DNA from: Caballeronia concitans | GTDB lineage: Bacteria > Pseudomonadota > Gammaproteobacteria > Burkholderiales > Burkholderiaceae | Length of the DNA: 64,000 bases | Direction of reading: 5' to 3' | NCBI RefSeq assembly: GCF_001544615.1 | Contig: NZ_FCNV02000011.1 | Coordinates: 62,001-126,000, forward strand | Shown here: positions 1 through 64,000 of the stretch, one piece after another | Layout: each line of letters opens with the position of its first letter | Position numbering within the stretch: position 1 is the first letter of the stretch | Program-made: the position numbers and the translations under genes | Notes under the pieces: generated by a model | Told to the model about the DNA's origin: nothing | Seen by the model: only the letters and a program-made list of their open reading frames with translations | Databases searched by the model: none

Positions 1-294
1 CTGCGCGCGGGCGTGCTCGATTTCAGCGAGGGCGAGACCATCGGCCTCGTCGTGGAGACGCATTGCAATTTCTTCGCGCCCGTCGTGTTTCCGCAGCAGA
101 TCGATGCGGGCTTGCGCGTCGAAAAGCTCGGCAACACGAGCGTGCGTTACGAGGTCGCGATCTTCGCGGAAGGCGCTGATGAAGCCGCCGCGCAAGGGCA
201 TTTCGTGCATGTGTACGTGGATCGCGTGACGCGCCGGCCGGTGCCGTTGCCCGCGCCTCTCGTCGATGCGTTGAAGCCGCTCGTCAACGCTTGA
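1..294 (+). CDS. acyl-CoA thioesterase, hot-dog fold (5' end missing)
   Basis: The open frame runs in from the left edge, so the N-terminus is missing; 97 residues are visible. The pattern of 'ETHCNFFAPVVFPQQIDAG' followed by alternating strands and a late 'HFVHVYVDR' matches the C-terminal two thirds of the 4HBT/YbgC-FadM thioesterase family, which hydrolyses acyl-CoA thioesters in the cytoplasm. The catalytic Asp region expected near the N-terminus lies outside the window, so activity cannot be judged. It ends 7 bases before livH, suggesting one transcript with the ABC transporter genes. Substrate unknown. Confidence 0.75.
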   Translation: MRAGVLDFSEGETIGLVVETHCNFFAPVVFPQQIDAGLRVEKLGNTSVRYEVAIFAEGADEAAAQGHFVHVYVDRVTRRPVPLPAPLVDALKPLVNA

Positions 295-301
295 GGGTTT
301 C

Positions 302-1246
302 GTGTTGCTTCAGTGGTTCACGATGAGCCTGCTCAACGGCGTGAGCGTCGGGCTGCTGCTTTTCATGCTGTCGGCGGGTCTCACGCTGATCTTTTCGATG
401 CTCGGCGTGCTCAACTTCGCGCACGCGAGTTTCTACATGCTGGGCGCGTATGTCGCGCAGGCGCTCGCGGTTCATCTCGGCTTCTGGGGCGCGCTCGTGA
501 TCGCGCCGGTCGTCGTCGGCGCGCTCGGCGCACTGTTCGAGCGATGCCTCTTGCGGCGCGTTCACGCGCGCGGCGCGCTTGCCGAACTGCTCCTGACCTT
601 CGGCGCGGCAATGGTGATCGGCGAGAGCGTGAAGCTCGTCTGGGGACTCGGGCCTTTGCCCGCGACTATCCCGCCCGCACTCGACGGCCCGCTCTTCACG
701 CTGTACGGCGCGGCGTTCCCGCGCTATCGCGTGTTCATGATGACGCTTTCCATCGCGATGCTCGGCGCGCTCGCCGTCGTGCTGCGCACGTCGAAGACGG
801 GCCTCGTCGTGCGCGCGGCGCTGACGCATCCGGCGACCGTCGAAACGCTCGGCCATGACGTGCCGCGCGTGTTCACGACAGTCTTCGCCGTCGGCTCGGC
901 GCTGGCCGCGCTCGCGGGCGTGATCGGCGCGCCGCTCGCCGTCGTCGAACCCGCAATGGCCGATGCAATGGGACCGATCGTGTTCGTGGTCGTGGTGATC
1001 GGCGGGATCGGTTCGCTGCCGGGGGCGCTGGTTGCATCGCTCGTGGTCGGCTGCGTGCAGACGTTCGCGGTGGCATCGACGGCATCGGCGGGCAGCATCG
1101 CCGCAGCGTTCGGCTTGCGCTTGCCGGATGCGTGGGCCGCGCTGACCGTCGCGCAACTCGCGCCCGTCTTGCCGTATGCGCTGCTCGTCGCGATGCTCGC
1201 CGCGCGGCCGCACGGTTTCCTCGGCGAGCGCACGCGCGATGCGTAA
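302..1246 (+). CDS. livH: branched-chain amino acid type ABC permease, LivH
   Basis: A 314-residue inner-membrane protein with about eight hydrophobic helices. The segment 'LNFAHASFYMLGAYVA' near residues 37-52 and 'VVVVIGGIGSLPGALVAS' near 230-250 are hallmarks of LivH permeases. Start is GTG at 302, or TTG at 305; GAGGG at 293-297 serves either. It is the first of four overlapping genes livH-livM-livG-livF. The LivJ-type periplasmic binding protein that would set specificity is not in the window, so the substrate may be an amino acid or another small carboxylate. Confidence 0.88.
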   Translation: MLLQWFTMSLLNGVSVGLLLFMLSAGLTLIFSMLGVLNFAHASFYMLGAYVAQALAVHLGFWGALVIAPVVVGALGALFERCLLRRVHARGALAELLLTFGAAMVIGESVKLVWGLGPLPATIPPALDGPLFTLYGAAFPRYRVFMMTLSIAMLGALAVVLRTSKTGLVVRAALTHPATVETLGHDVPRVFTTVFAVGSALAALAGVIGAPLAVVEPAMADAMGPIVFVVVVIGGIGSLPGALVASLVVGCVQTFAVASTASAGSIAAAFGLRLPDAWAALTVAQLAPVLPYALLVAMLAARPHGFLGERTRDA

Positions 1247-2318
1247 GTTCGTCGCGCTTATCGCGTTCCTCGCGCTGCCGCCACTCGTCATCGATCAATC
1301 GTGGCTGCTCGCGTACCTCGCGCAAACCGCGACGCTGATCGTCTTCGCGCTCTCCTACAACCTGTTGCTCGGCGAAACGGGCTTGCTGTCGTTCGGGCAT
1401 GCGGTCTATGCGGGGCTTGGCGCGTTCGCCGCCGCGCACGCGTTCAACGCGCTCGGCGTGCCGTTGCCGCTCTTGCCGCTCGTCGGCGGATGCGCTGCCG
1501 TGCTCGCGGCGTTGCCCATCGGCGCGATCTCGACGCAACGCGCGGGCACGCCGTTCGCGATGATCACGCTCGGCATCGGCGAACTCGTCGCGGCGAGCGT
1601 GTGGCTCGTGCCGGGCTGGTTCGGCGGCGAGGCGGGCGTGACCATCGATCGCGCGAGCGGGCCTCCGTTCCTCGCGTGGACGTTCGGCCCGCTGCGGCAG
1701 GCGTATGTGTTGATCGCGTGCTGGTGCGTGGTGTCGTCGATGACGATGTTCGCGTTCTCGCGCACGCCGATGTGCCGTCTCGCCAACGCCGTCCGCGACA
1801 ATCCCGCGCGCACGGCGGCGATCGGCTTCGCGCCGCGCGGCGTGCGCTTTCACATGCTCGTCGTGTCGGCGTTCTTCGCGGGCATTGCGGGCGTGCTGTC
1901 GTTGATCAACGTGGAGCTGGTGTCGGCGGAAAGCGTCGGGCTTGCGCGCTCGACGGGCGTGCTGGTCGCCACCGTCATCGGCGGAACGGGATCGTTCTTC
2001 GGACCGATGATCGGCGCGGTGCTGCTCACGTTTTTCAGCGTGGCGGTCGCGAGCGTGTCCGCTGCATGGCCGATGTACCTCGGACTCTTTTTCGTGTGGG
2101 TGGTCGTGGCGTCGCCGGATGGCGTCGTCGGCTGTTTCAAGGGCGATGCGCGTGCCATCGTGCTTCGCGTGACGAGCGCGGCCGTCTGGTGCGCGGCGTC
2201 GGCGATCGTGATCGAAACGCTGTACGCGCGCGCCGATATGCCGCGCATGATGTGGCTCGCCGTCGTGCCGCTCGTGCTGCTGGGCGCGTGGCTCGCGCGA
2301 CGGAGACCCGCGCGATGA
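1239..2318 (+). CDS. livM: branched-chain amino acid type ABC permease, LivM
   Basis: Second permease subunit, 359 residues. I chose the ATG at 1239, which overlaps the livH stop by 8 bases; the open frame extends upstream, but only as livH read in another frame. 'LSYNLLLGETGLLSFGHAVYAG' style residues 35-56 and 'TVIGGTGSFFGPMIGAV' near 245-262 are typical LivM motifs. The C-terminal 60 residues after the core add hydrophobic stretches ending in an Arg-rich tail, somewhat longer than many LivM proteins. It pairs with LivH to form the membrane pore. Confidence 0.87.
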   Translation: MRKFVALIAFLALPPLVIDQSWLLAYLAQTATLIVFALSYNLLLGETGLLSFGHAVYAGLGAFAAAHAFNALGVPLPLLPLVGGCAAVLAALPIGAISTQRAGTPFAMITLGIGELVAASVWLVPGWFGGEAGVTIDRASGPPFLAWTFGPLRQAYVLIACWCVVSSMTMFAFSRTPMCRLANAVRDNPARTAAIGFAPRGVRFHMLVVSAFFAGIAGVLSLINVELVSAESVGLARSTGVLVATVIGGTGSFFGPMIGAVLLTFFSVAVASVSAAWPMYLGLFFVWVVVASPDGVVGCFKGDARAIVLRVTSAAVWCAASAIVIETLYARADMPRMMWLAVVPLVLLGAWLARRRPAR

Positions 2319-3052
2319 GCGCCGCGCTCGACATACGCGGCGTCGTCAAACGCTTCGGCCCGACGCACGTGCTGCGCGGCGTCGATCTGCGCGTCGAAGA
2401 AGGCGAGCGGCACGCGATCATCGGCCCGAACGGTGCGGGCAAATCCGCGCTCTTCGATGTGATCTCGGGACGCACGCGGCCCGACGAAGGACGCATCGTC
2501 GCGCGAGGCGTCGATCTGACCGGACGCGCGCCGCATCGCGTGAGCCGCGTGCTGGCGCGCAGTTTCCAGACGACGAGCGTGTTCGGCGGCCTTACCGTGC
2601 TCGACAATCTGCGGTGCGCGGCGCTGGGCGCGGCTTCATCGCGCGTGCTGGATCGCTGGCTGCATTCGCGTTCGATCGATGAACGTGCCCGCGCGATGCT
2701 CGACGCGATCGGCTTGTCCGCCCGCGCCGACGATCTCGCCGCGCGCCTCGCCTACGCGGAGCAACGCGCGCTGGATCTGGGCATCGCGCTCGCGACCGAT
2801 GCGCCGCTCATCCTGCTCGACGAGCCCACTGCGGGCATGAACCGCGGCGAGGCTGCACGTGCGCTCGCGTTGATTCGCGCGACGACGCAGGGGCGCACGC
2901 TGCTCGTCATCGAACATGATATGGACGCGGTGTTCGCGCTGGCGGATCGCATTTCGGTGCTCGTGCGCGGGCGCGTGATCGCATCCGATACGCCCGCCGC
3001 GATTCGCGCGAACCGCGACGTGCAGGACGCGTATCTCGGAGCGGCGCCATGA
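2315..3052 (+). CDS. livG: branched-chain type ABC transporter ATPase, LivG
   Basis: ATP-binding subunit of 245 residues, starting at the ATG of an ATGA overlap with livM. Walker A 'GPNGAGKS', Walker B 'LILLDEPTAGM' and H-loop 'VIEHDMDAVF' are intact. The signature region reads 'LAYAEQRALDLG' in place of the usual LSxGQ/LxYGxQ form, so the conserved Gly of the C-loop is replaced by Ala-Glu. It should energise LivH/LivM together with LivF. The relaxed C-loop is a departure from the usual family sequence and is listed as a finding. Confidence 0.88.
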   Translation: MSAALDIRGVVKRFGPTHVLRGVDLRVEEGERHAIIGPNGAGKSALFDVISGRTRPDEGRIVARGVDLTGRAPHRVSRVLARSFQTTSVFGGLTVLDNLRCAALGAASSRVLDRWLHSRSIDERARAMLDAIGLSARADDLAARLAYAEQRALDLGIALATDAPLILLDEPTAGMNRGEAARALALIRATTQGRTLLVIEHDMDAVFALADRISVLVRGRVIASDTPAAIRANRDVQDAYLGAAP

Positions 3053-3747
3053 GCGCACTCTTGCGCATCGACGGCTTGCGCGCATGGTACGGCGCGGCGC
3101 AAGTGCTGCACGGCGTGAATCTCGCGATAGGCGAGGGCGAAGCGGTCGCGCTCGCCGGACGCAACGGCTCGGGACGCTCGACGCTCGCGAAAGCCATCAT
3201 GGGCCTCGTGCGATGCGAGGGCGACATGCGTTATCGCGGCGTGCAGCTCGTCGGCATGCGGGCGTTTCGCATTGCGCGGCTGGGCATCGGTTACGTGCCC
3301 GAAACGCGCGATGTCTTTCCGACGCTGACCGTGCGCGAAAATCTCGTGCTCGGCGAGAGGACGGGCGCGCGGTTCGCGATCGATGATGCTTATAGACTTT
3401 TCCCTTCGCTGCATGAACGCTCGGCGGTGAAGGCGGGCGCGCTGTCGGGCGGCGAACAGCAGATGCTCGCACTCGCGCGCACGCTGATGGGCGATCCATC
3501 GCTGATCGTGATCGACGAGCCGGGCGAAGGACTCGCACCGCGTGTGATCGAGCAAGTGGCGCAATCGCTTGCGATGCTGCGTTCGCGCGGCGTCGCGATG
3601 CTGCTGATCGAAGAGCGTCTCACGATCGCGCGCATGCTGAATGCGCGCGTCGCGGTGATGGGCCACGGCGCCGTGCAGTTCGATGGGGCGCTGGACGAAC
3701 TCACGCGGCGCGAGGACGTGGTGCGGGAGTGGCTGGCGGTGGGCTGA
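3049..3747 (+). CDS. livF: branched-chain type ABC transporter ATPase, LivF, variant Walker A
   Basis: Second ATPase subunit, 232 residues, starting in an ATGA overlap with livG. The signature 'LSGGEQQMLALAR', Walker B 'LIVIDEPGEGLAP' and 'YVPETRDVFPTLTVRENL' identify LivF. The Walker A reads 'GRNGSGRST': the nucleotide-binding Lys, normally invariant, is encoded as CGC (Arg). The rest of the gene is intact, with no frameshift. It ends 14 bases before the convergent iolB stop, with no obvious terminator between them. Whether Arg supports ATP hydrolysis here is unknown. Confidence 0.87.
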   Translation: MSALLRIDGLRAWYGAAQVLHGVNLAIGEGEAVALAGRNGSGRSTLAKAIMGLVRCEGDMRYRGVQLVGMRAFRIARLGIGYVPETRDVFPTLTVRENLVLGERTGARFAIDDAYRLFPSLHERSAVKAGALSGGEQQMLALARTLMGDPSLIVIDEPGEGLAPRVIEQVAQSLAMLRSRGVAMLLIEERLTIARMLNARVAVMGHGAVQFDGALDELTRREDVVREWLAVG

Positions 3748-3761
3748 CGGTGGGTTGAGCG

Positions 3762-4568
3762 TCACCCCTTGCTGTCCCTCTCCACGATCCACTCATGCTT
3801 CGGATCGTTCCTGAAGTGCCACGTGCGCTTGTCGCCGGCCATCACGTTGAGATAGTAGTTGTCGTACCCATAAGGCACGACAACCGGATGATATCCGCGC
3901 GGCACCATCACGACGTCGTGATCCTCGACGGCCATCGTTTCATCGAGATCGCGTTCATCGGTATAAACGCGCTGGAACGCGAAGCCTTGCGGCGGATTCA
4001 GCCGATGGTAATACGTCTCTTCCAGCGCACTCTCATTTGGTACGTTATCCTGATCATGTTTATGCGGAGGATAACTCGACGCATGCCCGCCCGGCGTCCT
4101 CACTTCCACCACGAGCAGCGACTCGGCGGCCTCGGTTTGCGGAAGAATATCGCAGACGTAGCGCGTATTCGCATGCTTGCCGCGCGTCGAACGCTTCATC
4201 TGCGAAGGTTCGATGAGACGTGGCGGATACACGCCCGTCGCCGGTGCGCTCGCCACGCCGATCTCCGATTCGCGTTCCGCACGCACGATGGCCGCGAGCT
4301 TCGGCGGCACGTACACCGCATACGGCGCGGCGTCCTCGAACACGCTGTCGCGCGAGCCGATGGACGGCCAATGCTCATCGCCCGCTTCGACGCTCACCGT
4401 GCCCGTCAACACGACAAGGCAGCTTTCGCGTTGCGCATCATAGATATGAATGACATCGCCCGCATCCAGGCGATACGCGGCGAAACCCACATGCTTCCAG
4501 CCCGCGGAATCGGGCGTGACGCGCGCGATGGTTTGCCCTTCGCGCGATGCTTTCACTAGCAGGCTCAT
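3762..4568 (-). CDS. iolB: 5-deoxy-glucuronate isomerase
   Basis: IolB converts 5-deoxy-D-glucuronate to 2-deoxy-5-keto-D-gluconate in myo-inositol breakdown. The 268-residue protein is a double cupin; 'SYPPHKHDQDN' at 165-175, 'EETYYHR' at 183-189 and 'PRGYHPVV' at 223-230 supply the metal-binding His/Glu set of the family. Length matches known IolB proteins. It is the last gene of a minus-strand operon and its ATG overlaps the iolE stop by four bases, so the two are translationally coupled. Confidence 0.95.
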   Translation of the reverse strand: MSLLVKASREGQTIARVTPDSAGWKHVGFAAYRLDAGDVIHIYDAQRESCLVVLTGTVSVEAGDEHWPSIGSRDSVFEDAAPYAVYVPPKLAAIVRAERESEIGVASAPATGVYPPRLIEPSQMKRSTRGKHANTRYVCDILPQTEAAESLLVVEVRTPGGHASSYPPHKHDQDNVPNESALEETYYHRLNPPQGFAFQRVYTDERDLDETMAVEDHDVVMVPRGYHPVVVPYGYDNYYLNVMAGDKRTWHFRNDPKHEWIVERDSKG

Positions 4569-5479
4569 GCGGCCTCCTTCGAGTTGTGCGGCTGCGCGGC
4601 ATCGACGAGTGCGCGCAGCGTGCGGTATCCCTTTTGGGCATAGGTATAACTCGGCGCGATGACCGGGTCCTGTTCCGCTTCCACCACGAGCCAGCCGCGA
4701 TAATCATGCTCCGCAAGGCACGCGATGATGCCCGGATAATCCACCGCGCCATCGCCCGGCACGGTGAACGCGCCGTTGATCACGGCATCGAGAAAGCTCC
4801 AGTTGCGATTGCGCGCGAGCTTCACGATCTCGGGACGCACGTCCTTGCAATGCAGATGGCACACGCGTGCGATGTGTTTCTTCAGCACCGTGACCGCATC
4901 GCCGCCGGCGAACGTGATGTGGCCCGCGTCGAAGAGCAGGCCGACGGCATCGTTCGTCGATGCCATCAGACGGTCAACATCCGCAGGCGTTTCGACATAC
5001 GCGCCCATGTGATGATGATAGGCGACACGCACGCCCTTGGACAGCGTGTATTCCGCGAAGCGGTTCAAACGTTCGGCGTATTGCGACCATTGCGCGTCCG
5101 AGAAAAAGCGGGGCCGCTGATATAGCGGACGCGGCGCGCCCTGAATCGAATCCGCGACTTCGCCATACACCATGACGGCCGCGCCGTTTTGCGCGAGCAG
5201 GTCCAGATGCGGACCGACCGCTTCGATCTCTTCTTCCGCGCTGCGTTGCGCGAGCCTGCCTGAATACCAGCCTGAAACAAGGGCTAAATCGTATTGCGCG
5301 AGCAGCGCCTTCAGCGCTTGCGGTTCACGCGGGAACTTGTTGCCCAGCTCGAAGCCTTCATAGCCGATCTCGCGTCCTTCGGTCAGCGCGACCGACAAGG
5401 GCGTTTCGCCGCCGAGTGAAGGCAGGTCGTCGTTCATCCACGACAAGGGATTGATTCCGATGCGCACGTGCAAGGGCAT
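4565..5479 (-). CDS. iolE: myo-inosose-2 dehydratase
   Basis: IolE dehydrates 2-keto-myo-inositol (inosose) to the trihydroxycyclohexane-dione used by IolD. The 304-residue protein shows the xylose-isomerase-like TIM barrel pattern: 'GINPLSWMNDD' at the N-terminus, 'YHHHMGAYVETPADVD' mid-protein and 'LHCKDVRPEIV' followed by 'VVEAEQDP' with metal ligands. An upstream GAGGACG fits the ATG at 5479. It lies 15 bases after iolD and overlaps iolB. Confidence 0.95.
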   Translation of the reverse strand: MPLHVRIGINPLSWMNDDLPSLGGETPLSVALTEGREIGYEGFELGNKFPREPQALKALLAQYDLALVSGWYSGRLAQRSAEEEIEAVGPHLDLLAQNGAAVMVYGEVADSIQGAPRPLYQRPRFFSDAQWSQYAERLNRFAEYTLSKGVRVAYHHHMGAYVETPADVDRLMASTNDAVGLLFDAGHITFAGGDAVTVLKKHIARVCHLHCKDVRPEIVKLARNRNWSFLDAVINGAFTVPGDGAVDYPGIIACLAEHDYRGWLVVEAEQDPVIAPSYTYAQKGYRTLRALVDAAQPHNSKEAA

Positions 5480-5494
5480 GATGTTCGTCCTCGA

Positions 5495-7351
5495 CTAGTC
5501 GTGAATGCCGTTGCGCGCCTTGACGGCGCGTTCATAGTCGGCGCGCGCCGACATGACCGCATCGCGGTCCGATACCTCCGGCACCGCGACTTCCCACCAC
5601 CATCCGCCTTCTTCGGTGGTGCGCGCGGGATCGGTATCGATCGAGATCAGATAGCTGCGGTCCGCCGCACGCGCGCGCTTCATGGCAGCCTCCAATTCGT
5701 CGATGTTCGCGACATGTTCCGCAAGCGCGCCCATCGAACGTGCGTGCATGGCGAAGTCGATACGCGGTGCGCCGAGCGATCCCTGCTTGCAATCGTCGAG
5801 CAGGTTGTTGAACGGCGCGCCGCCGCATGCCTGCTGCAAGCGATTGATGCAGCCATAGCCGCGATTGTCGAGCAGCACGACGATCAGCTTCGCGCCGAGC
5901 ATCACGGACGTGGCGAGTTCGCTATTCATCATCAGATAACTGCCGTCGCCGACGATCACGATCACTTCGCGCTCAGGCCGCGCGAGCTTCACGCCGACGC
6001 CGCCCGCAATTTCATAGCCCATGCACGAGTAGCCGTATTCGACGTGATAGCCGCCCGGCGCGCTCGTGCGCCACAGCTTCTGCAGATCGGCGGGCAGCGT
6101 GCCCGCTGCGCACACGACGATATCGCCCGCAGGCGATGCATCGTCCGAACGTTGCACCGCGCCGATCACATCCGCTTCGCGCGGCAGGCGTCCATCGGGC
6201 ACGGGCGTGTTCGTCACATGCGCAACGGTCTCGCGCCAGTCGTTCGCCGCACGATGCGCACGCGTCGTCCATTGCGGCGATGCACGCCAGTCGCCGAGCG
6301 CTTGCGAAAGCGCATCGAGCGCGAGACGCGCATCGGCTTCGATGGCGGCGGCGTTCTGCTTGAGCGCATCGAATGAATTGGCGTTGATCGCAACGAGCCG
6401 CGCCTCGGTGAAGAGCGTGTTCGATCCCGTCGTGAAGTCCTGCAGGCGCGTGCCGACGGCGAGCACGCAATCGCTTGCATGCGCAAGCTCGTTCGCCGAC
6501 GACGATCCCGTCACACCGATGCCGCCGACGTTCAATGCATCGTCCCATGCAAGCGCGCCTTTGCCGGCCTGCGTCTCCGCGACCGGCATGCCGTGCTTGT
6601 GCGCGAAGTCGCGCAATGCATCGCTCGCGAGGCCATAAAGCACGCCGCCGCCCGACACGATGAACGGCTCGCGCGAGTCACGCAGCATCGCGGCGGCGCG
6701 CTCGATTTCGCGCGGCAATGCAGCGGGCGCGTGAAACTCGATCGTGCGCGGCTCGAAGAACGAAGCGGGGTAGTCGTAGGCCATCGCCTGCACGTCTTGC
6801 GGCAACGCGAGCGTGACGGGACCGCATGACGCTGCATCGGTGAGCACGCGGATCGCGCGAGGCAACGCGCTCAGCAATTGCGCCGGATGCACGATGCGGT
6901 CGAAGTATCGCGATACCGCTTTCAACGCATCGTTCGCGGATGCGCCGCCGTCTTGACTATCTTCGACTTGCTGCAACACGGGATCGGGCGCGCGCGAGAC
7001 GAAGATATCGCCCGGCAGCAAGAGCACGGGCAAGCGGTTCACATGCGCGAGCGCCGCCGCCGTCACGAGATTGGTCGCCCCGGGACCGATGGATGTGGTC
7101 ACGGCCATCATGCGGCGTCGCATATGCGCCTTCGCATAAGCGATCGCGCTATGCGCCATCGCCTGCTCGTTGTGCGCGCGATACGTCGGCAAGGTCTCGC
7201 GATGCCGATACAGCGCTTCGCCCATGCCCGCGACATTGCCGTGCCCGAAGATCGCGAACACGCCGCCGAAAAGCGGCTCGCCGTTATCCGTGCGCAGCGC
7301 CGCGAGATAGCGCACGAGCGCTTGCGCGACGGTCAGTCTGACGACGTTCAT
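5495..7351 (-). CDS. iolD: 3D-(3,5/4)-trihydroxycyclohexane-1,2-dione hydrolase
   Basis: Thiamine diphosphate-dependent hydrolase that opens the inositol ring to 5-deoxy-glucuronate. The 618-residue protein has the three-domain architecture of the acetolactate synthase superfamily: 'YRAHNEQAMAHSA' with the TPP-activating Glu near residue 55, and 'VGDGSYLMMNSELATS' TPP/Mg motif near 480. The ATG at 7351 (MNVVRLTVAQAL) is preferred over an upstream in-frame codon because it overlaps the iolC stop in ATGA. It belongs to the iolC-D-E-B operon. Confidence 0.95.
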   Translation of the reverse strand: MNVVRLTVAQALVRYLAALRTDNGEPLFGGVFAIFGHGNVAGMGEALYRHRETLPTYRAHNEQAMAHSAIAYAKAHMRRRMMAVTTSIGPGATNLVTAAALAHVNRLPVLLLPGDIFVSRAPDPVLQQVEDSQDGGASANDALKAVSRYFDRIVHPAQLLSALPRAIRVLTDAASCGPVTLALPQDVQAMAYDYPASFFEPRTIEFHAPAALPREIERAAAMLRDSREPFIVSGGGVLYGLASDALRDFAHKHGMPVAETQAGKGALAWDDALNVGGIGVTGSSSANELAHASDCVLAVGTRLQDFTTGSNTLFTEARLVAINANSFDALKQNAAAIEADARLALDALSQALGDWRASPQWTTRAHRAANDWRETVAHVTNTPVPDGRLPREADVIGAVQRSDDASPAGDIVVCAAGTLPADLQKLWRTSAPGGYHVEYGYSCMGYEIAGGVGVKLARPEREVIVIVGDGSYLMMNSELATSVMLGAKLIVVLLDNRGYGCINRLQQACGGAPFNNLLDDCKQGSLGAPRIDFAMHARSMGALAEHVANIDELEAAMKRARAADRSYLISIDTDPARTTEEGGWWWEVAVPEVSDRDAVMSARADYERAVKARNGIHD

Positions 7352-9339
7352 GCGGCTTGCTCCTGAGTGGTGTCGGCGGGCGCATGCGACGATGCACGCG
7401 CCTCGCGCCATGCTGCGATCAAGGTTTCGAATGTGCGGCGCACGCGCGCGATGAGTTCGTCATCGTCGATCTCGCGTGCAAGCCACGCCTGGCTCGGCTC
7501 ATGAAAAATGGTGCGGCCGACGGTAAAGCCCTTGCATGTCTTCGATGACGCCGCAGCGCGAAAGCCCTCGCGCAACTGATCGACGCCCGCCGACAAGCCC
7601 AGCAGCACGACGCCACGGCAATACGGATCACGTTCGCCGATGAGCGCATCGATCGCTTGCCATTGCTTCGCGTTCATCGGTTCGAGCTTCCACCATTCCG
7701 GGAGTATCCCAAGGTTATAGAAGCGCTTCAACGCGCGATAAACCGTGTCCTCGTCCGCGGGCGGCCCGTTCTTCGGCACGATCACTTCGAGCAGCAACTC
7801 ATGGCCGCTTGCCTGCACGGCATCGTAGAGCGCGCGCAACTGCGCTTCCTGTTCGAGCCGCACGTCATGCGGATGATCCGGGTGATAGTGAACGAGGCAC
7901 TTCGCGACATGCTCGCGCGGCCATTCGATCAACGTCGTGCCGATCGAGCGGCCATGATCGAAGACGAGCGGCATCGAACCCGGCAACTCCACCGGCCTGC
8001 CGATCCACCAGCCGCGTCCCGTCGCCGCGTTGAGCGCATCTTGTCCGTATCGATCATCGATCAATACGCCGATGCGTCCTGCAAGTCCCAGTTGCTTCTC
8101 CGTTTGTGCGACTGCATCGACGAACAAGCCTTTGAGCGTCGCAATGCGCGCTTCGCTCGCGCCCGCCTGTTGCGCAAGCTCGAAGAACTGATTGCGATGA
8201 TCGAACGCGAAGCCGAGCACTTCGTCCCATTGCTTGCGCGCAGGGCTCACGCGATGCAGCCGCGCAAGCGTCGCATCGCGATCGGGGCGGCGCATGCGTG
8301 CCGGATCTTGCCGTGCAGCTTCGAGGAAGTAATCGAGTTCGGCGGGCGTCGGCATGGCGGGCGCACAGCCGTGCCGCGATACGACGAGCGCGCCGCATGC
8401 ATTCGCCGCGCGCGCGCATGCTTCGAGCGGTTCGTCGCGCAGCCATCCCGAGAGAAAGCCCGACGCGAACGCATCGCCTGCGCCGAGCACGTTGAGCACT
8501 TCCACTTCGACGCCGCCGTGAACGGGCGCATCGTCGATGGAAGCGGGCACCGCGCCTTCGATGATCGAGCAGCCAAGCGGCCCGCGCTTCACGACGAGCG
8601 TGGCGTGCGTCACGGCGCGCACCATCGCAAGGGCATCGATCAAACGATCCTTGCCGCCCGCGATGCGAAACTCTTCTTCGGTGCCGATCACGAGATCGAT
8701 GAGCGGCAGAATGCGCTGCAAATGCGCGGTCACGCCTTCGTTCGCGATGAAACGCGTCTCGCCATCCGCCTTGCCCGTGAGTCCCCACAGCACCGGCCGA
8801 TAATCGATATCGAGAATCGTGCGAACGTCGTTGCGCCGCGCGTACTCCAGCGCGCGGCGGCTCGTGCGGTTCACTTGCTCCGTCGAAAAGTGCGTGCCTG
8901 TAATGAGCAACGCCTTCGATGACGCGATATACGCTTCGTCGAAATCGCTTTCATCCACCGCCATGTCCGCGCAGTTCTCGCGATAGAACACGAGCGGAAA
9001 TGTATCGCGATCTTCGATGCCGAGCAGCACGAGCGCCGTGAGCCGTTCGTGATCGATGCGAACGTGGCTCACGTCGCAGCCTTCGCGATCGAGCGTCTCG
9101 GTAAGAAAGCGGCCCATGTGGTCGTTGCCGACGCGCGCGAGCATCGACGATTTCAGCCCCAACCGCGCGCAGCCGAACGCGATGTTCGCCGACGATCCGC
9201 CGAGATACTTCGCAAACGACGACACGTCTTCCAGCCGCGCGCCGACCTGCTGCGCATACAGATCGACGGCGAGACGCCCGAGACACACGATGTCGCGCGT
9301 GCGATTCGGCGCAAAGCGTGATGGTTGTTGTGCTGACAT
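7348..9339 (-). CDS. iolC: 5-dehydro-2-deoxygluconokinase fused to DUF2090 aldolase-like domain
   Basis: A 663-residue fusion. Residues about 15-330 form a PfkB kinase (IolC) with 'KYLGGSSANIAFG' and 'VLGAGDAFASGFLSGW', the anion hole and catalytic Asp. Residues about 345-640 form a DUF2090 domain that in this family is assigned the IolJ-like 2-deoxy-5-keto-gluconate-6-phosphate aldolase step. The fusion would thus phosphorylate and then cleave the intermediate to malonate semialdehyde and DHAP. Start chosen at 9339 because of GAGGA upstream; an ATG at 9354 in ATGA overlap with the ATPase gene is also possible and adds five residues. Confidence 0.92.
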   Translation of the reverse strand: MSAQQPSRFAPNRTRDIVCLGRLAVDLYAQQVGARLEDVSSFAKYLGGSSANIAFGCARLGLKSSMLARVGNDHMGRFLTETLDREGCDVSHVRIDHERLTALVLLGIEDRDTFPLVFYRENCADMAVDESDFDEAYIASSKALLITGTHFSTEQVNRTSRRALEYARRNDVRTILDIDYRPVLWGLTGKADGETRFIANEGVTAHLQRILPLIDLVIGTEEEFRIAGGKDRLIDALAMVRAVTHATLVVKRGPLGCSIIEGAVPASIDDAPVHGGVEVEVLNVLGAGDAFASGFLSGWLRDEPLEACARAANACGALVVSRHGCAPAMPTPAELDYFLEAARQDPARMRRPDRDATLARLHRVSPARKQWDEVLGFAFDHRNQFFELAQQAGASEARIATLKGLFVDAVAQTEKQLGLAGRIGVLIDDRYGQDALNAATGRGWWIGRPVELPGSMPLVFDHGRSIGTTLIEWPREHVAKCLVHYHPDHPHDVRLEQEAQLRALYDAVQASGHELLLEVIVPKNGPPADEDTVYRALKRFYNLGILPEWWKLEPMNAKQWQAIDALIGERDPYCRGVVLLGLSAGVDQLREGFRAAASSKTCKGFTVGRTIFHEPSQAWLAREIDDDELIARVRRTFETLIAAWREARASSHAPADTTQEQAA

Positions 9340-9350
9340 GGCTGCCGTCC

Positions 9351-10139
9351 TCATATCGTCGCGCCTTCGAGTTCGCTGATCATCTTCTGCATTTCCGCGC
9401 CGCCCGCCATCATGTCGAGCACTTCGTTCTTCGTGATCGTGTCCTTGGTGAAGGTGCCCATCGAGCGGCCGCGATTGAGCAGCGTGAAGGAATCGCCGAT
9501 GGGGTACGCGTGATGCACGTTGTGCGTGATGAAGATCACCGAGATGCCTTTCTCGCGCGCCTTATGAATCAGCTTGAGCACGTTGAAGCTCTGCTTCACG
9601 CCGAGCGCGGCGGTCGGTTCGTCGAGAATCAAAACACGCGCGCCGAAGTGAATGGCGCGCGCAATCGCAAGACATTGCTTCTCGCCGCCGGACATCGTGC
9701 CGATAGGCTGATGCGGATCGCGCACGTTGATGCCCATTTCGCCGAGCTTCGCCCGCGAGGTTTCGGCGGCCAGATCAAGGTCCATAACCTTAAGGATGCC
9801 GAAACGAGTCTTTCGAGGTTCGCGTCCCATGAAGAAGTTGCGTGCGACCGACAACAGCGGCACGAGCGCGAGGTCCTGATAGACGGTCGCGATGCCGAGA
9901 TCGAGCGCTTCTTTCGGAGACTCGAAATGCACGGGCTTGCCATCGACGAGATATTCGCCGGAAGAGGGCGCATGGACGCCCGCGAGCGTCTTGATGAGCG
10001 TGGACTTGCCCGCGCCGTTGTCGCCGAGCAGGCAGTGCACTTCGCCGCGTTTGAGCCGCAATGTCACGCCGTTCAGCGCGATCACCTTGCCGAAGAACTT
10101 GCTGACATTTTCGAGCGCGAGAATGGTGTCGTCGTTCAT
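9351..10139 (-). CDS. sugar ABC importer ATPase (inositol type)
   Basis: A single-cassette ATPase of 262 residues with Walker A '[10 protein letters not shown]' (about 35-44), signature '[13 protein letters not shown]' and Walker B '[11 protein letters not shown]'. It resembles the half-size FrcA-type ATPases of carbohydrate class 2 importers, not the double-cassette RbsA type. GAGGAG precedes the ATG. Position between iolC and a permease plus binding protein makes it the energy-coupling subunit of an inositol importer; specificity is inferred from context only. Confidence 0.9.
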
Positions 10140-10149
10140 GGTCTTCTCC

Positions 10150-11319
10150 TCATTGCGCCTGAGATACGCGACGGCGCACGTAATGATTGAAGAGCACGGC
10201 GATCAGGAGCATCACGCCGAGAAACACGCGGAACCAGTCGGAACTCACGTTCGTATAAGTGATGCCGATCTGAACGACGCCGAAAATGAGTGCGCCGAAG
10301 CACGCGCCGACGACCGAGCCGTATCCGCCCGTCAGGAGCGTGCCGCCGATGACGGCCGCGATGATCGCTTCGAACTCTTTTTGCAGGCCGCGATCCGCCG
10401 CCGCCGATCCGATGTCGCACACTTGTAGCACCGCGAAGAGGCACGAGCAGAACGCGGTGAGCACGAAGAGCGATATCTTCACGCGCTTGACCGGCACGCC
10501 GACATTCTTCGCGGCGTTGGCATCGCCGCCGACCGCGAGAATCCAGTTGCCGTAGCGCGTCTTGGCGAGCACGAACGCGCCGATTGCGGCGAGCGCGAGC
10601 CACCAGAGAATGACCTTCGGTATGCCCGGCACGAGCGGCTGGCCGCTATCGAGCAAGGTGCCAATGCCCATGTGCGCGAGCCATGTGAAGAAGCCATGCA
10701 GCGCCACGCCATGAAAGAGCGTGTCCGCAAGCCAGTCTTTTTGCGCGAGATCGCCGACGCCGGAGATGATCGTGCGGTCCGCAAACATGATCGAGAGCGC
10801 GAGCGTCAGTCCGCGCAGAATGAAGAGAAACGCGAGCGTCACGATGAACGACGGCAGGCGCGTGCGCATCACGAGATAGCCGTTGAGCGCGCCGAGCAGC
10901 ATCGATGCGACGAACGCGAAGAGAATCGCAAGCGATATCGGCCAGTGAAAATAGACCGACGGCAACGCGACCATCATGCCGGCGAAGCCGATCATCGAGC
11001 CGATGGACAAGTCGAATTCGCCCGCGATCATCAGAAGGCACGCGCCGACCGCGAGCAAGCCGAGATATGCGGCCACTTGCGACCAGTTCATCACGCCGTC
11101 GAGATTGAACATGCCCGACGATCCCGCGCCGAAGCCGAACACGAGAAACACGAGCACGGTGCCGGAAATCGCGGCGAATTCCGGGCGATTCAACAGATGG
11201 CCGAACCACGATTGCCGGCGCACGCGTTCGTCCGACGGCTTGTCCCTGTCCGTTGCGGAATCAGCGTTGTCCTGCTGAGGGTTCGCGTGCGGAGGATAGT
11301 GCTTGCCGGCTACGCCCAT
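10150..11319 (-). CDS. sugar ABC importer permease (inositol type)
   Basis: A 389-residue BPD_transp_2 family membrane protein. After about 45 hydrophilic residues come roughly ten hydrophobic helices; '[22 protein letters not shown]' style sequence in the middle and '[20 protein letters not shown]' near 300 are the family hallmarks. AAGGAG five bases before the ATG at 11319 decides the start over an in-frame ATG at 11340. It lies 10 bases upstream of the ATPase gene, and a stem-loop separates it from the binding protein gene. Confidence 0.9.
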
Positions 11320-11422
11320 GATGGCTCCTTTAATCGACAATGCATTGCAAGACGGTACGGATGCGTGCGCGCCTGCCGCGTCCGCGCTTGGGACGCAGCA
11401 AGAGCCGATGAAGAGAGAAACG

Positions 11423-11458
11423 CGGGCGGCGCGGCGTGTTTCGAACCGATGCCGCCCG
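11423..11458 (-). other. stem-loop between binding protein and permease genes
   Basis: CGGGCGGC at 11423-11430 pairs with GCCGCCCG at 11451-11458, leaving a 20-base loop. It sits in the 157-base gap after the binding protein stop. There is no T-run on the minus strand, so it is not a clear terminator. In many ABC operons such a hairpin protects the 5' portion of the mRNA and raises binding protein yield; that role is inferred here. Confidence 0.4.
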
Positions 11459-11476
11459 AAGAAGGTCAGCCGCGCA

Positions 11477-12529
11477 TCAGCGATACTGCCCGGCGTACTT
11501 CACGACCTTGTCGAGATTTTCTTTGGTGATGAAACCCGGTCCCGAGCGAATGTTCTTCGGCCCATACGAAGGCTGCAAGCCGTAGGTTTCGAGGCGCGCC
11601 TTGAACTTCGGGTTCGCTTCGAGAATCTGGCGGATCTTCGCGGGATCGGTGGTGTGTTCCTTCTTCGCAATGGCCAGCACCGCGACCGGAATATAGCCCT
11701 GCAAATACGGCTGCTGATCGATGGCGAACTTGATCGTGCCCTCCTTGATGGCCTTCGCGATGTCGTCGGAGAAGTCGAACGTCACGAAATAGACCTTGTT
11801 TTGCAGGCCCATTTGCGCGACGGCCTTGAGCGTCGCGGAGGCGGGCGTCGGTCCGAGCGTGAGGATCGCCTGCGTATCCGGATGATTGCGCAGATACGCC
11901 GATACCTTCGATTGAATCTCCGTCGGGTCCTGTCCCGAATCGATGGTCGATGCCTTGTAGTCGATGCCGAGCGCATCCGCGAAGCCCTTGCATCGATCGA
12001 AGGAAACGGTGTTGGTCGCGATGTGATTCACGCACAGAAACGACTTCACGCCGGCCGCTTTCGCCTTCTCGCCCGCCGCCTTGCCCGCCACGTATTCGGG
12101 CTGGCCCACATGCATGATCGCGCCGAGTTGCGCGCTTTGCTCCTCGGTGCCCGAATTGATCGTCACGAGGGGAATCTTCTTCGCGGTGACCTTGTTGAGC
12201 GCGCTTTTCAGCACGTCGAAGTCCGCGATGGTGGTGATGACGCCGTCATAGTTGCGCGCCGCGGCCTGTTCGATGAGACGCGCCATGTCCGCGATATCGC
12301 CGTTGGGCGGATTGCGGTAGTCGGTCTGCACGTTGAAGTCCTCGTCGGCCTGCTTGATCGAGTTCTTGATGGTGTTCCACCACGAGTCCGAGTCCGGCGC
12401 GTGGCTGATGAGCACAAACCTGGCGTCCGGCGCGGCGTGCGCGGTGGACGTCGTCAACAACGCGGCGCTGCACAACGCAGCAGCAGCCGCCAGCGCGCGC
12501 AGCGCGGCCCGACCGTTGCAAAGGATCAT
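11477..12529 (-). CDS. periplasmic sugar-binding protein (inositol type)
   Basis: A 350-residue Peripla_BP_4 type solute-binding protein. The N-terminus has a positively charged start, an Ala/Leu-rich core and a cleavage site after 'STAHA' near residue 32, so it is exported by Sec. 'FVLISHAPDSDSWWNTIKNS' follows, typical of ribose/inositol binding proteins. The ATG at 12529 is preferred because AGGTGGAG lies just upstream; a GTG at 12538 is also in frame. It is the first gene of the minus-strand iol operon and should set the importer's specificity, probably inositol by context. Confidence 0.9.
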   Translation of the reverse strand: MILCNGRAALRALAAAAALCSAALLTTSTAHAAPDARFVLISHAPDSDSWWNTIKNSIKQADEDFNVQTDYRNPPNGDIADMARLIEQAAARNYDGVITTIADFDVLKSALNKVTAKKIPLVTINSGTEEQSAQLGAIMHVGQPEYVAGKAAGEKAKAAGVKSFLCVNHIATNTVSFDRCKGFADALGIDYKASTIDSGQDPTEIQSKVSAYLRNHPDTQAILTLGPTPASATLKAVAQMGLQNKVYFVTFDFSDDIAKAIKEGTIKFAIDQQPYLQGYIPVAVLAIAKKEHTTDPAKIRQILEANPKFKARLETYGLQPSYGPKNIRSGPGFITKENLDKVVKYAGQYR

Positions 12530-12625
12530 CGTCTCCACCTATCTCGGTTGTTGTTCGGTGTGATCTCGTGCGAGCCGATGCGAGCCGTGGACAGACCGCA
12601 AGTCGATGCATCGTGCTCACGACCG

Positions 12626-12718
12626 AGATTAGGTCAGTTTTCGGCGACCTGCAATAGGTATTTCATCGGTGCGACAAATAGAAAATGCATTCCAATTTGC
12701 TTGCGGCCTTCCTATAAT
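12626..12718. promoter_or_regulatory. divergent iol promoter and operator region
   Basis: On the plus strand a perfect TATAAT lies at 12713-12718 with weak -35 TTCCAA at 12690-12695 (17-base spacer). On the minus strand TTGCAG (12654-12649) and TAATCT (12631-12626) are spaced by 17. AGGTC at 12631-12635 and GACCT at 12646-12650 form an inverted repeat inside the minus spacer. AGAA-N6-TTCC at 12680-12693 resembles the GGAA-N6-TTCC site reported for IolR in rhizobia and overlaps the plus -35. Together they suggest repression of both directions by the adjacent RpiR protein. Confidence 0.5.
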
Positions 12719-12764
12719 CGCTTCACCTGGCGCTCATTTCGAACGCCGACGACACGAGCTTCCC

Positions 12765-13643
12765 ATGCAGGATGAAACCAGCACCGACGCGCCGGGCGTC
12801 GACGAACTGATGCAGCGGATCACCGATGCGTACGACTCCTTGCCGCGCCAGTTGAAGAGCGTGGCGACGTATATCGAGCAGCATCGGCCGAGCGTGATGA
12901 TGGATCGCACGAGCGACATCGCCGCGTCGTGCGGCGTGCATCCGTCGGCGGTGGTGCGGTTTGCGCAGCGCTTCGGCTTCTCGGGCTTTTCGGACTTGCA
13001 GGCGGTGTTCCGGCAGGCGTACACGGGCGGCAGCGCGTCGCAGAGCTATCAGCAGCGCATCCGCAAATTGATCGACGAGAAAGCGGGCGAGGCGTCGGGC
13101 GTATCGGTGGCGCGCGAATTCATCGCGGCGAGCCGTGCGGGGCTGGACGAACTCGAGGCGGGCCTCGACGATGCGCAGTTCGAAGCGGCCGTCGAAATGC
13201 TCGAGCAGGCGGAGAACATCTATGTGATCGGCGTGCGCCGGTCGTTCGCGGTGGCGAGTTACATCGTGTATGCGCTCGGGCATACGAAGAAGCGCGTGCA
13301 TCTCGTGTCGGGCATCGGCGGGATGATTCGCGAGCAGATTCGCAGCGTGAAGAAGGGCGATGTAGTGATCGCGATCAGCTTCGCGCCCTACGGCAAGGAG
13401 ACGCAGTACTGCGTGCGCGCGGCCCAGCATCACGGCGCGAAGACGCTCGTCGTCACCGATAGCCAGCTTTCGCCGCTCGCGCGTCATGCGAGCGCCAGCC
13501 TGCTCGTGAAGGAGGGCAGCGCGTTCGCGTTTCGCTCGCTGACGAGCACCATCTGCCTGTGCCAGGCGCTGTTCATCGCGCTTGCGTACCGGCTCGAATT
13601 GAACGTCGAGGAATCCAGGGAGACAAGCGGCTATGACGATTGA
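12765..13643 (+). CDS. RpiR-family transcriptional regulator, probable iol regulator
   Basis: A 292-residue regulator with an N-terminal HTH_6 domain (about residues 10-85, 'DIAASCGVHPSAVVRFAQRFGFSG' region as recognition helix) and a C-terminal SIS sugar-phosphate-binding domain (about 125-260, 'YVIGVRRSFAVASYIVYA'). Such proteins sense phosphorylated sugars; in rhizobia an RpiR protein named IolR represses inositol genes. The ATG at 12765 is chosen because the upstream part of the frame overlaps the promoter. Its end overlaps iolG by 11 bases, so both are co-translated. Confidence 0.9.
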   Translation: MQDETSTDAPGVDELMQRITDAYDSLPRQLKSVATYIEQHRPSVMMDRTSDIAASCGVHPSAVVRFAQRFGFSGFSDLQAVFRQAYTGGSASQSYQQRIRKLIDEKAGEASGVSVAREFIAASRAGLDELEAGLDDAQFEAAVEMLEQAENIYVIGVRRSFAVASYIVYALGHTKKRVHLVSGIGGMIREQIRSVKKGDVVIAISFAPYGKETQYCVRAAQHHGAKTLVVTDSQLSPLARHASASLLVKEGSAFAFRSLTSTICLCQALFIALAYRLELNVEESRETSGYDD

Positions 13644-14637
13644 CGTGGCGGTGTTCGGAGCGGGGCGCATCGGCAGGATTCATGCGGCGAATCTGGCGCG
13701 GCAGCCGGGCGTGCGGCTCAAATACGTGGTCGATGTGAACCGTGAGGCGGCTGCGGCGCTCGCGGAGCAACACGGCGCGCAAGTCGCCGATGTCGATGGC
13801 GCGATGGGCGATGCGTCCATCGGCGCGACGGTCATCTGTTCGAGCACGGACACGCATGCGGACCTGATACTCGCATCGGCGGCGCAGAAGAAGCATGTGT
13901 TCTGCGAGAAGCCCGTCGATCTGACGCTCGAGCGTGCGCGCGCCTGCGCCGATGCGGTCGCGCAGGCGGGCGTCGTCTGCATGATCGGCTTTCAGCGCCG
14001 CTTCGATCCGACGTTCTCGGCGCTGAAGGCGCGCGTCGAGGCGGGCGAGATCGGCGATCCGGAAATGCTGATCGTGACGAGCCGCGATCCGGGCGCGCCG
14101 CCTGTCGAATACATCCGGCATTCGGGCGGCATCTTCAAGGACATGCTGATTCACGACTTCGACATATTCCGCTGGATGCTCGACGACGAAGCCGACACGC
14201 TGCACGCGACGGGCAGCGTGCTGTCCGATCCGGCTATCGCGGAGGCGGGCGATATCGATTCGACGGCCGTCACCATCCGCACGAAACGCGGGCGGCTGTG
14301 CCAGATCAACACGGCGCGGCGCGCGGCGTATGGCTACGATCAGCGTTTCGAGTTGCTCGGCAGCGCGGGCATGCTGCAGGCGGGCAACGTGCGGCCGACC
14401 GAAGTCACCGCGTACTCCAAGACAGCCGTATCGAGCGACGTGCCGGAGGCGTTCTTCCTCGAGCGTTATCGCGCGGCGTATGCGCTGGAAATCGCGCATT
14501 TCTTCGATGCGGTCAATCACGGCAAGCCGGTGCGCACGACCGTCGCCGACGGCATGAAGGCGCTTGAGCTCGCCGAAGCCGCGACGCTCTCGTGGCGCGA
14601 GAATCGCGTGGTGCGGCTCGGGGAGAACGCGGCATGA
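13633..14637 (+). CDS. iolG: inositol 2-dehydrogenase (Gfo/Idh/MocA family)
   Basis: A 334-residue NAD-dependent oxidoreductase predicted to oxidise myo-inositol to 2-keto-myo-inositol, the first catabolic step. 'VFGAGRIGRIHAANLAR' at 6-22 is the nucleotide-binding loop, 'HVFCEKPVDL' near 90 carries the catalytic Lys, and 'IHDFDIFRWML' near 170 carries the Asp/His pair typical of inositol dehydrogenases. Context with iolBCDE supports the call. It overlaps the regulator upstream and the next dehydrogenase downstream. Confidence 0.9.
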   Translation: MTIDVAVFGAGRIGRIHAANLARQPGVRLKYVVDVNREAAAALAEQHGAQVADVDGAMGDASIGATVICSSTDTHADLILASAAQKKHVFCEKPVDLTLERARACADAVAQAGVVCMIGFQRRFDPTFSALKARVEAGEIGDPEMLIVTSRDPGAPPVEYIRHSGGIFKDMLIHDFDIFRWMLDDEADTLHATGSVLSDPAIAEAGDIDSTAVTIRTKRGRLCQINTARRAAYGYDQRFELLGSAGMLQAGNVRPTEVTAYSKTAVSSDVPEAFFLERYRAAYALEIAHFFDAVNHGKPVRTTVADGMKALELAEAATLSWRENRVVRLGENAA

Positions 14638-15650
14638 ACGCGGTGCGCGTGGGCATCGTCGGACTGGGTCGGCTCGGGCGGCGTCATGCGGAGAATCTCG
14701 CGTGGCGCGTGCCGGGCGCGCGGCTCGTGGCGGCGTGCAGTCCAGTGCAAGAGGAACGCGACTGGGCGAAAGCGCATTTCCCCGAGACTGCGATTCATAC
14801 GGACTACGAATCGTTTCTTAACGACGCATCGGTCGATGCCGTGTGGCTCGTCACGCCGACATCGCTGCACGCGACGCAGATCATCGCCGCGTTGCGCGCG
14901 GGCAAGCACGTGTTCTGCGAGAAGCCGCTGTCGCTCGATCTCGCCGAATGCGATGTCGTGATCGAAGCGCACGCGCGTCATGCGCATTTGCACGTGATGA
15001 TCGGCTTCGTGCGGCGCTTCGACGCCAGCTATCGCGATGCGTTCGAGAGCGTTGCGCGCGGCGCGATCGGCCGGCCGTTCATGGTGCGCTCGCAGACCTG
15101 CGACAAGAACGATCCCGATGGCTTCTTCGTGCGATTCGCGCCGACATCGGGCGGCCTGTTTCTCGATTGCAGCGTGCATGACGTCGATCTTGCGCGCTGG
15201 CTGCTCGGCAATCCGCGTGCGAAGCGCGTGTTCGCGAGCGGGACCATCGCGATCCACGAAGGCTTGCGCGAATGCGGGGATATCGATAACGGCGTGGGCG
15301 TCGTCGAATTCGACGATGGACGGCTCACGGTGCTGTACGCATCGCGCACGATGGCGCACGGACACGATACGCAGACCGAGGTGATCGGCACGGCGGGGGC
15401 GCTGTCGGTGGGGCGCAATCCGCGGTTGAATCGCGTGGAGATCGCGGATGAACATGGCATGCGCAACGCGTGCACGCCGACGTTTTTCGAACGATTCGAA
15501 GATGCGTTCTTGCGCGAGGCGCAGGCGTTCGTCGCTTCAGTCGCCGGTGGCACGCCGACAGGACTCACGCTCGACGATGCGCGCGAGGCGACGCGCATCG
15601 GCATCGCGCTTCGCGAGGCGTATGCGAGCGGCCGTCCGGTGGATCTTTGA
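14634..15650 (+). CDS. second Gfo/Idh/MocA family dehydrogenase
   Basis: A 338-residue paralogue of the preceding gene, starting in an ATGA overlap. 'VGIVGLGRLGRRHAENLAWR' binds the nucleotide, 'HVFCEKPLSLDL' has the catalytic Lys and 'CSVHDVDLARWLLG' the Asp/His pair. It may handle scyllo- or D-chiro-inositol or recycle an isomer; sequence alone does not decide. Its last 29 coding bases are part of a 32-bp direct repeat that recurs after the toxin-antitoxin islet, so the islet probably inserted at this 3' end. Confidence 0.87.
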   Translation: MNAVRVGIVGLGRLGRRHAENLAWRVPGARLVAACSPVQEERDWAKAHFPETAIHTDYESFLNDASVDAVWLVTPTSLHATQIIAALRAGKHVFCEKPLSLDLAECDVVIEAHARHAHLHVMIGFVRRFDASYRDAFESVARGAIGRPFMVRSQTCDKNDPDGFFVRFAPTSGGLFLDCSVHDVDLARWLLGNPRAKRVFASGTIAIHEGLRECGDIDNGVGVVEFDDGRLTVLYASRTMAHGHDTQTEVIGTAGALSVGRNPRLNRVEIADEHGMRNACTPTFFERFEDAFLREAQAFVASVAGGTPTGLTLDDAREATRIGIALREAYASGRPVDL

Positions 15651-15653
15651 CCG
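15622..15653 (+). repeat. 32-bp direct repeat, left copy
   Basis: Thirty-two bases, from ATGCGAGCGG to TTTGACCG, identical to 16497-16528. This copy covers the final codons and stop of the second dehydrogenase gene plus three bases beyond. Sequences outside the two copies differ immediately. The copies bracket the toxin-antitoxin pair. Confidence 0.9.
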
Positions 15654-15679
15654 TACGCACCCGCCGCGCATGAAGGAGT

Positions 15680-16015
15680 TCAGCCCACGACCATCGTGAC
15701 CGGCTTGCCGATGCGCGCCAGCATTTCGACGAGCGTGTCTATCGTGAACTTGCTGGTCTTCTTGTTGACGACATCGGATACGCGCGGCCGCGTCACATGC
15801 AGAATCTCGGCGGCATCGGCTTGCTTTAGATGATGAGCTTCGATCCACGACGCAAGCTCGTCCATGAGTTGCTCCTTGAGCACGAGCGTCTGGCCGATGA
15901 GGGCCTGCGATTCGGCCTGATACTGGCGTGCTTCGTCGGGTGCAAAGCCCAGTTCGGCGAACAGATTCGCCCCGGGCTTCGTCACGTGCCGGACCTTGGT
16001 GTCTACCTTGCTCAT
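15680..16015 (-). CDS. XRE-family antitoxin
   Basis: A 111-residue protein with a C-terminal helix-turn-helix: 'LKQADAAEILHVTRPRVSDVVN' style residues about 63-85, followed by 'TIDTLVEMLARIGKPV'. This matches XRE-type antitoxins of HigA-like modules, which neutralise the toxin and repress the operon. Its ATG overlaps the toxin stop by four bases, giving toxin-first order as in higBA. The base composition of the islet is visibly less GC-rich than its neighbours, in keeping with transfer. Confidence 0.85.
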   Translation of the reverse strand: MSKVDTKVRHVTKPGANLFAELGFAPDEARQYQAESQALIGQTLVLKEQLMDELASWIEAHHLKQADAAEILHVTRPRVSDVVNKKTSKFTIDTLVEMLARIGKPVTMVVG

Positions 16016-16365
16016 ATTTGCGCCTTCCTTTCCCGTATTTCGCGGACGATTGCCCGATAGCGGATCGCTGTAATCTCTTTATCCTGCTTCGATGTCGCCC
16101 GGGTTTTCTTCTGAAAGCAATGCAAGACGAAGACCGCTTCGTCGAACTTGGCTACGTACATCACGCGATAAATGCCGTTGATGTCCCTGATTCGGATTTC
16201 CCGAACGCCGGGGCCGACGTCGTCGAAAGGCTTCCAGTCTTCGGGATCGAGTCCGCACTGAAGACGGCCAAGCTGAAAGCCCGCTTCGCGCCGTGCGGCG
16301 GACGGGAATTCGAGAATGTCGTCATAGGAAGAGCCGACCCAGCGAATCTCTCGTTCATCGATCAT
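16012..16365 (-). CDS. HigB/RelE-like toxin (phage Gp49-like)
   Basis: A 117-residue protein: 'SSYDDILEFPSAARREAGFQL' type N-terminus, 'GVREIRIRDINGIYRVMYVAKF' core strands and 'VLHCFQKKTRATSKQDKEIA' type ending. This is the DUF891/Gp49-like branch of the RelE superfamily, ribosome-dependent mRNA interferases. The ATG at 16365 is chosen because the upstream frame runs through the operator. It precedes the antitoxin on the minus strand. The family match is by eye; the target has not been shown. Confidence 0.85.
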   Translation of the reverse strand: MIDEREIRWVGSSYDDILEFPSAARREAGFQLGRLQCGLDPEDWKPFDDVGPGVREIRIRDINGIYRVMYVAKFDEAVFVLHCFQKKTRATSKQDKEITAIRYRAIVREIRERKAQI

Positions 16366-16383
16366 TGTACAAAATTTTATACA
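16366..16383 (-). promoter_or_regulatory. toxin-antitoxin operator and -10 region
   Basis: TGTACAAAATTTTATACA is an 18-bp palindrome with a single mismatched pair. It abuts the toxin ATG. On the minus strand it contains TATAAA, a good -10 element, so transcription would start only a few bases before the ATG and the mRNA may be nearly leaderless. Autorepression by the antitoxin at this site is the likely control. Confidence 0.65.
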
Positions 16384-16496
16384 GCGCATCGTGCGCCCAA
16401 ATTGGGGCCAGCGCGACGCGCGTTGAACAGAACGCACAATCTAGTCGCTGGAACGCGATGCGTGAACGAGAGAACTCTCAACTAAGGGCGGGTTGC

Positions 16497-16528
16497 ATGC
16501 GAGCGGCCGTCCGGTGGATCTTTGACCG
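16497..16528 (+). repeat. 32-bp direct repeat, right copy
   Basis: Exact copy of 15622-15653. It lies between the toxin-antitoxin pair and tusA. Before insertion this sequence was presumably the single 3' end of the dehydrogenase gene, directly upstream of tusA. Confidence 0.9.
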
Positions 16529-16590
16529 CTGCGTTAAAATTGGGCTTTCGCAGCGCTCAATCACGCAGGCCCACGGAAGGTTCAATCGCG

Positions 16591-16818
16591 ATGGAAGTTC
16601 ACAAGGAAGTCGACGCGCGCGGGCTCAACTGCCCGTTGCCGATTCTGCGCGCCAAAAAGGCGCTCGCCGACATGACGAGCGGTCAGATTCTAAAAGTGCT
16701 CGCCACCGATCCCGGATCGCAACGCGATTTCGCGGCATTCGCGAGGCAAACCGGCAACGAGATCGTCGAATCGACGTCGCAGGACAAGACGTTCATCTTC
16801 CTGATGCGGCGTCGTTAA
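16591..16818 (+). CDS. tusA: TusA-family sulfurtransferase
   Basis: A 75-residue SirA/TusA protein. 'VDARGLNCPLPILRAKKAL' near residues 6-24 carries the single active-site Cys in the CPxP motif; the rest gives the small two-layer fold. TusA relays persulfide sulfur, for example to tRNA 2-thiouridine synthesis. GGAAGG ten bases before the ATG at 16591 supports this start over upstream in-frame codons that would run through the direct repeat. It is followed by a strong terminator shared with galU. Confidence 0.9.
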   Translation: MEVHKEVDARGLNCPLPILRAKKALADMTSGQILKVLATDPGSQRDFAAFARQTGNEIVESTSQDKTFIFLMRRR

Positions 16819-16840
16819 AAACAGAAGGCAGAAAGCAAAA

Positions 16841-16872
16841 TGCCCGTCACGATTCGTGACGGGCATTTTTTT
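16841..16872. terminator. bidirectional terminator between tusA and galU
   Basis: TGCCCGTCAC at 16841-16850 pairs with GTGACGGGCA at 16856-16865, with loop GATTC and seven T at 16866-16872. AAAA before the stem gives a T-run on the minus strand as well, so it can end both tusA and galU transcripts. Confidence 0.9.
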
Positions 16873-16889
16873 AGGCAAAGGAGAAAACC

Positions 16890-17771
16890 TTAGCCTTCGA
16901 GAATCGGCGAGCGCGTGCGCAGATATTCTTCGAAGTCCTTCGCCACTTCCGGATGACGCAACGCGAACTCGACCGTCGCCTTCAGATAGCCGAGCTTGCT
17001 GCCGCAATCGAAACGCGTGCCGTGATACTTGTACGCGAGCACTTGCTCATCCGACAGCAGCGATTGAATCGCGTCCGTCAGTTGCAGCTCGCCGCCCGCG
17101 CCCGGCTTCAGCGCGCGGATATGATCGAACACGCGCGGCTTCAGCACATAACGGCCGACCACGCCGAGATTCGACGGCGCCACCGAGGGCTCCGGCTTCT
17201 CGACGATGCCCGACAGCTTCACGATGTTGTCTTCCCATTCCTTGCCGTCGATCACGCCGTACGACTTCGTGTCTTCCGGCGGAATCTCTTCGACGCCGAT
17301 CACCGAACTGTGATAGTGATCGAACACTTCGATCATCTGCGTCAGCACGGGCGGCTTGCCGTAAAGCAAGTCGTCCGCGAGGATCACGGCGAACGGGTTG
17401 TCGCCGACGAGCTTTTCGGCGCACAGCACCGCGTGGCCGAGGCCGAGCGCTTCGGCCTGACGCACGTAGAAACAGTCGACATGGCTCGGCTTGATGCTGC
17501 GCACGAGTTCCAGCAGCTTTTCCTTGCCGCGCGCTTCGAGCTCGGCTTCGATCTCATACGACTTGTCGAAGTGATCTTCGATAGCGCGCTTGCTGCGGCC
17601 CGTCACGAAGATCATTTCGGTGATGCCGGCGGCCATGGCTTCTTCGACCGCGTATTGAATCAGCGGCTTGTCGACGACCGGCAGCATTTCCTTCGGGCTG
17701 GCCTTCGTCGCGGGCAGAAACCGCGTACCGAGACCCGCAACCGGGAAAACTGCTTTGGTAACTTTTAGCAT
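16890..17771 (-). CDS. galU: UTP-glucose-1-phosphate uridylyltransferase
   Basis: GalU makes UDP-glucose for polysaccharide and glycolipid synthesis. The 293-residue protein begins with '[21 protein letters not shown]', the nucleotide-binding loop, and has 'VILADDLL' and '[20 protein letters not shown]' as in bacterial GalU. Length is standard. It lies 76 bases after the valS stop on the same strand and may be co-transcribed with it. Confidence 0.96.
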
Positions 17772-17847
17772 GTGATAACCCTGATCCTGTTAAACATCCG
17801 GAATTTCGAGCGATTCGGCTCAACGGGAGTCGGTATAAAACTCCGGT

Positions 17848-20715
17848 TCAAACGGGCAGTCGCAATAATTGCGCCTGGAGCTTCTCGATGGTGGTCTCAT
17901 ATTCTGCCAGCCTTTTGCGCTCCTGATCAACGACAGCGGCCGGCGCTTTTGAAACAAAGCTTTCATTTCCGAGCTTGGCGTTACATTTAACGATTTCGGC
18001 TTTGAGCCGGTCCACTTCCTTTGTCAGACGCTCGCGTTCGGCGGCGACATCGATCTCGACTTTGAGCACCAGTTTGTGCGTGCCGACGATCGCAACCGGT
18101 GCGCCGTGCGCCTCCTTGTCGAGCGCGGCTTCGTCGTCGATGATCTTCACTTCCGAAAGACGCGCGAGCGCCGCAACGTAAGGCGCGAACGTGGAAAGAC
18201 GCGCCGCGTCGCCGTGCGCGAGCAACGGCACTTTCACCGCAGGCGACAGATTCATTTCACCACGCAGATTACGACATGCGTCGATGACCGCCTTCAGTTC
18301 GGCCGCCCACTGTTCCGACGATTCATCGATCTTCTTCGCTTCCGCGCGCGGATATGGCTGCGTCATGATCGACGCTTCGCCTTCCTTCGCGCCCGCCGGA
18401 TACGCGTCCGTCAGCGGCGCGACCTTCTGCCACAGCGCTTCGGTGATGAACGGAATGATCGGGTGCGCGAGGCGCAGCACCGTTTCCAGCACGCGCAGCA
18501 ACGTGCGGCGCGTGGCGCGCTGCTGCTCGGGCGTGCCGTTCTGGATCTGCACTTTCGCGAGTTCCAGATACCAGTCGCAGTACTCGTCCCACACGAACTT
18601 GTAGATCGCGCTCGCGACGTTGTCGAAACGATAATCCGCGAAGCCTTTCTCGACTTCCGCTTCCACGCGCTGCAGGAGCGAAACGATCCAGCGGTCCGCC
18701 TGCGAGAAATCCGTGTAGCCGCCGGGGCCGCAATCGCCGGGTTCGCATGCACCGGGTTTCGAGAAACCGCAATCGTGGCCTTCGCAATTCATCAACACGA
18801 AGCGCGTGGCGTTCCAGAGCTTGTTGCAGAAGTTGCGATACCCCTCGCAGCGCGCCAGATCGAAGTTCACGTTGCGGCCGAGCGTGGCCATCGACGCCAT
18901 CGTGAAGCGCAGCGCATCGGTGCCGAATGCCGGAATGCCATCGGGGAATTCCTTGCGCGTCTTCTTCTCGATCTGCGCGGCCTGCTTCGGATTCATGAGG
19001 CCGGTCGTGCGCTTGGCGACGAGCGATTCGAGATCGATGCCATCCACGATATCGATCGGGTCGAGCGTGTTGCCCTTGCTCTTCGACATCTTCTGGCCTT
19101 CGGCGTCGCGCACGAGGCCGTGCACGTAGACGGTGTCGAAGGGCACCTTGCCCGTGAAATGCGTGGTCATCATCACCATCCGGGCGACCCAGAAGAAGAT
19201 GATGTCGAAGCCCGTCACCAGCACTGAGGACGGCAGGAATGCGTCGAGCTCCTTCGTGTGATTCGGCCAGCCGAGCGCCGAGAAGGGCACGAGCGCGGAC
19301 GAAAACCACGTGTCGAGCACGTCTTCATCGCGCTTGAGTGCGCCTTTGTAGCCTTGCGCGTCGGCCTCGGCGCGCGCTTCTTCTTCGCTCTTCGCGACGA
19401 AGATTTCGCCGTTCTCGCCGTACCACGCGGGAATCTGATGGCCCCACCACAACTGACGCGAAATGCACCAGTCCTGGATGTTCTCGAGCCATTGATAGTA
19501 GGTCGTGGTCCAGTTTTCCGGCACGAACTTGATCTGGCCGTTGCGCACGACTTCGAGCGACGTTTCCGTGATCGACTTGCCCGGATTGAACGTGCCTTCG
19601 GGCGCGGGCTTCGTCATGGCCACGAACCACTGGTCCGTGAGCATCGGTTCGATGACGACGCCCGTGCGATCGCCGCGCGGCACCATGAGCTTATGCGGCT
19701 TCACGGAATCGAGCAGGCCGAGCGCCTCGAGGTCCGCGACGACCTGCTTGCGCGCATCGAAGCGGTCCATGCCGCGATACTTCTCGGGCGCGTTCTCGTT
19801 GATCTTCGCGTCGAGCGTGAGGATCTCGATCTGCGGCAGCTTGTGGCGAAGGCCGACGGCGTAGTCGTTGAAATCGTGCGCGGGCGTGACTTTCACGACG
19901 CCGGTGCCGAATTCGCGGTCCACGTAGTCATCGGCGATGATCGGGATTTCGCGATCGCACAGCGGCAGCACGACCGTCTTGCCGATCAGATGCGCATACC
20001 GCTCGTCTTCCGGATGCACCATCACGGCGACGTCGCCGAGCATGGTTTCGGGGCGCGTGGTCGCGACCGTCAGATGGCCGGAGCCGTCCGGCAGCGGATA
20101 CTTGATGTGCCACAGGCTGCCGTTTTCTTCCTCGCTCACCACTTCGAGATCGGACACGGCGGTGCCGAGCACCGGGTCCCAGTTCACGAGGCGCTTGCCG
20201 CGATAGATCAGCCCTTGCTTGTAGAGCGTGACGAAGACATCGCGCACGGCGGCGGACATCTTGTCGTCCATCGTGAAGTATTCGCGCGACCAGTCGATCG
20301 ACGCGCCGAGCCGGCGCACTTGCCGCGTGATGGTCGAGCCGGACTCCTGCTTCCACGCCCACACGCGCTTCAGGAATTCCTCGCGGCCGAGGTCGTGGCG
20401 CGAGATGCCTTGTGCATCGAGCTGACGTTCGACGACGATCTGCGTGGCGATGCCCGCGTGGTCCGTGCCCGGCACCCATAGCGTGTTCTCGCCGAGCATG
20501 CGGTGATAGCGCGTCAGGCCATCCATGATGGTCTGGTTGAACGCGTGGCCCATGTGCAGCGTGCCGGTGACGTTCGGCGGCGGCAGTTGAATGGAGAAAT
20601 TCTTTGCGCCTTCCTTGAAGGTGGGCGCGGCGAGACCGCGCTTTTCCCATTCCGGGCCCCACTGGGACTCGATGTTTTGAGGCTCGAAGCTCTTCGCAAG
20701 CGTGTTGTCGCTCAT
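17848..20715 (-). CDS. valS: valyl-tRNA synthetase
   Basis: A class I synthetase of 955 residues that charges tRNA-Val. '[18 protein letters not shown]' is the HIGH motif, '[10 protein letters not shown]' the KMSKS motif; an editing CP1 domain lies between and a C-terminal coiled coil ('[20 protein letters not shown]') ends the protein. The ATG at 20715 ([13 protein letters not shown]) matches family starts; the frame extends 53 codons upstream without homology. Divergent from uvrD. Confidence 0.97.
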
Positions 20716-20846
20716 CGTGAAATCTGCCGAAAAATGCGTGAAAAAGTGCGGGGAATCCCCAATTATAAGGTTCGCCAAGGCTCCATCGGATGAATTGCGC
20801 CTTCGGCCGGACGGCATAGGCCCGAACGCCGCCATCGGCGCGGTCT

Positions 20847-20852
20847 TATAAT
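20847..20852 (+). promoter_or_regulatory. candidate -10 element of uvrD
   Basis: A perfect TATAAT lies 41 bases before the uvrD ATG in the valS-uvrD gap. The region 17 bases upstream has no good -35 match, so strength is uncertain. Confidence 0.4.
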
Positions 20853-20892
20853 GGTCGGCCGCCTTCTGCCTCACCCGCGTCCCTAATTCCCC

Positions 20893-23259
20893 ATGCCCGA
20901 TTTACTCGCCAATCTGAATCCCGAACAGCTCGCCGCCGTGACGCTGCCCAACGAGCCCGCGCTGATCCTCGCGGGCGCGGGCAGCGGCAAGACGCGCGTG
21001 CTCATCACGCGCATCGCGTGGCTGATCCAGCAGGGCTATGCGTCGCCGCCGACCATTCTCGCCGTCACGTTCACGAACAAGGCCGCGCGCGAAATGCTGT
21101 CGCGGCTGTCCGCGCTCCTGCCCATCGACACGCGCGGCATGTGGATCGGCACGTTCCACGGCCTGTGCAACCGCATGCTGCGCGCGCATTACCGCGACGC
21201 GGGCCTGCCGCAGACCTTCCAGATTCTCGATACCGCCGACCAGCTTTCCGCGATCAAGCGGCTCATGAAGGGCCTGAACGTCGACGACGAAAAGTATCCG
21301 GCGAAGAACCTGCAGTACTTCATCAACAACGCGAAGGAGCAGGGCCTGCGCCCGAAAGACGTCGACGCCACCGACAACTTCAATCGCAAGTTCGTCGAGC
21401 TGTACGAGGCCTACGACCAGCAGTGCCAGCGCGAAGGCGTCGTCGATTTTCCCGAACTGCTGCTGCGCTGCTATGAACTGCTCGCGCACAATCCGCCGCT
21501 GCGCGCGCACTATCAGGCGCGCTTTCGCAACATTCTCGTCGACGAGTTCCAGGACACGAACAAGCTGCAGTACGCGTGGCTCAAACTGCTCGCGGGCGAG
21601 CACAACGCGATCTTCGCGGTCGGCGACGACGATCAATCCATCTATGCGTTTCGCGGCGCGAACGTCGGCAACATGCACGACTTCGAGCGCGAGTTCCGCG
21701 TGCGCAATCTCATCAAGCTCGAGCAGAACTATCGCTCGCACGGCCATATTCTCGATACGGCCAACTTCCTGATCGCGAACAATTCGCGGCGGCTCGGCAA
21801 GAACCTGCGCACCGACGCGGGCCACGGCGAGCCGGTGCGCGTCTACGAAGCGGCCACCGATTCGCAGGAAGCGGGCTGGATCGTCGAGGAAATCAAGGCG
21901 CTCATCAACACGGGCCTCGCGCGCGGCGAGATCGCGGTGCTGTACCGGAGCAACGCCCAGTCGCGCACGATCGAACATACGCTCGTGAACGCGGGCATTG
22001 CGTATCGCGTGTATGGCGGCCTGCGCTTCTTCGAGCGCCAGGAAGTGAAGCACGCGCTCGCGTATCTGCGCCTGATCGACAACCCGAACGACGACACCGC
22101 GTTCGCGCGCGTGGTCAATTTCCCGACGCGCGGCATCGGTGCGCGTTCCATCGAACAGCTCGCGGATGCGGCGCGTCTCTACAACTGTTCGATGGCCGCC
22201 GCCGTGCCGTATGTGACCGGCAAGGCGGGATCGAGCCTCGGCGCGTTCGCCACGCTCATCGCGAAGATGCGTGCCGAAACGCAGCAGATGAGCCTGCCGG
22301 AAACGGTCGAATACGTCGTGCGCGCGAGCGGTCTCGCCGCGTTCTATGAGACGGAGCGGGAAGGGCAGGATCGGCTGGAGAACTTGCAGGAACTCGTGAA
22401 CGCGGCGGCGGCGTTCGTTTCCGAGGAAGGCTACGGACTGGACACGCCCGCGCGCTCCATTCCGCTGCGTCCGGGCGCGACGGCCGTGCCGGAAATCGTC
22501 AGCGAGGACGGCGAAATCGAAGTGCTGGATGCACCCGGCATCGCCGATCCCGCGCAGAATCCCGACACCATGACGCCGCTCGCGGGCTTCCTGTCGCATG
22601 CATCGCTCGAGGCGGGCGACAACCAGGCGCAAGCCGGCCAGGACGCCGTGCAACTGATGACGGTTCACGCGGCGAAGGGCCTCGAATTCACGGCGGTGTT
22701 CATCACCGGGCTGGAAGAAGGGCTCTTCCCGCACGAGAACAGCGCGCAGGAATCGGACGGGCTGGAAGAGGAGCGTCGGCTCGCGTATGTCGCGATCACG
22801 CGGGCGAAGGAGCGGCTGTATCTGTCGTTCGCGCAAAGCCGGATGCTGCACGGGCAGACGCGCTACAACATCCGCTCGCGCTTTTTCGACGAATTGCCGG
22901 AAGGCTCGCTCAAGTGGCTCACGCCGAAGGTCGAGCCGGGCGCGCGCTGGGGCGGACGCTCGGACAACGCCGGCTGGGGCCGCGACTGGTTCGCGCGGCC
23001 GGGACAGGAGCGCGGCGGTTCTTCCGGCTATGCGCGCGACCAGGGCGCGAGCGCGGCGTTGCCGTCGTTCGCGAACGAGCAGCGCGCGGCGGAAGGCGGC
23101 TTCAAGGTCGGTCAAGCCGTCTTCCACACGAAGTTCGGCGAAGGCACGGTGACCGCGCTCGAAGGCTCCGGCGGCGATGCGCGCGCGCAAGTGCGCTTCA
23201 AGCGCCACGGCGAGAAATGGCTCGCGCTGGCGGTCGCCAAACTGCAAGCCGTCGAATGA
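20893..23259 (+). CDS. uvrD: UvrD-family DNA helicase II
   Basis: A 788-residue superfamily 1A 3'-5' helicase for nucleotide excision and mismatch repair. Walker A 'AGAGSGKT' (Lys33), motif II '[11 protein letters not shown]', motif III '[13 protein letters not shown]', '[11 protein letters not shown]' and motif VI '[11 protein letters not shown]' are all present. The C-terminal '[17 protein letters not shown]' is the Tudor-like UvrD tail that contacts RNA polymerase, which favours UvrD over Rep. It overlaps the next gene by four bases. Confidence 0.94.
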
Positions 23260-24008
23260 AGCGGCTCGGGATCATGGCGGCGCTGCCGCAGGAACTGGGC
23301 GATCTGATCGCGCATATGCGCACCGTCGGCGACGTGCGCACGGTCACGCTCGGGCAGCGCGAATATCACGTGGGCGAGGCGCATGGCGTTCGCGTCGTGG
23401 TGACGCTCGCGCGCATCGGCAAGGTCGCGGCGGCGGCCACGGCGAGCGCGCTCATCCACGTGTTCGAGGCCGATGCGATCGTCTTCACCGGCGTGGCGGG
23501 CGGCGTGCATCGCGAGGTGCGCGTGGGCGATATCGTCGTCGCCGATGCCTTGCTCCAACACGATCTCGACGCCTCGCCGCTTTTTCCGCGCTACGAGGTG
23601 CCGTTGCTCGATCGCGCGCGTTTCGATGCGGACGGTTCGCTCTCGGATGCGCTCGCCGCCGCGGCACGCGCGTTCGTCGAGACGGAAGCCGATGCGCTCG
23701 CCGAACGTTTCGCGGTGACGGCGCCGCGCGTGCATCGCGGGCTGATCGTGAGCGGCGATCGCTTCATCGCGAGCCACGATGCGGTGTCCGCGTTGCGCGA
23801 TGCGTTGCCGGACGCGCTCGCCGTCGAAATGGAAGGCGCGGCGCTCGCGCAAGTCTGCTACGAGCATGGCGTGCCGTGCGCCGTCGTGCGCACGATTTCC
23901 GATACGGCGGACGCGGCGGCGCCCGTCTCGTTCGTGGAATTCCTGACGGCGCTCGCCGGGGCGTATTCGTCGGGCGTGCTCGGGCGCTTCCTGCAAGCGC
24001 GAGTCTGA
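23256..24008 (+). CDS. mtnN: 5'-methylthioadenosine/S-adenosylhomocysteine nucleosidase
   Basis: A 250-residue nucleoside phosphorylase-fold protein. 'MAALPQEL' at the start, 'VVTLARIGKVAAAATAS', 'FTGVAGGVH', 'VEMEGAALAQVCYEHGVP' and 'RTISDTAD' match MTA/SAH nucleosidases, including the catalytic Asp in the last motif. It removes adenine from by-products of polyamine, autoinducer and methylation reactions. The ATG overlaps the uvrD stop as ATGA. Confidence 0.9.
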   Translation: MKRLGIMAALPQELGDLIAHMRTVGDVRTVTLGQREYHVGEAHGVRVVVTLARIGKVAAAATASALIHVFEADAIVFTGVAGGVHREVRVGDIVVADALLQHDLDASPLFPRYEVPLLDRARFDADGSLSDALAAAARAFVETEADALAERFAVTAPRVHRGLIVSGDRFIASHDAVSALRDALPDALAVEMEGAALAQVCYEHGVPCAVVRTISDTADAAAPVSFVEFLTALAGAYSSGVLGRFLQARV

Positions 24009-24071
24009 CCGGCACGGCGCGCCCCGCGCCATCTCGCCGCACATCCTGTCCTCGGGCAAAATCCCGCTTGT

Positions 24072-24092
24072 TATTGAGAATGATTCTCAATA
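24072..24092 (+). promoter_or_regulatory. Fur box, perfect palindrome
   Basis: A 21-bp perfect palindrome centred on G24082; its core TGAGAATGATTCTCA fits the 7-1-7 Fur consensus TGATAATnATTATCA with two symmetrical changes. It lies 36 bases before the ATG of the next gene, where Fur with Fe(II) would block transcription. Expression under iron limitation is therefore expected. Confidence 0.85.
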
Positions 24093-24128
24093 CAATCTTA
24101 CAGAAGATGTATCCGGAGGACGCCCGAC

Positions 24129-24380
24129 ATGACGAACGATTCGAGAAACAAGGCGTACGGCGCGTGCGATGCGGCCGAGGGCCGCGCCATCGCCGTGAAC
24201 GCCGCGAAGGTGCTGGAAACCACTCGCCGCGCGTGGGCCGCCGCGCCCGCTGCCGAAACGCAAGCGCACGGCGAGCGCCGACCGCCGCGCGCGTCGAAAA
24301 CGAAGCGCGTCGTGCCGCGGCGTTCGCACTGGCCGAGCCTCATCGCCGCCCTGAATCACTGGAGCCCGAAACCGCTGTGA
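24129..24380 (+). CDS. small basic protein of unknown function, Fur-controlled
   Basis: An 83-residue protein I do not recognise. It is rich in Ala, Arg and Lys and ends with a basic stretch 'SKTKRVVPRRSHWPS' followed by a short hydrophobic/aromatic tail with two Trp. No signal peptide or membrane helix. GGAGGA eight bases before the ATG is an ideal ribosome site and a perfect Fur box lies just upstream, so this is a real, iron-regulated gene. It overlaps the next gene in GTGA. It is not an obvious HemP/HmuP protein. Confidence 0.65.
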   Translation: MTNDSRNKAYGACDAAEGRAIAVNAAKVLETTRRAWAAAPAAETQAHGERRPPRASKTKRVVPRRSHWPSLIAALNHWSPKPL

Positions 24381-24838
24381 ACGCCGATCTCGCCACGAAT
24401 CCCCCGCTCGCGCTCGACTCGCAACAGTTCGACGCCAGCCGCTTCCCGCTCGTCCGACTGCGCCGCCGCGCTGTCCAGCCGGGCTTCGCGTTCGCATGGG
24501 CCGCGCAGATGCGCCGGCTGCTCGCGCTCGCGACGCCGTTCGTGATCGTCGCCGAACATGACGACGACGAAACCGCCGACGACTTCCGCTTGCGCGCCGC
24601 GTGGCTGCGCACGCATCGCGCGGCGCTCGGTGCGCAATGCCGCGGATTCATCGTGATCGAGCCGCGCATCGAGGCGCGCGCCACCACGCGCGAAACGCTG
24701 CGCCAGCTCACCGACGGCAGCGGCGTGCGCACGGTCGTCGTATCGAGCATGCGCGTGGCGGGCGAATTGACGCCGGTGCTGCTCAAGCACACTGCCGTGC
24801 ATACGAATACGCGCATGTCGCAAAGCCGCGCGGTGTAG
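24377..24838 (+). CDS. unknown protein, STAS/SpoIIAA-like pattern, Fur-controlled operon
   Basis: A 153-residue protein starting at the GTG of a GTGA overlap with the previous gene. The middle, 'TPFVIVAEHDDDETADDFRL', a helix 'AAWLRTHRAALGAQCRGFIV' and a later 'RTVVVSSMRVAGELTPVLL', gives the strand-helix alternation and the conserved-looking CRG turn of small STAS-like (SpoIIAA-like) proteins found in Burkholderiaceae. That fold assignment is by eye. No signal peptide. Its role in iron stress is unknown. Confidence 0.65.
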   Translation: MNADLATNPPLALDSQQFDASRFPLVRLRRRAVQPGFAFAWAAQMRRLLALATPFVIVAEHDDDETADDFRLRAAWLRTHRAALGAQCRGFIVIEPRIEARATTRETLRQLTDGSGVRTVVVSSMRVAGELTPVLLKHTAVHTNTRMSQSRAV

Positions 24839-24929
24839 ATGGTCGGACCGATCAGGGCGCGCCCCTCTAGTCAGCGCTTCGCGGGCTGCTCTATCCTGTG
24901 GAGCCAACGCCCCTTCGCAGAGAACGCGC

Positions 24930-26828
24930 ATGCCGACTTACCGAGAAGCGTATCGACGGTCGATCGACGAGCCCGAAGCCTTCTGGGCCGACGAAGCCCG
25001 CCGCATCCATTGGCACACGCCGTTTCACACGGTGCTCGACGCCAGCAACCCGCCGTTCGCGCGATGGTTCGTCGGCGGGAAGACGAATCTGTGCCATAAC
25101 GCGGTCGATCGTCATCTGGCGACGCGCGCGCAACAGGACGCGCTCATCTATGTATCGACGGAAACGGGCATCGAGCGCCGCTACACGTACGCCGAACTGC
25201 ACGCCGAAGTGAACCGCATGGCCGCCGTCATGCGCTCGCTCGCGGTGAAAAAGGGCGACCGCGTGCTGATCTATCTGCCGATGATCCCCGAAGCGCTCTT
25301 CGCGATGCTCGCGTGCGCGCGCATCGGTGCGATCCATTCGGTCGTGTTCGGCGGCTTCGCGGCGCCGAATCTGGCGGCCCGCATCGACGATGCCGAGCCG
25401 GCGCTCATCGTCACCGCCGATGCGGGCGCGCGCGCGGGCAAGGTCATCGATTACACGCCGCTCGTCGACGAAGCGCTCTCGCGCGCCGAATTCAAGGTGC
25501 CGCAAGTGCTGCTGATCGACCGCCAGCTCGCGCCCGAGCGCTTGCAGGCGAGCTATCTCGTCGCGTACGAGCCGCTGCGCGAGCAGTATTTCGACGCGCA
25601 CGTGCCCTGCGAATGGCTCGAATCGAACGAACCGTCCTACGTGCTTTATACGTCCGGCACGACCGGCCGCCCGAAAGGCGTGCAGCGCGATGTCGGCGGT
25701 TACGCGGTGGCGCTCGCGGCATCGATGGAGCACATCTTTCAGGGCGCGGCGGGCGACACCATGTTCACCGCGTCGGATATCGGCTGGGTCGTGGGGCACA
25801 GCTACATCATCTATGCGCCGCTGATCGCGGGGCTCACCACGGTCATGTACGAAGGCACGCCGGTTCGCCCGGACGGCGGCGTGTGGTGGCGGCTCGTCGA
25901 GCAATACGGCATCAACCTGATGTTCACCGCGCCGACCGCGATCCGCGTGCTCAAGAAGCAGGACCCGGCGCTGATGGAGAAATACGATCTGTCGAGCCTG
26001 CGCACGCTGTTCCTCGCGGGCGAGCCGCTCGACGAGCCGACCGCGCAATGGATTCAGAGCGCGCTCAAGAAGCCCGTCATCGACAACTACTGGCAGACCG
26101 AAACCGGCTGGCCGATGCTCGCGATTCCGCGCGGCATCGAGGAATTGCCGTCGAAGCTCGGATCGCCGGGCGTGCCGTCGATGGGCTTCGCGCTCGCGTT
26201 GCGCAACGAGTTGACGGGCGACGTCTGCGCGCCGGGCGAGAAGGGCGTCGTCACGCTCGGCTATCCGCTGCCGCCCGGCTGCATGCAGACGGTGTGGGGC
26301 GACGACCGGCGTTTCATCGACACGTACTGGCGCAGCGTGCCGAACCACACGGTCTATTCGACGTTCGACTGGGGCGTGCAGGACGAGGACGGCTACGTGT
26401 CCATTCTCGGGCGCACCGACGACGTCATCAACGTGGCAGGGCATCGGTTGGGGACGCGCGAGATCGAGGAAGCGCTGTCGGCGCATGCGGCGGTGGCGGA
26501 AGTGGCGGTCGTCGGCGTGGCGGACGCGGTGAAGGGCCAGGCGGCGACGGCGTTCGTCGTGCTGCGCGATGCCGAGCGCATCAACGCGCCGGGCGCGCGC
26601 GAGGGCATGGAGGCGGAGTTGTGCCACGCGGTCGATACGCAGCTCGGCGCGATCGCGCGGCCGGCGCGCGTGCTGTTCGTATCGATGCTGCCGAAGACGC
26701 GCTCGGGCAAGCTGCTGCGGCGCGCGATCGCGGCGCTCGCGGAAGGCCGCGATCCGGGCGATCTGCCGACGATCGAGGATGCGGGCGCGCTGGCGCAGGT
26801 GAAGGCGGCGCTGGAAGGCGGCGCATGA
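24930..26828 (+). CDS. prpE: propionate-CoA ligase
   Basis: A 632-residue acyl-CoA synthetase of the Acs/PrpE group, activating propionate via propionyl-AMP. 'YTSGTTGRPKG' near residue 240 is the P-loop, 'YWQTETGWPM' the A5 motif and 'PKTRSGKLLRR' near 590 carries the catalytic, acetylatable Lys. 'YREAYRRSIDEPEAFW' at the start is typical of PrpE and not Acs. It stands alone; prpBCD genes are not in the window. Confidence 0.93.
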   Translation: MPTYREAYRRSIDEPEAFWADEARRIHWHTPFHTVLDASNPPFARWFVGGKTNLCHNAVDRHLATRAQQDALIYVSTETGIERRYTYAELHAEVNRMAAVMRSLAVKKGDRVLIYLPMIPEALFAMLACARIGAIHSVVFGGFAAPNLAARIDDAEPALIVTADAGARAGKVIDYTPLVDEALSRAEFKVPQVLLIDRQLAPERLQASYLVAYEPLREQYFDAHVPCEWLESNEPSYVLYTSGTTGRPKGVQRDVGGYAVALAASMEHIFQGAAGDTMFTASDIGWVVGHSYIIYAPLIAGLTTVMYEGTPVRPDGGVWWRLVEQYGINLMFTAPTAIRVLKKQDPALMEKYDLSSLRTLFLAGEPLDEPTAQWIQSALKKPVIDNYWQTETGWPMLAIPRGIEELPSKLGSPGVPSMGFALALRNELTGDVCAPGEKGVVTLGYPLPPGCMQTVWGDDRRFIDTYWRSVPNHTVYSTFDWGVQDEDGYVSILGRTDDVINVAGHRLGTREIEEALSAHAAVAEVAVVGVADAVKGQAATAFVVLRDAERINAPGAREGMEAELCHAVDTQLGAIARPARVLFVSMLPKTRSGKLLRRAIAALAEGRDPGDLPTIEDAGALAQVKAALEGGA

Positions 26829-26830
26829 CG

Positions 26831-26857
26831 AAAAACGCCCGGCGCGGGCCGGGCGTT
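26831..26857 (-). terminator. terminator of the fsr transcript
   Basis: CGCCCGGC and GCCGGGCG around a GCG loop form a strong stem; on the minus strand it is followed by five T (26835-26831). It therefore fits the minus-strand exporter gene. On the plus strand there is no T-run, so it serves prpE poorly. Confidence 0.75.
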
Positions 26858-26883
26858 CGAGCGGTTCTGGAGCCTTCGAGCCG

Positions 26884-28113
26884 TTAAGCCTTAGCTTCCT
26901 TCGTCTTCGGCAGGAACACGGTCAGCACGCCGATCAGCGGCAGGAACGCGCAGAGCTTGTACACGTAGTCGATGCTCGTCACGTCCGCGAGATGCCCGAG
27001 CACCGCCGCGCCGACGCCGCCCATCCCGAACGCGAAGCCGAAGAAGAGGCCCGCGACCATGCCGACCTTGCCGGGAATCAGCTCTTGCGCATAGACGAGG
27101 ATGGCCGAGAACGCCGACGCCAGCACGAGCCCGATGATCACCGAGAGCACGCCCGTCCAGAACAGGTTGACGTAGGGCATCAAGAGCGTGAACGGCGCGA
27201 CGCCGAGAATCGATACCCAGATCACCGCCTTGCGCCCGACCTTGTCGCCCACCGGCCCGCCGATGATCGTGCCCGCCGCGACCGCCGCCAGGAACACGAA
27301 CAGGTGAATCTGCGCGGCCTGGACGGACACGCCGAACTTGCTGATCAGATAGAACGTGAAGTAGCTCGTGATGCTCGCCAGATAGAAGTACTTCGAGAAC
27401 ACGAGCAGCACGAGCACGCTCATCGCCATGACGACCTTCTCGCGCGGCAGGGTGGCATGCGTTGCGTGCGCGCGGCCTTTCTTCGTCGCGGGATGGCGCT
27501 TGTACCAGCGGCCGATGTTCGCGAGCACGACCATTGCGAGGAGCGCCGCCGCCGAGAACCACGCGATGCTGCGCTGTCCGTGCGGAATGACGATGAGCGC
27601 CGCAAGCAGCGGCCCGAGCGACGATCCCGCGTTGCCGCCCACCTGAAACAGCGATTGCGCGAGCCCGTGCTTGCCGCCCGACGCCATGCGCGCCACGCGC
27701 GACGACTCCGGATGAAACACCGACGATCCGCAGCCGACCAGCGCCGCCGCGATCAGCAGCGTGCCGAAGCTGCCCGCGATCGACATGAGCAAGAGACCCG
27801 ACAGCGTGAAGCCCATGCCGACGGGAAGCGAATACGGCTTCGGATGCTTGTCCGTGTACAGCCCGACGATAGGCTGCAGCAGCGACGCGGTGATCTGATA
27901 CGTCAGCGTGATGAGTCCGATCTGCCCGAACGAGAGCGCGAATTCGCTCTTGAACATCGGGTAGATGGCGAGGATCAGCGACTGGATCATGTCGTTGAGC
28001 AGATGCGAGAAGCTGATCGCGCCCAGAACGGAATAAACGGTGCGCTGCACGGCCGGCGCGGCGGCGGTCGCCTCCGCGGATGGGAACGCGCCCTTGTCGA
28101 TACTCGTTTGCAT
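26884..28113 (-). CDS. fsr: MFS exporter, fosmidomycin resistance (Fsr) family
   Basis: A 409-residue major facilitator with twelve hydrophobic helices. 'GAISFSHLLNDMIQSLILAIYP', 'GSSVFHPESSRVARMASGG' and 'FGFAFGMGGVGAAVLGHLAD' type segments match E. coli Fsr closely in kind and length. The native substrate of the family is unclear; fosmidomycin export is known in E. coli. The ATG at 28113 (MQTSIDKGAF) gives the family length; an upstream ATG at 28167 is possible and no strong ribosome site settles it. Confidence 0.9.
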   Translation of the reverse strand: MQTSIDKGAFPSAEATAAAPAVQRTVYSVLGAISFSHLLNDMIQSLILAIYPMFKSEFALSFGQIGLITLTYQITASLLQPIVGLYTDKHPKPYSLPVGMGFTLSGLLLMSIAGSFGTLLIAAALVGCGSSVFHPESSRVARMASGGKHGLAQSLFQVGGNAGSSLGPLLAALIVIPHGQRSIAWFSAAALLAMVVLANIGRWYKRHPATKKGRAHATHATLPREKVVMAMSVLVLLVFSKYFYLASITSYFTFYLISKFGVSVQAAQIHLFVFLAAVAAGTIIGGPVGDKVGRKAVIWVSILGVAPFTLLMPYVNLFWTGVLSVIIGLVLASAFSAILVYAQELIPGKVGMVAGLFFGFAFGMGGVGAAVLGHLADVTSIDYVYKLCAFLPLIGVLTVFLPKTKEAKA

Positions 28114-28419
28114 GGTGTCGGTGAAGAAGAAGCGGTTGTCTCGGAATTTTTTCTGTACGCGATTCATGCGCGAACGGAATGTTTGTGAAGTGTAGGGTGT
28201 CTCGCGTGCGTTGTCCTGACAAGAATTGTTGCGAATCGGACATCGCTTCGCGGTGGAGGTTTTCATCGGACGCAAGCGATTTTTGGCCGGTTATAAGAAC
28301 GAACGGACGTCCTTGCGCCTCAAAGAACGGACGTTCCGCAGGCGCTAAAGAAAACAAGAACGCGTGCCGTAGAAGCGTTGAGGGCGTACCGCTCGACATG
28401 ACAACAACGGGGATGATCG
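28114..28419. other. 306-base gap between fsr and chemoreceptor gene
   Basis: No gene seen. A candidate -10 TATAAG lies at 28292-28297 on the plus strand. The palindrome GGACGTCC at 28305-28312 is followed by a stem-loop: GCGCCT (28315-28320) with AGGCGC (28340-28345), enclosing GAAC-GGAC-GTTC. The repeated ACGGACGT may be an operator for the chemoreceptor gene; this is a guess. Confidence 0.35.
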
Positions 28420-30042
28420 ATGAAACTGTATTCGCTGCGCGCCGCAAAGGGCGCGGGCTTGCCGCGGGCGACCAAGCGCGGACTATCCGTGAAGGCGTCG
28501 CTGCGTCTCGCGTTCGGGCTCGTGCTGGCCGGCACGCTCGTCATCGGCGCCATTTCGCTCACGCAGATCAGCCGTCTGAACGGCGCGACCGAATCCATCT
28601 ATACGCAGGGCTATGTCGCGAGCCGCGCGGCGGAGGAAACGCGCGGTTATCTGCTGCGCGCGAGCCGTTCGCAGAAGATGCTGCTGACGGCGTCGACCGC
28701 GAAGGAGCGTGACGAACTGGGCGATCAGATTGAAAGCGCGCTGACGGCGATCGGCAAGGAGCAGGCGCAGTTGTCGCAATACATCGATCACGCCGACACC
28801 GACGCGCTCGCGCAGCAAAAGCGCTTTTCCGCCGCGCTCGGCACGTGGAGCGGCAACCTTCGCACGTTCGTGAAGCTCGTGAAGGAGCAGCCGCTCGATC
28901 TTTCGCAGATGAACTGGCAGGTGGGCACGCAGGACGTGTCGCTGCTCGTCGAGACCGGCAAGCTGGAAAAGATGGTCGACGATCTCGTCACGCTGCGCGG
29001 CGCCGCTGCCAAGCGCACCATCGACGCGGCCGCGTTCATCTTCCATTCGTCGTTCGTGATGGTGCTCGCGCTGACGGCCGCGCTGTTCGTGCTGGCGATC
29101 GTCGTGAGCGAATGGATGGTGCGGCGTCTGTCCGGGCAACTGGGCGGCGAGCCCGGCTATGCGAAGGAGATTGCGAGCCGCATTGCGTCGGGCGATCTCT
29201 CGTATCCGATCACGCTCAAGCGTCGCGACGATGCGAGCATGCTTTACGCGCTGTCCGAGATGCAGTCGGGCTTGTCCGCGACTGTCGGCGATATCGCGGC
29301 GAGCGCGGAGGCGATCGCGTCGGCGTCGAGCGAGATTTCGACGGGCAACGTCGATCTGTCGCGCCGCACGGAAGAACAGGCCGTCGCGCTCGAGAAGACC
29401 GCGGCCAGCATGGAGCAGCTCACCTCGACGGTGCGCCAGAACGCCGACAACGCGATGCAGGCGACGACGCTTGCGCACAATGCATCGGAGATTGCGGAGA
29501 AGGGCGGCGCGGTGGTGAATCGCGTGGTGGAGACGATGCAGCGTATCGATGCGAGCGCGAAGAGCATTGGCGACATCATCGGCGTGATCGAGGGCATTGC
29601 GTTCCAGACGAACATTCTGGCGCTGAACGCGGCGGTGGAAGCGGCGCGCGCGGGTGAGCAGGGGCGCGGCTTCGCGGTGGTGGCGGGCGAGGTGCGGAGT
29701 CTGGCGCAGCGGTCGTCGTCGGCGGCGAAGGAGATCAAGACCTTGATCGATACGTCGGTTTCGCGTGTGTCGGATGGATCGACCTATGCGCAGGAAGCGG
29801 GCGCGACGATGGACGAAGTCGTGAGGGCGGTGCGCCGTGTGACGGACATCATGGGCGAGATATCGGCGGCATCGGCGGAGCAGAAGTCAGGCATCGAGGC
29901 GATCGGACATGCTGTTTCGCAGATGGATGCTGGGACTCAGCAGAACGCCGCTCTCGTCGAGGAAGCGGCGGCTGCCGCCCAGTCGCTCGATGATCAAGCG
30001 CGCGCGCTTAAGGCGCTTGTTGGCAAGTTTCATTTGGTCTAA
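28420..30042 (+). CDS. methyl-accepting chemotaxis protein
   Basis: A 540-residue chemoreceptor. A helix at about 28-50 and another at about 208-230 span the membrane and bound a four-helix-bundle type periplasmic sensor domain (about 50-205). A HAMP-like linker follows, then the signalling domain with hairpin tip '[23 protein letters not shown]' region near 388-410. No C-terminal CheR-docking pentapeptide is seen. Ligand unknown. No che or flagellar genes lie nearby. Confidence 0.93.
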
Positions 30043-30092
30043 GCGTTTTGCTTTTTTGCTTTTTGCGCGCGGCTCGGTTTCGGTGCTTATTT

Positions 30093-30305
30093 TCGTGTCG
30101 GTCTATTAGCACGCCCCTCCCCGGGGCGGGGGTTACTTTCTTTGCTGCTGCAAAGAAAGTAACCAAAGAAAGCAGCTTTCTTGGCCCAAAGCACTGACTG
30201 TGTGGTCACTCCGTAGAACCACGTTGGCACTCAGCTTGAATCAACCTTGAATCACCTTCCGCGCCCGCTGAGCGCCACCCCATGCGAGCCCCCGGGCTCG
30301 ACAAA
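30093..30305 (+). repeat. long inverted repeat, left arm (213 bp)
   Basis: This arm matches the reverse complement of 30496-30708 over its whole length with scattered differences. It contains a nested perfect hairpin: GGTTACTTTCTTTGC (30131-30145), loop TGCT, then its complement (30150-30164), and a CCCCTCCCCGGGGCGGGGG tract before it. No reading frame is preserved in the arms. Confidence 0.85.
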
Positions 30306-30495
30306 AACAGTGGGGCACCGCCCACTACTGGAATACACCCTCAACAAGAAACCAATGTCGTAGGCGGGGACGCGGCGCGCCCGCACCGCACCCGCGCCCA
30401 CGTTCGTCACGAGTCACTGGTCTTCCAGGGCCGTTGATTTGCCTTCGTGTGGTACGGGCTTTTTTAGCGGCTACAGCCGATGTGCGCGATCGGTG
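30306..30495. other. spacer between the inverted arms
   Basis: About 190 bases without a supported gene. A small stem AGTGGG-GCACCG-CCCACT lies at 30310-30327. The short open frames here have no ribosome site and no recognisable product. No transposase fragment is seen. Confidence 0.5.
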
Positions 30496-30708
30496 TTGTC
30501 GAGCCGTGGGGCTCGGAGGACGTGGGTGCTCAGTGGGCGTGGAAGGTGATCCAGGGCTGTGTCAAGCTGAGTGCCAACGTGGTTCTACGGAGTGCTCCGT
30601 GATTCAGAACAGCGGGCGAAAAAGCTGCTTTCTTTGGTTACTTTCTTTGCAGCAGCAAAGAAAGTGACCCCCGCCCCGGGGAGGGGCGAGCCAATAGACC
30701 GACGCGAA
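30496..30708 (-). repeat. long inverted repeat, right arm (213 bp)
   Basis: Imperfect inverted copy of 30093-30305. Its nested hairpin is GGTTACTTTCTTTGC (30636-30650), loop AGCA, and GCAAAGAAAGTGACC (30655-30669) with one changed base. Pyrimidine/purine-rich tracts with GCTTTTTTGC-like motifs lie outside both arms (30046-30062 and 30777-30802), hinting that the symmetry extends further. Confidence 0.85.
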
Positions 30709-30829
30709 GACAAGCTCACCGACAGTAAGCCCGCCGCGCCCAAGCGGCAAAAAAAGATCGTGTCGCGAACAGAAAGGCAAAAAAGCAGAAAGCCAAAAAA
30801 CAGCGAGGCGTCGAGCAAGAACCGACCGC

Positions 30830-32302
30830 TCAGATCAACTCGACTTCCTTCCAGTTCGCGCTAAGAAAAAAACGGCTGAGTTCCCGCGTAAGCTCGTTGA
30901 GCGCGCTCATTTCCTGCGGCGAAATCTTGTGCACGCGCTCACCGAGCGTCCAGTCGCCGTACACGAGCGCGACCGTCGTATCGTTCGATTTCACTGGCAG
31001 CAGCACGAAAGCCTGCGCTTCGCCAAGCGTCTCCTTGTACCAGCGCGGCAGACGCGCATCGATTCGCGCATCGTGTGCATTCTCGATGAAGATGCCCACC
31101 GGATTCGTGATCGCGAGATGAAACACGTCCGGCCGGAATTCGGCCGCAAAGTGCAGCGCCGGCAGCATCGCTTCGATGCCAGCCCCCAGCCCGAGCCGCG
31201 CCTGAAACTCGTTGTTGGCCTGCCGCACGAACACCACCGTGCGCGATAGCCCAAGCCCCGCAAGCACCGCCTCCGATGCCAGCGCAAGCACCGGCGCAAG
31301 CGCATTCTTCGACGGCAGCGAACGCAAATCCTCGAGGCTCGCGCCGATGCGCGCCTCCGCCGACACGCCCGCCCGCGCAATCGCGTCCGCATTCGCCTGC
31401 AACTCGACAATCTCGCGCATCACGCCGTCGCCGGTTTCTTCGTTGGCCAGCGCGAGACTCATCGCGGCAAGCGTTTCCGCATCCGCGTTGAGCGCGCCGC
31501 TATAGCGCTCCGCGATATCGACGAGCATCGATTCGCGACCGCCCGCCGCCACGTTCTGCGCGGTCAGCGCATCGGCGACTTCGGTCGAATAGTTGGTCAC
31601 GGCCTGCAGCCAGCGCACATGCTTCGGCACGGTTTCATCGGGCGGAGCAGTGGGATCGCTCGCGCGCATGCCCGCGCGGATCGTCTCCGGCAAACGCCAG
31701 CGGTCCGCCGCCTCGATGCCGATCTCCTCGAACGTCACGCCCAGCAACTCGGCGCACGCGTGGCTGTCGCTGGTATTCTCGGCCGCAGCCTTGCGCCGCA
31801 ATTGATCCCACTCGTGCTCGAGATAGAACGCGACGAGCAGCTTGCCGATCTGCCGCATCAGCGTGCAGACGACGGCTTCCTCCGCCGAGCGCAGATCGAT
31901 GCGCTCGGTGACCTGCCGCGCGACCGTGCCCGAGAGCAGCGTGCGGTTCAGTTCGAGCTTCGCGTCGATACGGCGCGGCGCGCTGTGATGAAAGTGATCG
32001 ACCAGCTTGAGCCCCACGACCAGATGGCCGACGGCGTCCATGCCGAGCACCATCAGCGCACGCGTGACGGTCGTGATGTTGCCGCCGAACGCCATGTACA
32101 TGGCCGAATTGGCGAGCCGCAGCACCTTCTGCGTGAGCCCGAAGTCCGACAGCACGACTTGCACGAGCGCCGTGAAGTCGAGGTCGTCATCGCTCATCGC
32201 GGACACGGTCGTGCGAAGCGCCTGCGAGAGCATCGGGAAATCCCCGCGCTCGCTCATGCGCCCCCACAACTTGTCCAGTAGTTCGGCCTTGGTGCGTGCC
32301 AT
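30830..32302 (-). CDS. HDOD domain protein with C-terminal GAF-like region
   Basis: A 490-residue cytoplasmic protein. Residues about 20-220 form an HDOD domain ('FPMLSQALRTTVSAM', 'LRLANSAMYMAFGGNITTV', 'AVVCTLMRQIGKLLVAFYLE'), a non-catalytic HD relative used in signalling. Residues about 320-470 alternate like a GAF sensor. Such proteins often act with c-di-GMP systems or chemotaxis; neighbours on both sides fit this. No catalytic HD pair is evident. Effector unknown. Confidence 0.85.
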   Translation of the reverse strand: MARTKAELLDKLWGRMSERGDFPMLSQALRTTVSAMSDDDLDFTALVQVVLSDFGLTQKVLRLANSAMYMAFGGNITTVTRALMVLGMDAVGHLVVGLKLVDHFHHSAPRRIDAKLELNRTLLSGTVARQVTERIDLRSAEEAVVCTLMRQIGKLLVAFYLEHEWDQLRRKAAAENTSDSHACAELLGVTFEEIGIEAADRWRLPETIRAGMRASDPTAPPDETVPKHVRWLQAVTNYSTEVADALTAQNVAAGGRESMLVDIAERYSGALNADAETLAAMSLALANEETGDGVMREIVELQANADAIARAGVSAEARIGASLEDLRSLPSKNALAPVLALASEAVLAGLGLSRTVVFVRQANNEFQARLGLGAGIEAMLPALHFAAEFRPDVFHLAITNPVGIFIENAHDARIDARLPRWYKETLGEAQAFVLLPVKSNDTTVALVYGDWTLGERVHKISPQEMSALNELTRELSRFFLSANWKEVELI

Positions 32303-32318
32303 GCTTAAAAAAACCTAT

Positions 32319-32330
32319 CGTTGCGCAACG
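32319..32330. promoter_or_regulatory. 12-bp palindrome upstream of the HDOD gene
   Basis: CGTTGCGCAACG is a perfect palindrome 17 bases before the HDOD gene's ATG on the minus strand. It may be an operator, but palindromes this short occur by chance in GC-rich DNA. Confidence 0.25.
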
Positions 32331-32445
32331 GCTGGGCCATTGCGGCAGTAGCCCGATCCATCCATTCGGCGTCCCATCCGCGCAAATACCGCGGCGTCGG
32401 ACGCACGGGGCGTGATCTTCGATTAGAACACGAACATTCACACTC

Positions 32446-34332
32446 TCATAATGTCTCGTGCAACAGCAGTGAGTTCGTTTGGAACGAGCGCGCCAGCTCG
32501 TCGGACGGCAGCGCGTGGCTGATGAGCCAGCCTTGCATGTGGTCGCAGCCGAGATCGGCGAGCAGATCGCGCTGCGCTTCCGTTTCGACGCCCTCGGCCA
32601 CGAGTTCCAGCCCGAGCGATTGCGCGAGTCCCACCACCGCGCCGACGATCGCGCGGTTGTTGCGCGACGTGATCAGGTTCTCGACGAAGCTCCGGTCGAT
32701 CTTCAGCTTCGACAGCGGAAAGCGCTGCAGATACGCGAGGCTCGAATAACCGGTGCCGAAGTCATCGACGGCAAAGCGAATGCCGAGCGAGCGCAGCGCT
32801 TCGAGCAGGCGCGTGGCTTCCTCGGGGTCCTGCATCAAGAGGCTTTCGGTGATCTCGAACACGAGCCGCCCGGCATCGATGCCCGTCAGCGCGATCGCTT
32901 CCTTCACCGCCGTGGTGAAACGCTTGTCGCGGAACTGCTGCGGCGACACGTTCACCGACACGTAATCCAGCCGGATGCCGACCGAATCCCACTGCACGAG
33001 CTGCATGCACGCGGCCTTCAACACCCAGTTGCCGAGATAGTTGATGAGCCCGATGGTCTCCGCGAGCGGAATGAACAGCGACGGCGGCACGAGCCCATGC
33101 ACCGGATGATTCCAGCGCATCAGCGCTTCCACGCCGACAACCGCGCCCGTGCGGATCTTCGTGATCGGCTGGAAGAAGAGCGAGAACTCGCCGTTGCGCA
33201 CGGCTTCGTAGAGATCGGCTTCGAGCTTCAGGCGCTCCGCGTCGGCGGGGTTGTCGTCGAGCGTATGGAACACGAGCGTGTTGCCGCCCGATGCCTTCGC
33301 CTGCGCGAGCGCCAGGTCGGCCATGCGCAAGAGGCTCGCCTGCACGCCCGGCTCGCCGGGCTTCTGCGTGGCCGCGTCATCGGGATACAGCGCCGGGTAC
33401 AACGCGACGCCCACGCTCGCCGACAAATGCGTGTGCTGCCCGCGATACCGGTAAGGCTGCGCGATCGCCGTCAGCAAGCGGCGGCCGAGACTCTCGGCGG
33501 CTTCCGCCGTGGCGCCGGCGGGCAGCAGCACGGCGAACTCGTCGCCGGCCATGCGCGCCACGCGCTCGCCGTGCGCGGCCGTGTGCTGGATGCGCCGCGC
33601 GGTCTCGCGCAACATGTCGTCGCCGGCGTCGTAGCCGAGCGCGCGATTGATGCGCTGGTAATCGTCGATGTCGAGCAGCACGAGCGCCGCCTGCGTGCGC
33701 GCGTGTTCCGCCTGCGCCTGTGCCGCGCCGATAGCGGCTTCGAGCGCGGTCGCGTTCTCGAGGCCCGTCAGCGGATCGTGATGCAGCGCATGCACGAGCG
33801 AGAACTCGCGCTCGCGCCAGCGCGACACGTCGAAGGCCGCGAGCGCGAAGCCCGGCGTGCCCTGATCGGCGGTGGCCATGATCCGCAGCTCGACGCAGAT
33901 TGGATACGTCAGCGACTTGACGAGGTTGAGCGTCGCCGATTCGAGCTTGCCGCTCGCGCGCGCCCGGGCGACGAGCGCGTTCAGCGCCTCGGCTTCCTCC
34001 GACGGCACGAGATCGTGCAGCGTCAGCATGTTCAGATAGTCGCGGTGATAGCCGATGAAATCGATGCTCGCATCCGACACGTACTGGAAGCGCAGCGCGT
34101 CGTCGACCTGCGCGAGGAAATCGACGGCGGCGAGCGTCGGCTCCAGTTCGGGCACGCGGGCAGGGCGCACGGCGACGGCCTTGGACGCGTCGTCGTCGGC
34201 GAGAGGCAACGCTTCGCGATCCGCGTGCTCGTCGTGATCATCGTGCGCGGGGCTGCCCCATGCGCGGCGCAGCGCATCGAGCGCGATGCGCCAGGGCGCG
34301 CGGCGGTAGACATCGGTCCGGTTCGCTTGCAT
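32446..34332 (-). CDS. PAS-GGDEF-EAL bifunctional c-di-GMP protein
   Basis: A 628-residue protein. A PAS-like sensor spans about 65-190, a GGDEF domain about 200-360 with 'RMAGDEFAVLLPAG' (AGDEF variant of the active site), and an EAL domain about 375-625 with 'GVEALMRWNHP', 'DDFGTGYSSLAYL' and 'ELVAEGVETEAQ', all catalytic residues present. It can probably both make and hydrolyse c-di-GMP, with net hydrolysis likely. No membrane helices. The ATG at 34332 is chosen; 153 upstream codons are in frame but Arg/Pro-rich and without homology. Confidence 0.9.
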   Translation of the reverse strand: MQANRTDVYRRAPWRIALDALRRAWGSPAHDDHDEHADREALPLADDDASKAVAVRPARVPELEPTLAAVDFLAQVDDALRFQYVSDASIDFIGYHRDYLNMLTLHDLVPSEEAEALNALVARARASGKLESATLNLVKSLTYPICVELRIMATADQGTPGFALAAFDVSRWREREFSLVHALHHDPLTGLENATALEAAIGAAQAQAEHARTQAALVLLDIDDYQRINRALGYDAGDDMLRETARRIQHTAAHGERVARMAGDEFAVLLPAGATAEAAESLGRRLLTAIAQPYRYRGQHTHLSASVGVALYPALYPDDAATQKPGEPGVQASLLRMADLALAQAKASGGNTLVFHTLDDNPADAERLKLEADLYEAVRNGEFSLFFQPITKIRTGAVVGVEALMRWNHPVHGLVPPSLFIPLAETIGLINYLGNWVLKAACMQLVQWDSVGIRLDYVSVNVSPQQFRDKRFTTAVKEAIALTGIDAGRLVFEITESLLMQDPEEATRLLEALRSLGIRFAVDDFGTGYSSLAYLQRFPLSKLKIDRSFVENLITSRNNRAIVGAVVGLAQSLGLELVAEGVETEAQRDLLADLGCDHMQGWLISHALPSDELARSFQTNSLLLHETL

Positions 34333-34808
34333 GGTCAGTTTGGGTTCTCGCTGCGGCACGCGCCGTCGTCGGGTCGATGCGGCATTGCGCATCGGACGCT
34401 CGCGGCGGCGCGGTCGCCGCTTCGGGCGGGTTCCGTGCGGGCCGTGCCGGAAACGGGCGCGGCACGTTCTATCAGGCGTGTTATCGGCGGCGCAGGGAAT
34501 TTCTTTAACCTTTCCCGCCGATGCCGTGCCGCCGCCCGCCGCGCGCGACGCATGTGTTACGGCCCGATTTCGGTTACAGTGGCGCGTTTTGGCGCGCCGG
34601 CCGGCTCGACCGCAGCCGCATCCGCCACAGCAGCCGCCGCCGGGCGGGCATAGCGCCCAAGCGCCGCCCGCTTCGAGAATCCGTCCTACCCGTTCCGCCT
34701 CATGATGCATGCCGTCACACAGCAGGACCGCGCATGTCGACAACGACGCACGACGCTCGCCGTGCCATGCATCGCGCAAACCTTTGCGCACGCGCGAGGC
34801 GCGACCGA
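34333..34808. other. 476-base divergent gap between two c-di-GMP genes
   Basis: No gene supported here. An imperfect inverted repeat lies at about 34482-34531: ATCGGC and GGGAA on the left pair with TTCCC and GCCGAT on the right, with a 6-base bulge. In-frame ATGs at 34734 and 34809 could start the rightward gene. No convincing -35/-10 pair was found on either strand. Confidence 0.35.
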
Positions 34809-36122
34809 ATGCCGCAAACCTGCTTCCAGTCCGTTTCCGTCATGGCCGATTCATCCTTAAGGCGCTCGCCGCGCCCCATTCACGAGGCGCGCGTCTATGT
34901 CGGACGCCAGCCGATTCTCGATGGCGCCGGCGCGCTCGCCGCCTACGAACTGCTCTTTCGCGACAGCCCCGACAATCGGGCGCGCGTCCACGACGACCTC
35001 CAGGCGACCGCGCATGTCGTCGCGCGCACGGTGGGCGAGCTGGGCGTGTCGGCGGTGCTCGGGCTGCACCCCGGCTACGTGAACATGAACCGCGAGCTGC
35101 TCTTCGACGACATCGTGCATCTGATGCATCCCGAGCGCTTCGTGCTGGAACTGCTGGAAAGCATCGTGTTCGACGACGCGCTCTTCAAGCGATGCGCGCA
35201 GTTGCGCCGCCAGGGCTTTCGCTTCGCGCTCGACGACATCACGCGCATCGACGATACGCTGCTCGGCGCGCTGCCGTCGGCGGATATCGTGAAGGTGGAT
35301 GTGCTCGCGGCCGAGCGCGGCCAGTTGCCCGAAATCGCGTCGCTCGCGAAGAAGCACGGCAAGCTGCTCGTCGCGGAGAAGGTCGAGACGCACGAGGATT
35401 TCATCGCGGCGCGCGAGCTTGGCTTCGATCTCTTTCAGGGCTATTTCTTCGCGCGGCCGCAGGTGCTCTCGGCGCGTCGCGCGAGTCCGGCGCGCGGCAC
35501 GCTGCTGCGGCTGCTCGCGGTGCTCGGATCCGAACCCGGCATGCGGGAACTCGAAACCGAACTCAAGCGCAATCCGGACATCGTGCTGCAACTCATGCGC
35601 CTCGCCAATTCGAGCGCGCATGCACGCGGTCGGCGCGTGGCGTCGCTGCGCGACGCGGTGGCCGCCGCCGGCACGCGCCAGCTGATGCGCTGGACGCAAC
35701 TGCTGCTCTACGCGGACGGCAGCGGCCTGCCGTGGCGCTCGGACCCGCTCCTGCAACTCGTCGGCGCGCGGGCGCGCTTCATGGAACTGGCGGCGAACGT
35801 GCTGCGTCCATTGGACGAAGCCTTCGCCGATGCCGCGTTCATGACCGGCGTGTTTTCGCTCGTGCACGTGGTGCTCGACATGCAGCCCGCGGAAATTGTC
35901 GATAAGCTGCACCTGGCGGCGGACATCCGCTCGGCGATCCTGAGCGGCGAGGGCGCGCTCGGCGCGCTGCTCGGCATCGCGCAGGCAGCCGAACGCGGCG
36001 ATGCGGCCGCCATCGACGCGTGCCGGCTCGCTCAGCCCGCGCTCGGCGCGCTCACGCCCGCGCTGCTCGCGAAGCTTCAGGTGGAGGCGGCGGCGTGGTT
36101 CGCGGAGCAGCCGCTCGATTGA
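34809..36122 (+). CDS. EAL/HDOD domain signalling protein (YuxH/CdgJ-like)
   Basis: A 437-residue protein with an N-terminal EAL-type domain (about 30-230) and a C-terminal HDOD domain (about 235-420). The EAL catalytic motifs are degenerate: 'AYELLFRD' replaces EAL-R and 'ALDDITRIDD' replaces DDFGTG, so it likely binds or signals without hydrolysing c-di-GMP. 'LLVAEKVETHEDF' and 'LFQGYFFARP' confirm the fold. Start uncertain: 34734 (AGGA), 34809 (GAGG, chosen) or 34842. Divergent from the GGDEF-EAL gene. Confidence 0.85.
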   Translation: MPQTCFQSVSVMADSSLRRSPRPIHEARVYVGRQPILDGAGALAAYELLFRDSPDNRARVHDDLQATAHVVARTVGELGVSAVLGLHPGYVNMNRELLFDDIVHLMHPERFVLELLESIVFDDALFKRCAQLRRQGFRFALDDITRIDDTLLGALPSADIVKVDVLAAERGQLPEIASLAKKHGKLLVAEKVETHEDFIAARELGFDLFQGYFFARPQVLSARRASPARGTLLRLLAVLGSEPGMRELETELKRNPDIVLQLMRLANSSAHARGRRVASLRDAVAAAGTRQLMRWTQLLLYADGSGLPWRSDPLLQLVGARARFMELAANVLRPLDEAFADAAFMTGVFSLVHVVLDMQPAEIVDKLHLAADIRSAILSGEGALGALLGIAQAAERGDAAAIDACRLAQPALGALTPALLAKLQVEAAAWFAEQPLD

Positions 36123-36170
36123 ATCGCGCGCGTTCCGCGCGTTCCATCAACGTCACGGTGAGGCATGCAC

Positions 36171-36740
36171 ATGAAGAAGAGGATTGCGGGAACGGTAGCC
36201 GGACTGGCAGCGGCGGTTGCGTGTCTCGTCGCGGCGTATCCGCTGACGGCGGGCGCGACGCTCAAGCCGGGCGATGCCGCGCCGGACTTCGTCGCGCAGG
36301 CGTCGCTGGGCGGCAACGTCTACGATTACTCGCTCGCCGATGCGCTCAAGAAAGGCCCCGTCGTGCTGTACTTCTATCCGGCGGCGTTCACGAAGGGCTG
36401 CACGATCGAGGCGCATGAGTTCGCCGAAGCGGTCGATCAGTACAAGGCCGAGGGCGCGACGGTGATCGGCGTGTCGCATGACGACATCGACACGCTCAAG
36501 CGCTTTTCCGTGAGCGAATGCCGCAGCAAGTTCCCCGTCGCCGCCGACGCCGATTCGAAGATCATCCGCTCCTACGACGCCTCCCTGCCGATGAAAAGCT
36601 CGATGGCCAATCGCGTGTCGTATGTGATCGCGCCGGACGGCAAGGTCATCTACGAATACACGAGCCTCTCGCCGGACAAGCATGTCGCGAACACGCTGCA
36701 GGCCGTGCGCGACTGGAACGCGAAGCACAAGGCGCAGTGA
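36171..36740 (+). CDS. exported peroxiredoxin (AhpC/TSA, Bcp-like)
   Basis: A 189-residue thiol peroxidase with an N-terminal signal peptide (Lys-rich start, hydrophobic 7-25, cleavage near 'TAGA'). 'FYPAAFTKGCTIEAHEF' carries the peroxidatic Cys77; a second Cys117 in 'SVSECRSK' could be the resolving one. Bcp proteins are normally cytoplasmic, so export to the periplasm is noteworthy. GGTGAGG seven bases before the ATG at 36171 sets the start over the ATG at 36165. It likely removes peroxides in the envelope. Confidence 0.88.
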   Translation: MKKRIAGTVAGLAAAVACLVAAYPLTAGATLKPGDAAPDFVAQASLGGNVYDYSLADALKKGPVVLYFYPAAFTKGCTIEAHEFAEAVDQYKAEGATVIGVSHDDIDTLKRFSVSECRSKFPVAADADSKIIRSYDASLPMKSSMANRVSYVIAPDGKVIYEYTSLSPDKHVANTLQAVRDWNAKHKAQ

Positions 36741-36776
36741 CGGCTGCGCCGCGCGCGAACGGATAGGAAACACGCA

Positions 36777-37256
36777 ATGCCCATCGTCCTTGCTCTCATT
36801 GCGCTCATCGCGCTGATCTATGGCGCGGTGCGGTCGTTCAACGCCATCGACGCGCGCTTCGGACTGGGCGTGGCGGTCGGCGTCGCGGCGGTCGTGTTGG
36901 CCGCGATCGCGGCGGGCATCGCGTACTGGCTCGCGCGGCGTCGCGAAGTCGCGCCGAATCTGCCGCGCGTCAAAGGCGACGAAGGCGCCGGCTGGACGCA
37001 CGAACTCGCGCGCGACTGGGGCGGCGTGCGGCTCGCGGCGGGCAAGCGGCTGCTCGACGTGCGCGTGGGTGATGCGCGCGGCCATTACATCTTCGCGGAC
37101 CTGCGCGGCGCGCGCATCGACGAAAGCGGCGGTTCGCACGTGCTGCTCGATGTCGCCGATCCCGCGCACGGCCAATGGCGTCTGCCGATGCAGAATCGCG
37201 CCGAGGCGCGGCAATGGGCGCGCATCCTGTCGCTCGCGGTGGCGCAGAAGCTCTGA
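36777..37256 (+). CDS. membrane-anchored unknown protein
   Basis: A 159-residue protein with two hydrophobic segments at about 2-16 and 28-50, followed by a soluble domain with 'DWGGVRLAAGKRLLDVRVGDARGH' type strands and a C-terminal helix 'NRAEARQWARILSLAVAQ'. The domain order resembles small proteins with a PH-like soluble part, but I do not recognise a family. It follows the peroxiredoxin gene by 36 bases and converges on cydB, 13 bases away. Function unknown. Confidence 0.7.
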   Translation: MPIVLALIALIALIYGAVRSFNAIDARFGLGVAVGVAAVVLAAIAAGIAYWLARRREVAPNLPRVKGDEGAGWTHELARDWGGVRLAAGKRLLDVRVGDARGHYIFADLRGARIDESGGSHVLLDVADPAHGQWRLPMQNRAEARQWARILSLAVAQKL

Positions 37257-37269
37257 TCGAGAAGCCGCG

Positions 37270-38277
37270 TCATTCGACGTGATACCCCATGTCGCCGCGC
37301 ACCTTGCCGCGAAACACCCAGTACGACCACGTCACGTAGACCATCAGGACGGGCAGCAGGAACAACGTGCCGATCAGGAAGAACTGATGCGAGATCGGCG
37401 ACGCCGATGCGTCCCACAGCGTCACCGAAGGCGGCGCGATGAACGGCCACAGGCTGATCACGAGCCCGGTGAACGCGAGAAAGAAGAGGCCCATCGAGCA
37501 GACGAAGGGCAGCGCTTCGCGGCCTTTCGCGAGGCTCGTCCATAGCGTCCACGCGAGCAGCGCGGTCAGCACCGGCACCGGCGCGAACGCAAAGCTGCCC
37601 GGAAAGCCGAACCAGCGCGCGGCGATGCGCGCATCCTTGAGCGGCGTCCACAAGCTGATGAGCACGATGAACGCGATCACGCCGATGAGCGCGAAACGCG
37701 CCATCCGGCGGCCCCAGTTCTGGAGATCGCCTTCGGTTTTCAGGACGAGCCACGTCGAGCCTTGCAGCGCGTAGCCGAACATCAGCCCGACGCCCGTGAG
37801 CAGCGGAAACGGCGCGATCCAGTCCCAGCTCGTGCCGGCGAACTGGCGCCCGCTGATCGGGAAACCCTGGATGAACATGCCGAGCACGATGCCCTGCGCG
37901 AACGTCGCGACGAGCGATCCATACGCGAACGCGCGATCCCACAGCCACTTGCGCGCGCCGACCACTTCGCGAAACTCGAACGCGACGCCGCGAAAGATCA
38001 GCCCGAGCAGCATGAAGAGAATCGGGAAGTAGACGGCCGGAACGATGATCGCGAAGGCGAGCGGAAACACCGCGAAGAGACCGCCGCCGCCGAGCACGAG
38101 CCACGTCTCGTTGAAGTCCCAGACGGGCGCCACGGAGTTGATCATCAGGTTGCGGTCTTCGGCGTCGCGGCGCAGGAAAAACAGCATGCCGACGCCGAGA
38201 TCGAAGCCGTCGAGCAGCACGTACATGAACACGGCCAGCGCGAGAATGGCGGCCCACAGCGGCACGAGATCGAGCAT
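37270..38277 (-). CDS. cydB: cytochrome bd-type quinol oxidase subunit II
   Basis: A 335-residue membrane protein with about eight to nine helices. 'YVLLDGFDLGVGMLFFLRRDAEDR' type N-terminus and 'PVWDFNETWLVLGGGGLFAVFP' are the CydB/CioB hallmarks. Shorter than E. coli CydB, as in cyanide-insensitive (Cio) oxidases. It pairs with CydA to oxidise ubiquinol and reduce oxygen without proton pumping. No cydX-like small gene fits in the 13 bases before the convergent gene. Confidence 0.94.
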   Translation of the reverse strand: MLDLVPLWAAILALAVFMYVLLDGFDLGVGMLFFLRRDAEDRNLMINSVAPVWDFNETWLVLGGGGLFAVFPLAFAIIVPAVYFPILFMLLGLIFRGVAFEFREVVGARKWLWDRAFAYGSLVATFAQGIVLGMFIQGFPISGRQFAGTSWDWIAPFPLLTGVGLMFGYALQGSTWLVLKTEGDLQNWGRRMARFALIGVIAFIVLISLWTPLKDARIAARWFGFPGSFAFAPVPVLTALLAWTLWTSLAKGREALPFVCSMGLFFLAFTGLVISLWPFIAPPSVTLWDASASPISHQFFLIGTLFLLPVLMVYVTWSYWVFRGKVRGDMGYHVE

Positions 38278-38329
38278 CGCGGTCTCCGTTTGCGTTGTTT
38301 CGATGGTTCGATGAATCCGATAGGCGCGG

Positions 38330-39799
38330 TCAGTTCGGCCGTCGCGGCGGCACGATGTCGTCGCTCGGCGCGACGCGTGCGGTTCCGCTCTTGCGCGCCG
38401 TCTCGCCGCCCGACGACACCGCCGAGAGCGGCCGCGCCGCCCGCGTCTGCGGCTGAAGCAGTTCGCTCTCGTGATCCTGCGTCACCGGCGACGGCCCCAC
38501 GCGCACGAGCCGCCGCAGCAGGATGAAACCCGCGCCGAAGATCACCGCGTAGGCGAGCACGTAGAGCAGCCACGACAGCGCGACGTCGCCGGTGGTGAGC
38601 GAGGGCGTCACCGAATCGCGCGTGCGCAGGAGGCCGTAGACCGTCCACGGCTGGCGGCCGGCCTCGGTCGTCGTCCATCCGGCGATCACCGCGATAAAAC
38701 CGAGCGGCATCGCGAAGGTCGCCGCGCGCAGCCATCGCCGGCTGGTTTCGAGCTTGCCGCGCGCGAAGAGCACGATGCCCGACAGCACGACGGCGAACAT
38801 CAACAGCGCGACGCCGACCATGATGTGAAACGCGAAGAACACGACCGCGACCGGCGGCCGGTCCTCGCGCGGAAAGTCCTTGAGGCCGCGCACGACGCCG
38901 TTCGGATCGTGCGTCAGGTAGATGCTGCCAAGCACCGGTATCGACACTTCGAAGTGGTTGCGCTCTTCGTCCTGATCGGGAATGGAAAAGAGATTGGCCG
39001 GCACGCGCGATCCGGTTTCCCACAGCGCTTCCATCGCCGCGAGCTTGGCGGGCTGATGTTTGAGCGTGTTGAGGCCGTGCGCGTCGCCGATCACCATTTG
39101 CAGCGGCACCATGATGATCAGAAAGATGAGCGACATCTTCAGCATCACGCGGCTTTCCTCGATCGCGCGCCGCTGCAACATGTACAGCGCGCCGACGCCG
39201 AGAATCACGAACGCCGTCGTCACGAGAAACGCGGTCACGGTATGCGCGAGCCGGAACGGAAACGACGGCGAGAAGATCACGTCGAAGAAGCTCACCACGT
39301 CGAAGCGCCCGTCCGGCAGGATGCGATAGCCCTGCGGCGTCTGCATCCAGCTATTGACGGCGAGAATCCAGAACGACGAGATGAGCGTGCCGATCGCGAC
39401 GAACATCGCCGACATCACGTGCGCCCACTGCGGCACGAGCTTGCGGCCGAACAGCAGCACGCCGAGAAACGCCGATTCGAGGAAGAACGCGGTCAGCACT
39501 TCGTAGCCCATCAGCGAGCCGACGACGTTCGCGGTCCTGTCGGTGTAGCGGCTCCAGTTGGTGCCGAACTGGAACGGCATCACGATGCCCGATACCACGC
39601 CCATGCCGAACGACACCGCGAAGATCTTCAGCCAGAACGCGGACAGGCGGCGATAGACGTCGCGCCGCGTGATCCACCAGTTGACTTCGAGCGTCGCGAT
39701 GAAGCACGAAAGGCCGACCGTGAACGCGGGCAGCAGGATATGGAACGCGACGACCCACGCGAATTGAAAGCGGGACAGCAGCACCGAGTCGATATGCAT
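38330..39799 (-). CDS. cydA: cytochrome bd-type quinol oxidase subunit I
   Basis: A 489-residue heme-bearing subunit. His20 in 'FAWVVAFHILLPAF' and His in 'FPFRLAHTVTAF' are heme ligands, 'ESAFLGVLLFG' carries conserved acids, and 'GRQPWTVYGLLRT' is the CydA signature. The quinol loop is short, which is the Cio subtype usually linked with cyanide tolerance. AGGGAG before the ATG at 39799 decides the start. I looked for an FNR/ANR box upstream and saw none. Confidence 0.94.
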   Translation of the reverse strand: MHIDSVLLSRFQFAWVVAFHILLPAFTVGLSCFIATLEVNWWITRRDVYRRLSAFWLKIFAVSFGMGVVSGIVMPFQFGTNWSRYTDRTANVVGSLMGYEVLTAFFLESAFLGVLLFGRKLVPQWAHVMSAMFVAIGTLISSFWILAVNSWMQTPQGYRILPDGRFDVVSFFDVIFSPSFPFRLAHTVTAFLVTTAFVILGVGALYMLQRRAIEESRVMLKMSLIFLIIMVPLQMVIGDAHGLNTLKHQPAKLAAMEALWETGSRVPANLFSIPDQDEERNHFEVSIPVLGSIYLTHDPNGVVRGLKDFPREDRPPVAVVFFAFHIMVGVALLMFAVVLSGIVLFARGKLETSRRWLRAATFAMPLGFIAVIAGWTTTEAGRQPWTVYGLLRTRDSVTPSLTTGDVALSWLLYVLAYAVIFGAGFILLRRLVRVGPSPVTQDHESELLQPQTRAARPLSAVSSGGETARKSGTARVAPSDDIVPPRRPN

Positions 39800-39917
39800 G
39801 AACGCTCCCTGTCGATTCTTGCAACGAACGCGCCGAGTGATGCGCCTGTGCGCGTCGCTTTCTTGATACACCGTTTTACCGGGCGCGGCACGGCGCCGCA
39901 CGCCCGCGCCGCTGGGA

Positions 39918-39923
39918 TACAAT
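39918..39923 (+). promoter_or_regulatory. candidate -10 element of gdx
   Basis: TACAAT on the plus strand, 26 bases before the first riboswitch hairpin. It would start transcription near 39930, so both hairpins would lie in the leader. No clear -35 is seen. Confidence 0.4.
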
Positions 39924-39948
39924 GATCGGCTTGCTTCTCAGCCATCGC

Positions 39949-39993
39949 CGTGCCGGACGACCGCACGCGCTTCGAATCATCGGGGACGGCCCC
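39949..39993 (+). promoter_or_regulatory. guanidine-II (mini-ykkC) riboswitch
   Basis: Two small hairpins, each with an ACGR tetraloop, as in the guanidine-II class. P1: GTG-C-CGG (39950-39956), loop ACGA (39957-39960), CCG-CAC (39961-39966). P2: GGGG (39982-39985), loop ACGG (39986-39989), CCCC (39990-39993). They are 14-15 bases apart, and AGGGAG of the next gene follows P2 by eight bases. Guanidinium binding should pair the loops and free the ribosome site. The downstream gene is a guanidinium exporter, which fits the known class. Confidence 0.85.
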
Positions 39994-40013
39994 ATTTTCT
40001 TAGGGAGTCAACG

Positions 40014-40334
40014 ATGTCCTGGATCCTTCTTTTCATCGCCGGTGTGCTGGAAGTCGCGTGGGCGGCAGGGCTCAAATCCTCCGACGGGTTCACGCGGCTC
40101 GGACCGTCCATCTTCACGCTCGTCACCGCCGTCGGCAGCTTCGTGCTGCTCGCCCTGGCCATGCGCCAGTTGCCGCTCGGCACCGCTTATGCCGTGTGGA
40201 CGGGCATCGGCGCGGTCGGCGCGTTCGTGTTCGGCATCGTGTTCATGGGCGAGGCGGTGTCGGCGGCGCGCATCGTAAGCGCGCTCTTGATCATCGCCGG
40301 GCTGACCGGGCTCAAGCTGACGTCGGGGCATTGA
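40014..40334 (+). CDS. gdx: guanidinium exporter, SMR family (Gdx/SugE)
   Basis: A 106-residue, four-helix small multidrug resistance protein that exports guanidinium in exchange for protons as an antiparallel dimer. Glu13 in '[15 protein letters not shown]' is the central substrate/proton site, and the Trp three residues on plus the following Lys mark the Gdx subtype over EmrE. '[19 protein letters not shown]' is the family signature. AGGGAG precedes the ATG and a guanidine-II riboswitch lies immediately upstream, which strengthens the call. Confidence 0.95.
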
Positions 40335-40566
40335 CGGGCGCCGGCCGTTTCGCTTTTGTCAGCAAGCTGTAGCGGGCGCGCCAGGAACGGCGTTCGCTGG
40401 ACGTCCGCTGCACCGCGCGATTTTGCGTGGATATAATGATCTTAAGTCTGTCTTATGGGCGATGGAGCGGCGGGGCAAGCGCTGAAGCGTGAAATCCCGC
40501 CGGCAGCTTTGCATGAGGTGGCAGTCGGCGCCAGGGCGCGAACGGCCATCGACAAAGGAGACGGCA

Positions 40567-41196
40567 ATGCTTGAGTCACTTTCGCTCGCGGCGGGCCTTT
40601 CATGGGCGAGCGGGCTGCGCCTGTATCTCACCGTGTTCATCGCCGGGCTGTTCGAGCGCATCGGCCTCATTCATCTGCCGGATTCGCTCGCCGTGCTCGC
40701 GTCGCCGTGGGTGATCGGCGTGGCGGGCGCGCTCACCATCGTCGAATTTCTCGCCGACAAAATCCCCGCGCTCGATTCCCTCTGGGACGCCATCCACACG
40801 TTCATCCGCATTCCGGCCGGCGCGGTGCTCGCGGCCGGTTCGCTCGGCCACGCCGATCCCACCCTGCTCACCATCGCCGCGCTCGCGGGCGGCACGCTCG
40901 CCGGGGCGTCGCATTTCGCGAAGGCGGGCACGCGCGCGCTCATCAATCTGTCGCCGGAACCGGTGTCGAACTGGGCCGCTTCCGCGACGGAAGACATCGG
41001 CGCGCTCGGCGGCCTGGCGCTCGCGTTCTTCGTGCCTCTGCTGTTTCTCGTGATGCTGATCGCATTCCTCTTCGCCGCCGGATGGGCGCTGCCGCGGCTC
41101 GTGCGCGGCGTGCATGGCGGCGTCTCGCGCATGGCCAAGCACATGCTGCCCGGCGCGCATCACCCGATCAACCGACTGCGGAGCAAGCACGATTGA
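40567..41196 (+). CDS. DUF4126 membrane protein
   Basis: A 209-residue protein with about five hydrophobic helices. 'AAGLSWASGLRLYLTVFIAGL' at the start and 'FLADKIPALDSLWDAIHTFIR' match the DUF4126 family, whose function is not known. AAAGGAG eight bases before the ATG at 40567 supports the start. It overlaps the following permease gene in TTGA, so both may act together. Confidence 0.85.
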   Translation: MLESLSLAAGLSWASGLRLYLTVFIAGLFERIGLIHLPDSLAVLASPWVIGVAGALTIVEFLADKIPALDSLWDAIHTFIRIPAGAVLAAGSLGHADPTLLTIAALAGGTLAGASHFAKAGTRALINLSPEPVSNWAASATEDIGALGGLALAFFVPLLFLVMLIAFLFAAGWALPRLVRGVHGGVSRMAKHMLPGAHHPINRLRSKHD

Positions 41197-43796
41197 GCAC
41201 CGCGGCCCGCAACGACAAACCCGCGGCCAAGGCGTCGCCCTCCATTCACGACACGCATCCGACAGCCGGACTCGACTTCCTGCAGACCGTGCGCCAGGCG
41301 TGGCGCATGACCGCGCGCGACTGGCGCGCCGGCGAGCTGACCATGCTCGTGCTCGCGCTGGTGCTGGCGGTCGCGGCGCTGTCGAGCGTCGGCTTTCTCG
41401 CGGATCGCATGCGGCAGGGCCTCGCCCGCGATGCGCGCCAGATGATCGCGGCCGATTTCGTCGTGCGCGCCGATCATCCCGTCGATCCGATGTTCGCGGC
41501 CGAAGCGCGATCGCTCGGGCTCGAAACCGCCGGCACGACGATTTTCCCGAGCATGATCAGCGGGACGTCGCGCGAAGCGGTGTCGCGGCTCGCGGCGATC
41601 AAGGGCGTGACGGCCGGCTATCCGCTGCGCGGCGCGTTGCGCATCGCGCCCGGCCCCGATGCGCCCGGCGCCCCCGCGCAAGGCATTCCCGCGCCGGGCA
41701 CCGTCTGGGTCGATCCCGCGCTCCTCGACGCGCTCAAGACGAAAGTCGGCGGCACGGTGAAGGTCGGCACGCGCACGTTCACGGTGGCCGCGGTCATCAC
41801 GCGCGAACTCGATCGCGGCTTCTCGTTCGTCAATTTCTCGCCGCGCCTCATGATGCGCGCCGACGAAATCGCCGGGACGGGACTGCTCGGCTACGGCAGC
41901 CGCGTGACGTACCGGCTGCTGGTGGCGGGACCGGACGCGCAGGTGGAGCGCTTCGCGCAGTTCGCCCGCGATAAGGCCGATGGCGGCAAGCTGCGCGGCG
42001 TCGCGCTCGAATCGCTGTCGGACGGCCAGCCGCAGGTGCGGCAGACGATCGATCGCGCGAGCCACTTCCTCACACTCGTGTCGCTGCTGACGGCGCTGCT
42101 CGCGGCGGTCGCCATCGCGATGGCCGCGCATCGCTTCGCGCGACGCCACCTCGACGGCTGCGCCGCGATGCGCTGTCTCGGCGTCAGCCAGCGGACCTTG
42201 CGCGCGCTCTTTCTGAACGAGTTCCTGGCGATCGGCGTGATCGGCAGCGCGGCGGGCATCGTGCTCGGCTTCATCGGGCATCTGGTGTTGCTGAACTGGC
42301 TCGGCTCGCTCGTCGATGTCGAGTTGCCGCAGGCGAGCGTGTGGCCGGCGCTCGAAGGCATCGCGATGGGACTCGTGCTGCTGCTCGGCTTCGCGCTGCC
42401 GCCGCTGTTGCCGCTCACGCGCGTGCCGCCGGTGCTCGTGATCCGCCGCGAACTCGGCGATGCCGGGCGCGTCGCTTACGCGGCGTACGGCGTCGGCGTG
42501 CTGCTGTTCGCGGCGCTGCTCGTGATCGCGGCGGGCGAGTGGAAGCTCGGCGGCATCGTCGCGGGCGGCTTCGCGGCGGGGCTGCTGCTGTTCGGCGCGA
42601 TCGCGCGGGCGGCGCTCTGGGCGGCGGCGCGCTTCGTGCGGCGCGACAAGAGCCGCGCGGGCGTCGGCTGGCGGTACGCGCTGGCGTCGCTGGAACGGCG
42701 AAGCGGGGCGAGCGCGCTGCAGATCACGGCGCTCGGCATCGGGCTGATGTGCCTGCTGCTGATCGCGATGACGCGCAACGATCTCATCAAGGGATGGCGC
42801 GACGCGACGCCGCCCGACGCGCCGAACGAATTCCTGATCGACATCCAGCCCGATCAGCGCGACGGCGTGCTCGCGTATCTGCACGGTCACGGCCAGCCGC
42901 AGGCCGCGCTGTCGCCGATGGTGCGCGCGCGTCTCGTCTCCATCAACGGCCAGCCGGTCAATCCGGACAGCTACGAGAAAGCCGATGCGAAGCGTCTCGT
43001 CGATCGCGAATTCAACCTGTCCTACACGACCGCGCTGCCCGACGACAACCGCGTGACGCAAGGCGCGTGGTTCGGCACGAGCGCGAAGCCGCAGGTGTCG
43101 ATCGAAGAGGGCATCGCGAAGACCATCCGCGTGAAAATGGGCGATGTGCTGCGCTTCGATGTCGCCGGGCTGCCGGTGGAAGCGCCCGTGACGAGCCTGC
43201 GCAAGGTCGACTGGAATTCGTTCAAGGTCAATTTCTTCGTGCTGATGCCGCCCGAGGCGCTCGCCGATCTGCCCGCGACGTTCATCACGAGCTTCCACCT
43301 GCCCGCCGACGACCAGCGCATGATCGACGGCCTGATCGCCGCTTATCCGAACGTGACGGCCATCGATACCGCGCCGATCCTCGCGCAGATCCAGCGCACG
43401 CTCGCGCAGGTCATCGGCGCGGTCCAGTTTCTGTTCCTCTTCACGCTCGCGGCGGGCGTGCTCGTGCTGTACGCGGCGCTCGCCGGCACGCGCGACGAGC
43501 GCATGCGCGAATCGGCGCTGCTGCGGGCGCTCGGGGCGTCGCACAAGCAGGTGCGCTCGGTACAGGTCGCCGAATTCGTGGCGGTCGGCGCGCTGTCGGG
43601 CCTGATGGCGGCGCTCGGCGCGCAGGGCATCGGCTACGTGCTGGCGTCGCGCGTGTTCGAGTTTCATATCGATTTCAATCCGTGGCTCGTGCCCGCGGGC
43701 GTCGTCGCGGGCATCGCGTGCGCGGGACTCGGCGGCTGGCTGAGTTTGCGTCGCGTGCTGGCGCGCCCGGCGCTGCAGTCCTTGCGCGACGCCTAG
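41193..43796 (+). CDS. FtsX-family ABC permease, YbbP-like
   Basis: An 867-residue membrane protein. A cytoplasmic start and first helix (about 45-75) are followed by a large periplasmic domain, an FtsX module of three helices (about 290-420), further helices, a second periplasmic domain and a C-terminal FtsX module (about 730-860, 'DERMRESALLRALGASHKQVRSV'). This is the YbbP/LolC-like architecture. The YbbA-type ATPase is absent here. The TTG at 41193 (GGAG upstream, TTGA overlap) is the probable start; an ATG at 41307 would cut into conserved sequence. Confidence 0.85.
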   Translation: MSTAARNDKPAAKASPSIHDTHPTAGLDFLQTVRQAWRMTARDWRAGELTMLVLALVLAVAALSSVGFLADRMRQGLARDARQMIAADFVVRADHPVDPMFAAEARSLGLETAGTTIFPSMISGTSREAVSRLAAIKGVTAGYPLRGALRIAPGPDAPGAPAQGIPAPGTVWVDPALLDALKTKVGGTVKVGTRTFTVAAVITRELDRGFSFVNFSPRLMMRADEIAGTGLLGYGSRVTYRLLVAGPDAQVERFAQFARDKADGGKLRGVALESLSDGQPQVRQTIDRASHFLTLVSLLTALLAAVAIAMAAHRFARRHLDGCAAMRCLGVSQRTLRALFLNEFLAIGVIGSAAGIVLGFIGHLVLLNWLGSLVDVELPQASVWPALEGIAMGLVLLLGFALPPLLPLTRVPPVLVIRRELGDAGRVAYAAYGVGVLLFAALLVIAAGEWKLGGIVAGGFAAGLLLFGAIARAALWAAARFVRRDKSRAGVGWRYALASLERRSGASALQITALGIGLMCLLLIAMTRNDLIKGWRDATPPDAPNEFLIDIQPDQRDGVLAYLHGHGQPQAALSPMVRARLVSINGQPVNPDSYEKADAKRLVDREFNLSYTTALPDDNRVTQGAWFGTSAKPQVSIEEGIAKTIRVKMGDVLRFDVAGLPVEAPVTSLRKVDWNSFKVNFFVLMPPEALADLPATFITSFHLPADDQRMIDGLIAAYPNVTAIDTAPILAQIQRTLAQVIGAVQFLFLFTLAAGVLVLYAALAGTRDERMRESALLRALGASHKQVRSVQVAEFVAVGALSGLMAALGAQGIGYVLASRVFEFHIDFNPWLVPAGVVAGIACAGLGGWLSLRRVLARPALQSLRDA

Positions 43797-43815
43797 TTTT
43801 CTTAGAATCAAAGCA

Positions 43816-44250
43816 ATGAGCGAAGTGAACCAATCGTCTTCCGACGACGCAGCATCGAATCAAGACACCGCGCCGACCGCGTTCGAACTGGTCGGCGGCG
43901 AGGAACGCGTGCGCGCGCTCGTCGATCGTTTCTACGACCTGATGGACCTCGAGCCCGAGTTCGCGGGCATCCGCGCGCTGCATCCGCCGACGCTCGAGAA
44001 TTCCCGCGACAAGACTTTCTGGTTCCTGTGCGGCTGGATGGGCGGGCCGGATCACTACATCAGCCGCTTCGGGCATCCGCGTTTGCGGGCGCGGCATCTG
44101 CCGTTCGCGATCGCATCGAGCGAACGCGATCAATGGCTGCGCTGCATGGCCTGGGCGATGGAAGACATCGGCCTCGCGGAGCCGCTGCGCGAACGACTGC
44201 TGACTTCCTTCTTCGATACCGCCGACTGGATGCGCAACCGTCCCGGTTGA
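43816..44250 (+). CDS. truncated hemoglobin, group II
   Basis: A 144-residue heme protein. After a 20-residue polar start, 'ELVGGEERVRALVDRFYDLMD' supplies helix A/B with Tyr-B10, 'FWFLCGWMGGPDHYISRFG' is the group II signature with Trp, and 'RARHLPFAIA' holds the proximal His. Group II globins bind oxygen and detoxify NO or peroxide. The ribosome site is weak. It follows the permease gene by 19 bases. Confidence 0.9.
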   Translation: MSEVNQSSSDDAASNQDTAPTAFELVGGEERVRALVDRFYDLMDLEPEFAGIRALHPPTLENSRDKTFWFLCGWMGGPDHYISRFGHPRLRARHLPFAIASSERDQWLRCMAWAMEDIGLAEPLRERLLTSFFDTADWMRNRPG

Positions 44251-44335
44251 ATCGCCCGCTTTTGTATCGGGCGAGGCCGCGCTCGTTTGCGGCATCATCT
44301 GCCGGTTAACCAGGGCATTTCGAGGACATGAAGCC

Positions 44336-45067
44336 ATGACCACACGCGCACTCTTTCGCGAGGACGCCTATCAGACGCAATGCGAGGCGACCGTCATCGC
44401 CATCGACGAGGCGGGCATTCGTCTCGATCAAACCGTGTTCTATCCGCTCGGCGGCGGCCAGGCGGGCGACGCCGGCACGCTGACGCTCGCGGACGGCACG
44501 GTCATCGCGATCGCGGATACGCGCAAGGCCAAGTTCGAAGGCGCGACGCCCGACGACGCCGTGCACGTGCCCGCGCCCGGCCAGGAAGACGCGCTCGCGA
44601 AGCTGAAAGCGGGCGACACGGTGAGCGCGGAGATCGACTGGGCGCGGCGGTATCGGCATATGCGGCTGCACACGGCGAGTCATCTGATCTGCGCCGTGCT
44701 GCCGTATCCGGTCGATGGCTGCAGCATCACGACCGACTACGCGCGGCTCGATCTCGCGACCGTCGAGCCGATCGAGCGCGAAGAGGTGGAATCGAAGCTG
44801 CGCGCGCTCGTCGGCGGATCGCATGACGTGCGCACCGAATGGATCACCGACGACGAAATGTCCGCGCGCCCCGAGCTCGTCCGCACGATGAGCGTCAAGC
44901 CGCCGATAGGCCTCGGCCGCGTGCGCCTGTTGCGCATCGAGGACGTGGACCTGCAGCCGTGCGGCGGCACGCACGTGCGCAACACGGGCGAGATCGGCGA
45001 ATTGCGCATCGCGAAGCTGGAGAAAAAGAGCGCGCGCACGCGGCGGCTCGTGCTGGAGCTGGCTTGA
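44336..45067 (+). CDS. alaX: alanyl-tRNA editing protein AlaX
   Basis: A 243-residue free-standing editing protein that hydrolyses mischarged Ser- or Gly-tRNA-Ala. 'RLHTASHLICAV' near residue 107 (HxxxH) and 'CGGTHVRNTGEIGEL' near 215 (CxxxH) are the zinc ligands; the N-terminal beta-barrel 'FYPLGGGQAGDAGTL' makes it AlaX-M type. The catalytic alanyl-tRNA synthetase domain is absent, as expected. It overlaps the next gene in TTGA. Confidence 0.93.
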   Translation: MTTRALFREDAYQTQCEATVIAIDEAGIRLDQTVFYPLGGGQAGDAGTLTLADGTVIAIADTRKAKFEGATPDDAVHVPAPGQEDALAKLKAGDTVSAEIDWARRYRHMRLHTASHLICAVLPYPVDGCSITTDYARLDLATVEPIEREEVESKLRALVGGSHDVRTEWITDDEMSARPELVRTMSVKPPIGLGRVRLLRIEDVDLQPCGGTHVRNTGEIGELRIAKLEKKSARTRRLVLELA

Positions 45068-45648
45068 GCATCGATCCGCGCGCGCAGGACGTGCTCGATG
45101 TCTGGTTCGGCGCGGCGGGATCGCCCGAATACGGGACCGAGCGCAAGACGTGGTGGAAGAAGAAGCGCGCGTTCGACGCGATGCTCGCCGAGCGATTCGG
45201 CGCCTTGCTCGACGAAGCGCAGGCGGGCGGCTTGCGCGACTGGGAGCGCTCGTCGCTCGGCACGCTCGCGCTGATCGTGCTGCTGGACCAGTTCTCGCGC
45301 AATTGCCATCGCCATACGCCGCGCGCGTTCGCGGGCGACGCGCGGGCGCTCGCGCTGGCGAAATCGCTCGTCGAGACTGGCGATGATCTGCGCCTGCCGA
45401 GCGCGTTTCATCGCGCGTTCGCGTATATGCCTTTCCAGCACGACGAATCCATGCCGAGTCAGCGCGAATCGCTGCGTCTTTTCGGGAAGCTGAAGGACGA
45501 GACGGGCGTGTCGAGCTTCCACGAATCGGCGGTGGAGCACGCGGACGTGATCGGCCGCTTCGGGCGTTATCCGCATCGCAATCGCATTCTGGGGCGTGAG
45601 ACGTCGCCTGAAGAAGCCGCGTGGCTCGCGGAACACGGCGGCTTCTAG
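45064..45648 (+). CDS. DUF924 family protein
   Basis: A 194-residue all-helical protein. 'DVLDVWFGAAGSPEYG', 'LGTLALIVLLDQFSRNCHR' and 'FAYMPFQHDESMPSQ' are the DUF924 signature; the fold is TPR-like and the function is not known. The start is TTG at 45064, supported by GGAG five bases upstream and by the overlap with the alaX stop; no ATG lies close enough to keep the conserved N-terminus. Confidence 0.88.
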   Translation: MSIDPRAQDVLDVWFGAAGSPEYGTERKTWWKKKRAFDAMLAERFGALLDEAQAGGLRDWERSSLGTLALIVLLDQFSRNCHRHTPRAFAGDARALALAKSLVETGDDLRLPSAFHRAFAYMPFQHDESMPSQRESLRLFGKLKDETGVSSFHESAVEHADVIGRFGRYPHRNRILGRETSPEEAAWLAEHGGF

Positions 45649-45714
45649 AATTCCTTCGATAGCCGCGCGCCGCGTGCCGGCTTACTTTCATCGCTTTTAT
45701 CTCCTCAAAGCGCG

Positions 45715-46590
45715 ATGAAAGATTTCAGCAAGATCACCCTCGTTTCCGTGACGGGACTGCCGGATGCGACGCGCGCAGTGTACGCGCTCGTCCTGAGCCA
45801 GCGGCAGATGCCGGGCGCGCGCGCCGTGCTGTGCAGCCCGAATGCGCCCGCGAACCTGCCGGACGGCATCGAGCATCGCAAGATCGCGCCGCTCAGTTAT
45901 CACGAATACTCGTGGTTCATGATGTACGCGCTCTGGCGCGTGGTCGACACGGAATTCGCGCTGATCGTTCAGGACGACGGCTGGGTGCTCGACACCGCCA
46001 ACTGGAGCGACGACTTCCTCGACTACGACTACGTCGGCCCGGCGGCGCACGTGGGGCGCATCGATTCGAAAGAGGGCACGCGCTGGGTCACGCACTACAA
46101 GTGGGGCGCCGAACTGGACAAGCCCGGGCACACGGTGATGCCGGTGATCAACGGCGGCTTCTGCCTGCGCAGCCGGCGCATGATGCGCGCGCTCATCGAC
46201 CATCCCGAAATCAAGATGACGATTCCCGCGCCCGACAAGTTCGGCGGCGATGCAATCAAGGTGGAATGGACCAACTGCGCGCTCAACGAAGACGTGCAGC
46301 TCACGTGCGTGCTGCGGCCCGAGCTGGAAGCCGTCGGCCTGCGGTTCGCGCCGGTCGAGATGTGCCTGCGCTTCGGCATCGAGCACGCGGGGCCGGTGCA
46401 TCGCGAGGTGAACATGATGTCGCTCTTCGGCCAGCACTGCAAATGGCGGCGGCTCATCGGCATCGATCCGCCGGTCATTCAATATCGGACGAAGCGCAGC
46501 ATCGCGGAGCGGGCGTTCCGCGAAATGGATATCGCGCGGATGCTCGAAGCGCGCGGCTATCAACTGCGCTTCGCGCCCGAGGACGCGTGA
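45715..46590 (+). CDS. DUF5672 family protein, glycosyltransferase-like (copy 1)
   Basis: A 291-residue cytoplasmic protein. 'ALIVQDDGWVLDTANWSDDFLDYDYVG' style residues about 82-108 carry an Asp-rich motif like the DxD of GT-A transferases, and 'INGGFCLRSRRMMRALID' near 142-160 is characteristic of DUF5672. A distant paralogue sits at 63080-63958. Family members are thought to transfer sugars to surface polymers, but this is not proven. No neighbouring polysaccharide genes. Confidence 0.82.
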   Translation: MKDFSKITLVSVTGLPDATRAVYALVLSQRQMPGARAVLCSPNAPANLPDGIEHRKIAPLSYHEYSWFMMYALWRVVDTEFALIVQDDGWVLDTANWSDDFLDYDYVGPAAHVGRIDSKEGTRWVTHYKWGAELDKPGHTVMPVINGGFCLRSRRMMRALIDHPEIKMTIPAPDKFGGDAIKVEWTNCALNEDVQLTCVLRPELEAVGLRFAPVEMCLRFGIEHAGPVHREVNMMSLFGQHCKWRRLIGIDPPVIQYRTKRSIAERAFREMDIARMLEARGYQLRFAPEDA

Positions 46591-46614
46591 CTACGCGTGT
46601 AGCGCGGCGGGAAA

Positions 46615-47361
46615 TCAGCGCCCGCCGGTCACGTCCAGAATCGCGCCCGTCACGTACGACGACGCATCCGACAGCAGCCACACGATGGTTTCGCCGACTT
46701 CATCGGCGGTGCCGGGACGCCCGAGCGGCGTCTGCACGCCGAGCACCTGCGCGCGGTCCGGACGGCCGCCGCTCGCGTGGATGTCGGTTTCGATGAGACC
46801 GGGGCGGATCGCGTTCACGCGCACGCCTTCCGGCCCGAGTTCCTTCGAAAGCCCGATGGTCAGCACGTCGATCGCGCCTTTCGATCCGGCATAGTCGACG
46901 TATTCGTTCGGCGCACCGAGCCGCGCCGCCGCCGACGACACGTTCACGATCGCGCCGCCCTTGCCGCCGCGCGAACGCGAGAGCCGCCGCGCCGCTTCGC
47001 GTGCGCAGAGATACGCGCCGAGCACGTTGGTGTCGAAAATGCGCCTGAGCCGGTCGATGTCCATCTCCGCCAGCGGCGATCCCGGAGCCACGATGCCCGC
47101 GTTGTTCACCACGCCGTCGAGCTTGCCGAAGGCTTCTTCGGTGGCGTCGAACATCGCGATGATCGCGGCTTCGTCGCGCACGTCGCCCTGAATCGCGACG
47201 GCCTTGCCGCCCGCGGCCCGCACGGCGGCGACGGTTTCATCGGCGGCTTGTGCGTTCGACGCGTAGTTCACGCCGACCGACCAGCCGCGCGCGCCCGCGA
47301 GCAGCGCAGCCGAGCGGCCGATGCCACGGCTTGCTCCGGTAATCAGGATGACTTTCGACAT
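46615..47361 (-). CDS. SDR family oxidoreductase
   Basis: A 248-residue short-chain dehydrogenase. 'LITGASRGIGRSAALL' binds NAD(P), 'VVNNAGIVAPG' is the NNAG motif, Ser in 'VNVSSAAARLG' and 'YVDYAGSKGAID' give the catalytic Ser-Tyr-Lys. Substrate is unknown; the length and 'RVNAIRPGLIETDIHASGG' resemble glucose-1-dehydrogenase/FabG-like members. The ATG at 47361 is chosen since the upstream frame has no homology. Confidence 0.88.
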   Translation of the reverse strand: MSKVILITGASRGIGRSAALLAGARGWSVGVNYASNAQAADETVAAVRAAGGKAVAIQGDVRDEAAIIAMFDATEEAFGKLDGVVNNAGIVAPGSPLAEMDIDRLRRIFDTNVLGAYLCAREAARRLSRSRGGKGGAIVNVSSAAARLGAPNEYVDYAGSKGAIDVLTIGLSKELGPEGVRVNAIRPGLIETDIHASGGRPDRAQVLGVQTPLGRPGTADEVGETIVWLLSDASSYVTGAILDVTGGR

Positions 47362-47372
47362 CGATTCGGTCC

Positions 47373-47957
47373 TCAGACGACGTTGCGGTTTTGCGTCCAC
47401 TTGTCGTGAACGGGCGGGGTGTAGGTATCCAGCTTCGCGATCATCTCGCCGGGTTCGGCGGCGACCTGAATCAAGTCGAGATACGGCTTGCGCATGAAGC
47501 CTTCGTCGACGGTATGACGCAGCATCGACAGGAGCGGCTCGAAATAGCCGTTCACGTTCAGCAGGCCGACCGGCTTCTGGTGATAGCCGAGCTGCGCCCA
47601 CGTATAGACTTCGAAGAACTCCTCGAAGGTGCCGACGCCGCCGGGCATCGCGACGAAGGCATCGGAAAGATCGGCCATTTTCTTCTTGCGCTCGTGCATG
47701 TCGGGCACGACGTGCAGTTCGGTGAGATCCGTATGGCCCACTTCCTTCGCGAGCAGCAATTCGGGGATGACGCCGACCGCGCGTCCGCCGGCGGCGAGCA
47801 CTTCATCGGCGATGAGGCCCATCAGGCCGACGCGGCCGCCGCCGTACACGAGCGACAAATCGGCTTCGACGAGCGCGCGGCCGAATGCCTTGGCCGCTTC
47901 GGCATAGACGGGGCGGGCTCCGGTCGCGGAGCCGCAATAGACACAGACTGCCTTCAT
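47373..47957 (-). CDS. LOG family protein (cytokinin riboside 5'-monophosphate phosphoribohydrolase)
   Basis: A 194-residue Rossmann protein. 'VCVYCGSATG' at the start, 'VYGGGRVGLMG' and 'AMPGGVGTFEEFFEV' (PGGxGTxxE) are the LOG/TIGR00730 motifs that bind nucleotide 5'-monophosphates and release the base. In bacteria it may make cytokinin-like bases or recycle nucleotides. Its ATG shares one base with the TetR stop (TAATG), so the two are co-expressed. Confidence 0.92.
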   Translation of the reverse strand: MKAVCVYCGSATGARPVYAEAAKAFGRALVEADLSLVYGGGRVGLMGLIADEVLAAGGRAVGVIPELLLAKEVGHTDLTELHVVPDMHERKKKMADLSDAFVAMPGGVGTFEEFFEVYTWAQLGYHQKPVGLLNVNGYFEPLLSMLRHTVDEGFMRKPYLDLIQVAAEPGEMIAKLDTYTPPVHDKWTQNRNVV

Positions 47958-48694
47958 TATCGGGAATCCTTCGGTGTTTCGGTCTTCGATGCGCTGGCCG
48001 CATCGTCGCGCGGCGGAAGAAAATCCGCATATTCGCGCTTGGGTAGTTTACCGGACACCAGATCGTCGAAAAGCTGACGCGAGCGGCCGCGCAAATACGG
48101 CGCCATGATCGAGATGATGTGCACGCTCACCTGATGCAGTTCCGCGCGGATCGCTTCCTGATCGTTGTATTTGCGCGGATTCATCACGTACTGATACGAC
48201 AGCCAGTACGTCGCGATCACGCCGATGTTCGTCGCGATCACCTCGATTTCCGCGGGCGTCGCGACCATTTCCTGATCGGCGACGAGCGCTTCGCACAACT
48301 GCCCGGCGAAGCGGACCTTGTGCGTGATGATCTGCTTGAAGTGCGTCTCGAGCGTGCGGTTGCGCGCGAGCAAATCGTTCAGGTCGCGGTACAGGAACCG
48401 GTACGTCCACAGGAAATCGGCCATGTACTGCAGATAGGACCACATCTCGTCGATCGTCGGACGATGGTCGTCCGGAAACCGCAGCCGCTTCTGAATCTGC
48501 TGCTCGAACTGCGCGAAGATGCTGTTGATGATGTCGTCCTTGTTCCGGAAATGGTAGTACAGGTTTCCTGGACTGATCTCCATTTCCTCGGCGATGGTCG
48601 TCGTGGTGACGTTCGGCTCGCCGATATCGTTGAACAACTTCAGTGACAGCTCGAGAATCCGTTCGCGGGTGCGGCGGGGAGGTTTGGCTTCCAT
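47957..48694 (-). CDS. TetR-family transcriptional regulator
   Basis: A 245-residue regulator. N-terminal HTH at about 10-60: 'TRERILELSLKLFNDIGEPN' and 'ISPGNLYYHFRNKDDIINSI'. The C-terminal all-helical part with 'LYRDLNDLLARNRTLETHF' is a ligand pocket of the TetR_C subgroup found in many Burkholderia. It may control the overlapping LOG gene and itself. Start at 48694 (AAGG upstream) or ATG at 48712. Confidence 0.9.
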   Translation of the reverse strand: MEAKPPRRTRERILELSLKLFNDIGEPNVTTTTIAEEMEISPGNLYYHFRNKDDIINSIFAQFEQQIQKRLRFPDDHRPTIDEMWSYLQYMADFLWTYRFLYRDLNDLLARNRTLETHFKQIITHKVRFAGQLCEALVADQEMVATPAEIEVIATNIGVIATYWLSYQYVMNPRKYNDQEAIRAELHQVSVHIISIMAPYLRGRSRQLFDDLVSGKLPKREYADFLPPRDDAASASKTETPKDSR

Positions 48695-48865
48695 GTCGTC
48701 CGACCTTGGCATCCGGCGCTCGCGAGCGTGCAGCGCGCGCCCGCGTCCGGTTCCGTTGCTATTTTTGAGAATATCGGACGATTATAAACTGCGCCTCTGC
48801 CGTTCCGGGCTTGGTTCCCGGGCGGGGTTTTCCCCTTTACGAGATGGTGTGGAAAAACGTTCGGA

Positions 48866-49357
48866 TCACAGTGTGAGCCGTTCGAGCCACATGACGAACG
48901 CCGGTGCGAGCGGCCACAGGATCAGCGTCCAGGTGACGACGCACGTCGCGAGCGCGATCATCACGGCGCCGCTGCCGAAGTCTTTCGCGCGTTTCGAGAG
49001 TTCGTGGCGTTCGAGCGAAATGCGATCGATGGCCGCCTCGACGCTCGAATTCAGCAGCTCGACGATCAGCACCAGCAGCACCGATGCGATCAGCGCCGCG
49101 CGCTCGACCGGCGCGACCGGCACGATCAGGCTGCACGGCAGCAGAATGGCCGCGAGCGTCAACTCCTGCCGGAACGCGCTTTCCTCGCGAATCGCGACGC
49201 GAAATCCCGAAATGGAATTCTTCATCGCGTGCCACGCGCGGGTGACGCCGCGATTGCCTTTATAGGGATTGAAGGGCAGGTCGTCGGTGCTCAGCGGTTC
49301 GCCGCGTTCTTCTTCGTCGTCGTCGGCCCGCTGGTCGGCAAGCGCGCGACGCGTCAT
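48866..49357 (-). CDS. dgkA: diacylglycerol kinase with acidic N-terminal extension
   Basis: A 163-residue DgkA. The membrane core has 'IREESAFRQELTLAAI' and 'VELLNSSVEAAIDRIS', the conserved catalytic Glu segments, and three hydrophobic helices. It phosphorylates diacylglycerol to phosphatidic acid. Compared with E. coli DgkA (about 122) there is a 40-residue acidic N-terminal extension with 'DDDEEERGE'. The ATG overlaps the glycosyltransferase stop as ATGA, so it is the third gene of the lipid cassette. Confidence 0.92.
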   Translation of the reverse strand: MTRRALADQRADDDEEERGEPLSTDDLPFNPYKGNRGVTRAWHAMKNSISGFRVAIREESAFRQELTLAAILLPCSLIVPVAPVERAALIASVLLVLIVELLNSSVEAAIDRISLERHELSKRAKDFGSGAVMIALATCVVTWTLILWPLAPAFVMWLERLTL

Positions 49358-50385
49358 GCAGCCGCCCGGTCGGAACTCGGCGCGCGCGGCCCGAATCGCC
49401 GCAAGTGCGAGGCGAACTGCTCCGACGCCGCCCGCCACGAAAAGCGTTCCGCCCACGCACGGGCGTCGGCGCGATCGATCGTCAGCGCCTTGAGACACGC
49501 CTCGCGCAAGTCTTCGTCGAGCGCGCCGGGGCCGTGCTGGCCGAGCACGTCGATCGGGCCCGTCACCGGATACGCCGCCACGGGCGTGCCGCAGGCCATC
49601 GCTTCGAGGAGCACGAGGCCGAACGTATCGGTGCGGCTCGGGAACACGAAGACATCGGCGGCGGCGTAGACCTTCGCGAGTTCCGGCTGCGACAGCACGC
49701 CGAGATAGTTCACGTTCGTATAGCGCGACTTCAGTTCCGCGAGCGCCGGACCTTCGCCCGCAACCCACTTCGAACCGGGCAGATCGAGCTTCAGGAACGC
49801 CTCCACGTTCTTCTCGACGGCCACGCGCCCCACGTACAGAAAGATCGGCCGCGCGGTGTTGAGCACCTTCGAGTCCATCGGATGAAAGATGTCGAGATCG
49901 ACGCCGCGCGTCCACAGCACGACGTTCGTGAATCCGTAGCGTTCGAGATCGTCCTTGACGACGGGCGTGGGCGCCATCACCGCCTGCGAGCGCCCATGAA
50001 ACCAGCGCAGGAATCGATACGTGAGCGAAAGCGGAATGCCGAAGCGCGCCTTCACGTACTCGGGAAAGCGCGTGTGATACGCGGTCGTGAACGGCAGCTT
50101 GTGACGCAGCGCGTAGGCGCGCGCGGCAAGCCCGAGCGGTCCTTCGGTCGCGATATGCAGCGCGTCCGGTTCGAAGGCGTCGATGCGCTCGGCGACATGG
50201 CGGCGCGGCATCAGCGAAAGGCGAATCTCGGGATACGTCGGGCAGGGAATCGTCTTGAACTCGAGCGGCGTGAGCATTTCCACGCGATGTCCGAGCGCCA
50301 TCAGTTCCTTGCCCGTGTTCTTGAGCGTTCGCACGACGCCGTTGACCTGCGGCTCCCATGCATCGGTCACGATCATGATTTTCAT
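49354..50385 (-). CDS. GT4 family glycosyltransferase, probable diacylglycerol glycosyltransferase
   Basis: A 343-residue GT-B transferase. 'DAWEPQVNGVVRTLKNTGKE' at the start, 'GRVAVEKNVEAFL' and 'PSRTDTFGLVLLEAMACG' (E-x7-E) are typical of MgtA/Agt-like GT4 enzymes that move a sugar from a nucleotide donor to diacylglycerol. It lies between a PlcP-like phosphoesterase and dgkA, so its acceptor is most likely diacylglycerol. The donor is unknown. It starts 29 bases after the plcP-like gene. Confidence 0.87.
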   Translation of the reverse strand: MKIMIVTDAWEPQVNGVVRTLKNTGKELMALGHRVEMLTPLEFKTIPCPTYPEIRLSLMPRRHVAERIDAFEPDALHIATEGPLGLAARAYALRHKLPFTTAYHTRFPEYVKARFGIPLSLTYRFLRWFHGRSQAVMAPTPVVKDDLERYGFTNVVLWTRGVDLDIFHPMDSKVLNTARPIFLYVGRVAVEKNVEAFLKLDLPGSKWVAGEGPALAELKSRYTNVNYLGVLSQPELAKVYAAADVFVFPSRTDTFGLVLLEAMACGTPVAAYPVTGPIDVLGQHGPGALDEDLREACLKALTIDRADARAWAERFSWRAASEQFASHLRRFGPRAPSSDRAAA

Positions 50386-50413
50386 AGCGATTCCAGAAGG
50401 ATGACGCGTGCGT

Positions 50414-51337
50414 TCAAACCGTGGCGCGCGTCTTGACGGGGCGTTGCTCTGGCGAGCGGATGACGGTCCAGTAGACGATCTTCAATTCGCCGTCGAAGGT
50501 CTCGACGAGCGCGGACAGGCTTTCGACCCAGTCGCCGTCGTTGCAATACAGCATGCCGTCGATGTCGCGGATTTCCGCCTTGTGGATATGACCGCACACG
50601 ACGCCGTCGCAGCCGCGGCGTCGCGCTTCATCGGTCATCACGCGTTCGAACTGCGAAATGAAGTTGACCGCGTTCTTCACCTGATGCTTCAGGTACTGCG
50701 AGAGCGACCAGTAATTGAAGCCGAGCTTCGTGCGCACGCGATTGAACCAGCGGTTGAGCAAGAGGATCGCGGTGTACGCGGTGTCGCCGAGATAAGCGAG
50801 CCACTTCGCGTGCTGGATGACGCCGTCGAAGAGATCGCCGTGCACGATCCACAGCCGCTTGCCCGCGAGCGTGGTGTGGAACGCTTCGCCGCGCACGTGG
50901 ATGTCGCCGAACGCGAGATCGCAGAACTGGCGCGCGGCTTCGTCGTGATTGCCGGGGATGTAGACGACCTGCGTGCCCTTGCGCGCCTTGCGCAGGATTT
51001 TCTGCACCACGTCGTTGTGCGCCTGTGGCCAGAACCAGCCTTTGCGCAACTGCCATCCGTCGATGATGTCGCCGACGAGATACAGATAATCCGAGTCGTG
51101 GTGCCGCAGAAAGTCGAGCAGATAGGACGCCTGGCATCCGCCGGAGCCCAGGTGGATGTCGGACAGCCAGATCGCCCGATAGCGATGCGGGCCGTCCGCG
51201 GAATCGCCTTCAGTGACCGGGTCGGACGTTTCGGGCGGACTGGACGGCAGCGTGACGCCGGTGCTGCGAAACCAGTAGGCCGGGGAGGGATCGATGGCCG
51301 GCGTGACAGACGAGTTCGAGGGCATTGGCTCGCGCAT
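50414..51337 (-). CDS. PlcP-like metallophosphoesterase (phospholipase C type)
   Basis: A 307-residue calcineurin-fold enzyme. 'IWLSDIHLGS', 'YLVGDIIDGWQLRKGW', 'YIPGNHDE', 'VHGDLFD' and 'CGHIHKAEI' supply all metal ligands. The stretch 'FWPQAHNDVVQKILRKARKG' is typical of PlcP, which in Sinorhizobium and marine bacteria cleaves phospholipids to diacylglycerol under phosphate starvation, and sets it apart from true LpxH. A Pho box lies upstream. Start at 51337 or 51325; a GTG at 51364 lies in the promoter. Confidence 0.87.
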   Translation of the reverse strand: MREPMPSNSSVTPAIDPSPAYWFRSTGVTLPSSPPETSDPVTEGDSADGPHRYRAIWLSDIHLGSGGCQASYLLDFLRHHDSDYLYLVGDIIDGWQLRKGWFWPQAHNDVVQKILRKARKGTQVVYIPGNHDEAARQFCDLAFGDIHVRGEAFHTTLAGKRLWIVHGDLFDGVIQHAKWLAYLGDTAYTAILLLNRWFNRVRTKLGFNYWSLSQYLKHQVKNAVNFISQFERVMTDEARRRGCDGVVCGHIHKAEIRDIDGMLYCNDGDWVESLSALVETFDGELKIVYWTVIRSPEQRPVKTRATV

Positions 51338-51370
51338 CGGGTTTCGGTATGCGCATTGCGCCACGCGGCC

Positions 51371-51388
51371 GTGACCGAGCCGTGACAG
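51371..51388 (-). promoter_or_regulatory. Pho box
   Basis: On the minus strand CTGTCAC-GGCT-CGGTCAC: two 7-base repeats 11 bases apart matching the PhoB consensus CTGTCAT/C with one mismatch in 14; only the 4-base spacer is less AT-rich than usual. It sits between the RDD gene stop and the plcP-like gene, 34 bases before the chosen ATG, so it should drive the lipid cassette when phosphate is low. Confidence 0.75.
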
Positions 51389-51416
51389 TCACGAGAAGTT
51401 CTTATTACGCGGGTTT

Positions 51417-51932
51417 TTATTTGCCGACGGATGCCTGCGCCGCGACGATGCGCGTGCCGGCCAGACGATCGTGCAGAAACTGGCGCGCCGGATCGAGAAA
51501 GACGGCGGCGGCCCAGAGCGCCACCCAGGCCGCGAACACGACGAGCGTCTGCGGCACGGCGAGCGAGAGGAGCGGATGCAGCGCGAGCGGCGGCAGGAAC
51601 CACAGCCACGCGAGCGCGTAGCGGGCGAGGGCGCGGCCGGGTTTGACCGGCTGGCCGTGCGCATCGACGACCTTGAGGCGCCAGGTTTTCATCGGCAAGG
51701 TCTGGCCGCCGTGGGTCCAGAACCACACGAAATACGCGGCGAGCACGACGCCGATCCACGACATCAGCAGATTGTGATGCGTGAGCCCGTTGCGCTGCTG
51801 CGTGAGCGTGCTGAAGAGATAGCCGGCGAGGAACACCACGCCGAACAGGATGACGCCTTCGTAGACCATCGTCGCGAGACGGCGGCGCAGCGCGGGCGCG
51901 TGAAGCGGCGGGACGGTGGCGGGGGCGTTCAC
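51417..51932 (-). CDS. RDD family membrane protein
   Basis: A 171-residue protein with three to four hydrophobic helices. 'LRRRLATMVYEGVILFGVVFL' and 'GGQTLPMKTWRLKVVDAHGQP' then 'DRLAGTRIV' are the RDD-family marks (Arg-Asp-Asp region relaxed). Function unknown; some act as ion exchangers. The start is GTG at 51932, 10 bases after the DUF3106 gene, so it is the last gene of the sigma factor operon. Confidence 0.85.
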   Translation of the reverse strand: MNAPATVPPLHAPALRRRLATMVYEGVILFGVVFLAGYLFSTLTQQRNGLTHHNLLMSWIGVVLAAYFVWFWTHGGQTLPMKTWRLKVVDAHGQPVKPGRALARYALAWLWFLPPLALHPLLSLAVPQTLVVFAAWVALWAAAVFLDPARQFLHDRLAGTRIVAAQASVGK

Positions 51933-51942
51933 TGGGGCGCGC

Positions 51943-52695
51943 TCACGATCCGTTGTACATCGACGGCGCTTGCTGCGGGGAAACGGGAATCGGCGTGGCG
52001 GGAACGATGCTGGCCGCGTTCGGGATGGCCGGTTGCGACGGCATGGCCGGCACCGACGCGCCCGCACCCGATTGACCGCCCGCGTGCGCGGGACTGTGGC
52101 CCTGCTCGCGCGCGGTGACGAGCCGGTTGATGTCCTTCACTTCGGTCTTGCCGGTCGGCGGCGCGCTCACGACGGTCGGCCGGCGGTTATGCTCGCTCGC
52201 GGCGAGCTTTTTCTTCTGCTCTTCCGGCAGCTTCTGGTACGCGTCCCACGCCCGCTCGCGCTTGTCCAGCGGCACGGACTTCGACACCTGATAGTTTTCC
52301 CGCGCGACCTTGCGCTCGTCGGGCGTCATGCGAACCCACTCCTGCATCCGCTGATGCAGGCGTTTCTGCGCTTCCGGCGACATCCGGTGATAGCGCGACG
52401 CGATCTTCAGCCACTTCTGCTTGCGTTCGTCGCTGAAGGAATCCCACTGCGTGGCGAACGGCGCGAGCGCGACGCGCTGCGCATCCGTCAGCCGGCTCCA
52501 GGAAAGCGGATTCGACGACAGCGCGGCGAGCGGCAGGATTTCGGTATCCGCGCCGGTACTGGCGCCGATGGGCGCGGCGGCGGAGGCGGGCGCGGCGGCG
52601 GGGGACGAGTAGAAGCGCGGGTAAGTGGCGGCGAACGCGACCATACCCGCAATCGCGCAGCCGAAAACAATCGCGAGACCGCGCTTGTAACTCAC
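51943..52695 (-). CDS. DUF3106 protein, membrane anchored
   Basis: A 250-residue protein with an N-terminal signal anchor (about 8-25), an Ala/Pro-rich linker, and a charged helical DUF3106 domain (about 60-170) with repeated 'W..L...Q' and 'R..RM..W..MTPDER' units. The C-terminal 60 residues are Pro/Ala/Ser-rich and disordered. The soluble part faces the periplasm. It recalls Spy/CpxP-like zinc-resistance folds, but only loosely. Function unknown; part of the sigma factor operon. Confidence 0.82.
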   Translation of the reverse strand: MSYKRGLAIVFGCAIAGMVAFAATYPRFYSSPAAAPASAAAPIGASTGADTEILPLAALSSNPLSWSRLTDAQRVALAPFATQWDSFSDERKQKWLKIASRYHRMSPEAQKRLHQRMQEWVRMTPDERKVARENYQVSKSVPLDKRERAWDAYQKLPEEQKKKLAASEHNRRPTVVSAPPTGKTEVKDINRLVTAREQGHSPAHAGGQSGAGASVPAMPSQPAIPNAASIVPATPIPVSPQQAPSMYNGS

Positions 52696-52736
52696 CCGAA
52701 AATTCCCCCGCTTCGCTGTTGCTTGTTGACCGATGC

Positions 52737-53195
52737 TTAGTGATTGCGCGTCAGATACGCGTTGAAGCCGTGATCGAGATAGGCGTCGAGCGGCAGGCTG
52801 TCGCTCATCATGGCGGCGTCGATGTCGGCAAGTTCGGCCTTGCGCTGCTGGTCTTCCCAGTACGCGACGCCCGCGAGCGCGACGGCCAGCGCGACGACCG
52901 GCCAGGCCAGCCCGAAGCCGCCGAGCCGTGCGAAGAGGCTCTTGCGGGCGCGCTGATCGTCGCCGAGATCGCCCGCGCCGCCCAGACCGCCTGCCGCACC
53001 CGCGAAGGCCGGCGTGAAGGCGGGTGTGAACGCGGCGACGGCCACTTTCTCAGGCTTCTTGCGCGCAATGGCCGCGCGGCGCGCGAGCGCGAGGCGGTCG
53101 GCGGCTGCGGCGGGAATATTCGACGTGCTTTCGTCGAGCGCGCGAACGACCTTTAGCGCGAACTCGTTTTCGTTTGTTTCAAGAGCGGAACTCAT
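52737..53195 (-). CDS. DUF3619 protein, putative anti-sigma partner
   Basis: A 152-residue protein: cytoplasmic N-terminal helix 'FALKVVRALDESTSNIPAAA', an Ala/Phe-rich linker with repeated 'FTPAF' units, one membrane helix at about 95-113 and a short periplasmic tail. The layout (cytoplasmic helices plus one TM helix, encoded right after an ECF sigma factor with ATGA overlap) is that of an anti-sigma factor, though DUF3619 has no proven role. Confidence 0.83.
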   Translation of the reverse strand: MSSALETNENEFALKVVRALDESTSNIPAAAADRLALARRAAIARKKPEKVAVAAFTPAFTPAFAGAAGGLGGAGDLGDDQRARKSLFARLGGFGLAWPVVALAVALAGVAYWEDQQRKAELADIDAAMMSDSLPLDAYLDHGFNAYLTRNH

Positions 53196-53752
53196 AGCGT
53201 GATCCCTTTGGCTTTCAGGGCTTGCGCGAGTGCGTGCGTGGCGCGTGAACAGTGCGTCTTCACGCTACCCTCGGAGCAGCCCATCGCGGCGGCCGTCTCG
53301 GCGACATCCATATCTTCCCAGTAACGCATGAGAAAAGCTTCTCGTTGACGCGCCGGTAACTTCTGGATTTCCGCGTCGATCAGGTTCAGCACCTGTTCAC
53401 GCTCCAGTCGGTTTTCGCTGCTCTCGCTGCCGGTGCCGCTTTCCGCTTCGAAAGTCTCGAGCGGATCGAATTCGTCGTCGTCCGCGCTGCCGAACGACGA
53501 GAACAGGCTCACCCAGGTGTTGCGCACCTTCTGACGGCGGAAGTAGTCGTGCGTCGCATTCTGAAGGATACGCTGGAACAAAAGCGGAAGCTCGGCGGGA
53601 GGACGGTCGCCGTACTTTTCCGCGAGCTTGATCATGGCGTCCTGGACGATGTCGAGCGCCGCGTCGTCATCGCGCACGGTGTAGACGGTCTGTTTGAACG
53701 CGCGTCTTTCGACGCCCGCCAGAAAGTCGGCGAGTTCCTTGTCTGATGCCAT
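53192..53752 (-). CDS. ECF-type RNA polymerase sigma factor
   Basis: A 186-residue sigma-70 family protein. Region 2: 'RDDDAALDIVQDAMIKLAEKY' and 'FQRILQNATHDYFRRQK'; region 4: 'LPARQREAFLMRYWEDMDVAETAAAMGC' style with 'SEGSVKTHCSRATHAL' recognition helix. An acidic linker rich in Asp, Glu and Ser joins them. It heads a four-gene minus-strand operon with DUF3619, DUF3106 and RDD genes, which are probably its partner and targets. Confidence 0.92.
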   Translation of the reverse strand: MASDKELADFLAGVERRAFKQTVYTVRDDDAALDIVQDAMIKLAEKYGDRPPAELPLLFQRILQNATHDYFRRQKVRNTWVSLFSSFGSADDDEFDPLETFEAESGTGSESSENRLEREQVLNLIDAEIQKLPARQREAFLMRYWEDMDVAETAAAMGCSEGSVKTHCSRATHALAQALKAKGITL

Positions 53753-53762
53753 CCGTTGGGGA

Positions 53763-53874
53763 CCCGGCGCAACGAATTTGCGTCGAAAGAGATTATGGAG
53801 TTGCAGGGAAACCTGCGGATGCTAGCAAATTTTCGCCGTCCCCGGAAACGCCGGGAGCAAATTGTTGCGCCGGG
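53763..53874. repeat. 16-17 bp inverted repeat in the sigma-ilvB gap
   Basis: CCCGGCGCAACGAATTT at 53763-53779 is matched in inverse by AAATTGTTGCGCCGGG at 53859-53874, with one inserted base. A small stem CCCGG-AAACG-CCGGG (53841-53855, allowing one shift) lies between. The 391-base gap 53753-54143 otherwise holds the ilvB promoter and a leader reading frame. Confidence 0.5.
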
Positions 53875-53964
53875 ATGGCGCTCTTTTTCGCCCGTTGACC
53901 TGCGCGGCCGGCGGTTTTTCGGGTCGATGCCACCGATGCGGACAATCGTCGGGAAAATTTTCGC

Positions 53965-53994
53965 TTGACCCGTTTCGCGAAATCGGGATATCTT
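53965..53994 (+). promoter_or_regulatory. ilvB promoter candidate
   Basis: TTGACC at 53965-53970 and TATCTT at 53989-53994 with an 18-base spacer form a good sigma-70 pair on the plus strand. Transcription would begin near 54001, giving a leader of about 140 bases before ilvB. Confidence 0.55.
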
Positions 53995-54018
53995 TTCCGA
54001 CTCGCATCATAAAGTGAA

Positions 54019-54147
54019 ATGTCTGCTTTGAGGCGAGCCCAAGAAGCACGCCTGTCAAACCAAGACGCGCCGCTTGAACCCGAGCCACAAGCCCGGCAGA
54101 GAGCACCCGATCAATTTTTTGCCGAAAATTCGAAAGGTGATGAATGA
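54019..54147 (+). CDS. possible 42-residue leader peptide overlapping ilvB
   Basis: ATG at 54019 opens 42 codons ending in a TGA that overlaps the ilvB ATG (ATGA at 54144-54147). The peptide is Gln/Glu/Arg-rich and has only three Leu and no Ile or Val, so it is not a classic attenuation peptide. A weak AAGTGA precedes it. It could couple translation to ilvB. Coding status is uncertain. Confidence 0.3.
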   Translation: MSALRRAQEARLSNQDAPLEPEPQARQRAPDQFFAENSKGDE

Positions 54148-55907
54148 ATATGCCCAGCGCGGAATTCTCCACGTCGGATACCACTCCCCCTCACGACGCT
54201 GACTCCATCGGCGGCACCGTGCTCATGCGCGCGCTCGCCGACGAGAACGTCGAGTTCATCTGGGGCTATCCCGGCGGCTCGGTACTCTACATCTACGACG
54301 AGCTGTACAAGCAGGACCAGATCCAGCACATCCTCGTGCGCCACGAGCAAGCCGCCGTGCACGCCGCCGACGCGTATTCGCGTTCCACCGGCAAAGTCGG
54401 CGTGTGCCTCGTGACATCGGGTCCGGGCGTGACCAATGCCGTCACCGGCATCGCCACGGCCTACATGGATTCCATTCCGCTCGTCGTCATCAGCGGTCAG
54501 GTGCCCACCGCGGCCATCGGCCTCGACGCGTTCCAGGAATGCGACACCGTCGGCATCACGCGTCCGTGCGTGAAGCACAACTTCCTCGTGAAGGACGTGC
54601 GCGATCTCGCCGCCACCATCAAGAAAGCGTTCTATATCGCCCGGACAGGCCGTCCCGGCCCCGTGCTGATCGACATTCCGAAGGACGTGTCGAAGGCGCC
54701 GTGCCAGTATGAGCCGATCAAGAGCGTGTCGCTGCGTTCGTACAACCCGGTGACGAAGGGCCACTCCGGCCAGATCCGCAAGGCCGTGCAACTGCTCTTG
54801 TCGGCGAAGCGCCCGTATATCTATACCGGCGGCGGCATCATCCTCGCGGATGCGTCGCGCGAGCTGAACCAGTTCGCCGATCTGCTCGGGTATCCCGTCA
54901 CCAACACGCTGATGGGCCTCGGCGGCTATCGCGCGAGCGACAAGAAGTTCCTCGGCATGCTCGGCATGCACGGCACGTACGAAGCCAACATGGCGATGCA
55001 GAACTGCGACGTGCTGATCGCGATCGGCGCGCGTTTCGACGACCGCGTGATCGGCGATCCGAAGCATTTCGCGTCGTCGCCGCGCAAGATCATCCATATC
55101 GACGTCGATCCGTCGTCCATTTCCAAGCGCGTGAAGGTGGATATCCCCATCGTCGGCGACGTGAAGGAAGTGCTGAAGGAACTGATCGAGCAGCTTCAGC
55201 ACGCCGAGCACGGCCCGGACGCGGCCGCGCTCAAGACGTGGTGGAGCGACATCGAAGGCTGGCGCGCGAAAGACTGCCTGGCGTATGACCGCAAGAGCGA
55301 GATCATCAAGCCGCAGTACGTCGTCGAAAAGCTCGCGGAACTGACCGACGGCAACGCGTTCGTCTGTTCGGACGTCGGCCAGCACCAGATGTGGGCGGCG
55401 CAGTTCTATCCGTTCAACAAGCCGCGCCGCTGGATCAACTCGGGCGGTCTCGGCACGATGGGCTTCGGCCTGCCGGCCGCGATGGGCGTGAAGATGGCCT
55501 ATCCGGACGAGGACGTCGTCTGCATCACGGGCGAAGGTTCCATCCAGATGTGCATTCAGGAACTGTCGACGTGCAAGCAGTACAACACGCCCGTCAAGAT
55601 CATTTCGCTGAACAACCGCTATCTCGGCATGGTCCGCCAGTGGCAGCAGATCGAATACAAGAAGCGTTACTCCAGTTCGTACATGGACGCGCTGCCCGAT
55701 TTCGTGAAGCTCGCGGAAGCGTACGGCCATGTCGGCATTCGCGTCGAAAAGACGGCGGACGTCGAGCCGGCGCTGAAGGAAGCGCTGCGCCTGAAGGATC
55801 GCACCGTGTTTCTCGACTTCCAGACCGATCCCACCGAAAACGTATTCCCGATGGTGCAAGCCGGTAAAGGCATCACGGAAATGCTGCTCGGATCTGAGGA
55901 TCTATAA
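54144..55907 (+). CDS. ilvB: acetolactate synthase large subunit
   Basis: A 587-residue thiamine diphosphate enzyme that makes acetolactate or acetohydroxybutyrate for Val, Leu and Ile. 'WGYPGGSVLYIYDEL' and Glu in 'VRHEQAAVHAADAYSR' form the cofactor site; 'CITGEGSIQMCIQELSTCKQY' is the TPP/Mg motif. AAAGGTGATGA precedes the ATG. It heads ilvB-ilvH-ilvC as in other Burkholderiales. Feedback control comes through the small subunit. Confidence 0.96.
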   Translation: MNMPSAEFSTSDTTPPHDADSIGGTVLMRALADENVEFIWGYPGGSVLYIYDELYKQDQIQHILVRHEQAAVHAADAYSRSTGKVGVCLVTSGPGVTNAVTGIATAYMDSIPLVVISGQVPTAAIGLDAFQECDTVGITRPCVKHNFLVKDVRDLAATIKKAFYIARTGRPGPVLIDIPKDVSKAPCQYEPIKSVSLRSYNPVTKGHSGQIRKAVQLLLSAKRPYIYTGGGIILADASRELNQFADLLGYPVTNTLMGLGGYRASDKKFLGMLGMHGTYEANMAMQNCDVLIAIGARFDDRVIGDPKHFASSPRKIIHIDVDPSSISKRVKVDIPIVGDVKEVLKELIEQLQHAEHGPDAAALKTWWSDIEGWRAKDCLAYDRKSEIIKPQYVVEKLAELTDGNAFVCSDVGQHQMWAAQFYPFNKPRRWINSGGLGTMGFGLPAAMGVKMAYPDEDVVCITGEGSIQMCIQELSTCKQYNTPVKIISLNNRYLGMVRQWQQIEYKKRYSSSYMDALPDFVKLAEAYGHVGIRVEKTADVEPALKEALRLKDRTVFLDFQTDPTENVFPMVQAGKGITEMLLGSEDL

Positions 55908-56014
55908 CGCGGCTTCGTCTCGCGAGGCTCGCGCGCGCCTGTCTTCACAAAGGACACGTGCTGCGCGCGGGTTTTTCGGATGAATGCCAACTGGACATAC
56001 TCGGGAAAAACACA

Positions 56015-57597
<1,583 letters not shown>

Positions 57598-57630
57598 GGT
57601 CCTCGCGTCACGTTTCTTGCTTCGCTGAAA

Positions 57631-57667
57631 GCCGCCCGGAAGCCGCTGTGCGCCGGGCGGCTTTTGC
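57631..57667 (+). terminator. terminator after ilvC
   Basis: AGCCGCCCGG (57631-57640) pairs with CCGGGCGGCT (57654-57663); TTTT follows the stem. The loop holds 13 bases. It separates ilvBHC from psd. Confidence 0.8.
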
Positions 57668-57702
57668 TATCCTACGGTTTTTAAAAAACACAGAACACGT
57701 TC

Positions 57703-58347
57703 ATGAACTATCCTCATCCGATCATTGCCCGCGAAGGCTGGCCGTTCATCGCCATCGCGGCCGTCGTTGCCATTCTCGTGCAGGCGATCGGCGGCTTCGG
57801 CTTCGCCTGGATCTTCTGGCTGATCGTGATTTTCGTCGTCCAGTTTTTCCGCGATCCGCCGCGTCCCATTCCCACTCAGGCCAACGCGGTGCTGTGTCCG
57901 GCCGACGGGCGCATCGTCGCGGTCGAAACCGCGCACGATCCGTACGCGGGCCGCGAAGCGCTGAAGATCAGCGTGTTCATGAACGTGTTCAACGTGCACT
58001 CGCAACGTTCGCCCGTGGACGGCGCGATCACGAAGGTGCAGTACTTTCCCGGCGCGTATCTGAATGCGGCGGTCGACAAGGCGTCCACCGAGAACGAGCG
58101 CAACGCGATCGTGCTGCAGACGGCGGCGGGGCACACGGTGACGTCGGTGCAGATCGCGGGCCTGATCGCGCGACGCATCCTTTGCTACGTGCACGCGGGC
58201 GAGCCGCTCACGCGCGGCCAGCGCTACGGCTTCATCCGTTTCGGCTCGCGCGTCGACGTGTATCTGCCGGTCGGAAGCCGGCCGCGCGTGTCGATCGGCG
58301 AGAAAGTGTCCGCCTCGTCGACCATCCTCGCCGAGTTCGCGGAATAA
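57703..58347 (+). CDS. psd: phosphatidylserine decarboxylase proenzyme
   Basis: A 214-residue type A PSD that makes phosphatidylethanolamine. An N-terminal membrane helix pair (about 15-45) anchors it; '[11 protein letters not shown]' and '[15 protein letters not shown]' are family motifs. '[13 protein letters not shown]' holds the Gly-Ser bond cleaved to form the pyruvoyl group. Followed by pssA after 13 bases, so the two consecutive steps are co-expressed. Confidence 0.95.
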
Positions 58348-58360
58348 CGCGGGGGTTTCG

Positions 58361-59227
58361 ATGGCGGCATTCAAGACGCGCCGTAACCGGGCGAACGCGA
58401 CGCCGCCGCGCGCGTTCCGCCGCAACAAGGCCATTCAGGACGTCGGCGTCGTGGAGACACGGCGCGCGAAGCGGCAGCAGTTTCTGAAGAAGCGCGGCAT
58501 CTATCTGTTGCCGAATGCGTTCACCACGGCCGCGCTGTTTTGCGGCTTCTTCGCCGTCGTTCAGGCGATGAACGTGCGTTTCGAGATCGCGGCCATCGCC
58601 ATTTTCGTCGCGATGGTGCTCGACGGCATGGACGGCCGCGTCGCCCGCATGACGAACACGCAAAGCGCGTTCGGCGAGCAGTTCGATAGCCTCTCCGACA
58701 TGGTGTCGTTCGGCGTCGCGCCGGCGCTCGTGATGTACGAATGGGTGCTGAAGGATCTCGGGCGCTGGGGCTGGCTCGCGGCGTTCGTCTACTGCTCGGG
58801 CGCGGCGCTTAGGCTCGCGCGGTTCAACACGAACGTCGGCGTGGTCGACAAGCGTTACTTCCAGGGCTTGCCTTCGCCGGCCGCGGCGGCGCTGATCGCC
58901 GGTTTCGTGTGGCTCGCAACGGATAACCGCGTACCGCTCAAGCTCGTGTGGCTGCCGTGGGTCGCGTTCGGACTGACGATTTACGCAGGCGTCACGATGG
59001 TATCGAACGCGCCGTTCTACAGCGGCAAGGCGCTCGACGTGCGGTATCGCGTGCCGTTCGCGGGCGTGCTGCTGATCGTGGTGGCGTTCGTCCTCGTATC
59101 GTCCGATCCGCCGGTCATGCTGTTCTGCCTGTTCGTGCTGTATGGCTTATCGGGATACGTCTGGTGGGCCTACATGGCGATACGCGGCAGGCCGAACCCC
59201 GCGCGCAGTTCGCAGCGGGATCACTGA
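58361..59227 (+). CDS. pssA: CDP-diacylglycerol-serine O-phosphatidyltransferase
   Basis: A 288-residue membrane enzyme that makes phosphatidylserine, the substrate of Psd. The CDP-alcohol phosphotransferase motif D-G-x2-D-G-R-x-A-R-x8-G-x3-D-x3-D is seen at 'LDGMDGRVARMT' through 'FGEQFDSLSDM' (about 87-115). A basic N-terminus of 45 residues precedes the first of about eight helices. In Burkholderia leuA usually follows, but here a terminator follows instead. Confidence 0.95.
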   Translation: MAAFKTRRNRANATPPRAFRRNKAIQDVGVVETRRAKRQQFLKKRGIYLLPNAFTTAALFCGFFAVVQAMNVRFEIAAIAIFVAMVLDGMDGRVARMTNTQSAFGEQFDSLSDMVSFGVAPALVMYEWVLKDLGRWGWLAAFVYCSGAALRLARFNTNVGVVDKRYFQGLPSPAAAALIAGFVWLATDNRVPLKLVWLPWVAFGLTIYAGVTMVSNAPFYSGKALDVRYRVPFAGVLLIVVAFVLVSSDPPVMLFCLFVLYGLSGYVWWAYMAIRGRPNPARSSQRDH

Positions 59228-59248
59228 AGCGCATTGTTCGATGCACAG

Positions 59249-59279
59249 GCGGCGGGTCGCAAAGCCCGCCGCTTTTTTT
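59249..59279 (+). terminator. terminator after pssA
   Basis: GCGGCGGG (59249-59256) pairs with CCCGCCGC (59265-59272), followed by seven T. It ends the psd-pssA transcript. Confidence 0.85.
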
Positions 59280-59307
59280 CGTCCTGCGCGTCGTCCGATC
59301 AAGCCGA

Positions 59308-60018
59308 TCAACCTGCCTCGAGCACGCCATTGCGCACGCGCACATGCTGACCTTGCGCGAACGGCGGCTGCTGCTTGTACGTGAAGTAGCGCGTCTTGCC
59401 GTTTTCCATCCGCACGCGGACGGAATAATCGGTTTCGCTGCGGATGTGTTTTTCCACCGAATTGCCCGCGAGCCCGCCGCCGAGCGCGCCGAGCAAGGTC
59501 ATCGCGGTGCGCCCGCTGCCGCGTCCGAACTGGTTGCCGACGACACCGCCCGCCACCGCGCCGCCCACCGCCCCGATGCCGGTGCCGTGCCCTTCGCGGC
59601 GCACGGCGGAAATCGCTTCGACGGTGCCGCAAGTCGAGCAGTACGCGGGTTTGGGCGGCGGCTGTTGCGCGTAGGAAGGCTGCGCGGGCGCTTGCTGAAC
59701 AGCCTGCGGCGCGGCTTGCTGAACCGGTTGAGGCGCGGTTTGCTGCGGTGCTTGCTGCGCGAACTGCTGCGTCGGCGCGGGAACGGCCGGACTGACGACC
59801 GGCTGCTGCTGCGCGACCGCCGCGGTTTGAGTCTGCGGATTCTGCGCGGAAGTGCTGGACGCGCCCGGGAAAAGCCCGGTGATAGCGGCTGTCGCGGCCA
59901 GACTCGCGACGATAACCGCGCCCGCCGCCGTCGCGATGAGCGGATGCAGACGCCGCTGCGGCGGCTGGCCTGCGCCAGGCGAGGGCGATGGCGAAAACTT
60001 GTTGGTCCCGTTATCCAT
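59308..60018 (-). CDS. glycine-zipper 2TM envelope protein
   Basis: A 236-residue protein. One membrane helix lies at about 26-50, followed by about 75 residues very rich in Gln, Pro and Ala, and then 'GTGIGAVGGAVAGGVVGNQFG' at about 145-165, the Gly-zipper of the SlyB/17-kDa antigen family, with a second 'LGALGGGLAGNSVEKHI'. A CxxC ('CSTCG') lies just before. The C-terminal part is a small beta domain. No lipobox is seen. Likely an inner-membrane protein with periplasmic domain; role unknown. Confidence 0.8.
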   Translation of the reverse strand: MDNGTNKFSPSPSPGAGQPPQRRLHPLIATAAGAVIVASLAATAAITGLFPGASSTSAQNPQTQTAAVAQQQPVVSPAVPAPTQQFAQQAPQQTAPQPVQQAAPQAVQQAPAQPSYAQQPPPKPAYCSTCGTVEAISAVRREGHGTGIGAVGGAVAGGVVGNQFGRGSGRTAMTLLGALGGGLAGNSVEKHIRSETDYSVRVRMENGKTRYFTYKQQPPFAQGQHVRVRNGVLEAG

Positions 60019-60199
60019 TTCGAACCTCCGTTCGAGGCGAACTACCGACTACTTTGATTTTGGTCGAAACGCCGGTGCGGCGCTTTTTCGAGTTGTAACT
60101 ACCGTTTTCAAAGAAGCAGAAGCACATCCGATGCCACCCGGACGCGGCGAGCGCTTTTGGGTCCCGTACCTTCGGTTACAAGCACGCGGCCAGAAACAA

Positions 60200-60227
60200 A
60201 AAAGCGCGCCCCGAAGGACGCGCTTTT
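60200..60227 (-). terminator. terminator of the lysS transcript
   Basis: AAAAGCGCG (60200-60208) pairs with CGCGCTTTT (60219-60227). On the minus strand six T follow the stem. It lies 24 bases after the lysS stop. Confidence 0.8.
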
Positions 60228-60250
60228 CAGCTGGCGAAACCGAGCTTCGC

Positions 60251-61777
60251 TCAGTCTTCGCGCCGCAGATGCGGGAACAGGATCACATCGCGGATGCTCG
60301 GGCTGTCGGTCAAGAGCATCACCAGACGGTCGATTCCGATGCCGCAACCGCCCGTCGGCGGCATGCCGTATTCGAGCGCGCGGATATAGTCGGCGTCGAA
60401 GTACATGGCTTCTTCGTCGCCGGCATCTTTCTGATCGACCTGCTTCTGGAAGCGCGCGGCCTGATCTTCGGGATCGTTCAACTCCGAGAAGCCGTTGGCG
60501 ATCTCGCGCCCCGTGATAAACAGCTCGAAGCGCTCCGTGATGCCCGGCACGCTGTCCGATTCACGCGCGAGCGGCGATACTTCGATCGGGTAATCGACGA
60601 TATACGTCGGTTCCCACAATTGCGATTCCGCCGTCTCTTCGAACAACGCCAGTTGCAGCGCACCGATGCCGGCGTTCAGAAACGCGGGCTGCGTGGTATC
60701 GACGCCGAATTTCTTGAGCTCCGCGCGCATGAAGACGCCGTCGTTCAACTGCTCGTCGGTGTAATTCGGCGCGTACTTCTGAATCGCCTGATTGATCGTC
60801 AGACGATGGAACGGCTTGCCCAAATCAAGCTCGCGCCCCTGATACGTGATGGTCGCGGTGCCGAGCGCATCGATCGCGGCCTGGCGGATCAGTTGCTCGG
60901 TGAAGTCCATGAGCCACTGATAATCGGTGTAGGCCGCGTAGAACTCCATCATCGTGAATTCCGGATTGTGACGCGGCGACACGCCTTCGTTCCGGAAATT
61001 GCGATTGATTTCGAACACGCGCTCGAAGCCGCCGACGATCAGCCGCTTCAGATAAAGCTCCGGCGCGATGCGCAGGAACATCTGCATGTCGAGCGCATTG
61101 TGATGCGTGGTGAATGGCTTGGCCGCCGCGCCGCCCGGAATGGGGTGCAGCATCGGCGTTTCGACTTCCATGAAGTTCGCGTGCGCCATGAAGTTGCGGA
61201 TCGACGTGACCGCCTTCGTGCGCGCCATGAACGTCTTGCGCGATTCCGGCGTGACGATCAGATCGACATAACGCTGGCGATAACGCATTTCCTGATCGGC
61301 GAGGCCGTGGAACTTGTCGGGCAGCGGACGCAGCGCCTTTGACAGCAGACGCAATTCCGTGCAGCGCACCGACAGTTCGCCCTTGTTCGTGCGGAACAGC
61401 ACGCCGCGCGCCGCGACGATATCGCCCAAGTCCCACTTCTTGAAGGCTTCGTACGTGTCCGCGCCAACGTCGGCGGGCGTCACGAAGAACTGAATCTGGC
61501 CGCTGCCGTCCTGAACCGTGGCGAAGCTCGCCTTGCCCATCACGCGCTTGAGCATCATGCGGCCGGCGAGCGCGACGGGCAGGGGATTCGCTTCGAGCGC
61601 TTCCTTGTCGGTGTCGGCGTATTCGCTTTGCAGCGCGGCCGCCTGATGCGTCGGGCGGAAGTCGTTCGGATAAGCGACGCCTTGCTCACGCAGCGAGCGC
61701 AGCTTGTCGCGGCGCTCGGCGATGATCTGGTTGTCTTCCAGTTCGGGAGCGGCGCTCGGTTGAGTCGGTTCGGTCAT
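60251..61777 (-). CDS. lysS: lysyl-tRNA synthetase (class II)
   Basis: A 508-residue class II synthetase. An OB-fold anticodon domain (about 60-170) precedes '[21 protein letters not shown]' (motif 2 region), '[25 protein letters not shown]' type residues and '[20 protein letters not shown]' (motif 3). It charges tRNA-Lys in the cytoplasm. It lies downstream of prfB on the same strand, the usual prfB-lysS pair. Confidence 0.97.
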
Positions 61778-61865
61778 GATGATTCTTGGATTTTGATGCG
61801 AGGCGGATGCGCGTTGAGTCGAAACGAAGCGCGCGGATACCGGAGCCGATATCCGCGCCGGCGGT

Positions 61866-62970
61866 TTAAACGCCCTGTTTCAGGCTCGCGCTGATGAAGT
61901 CGTCGAGGTCGCCGTCGAGCACGGCGCGCGTGTTGCTCATTTCCACGCTGGTGCGCAGGTCCTTCACGCGGCTCTGGTCGAGCACGTAAGAACGGATCTG
62001 ATGGCCCCAGCCCACGTCGGTCTTGCTCGATTCGAGCTTGTCCTGTTCGGCCTGGCGCTTGCGCATCTCGAATTCGTAGAGACGCGCCTTCAGCATCTGC
62101 ATGGCTTCCGCGCGGTTGCGGTGCTGCGAGCGGTCGTTCTGGCACTGCACTACGATGCCCGTCGGCGCGTGCGTGAGACGCACGGCGGAATCCGTCTTGT
62201 TGATGTGCTGGCCGCCCGCGCCCGATGCGCGATACGTGTCCGTGCGAATATCCGCCGGATTGATTTCGATCTCGATGGAGTCGTCGATTTCCGGATACAC
62301 GAACACCGACGAGAACGACGTATGACGCCCGCCCGACGAGTCGAACGGCGACTTGCGCACGAGGCGGTGAATGCCGGTTTCGGTGCGCAGATAGCCGTAG
62401 GCGTATTCGCCTTCGACCTTGATGGTCGCGCTCTTGATGCCGGCGACGTCGCCTTCGGATTCTTCGAGCACTTCGGTCTTGAAGCCCTTGCGCTCGCAGT
62501 AGCGCAGGTACTGGCGCAGCAGCATGGACGCCCAGTCGCACGCTTCGGTGCCGCCCGCGCCCGCCTGAATGTCGATGAAGCAGTTGTTCGGATCGGCCGG
62601 ATTCGAGAACATCCGGCGGAACTCCATGTCTTCGACGCGCGCCTTGAGTGCATCGGCGTCCGCTTCGCAAGCGACGAGCGTGTCTTCGTCGTTTTCCTCG
62701 CGCGCCATGTCGAACAGATCCTGCGCGTCGCGCAGGTCGTTGCCGAGCGCGGTGAGCGTGGTCACGACGCCGTCGAGCAGCTTCTTCTCACGGCCGAGCG
62801 CCTGGGCGTTTTTCGAATCGTTCCAGACGTTCGGGTCTTCGAGTTCCTTGTTGACTTCGGCTAGACGCGCGGATTTGGCGTCGTAGTCAAAGATACCCCC
62901 GTAGCTCGCCCGCGCGGCGGCGCAGGTCGGCCAGAAGGCTTTCGATCGCGTTGAGACGTTCTGCTTCCAT
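61866..62970 (-). CDS. prfB: peptide chain release factor 2, programmed +1 frameshift
   Basis: RF2 recognises UGA and UAA stops. Frame 0 opens at the ATG at 62970 ([16 protein letters not shown]) and meets an in-frame TGA at 62889-62887 after 27 codons. In CTTTGAC the ribosome slips +1 and continues to 61866, giving about 367 residues. GGGGG just upstream is the SD-like stimulator. 'SPF' and 'GGQ' motifs are present. It is an autoregulated gene and not a pseudogene. Followed by lysS. Confidence 0.96.
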
Positions 62971-63079
62971 TGTCGATCTTCGGCTTCGTAAAAAGGTGCA
63001 ATTATAGCCGATCGACGCCTTACGCCCGCTCCCAACCGCGCACGCGGAACGCGCGCCGGTGCGAGCGGCGCGGGTCTTT

Positions 63080-63958
63080 TCAACGCGCGTTCGCCGGCGC
63101 CTCGCGCAGTGCTTCGAGCGCCGCGATGTACTTTGCGGACTCTTCGGGCGTCGCCCCGATTTTCGGGTTGCGGAAAATCTCTTCGACTTGCGGTGCACCC
63201 ACGTAAGTCCGCAATTTCGAATAGAGCGCGCTCGCGACCGCTGTTCTGCTTTGCTTGAGGCAACTCAGGCAAAGATCGATGAAATCGATGGTGAGCACCG
63301 AGCTTTGCCGGGCGTTTTGCGCGAAGAAAATCAGATCGTCGTCTTCGACGTGGCGATGCATATTGAAAACGCCATGAAATCCGAAGGTGCGCTCGCGCGG
63401 GCGGGTGAATTCGGCGGAAAACCGGTCGGCGATATGCTCGGGCGCGAAACGAATGCCGTATTCCGCTTCCAGCATCGGGCGATATGTCCGGCAGATCAGT
63501 TCATCTTCGACTTTATCCGAATGCGGCGTGAATCGTTCGTCGCTGGCGATAATCTGAAGAAGCCGTCTGGAACGCAACGTGAATCCGCCGTTCCCGACCG
63601 CCATGCCGTCATGGTGATTCGGCCAGCGCGCGCCGATGTAATCGTACGCGAGGAAATCGTCCGACCAGGCGGACGGATTGGCGACGAATCCGTCCCATTG
63701 AACGAGCAGCACCCAGGGCGTCGATATGTATTCGAGGAGTTGCCTCATGACGAAGACGCTATATTCTTCCCGGGATTTGATGCGCGGTATCAGGCCGATT
63801 CGCACATTCGCATCGATTCGTTCGTCGGTCAGGAGAATCGTATCGCCAAACAGGCAATGCCTTCTGGAAATATCGAGCGCCCGGGCGGCAAGCATGGGAT
63901 TCAGGCAGTCCACTGCGCAAAGCGTGATATTGCGCAGGTTGATCTTTTCATTATTCAT
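63080..63958 (-). CDS. DUF5672 family protein, glycosyltransferase-like (copy 2)
   Basis: A 292-residue protein. '[30 protein letters not shown]' style region (about 80-110) and '[19 protein letters not shown]' align in pattern with the protein at 45715-46590, so both are DUF5672. Codon use is visibly more AT-rich than its neighbours, especially in the first half, hinting at a separate origin. It is divergent from nothing in view; a 42-base tail to the window end holds no further gene. Confidence 0.82.
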
Positions 63959-64000
63959 CGACAGGCAAAAGCATAGGCGTCCGCAATCGCGTGATTATAT

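Follow-up and report, generated by a model that had tools for sequence, protein, structure and literature searches.

The closest described system is the PlcP-Agt1 pair of Pseudomonas aeruginosa. As reported in PMC8528852, purified PA3218 (Agt1) makes MGDG from diacylglycerol (DAG) and UDP-glucose, a lipid that plcP and agt1 mutants lose. Six types of plcP context (types 1-6) have been described in marine bacteria, of which type 2 consists of plcP followed by agt, and Pho boxes are present in plcP clusters; the section of PMC4796936 covered here names btaAB and glycosyltransferases but does not name a diacylglycerol kinase. The phosphate islands of HIMB59 carry a glycosyltransferase, an 'LpxH' and a diacylglycerol kinase along with pst and phoR-phoB; however, in the available part of PMC10734472 the glycosyltransferase and the kinase are deemed to be without a direct P-related function and LpxH is given as a lipid A enzyme, and the likeness to the present locus is one of gene lists only. 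For Pseudomonas putida BIRD-1, both DagK and PlcP are listed among the proteins of lipid remodelling that increase at low Pi, whereas gene linkage is not stated in the part of PMC5082522 available. The discussion of that paper calls both PlcP and DagK PHO-dependent; counting against this for DagK, the proteins listed there as absent from the phoBR mutant include PlcP but not DagK. The plcP-agt pair is thus already known, and its frequent third gene, dgkA, and the fusion described below seem to have been little noticed: a literature search on PlcP-Agt, with sources available in part, did not find dgkA as an operon partner, and the trio may already be among the plcP contexts tabulated in the supplement of PMC4796936.

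The locus studied here lies in a 64,000-nucleotide stretch of the Caballeronia concitans genome (hereafter, the window). An earlier reading, made from the sequence only, had described a PlcP-like enzyme, a GT4 transferase and DgkA in one tight operon behind a direct-repeat Pho box, and the reading frames, the sequence and Pfam searches confirmed this layout on the minus strand from 51388 to 48866, with the following features:

51371..51388, minus strand: Pho-box-like direct repeat CTGTCAC-N4-CGGTCAC, with 13 of 14 consensus positions
51355..51360, minus strand: possible -10 region CGCAAT, 10 bases past the box, weak and proposed from its spacing, in a block mostly kept in relatives
50414..51325, minus strand: plcP, a metallophosphoesterase of 303 aa, predicted phospholipase C (Pfam, metal motifs, comparison with LpxH, pairwise identity)
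49354..50385, minus strand: agt, a GT4 glycosyltransferase of 343 aa, predicted UDP-sugar:diacylglycerol glycosyltransferase (Pfam, pairwise identity)
48866..49357, minus strand: dgkA, a prokaryotic diacylglycerol kinase of 163 aa with a variable N-terminal tail (Pfam, match to a solved DgkA, tree)

The glycosyltransferase gene begins 28 bases past plcP, and the dgkA start and the agt stop overlap by four bases (ATGA). The three products matched, above the Pfam cut-offs, Metallophos (PlcP), Glyco_transf_4 and Glycos_transf_1 (the glycosyltransferase) and DAGK_prokar (DgkA). An alternative upstream start for plcP is the GTG at 51364; the ATG at 51325 is most likely the start used, because relatives keep this ATG and only 6 bases separate the GTG from the box. 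A scan of 48600-51700 for sigma-70 promoters found none.

The P. aeruginosa pair used for comparison lies on a plasmid record (NZ_CP137508.1) with a cyclase gene after it, and was taken, from the gene order, to be PA3219-PA3218. The plcP-glycosyltransferase-cyclase block on this record looks chromosomal, and a plcP match was also present in two further P. aeruginosa plasmid records. The present locus shares with the P. aeruginosa system the order plcP-agt, the Pho box before plcP and identities to the plasmid copy of 52% for PlcP (over 242 aa, pairwise) and 51% for the glycosyltransferase (over 335 aa); it differs in its third gene, no dgkA being annotated within 4 kb of the plasmid copy, and in that P. 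aeruginosa has a second glycosyltransferase, Agt2, encoded elsewhere (PMC8528852).

The operon phosphoesterase is a calcineurin-like metallophosphoesterase with intact metal motifs; DxH, GDxxD, GNHDE and GHxH were invariant across 15 PlcP sequences. The best E value for a solved relative by sequence search was 0.0088. Database names suggest another identity for this protein, the UDP-2,3-diacylglucosamine hydrolase of lipid A synthesis (LpxH): many public homologues bear that name (among records H1-H36 it is often given as UDP-2,3-diacylglucosamine diphosphatase or hydrolase), and the protein gives weak matches to LpxH models. On TIGR01854, however, it scored 33.5 bits against a cut-off of 190.35, whereas a separate LpxH encoded elsewhere in the same genome scored 223.3 bits; its motif is GNHDE rather than the GNRDF of that LpxH; and it is closer to the characterised PlcP, as its identity to the P. 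aeruginosa protein indicates, than to LpxH. The LpxH reading was rejected on score and motif and is regarded as highly improbable. An enzyme acting on UDP-diacylglucosamine only, the case that the sequence-only reading had named as fatal to its proposal, is likewise unlikely, since the genome has its own LpxH and the operon protein scores so far below the cut-off. In three same-genus genomes (G018, G015 and G035; loci L051-L053) plcP was found in broken pieces, and a fourth (G036) gave no plcP match. Strong fragmentation of two of the three assemblies makes sequencing error a possible cause of the broken frames. In several of the locus searches the PlcP query began at the second codon, with the first residue written as M.

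The glycosyltransferase has GT4 domains, adjoins plcP and is similar to Agt1, with the comparison pair taken to be PA3219-PA3218; its assignment rests on pairwise comparison, and no NCBIfam model reached its cut-off. The sugar donor cannot be read from sequence and is most likely UDP-glucose, supplying glucose. A Sinorhizobium meliloti relative (50% identity) was not used as proof of function, since it is encoded on pSymB and could be paralogous to the protein that has been characterised. GT4 enzymes are diverse, and the protein might instead glycosylate a different molecule, for example a polysaccharide destined for export or an LPS intermediate, a reading with which the failure of all NCBIfam models would agree; its pairing with plcP is frequent and not universal, no glycosyltransferase being found beside plcP in 17 of the best 80 named loci listed (hand count; some loci end early). 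Set against this are the identity to the plcP-linked P. aeruginosa glycosyltransferase and the position of a glycosyltransferase directly downstream of plcP in the other 63 of these 80 loci (hand count), and another acceptor is considered very unlikely.

The repeat CTGTCAC-GGCT-CGGTCAC was the sole match in the window to CTGTCAY-N4-CTGTCAY at two mismatches or fewer. At least one such match occurred in 53 of 100 shuffled windows, so by count alone the box is not above chance; it rises above chance because it is conserved in same-genus loci, where a box of 12 or 13 of 14 positions preceded plcP in 29 of 30, own genome included. Loci L051-L053, with plcP in pieces, still had 12-13 of 14, and in one same-genus genome of 60% completeness (L021:1-4017) the second half of the box was lost. 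At one mismatch or fewer, the whole genome (6.17 Mb) had four sites for the pattern and none for the reversed pattern: the plcP box, two within other genes, and one where a phnF-like gene begins. The phnF-like gene faces what we take to be phnG-like and phnH-like genes. The box is less regular in wider sets than within the genus. It reached at least 12 of 14 in 15 of 23 loci (the window, 20 family-sample loci, one further same-genus locus and one order-level locus) and 12 of 14 in 16 of 26 loci with plcP-agt-dgkA, against 3 of 26 for the reversed control, the four SAR116 loci of this set scoring just 9-10 of 14; and in 9 of 16 order-level loci the best box was matched by no more than 10 of 200 simple shuffles. 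The genome also has pstS, found by model, followed by genes that we read as pstC, pstA, pstB, phoU, phoB and phoR. Ahead of pstS are two box-like repeats (11/14 and 12/14) that overlap each other, and the 11 kb pst stretch held five repeats of at least 11/14 against about two expected. With an 11-bp direct-repeat box before it that is kept in relatives, the operon is a predicted member of the Pho regulon, to which PhoB would bind at this box. In one further locus (L108:11638-12010, reverse complement), dgkA lies 6.6 kb from agt, and a 12/14 box-like site is present somewhere in between.

DgkA scored 111.7 bits on PF01219 against a cut-off of 22.3, placing it in this family, and matched a solved DgkA chain along its length (E 2e-25). 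Ahead of the piece NPYKGN it carries 29 residues, 10 acidic and 4 basic. This acidic extension, previously singled out as a notable feature, is present here and is not conserved: across 17 tails, length varied from 9 to 114 residues (upper bounds, the most upstream start having been taken) and net charge from -9 to +4, and the extension was discarded as a shared feature. Just ahead of the membrane domain, most sequences read NPYKGN or NPHKGN; L091, L102, L109 and L043 depart from this. The window's genome has a second, unlinked dgkA (L082; G000:C12:9150-9449), which lacks the NPYKGN piece and adjoins what is presumably a bcsB-like gene near VgrG-like sequence. In the DgkA tree this second copy falls in a set (98/96) nested within the family's clade (100/99). 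The DgkA trees were built on about 120 columns and have many open forks; for the later tree, 11 of the 59 rows of the first were dropped (duplicates, two long branches and one broken fragment).

In a sample of 150 genomes of the family, plcP was found in 123, and in 110 of the 123 dgkA followed it one gene further downstream. This is a lower bound: among the 13 genomes counted as unlinked, plcP sits near the edge of its contig in G192, G113 and G115, and the match in G082 had no listed place. The 110 linked genomes span 13 of 16 genera, with dgkA 1.2-1.6 kb downstream on the same strand and room for one gene between. The three-gene arrangement, at first thought distinct, is therefore common in the family, and an arrangement peculiar to the window's genome was ruled out. 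It also recurs beyond the family. Linked dgkA was present in one of 16 order-level loci (L043) and missing from the other 15. In the class sample, plcP was found in 43 of 143 genomes, own included; among the other genomes with both genes, 8 of 28 had the two no more than 3 kb apart, against about 0.08 expected under random gene placement, and the remaining 20 were unlinked. The eight linked genomes, all outside the family, fall in several orders and differ in gene order: plcP-glycosyltransferase-dgkA (L116, L117), dgkA preceding plcP on the same strand (L113, L115, L119) and divergent (L114, L118, L120). Both genes were seen as reading frames in L113, L117 and L118, and at least one gene was placed by match coordinates in the other five. 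Such variation argues for more than one origin of the linkage, and for a task that the genes share. Of the best 80 named plcP loci listed, 26 had dgkA within about 0.5 kb after agt on the same strand. These comprise every one of the 15 loci L121-L135 (Caballeronia, Paraburkholderia, Burkholderia and Cupriavidus), two Polynucleobacter, five metagenome bins and four SAR116-titled loci. Three others among these 80 (L151, L188, L198) had dgkA nearby in another orientation.

In the four SAR116-titled loci, a continuous open frame of 464-465 aa encodes Agt and DgkA together, represented by:

L160:3789-5186: fused Agt-DgkA, a single open frame (also in L159, L162 and L163)

The fusion in L160, the one scanned, matched both the GT4 and the DAGK_prokar models of Pfam. 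Because three of the four are nearly identical, they count as about two independent observations. Two of the four SAR116 rows were used in the later DgkA tree, where they lie inside the family's clade, in a set with Polynucleobacter (97/92); since they group in this way, transfer of the cassette to SAR116 is suggested, and at 120 columns the tree is suggestive only.

The locus is probably a PhoB-activated lipid-remodelling operon, in which PlcP and Agt act together with recycling of DAG by DgkA. At low phosphate, PhoB would bind the box before plcP; PlcP would then cleave phospholipids to DAG and a freed phosphate head group, and Agt would add a sugar to DAG, most likely glucose from UDP-glucose, giving a phosphate-free glycolipid. 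DAG left unglycosylated would be phosphorylated by DgkA to phosphatidic acid and returned to phospholipid synthesis, so that DgkA could serve as a valve at the DAG branch point. The PlcP and Agt steps are established for the P. aeruginosa homologues and are assigned here by analogy; the role of DgkA is proposed from its known activity, the linkage and the fusion. Observed in this study are the gene content and order, the conserved box, the separate LpxH, the pst-pho cluster, the plcP-dgkA linkage and the Agt-DgkA fusion. Of the initial proposal, Pho-driven remodelling with DAG recycling stands as the best explanation, given the identity of PlcP-Agt, the separate LpxH and the conserved box; the distinct arrangement and the acidic extension have fallen away.

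The same remodelling by PlcP and Agt could also take place with DgkA as a housekeeping DAG kinase, placed in the operon without a part in its pathway and mainly recycling DAG from other reactions such as periplasmic glucan or LPS modification. Such a role is possible because the linked dgkA is often the sole copy: of the 110 family genomes with linkage, 85 had no PF01219 match besides it (hand count), and in these it must therefore serve any other need for a DAG kinase, and the unlinked majority of class genomes with both genes fits this role as well. On the other hand, the linkage has been repeated in different orders and orientations, agt and dgkA are fused in SAR116, and the window's genome keeps the operon dgkA despite its unlinked second copy; the housekeeping role is accordingly judged unlikely, while retaining some weight. 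The recurrent linkage and the fusion suggest instead that DgkA works as a partner enzyme where the routes of DAG diverge. A wider reading of the recycling operon is offered tentatively, and its parts taken together fall a little short of probable: PlcP, Agt and DgkA would form one functional module at the DAG node, the linked DgkA would be a phosphate-regulated part of remodelling and run a controlled substrate cycle against PlcP, and SAR116 would have acquired the module from a Polynucleobacter-like betaproteobacterium, with subsequent fusion of Agt to DgkA as a bifunctional enzyme that partitions DAG. With DgkA as working partner, a third enzyme would likely be added to the published two-enzyme pathway, and the operon offers a route to how cells split DAG between phosphate-free lipids and the rebuilding of phospholipids.

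The name UDP-2,3-diacylglucosamine diphosphatase masks likely lipid-remodelling genes, also in phages and perhaps on marine phosphate islands. Ten loci on viral contigs (L201-L210; fusion protein as query, some near-duplicates) all had plcP and agt, and in a PlcP search agt was adjacent in 35 of the best 80 viral loci listed (L211-L290), with no DgkA match in the fetched flanks of these 80. Some contigs labelled viral may be bacterial or prophage, the protein in L211 being 76% identical to that of the window. Neighbours in L204 and L206 matched phage DNA primase, thymidylate synthase and ribonucleotide reductase families. In the cultured Pelagibacter phage Mosig EXVC030M, plcP (L291:4998-5735) is annotated as UDP-2,3-diacylglucosamine hydrolase and, without an annotated agt beside it, adjoins a putative phosphate transporter gene.
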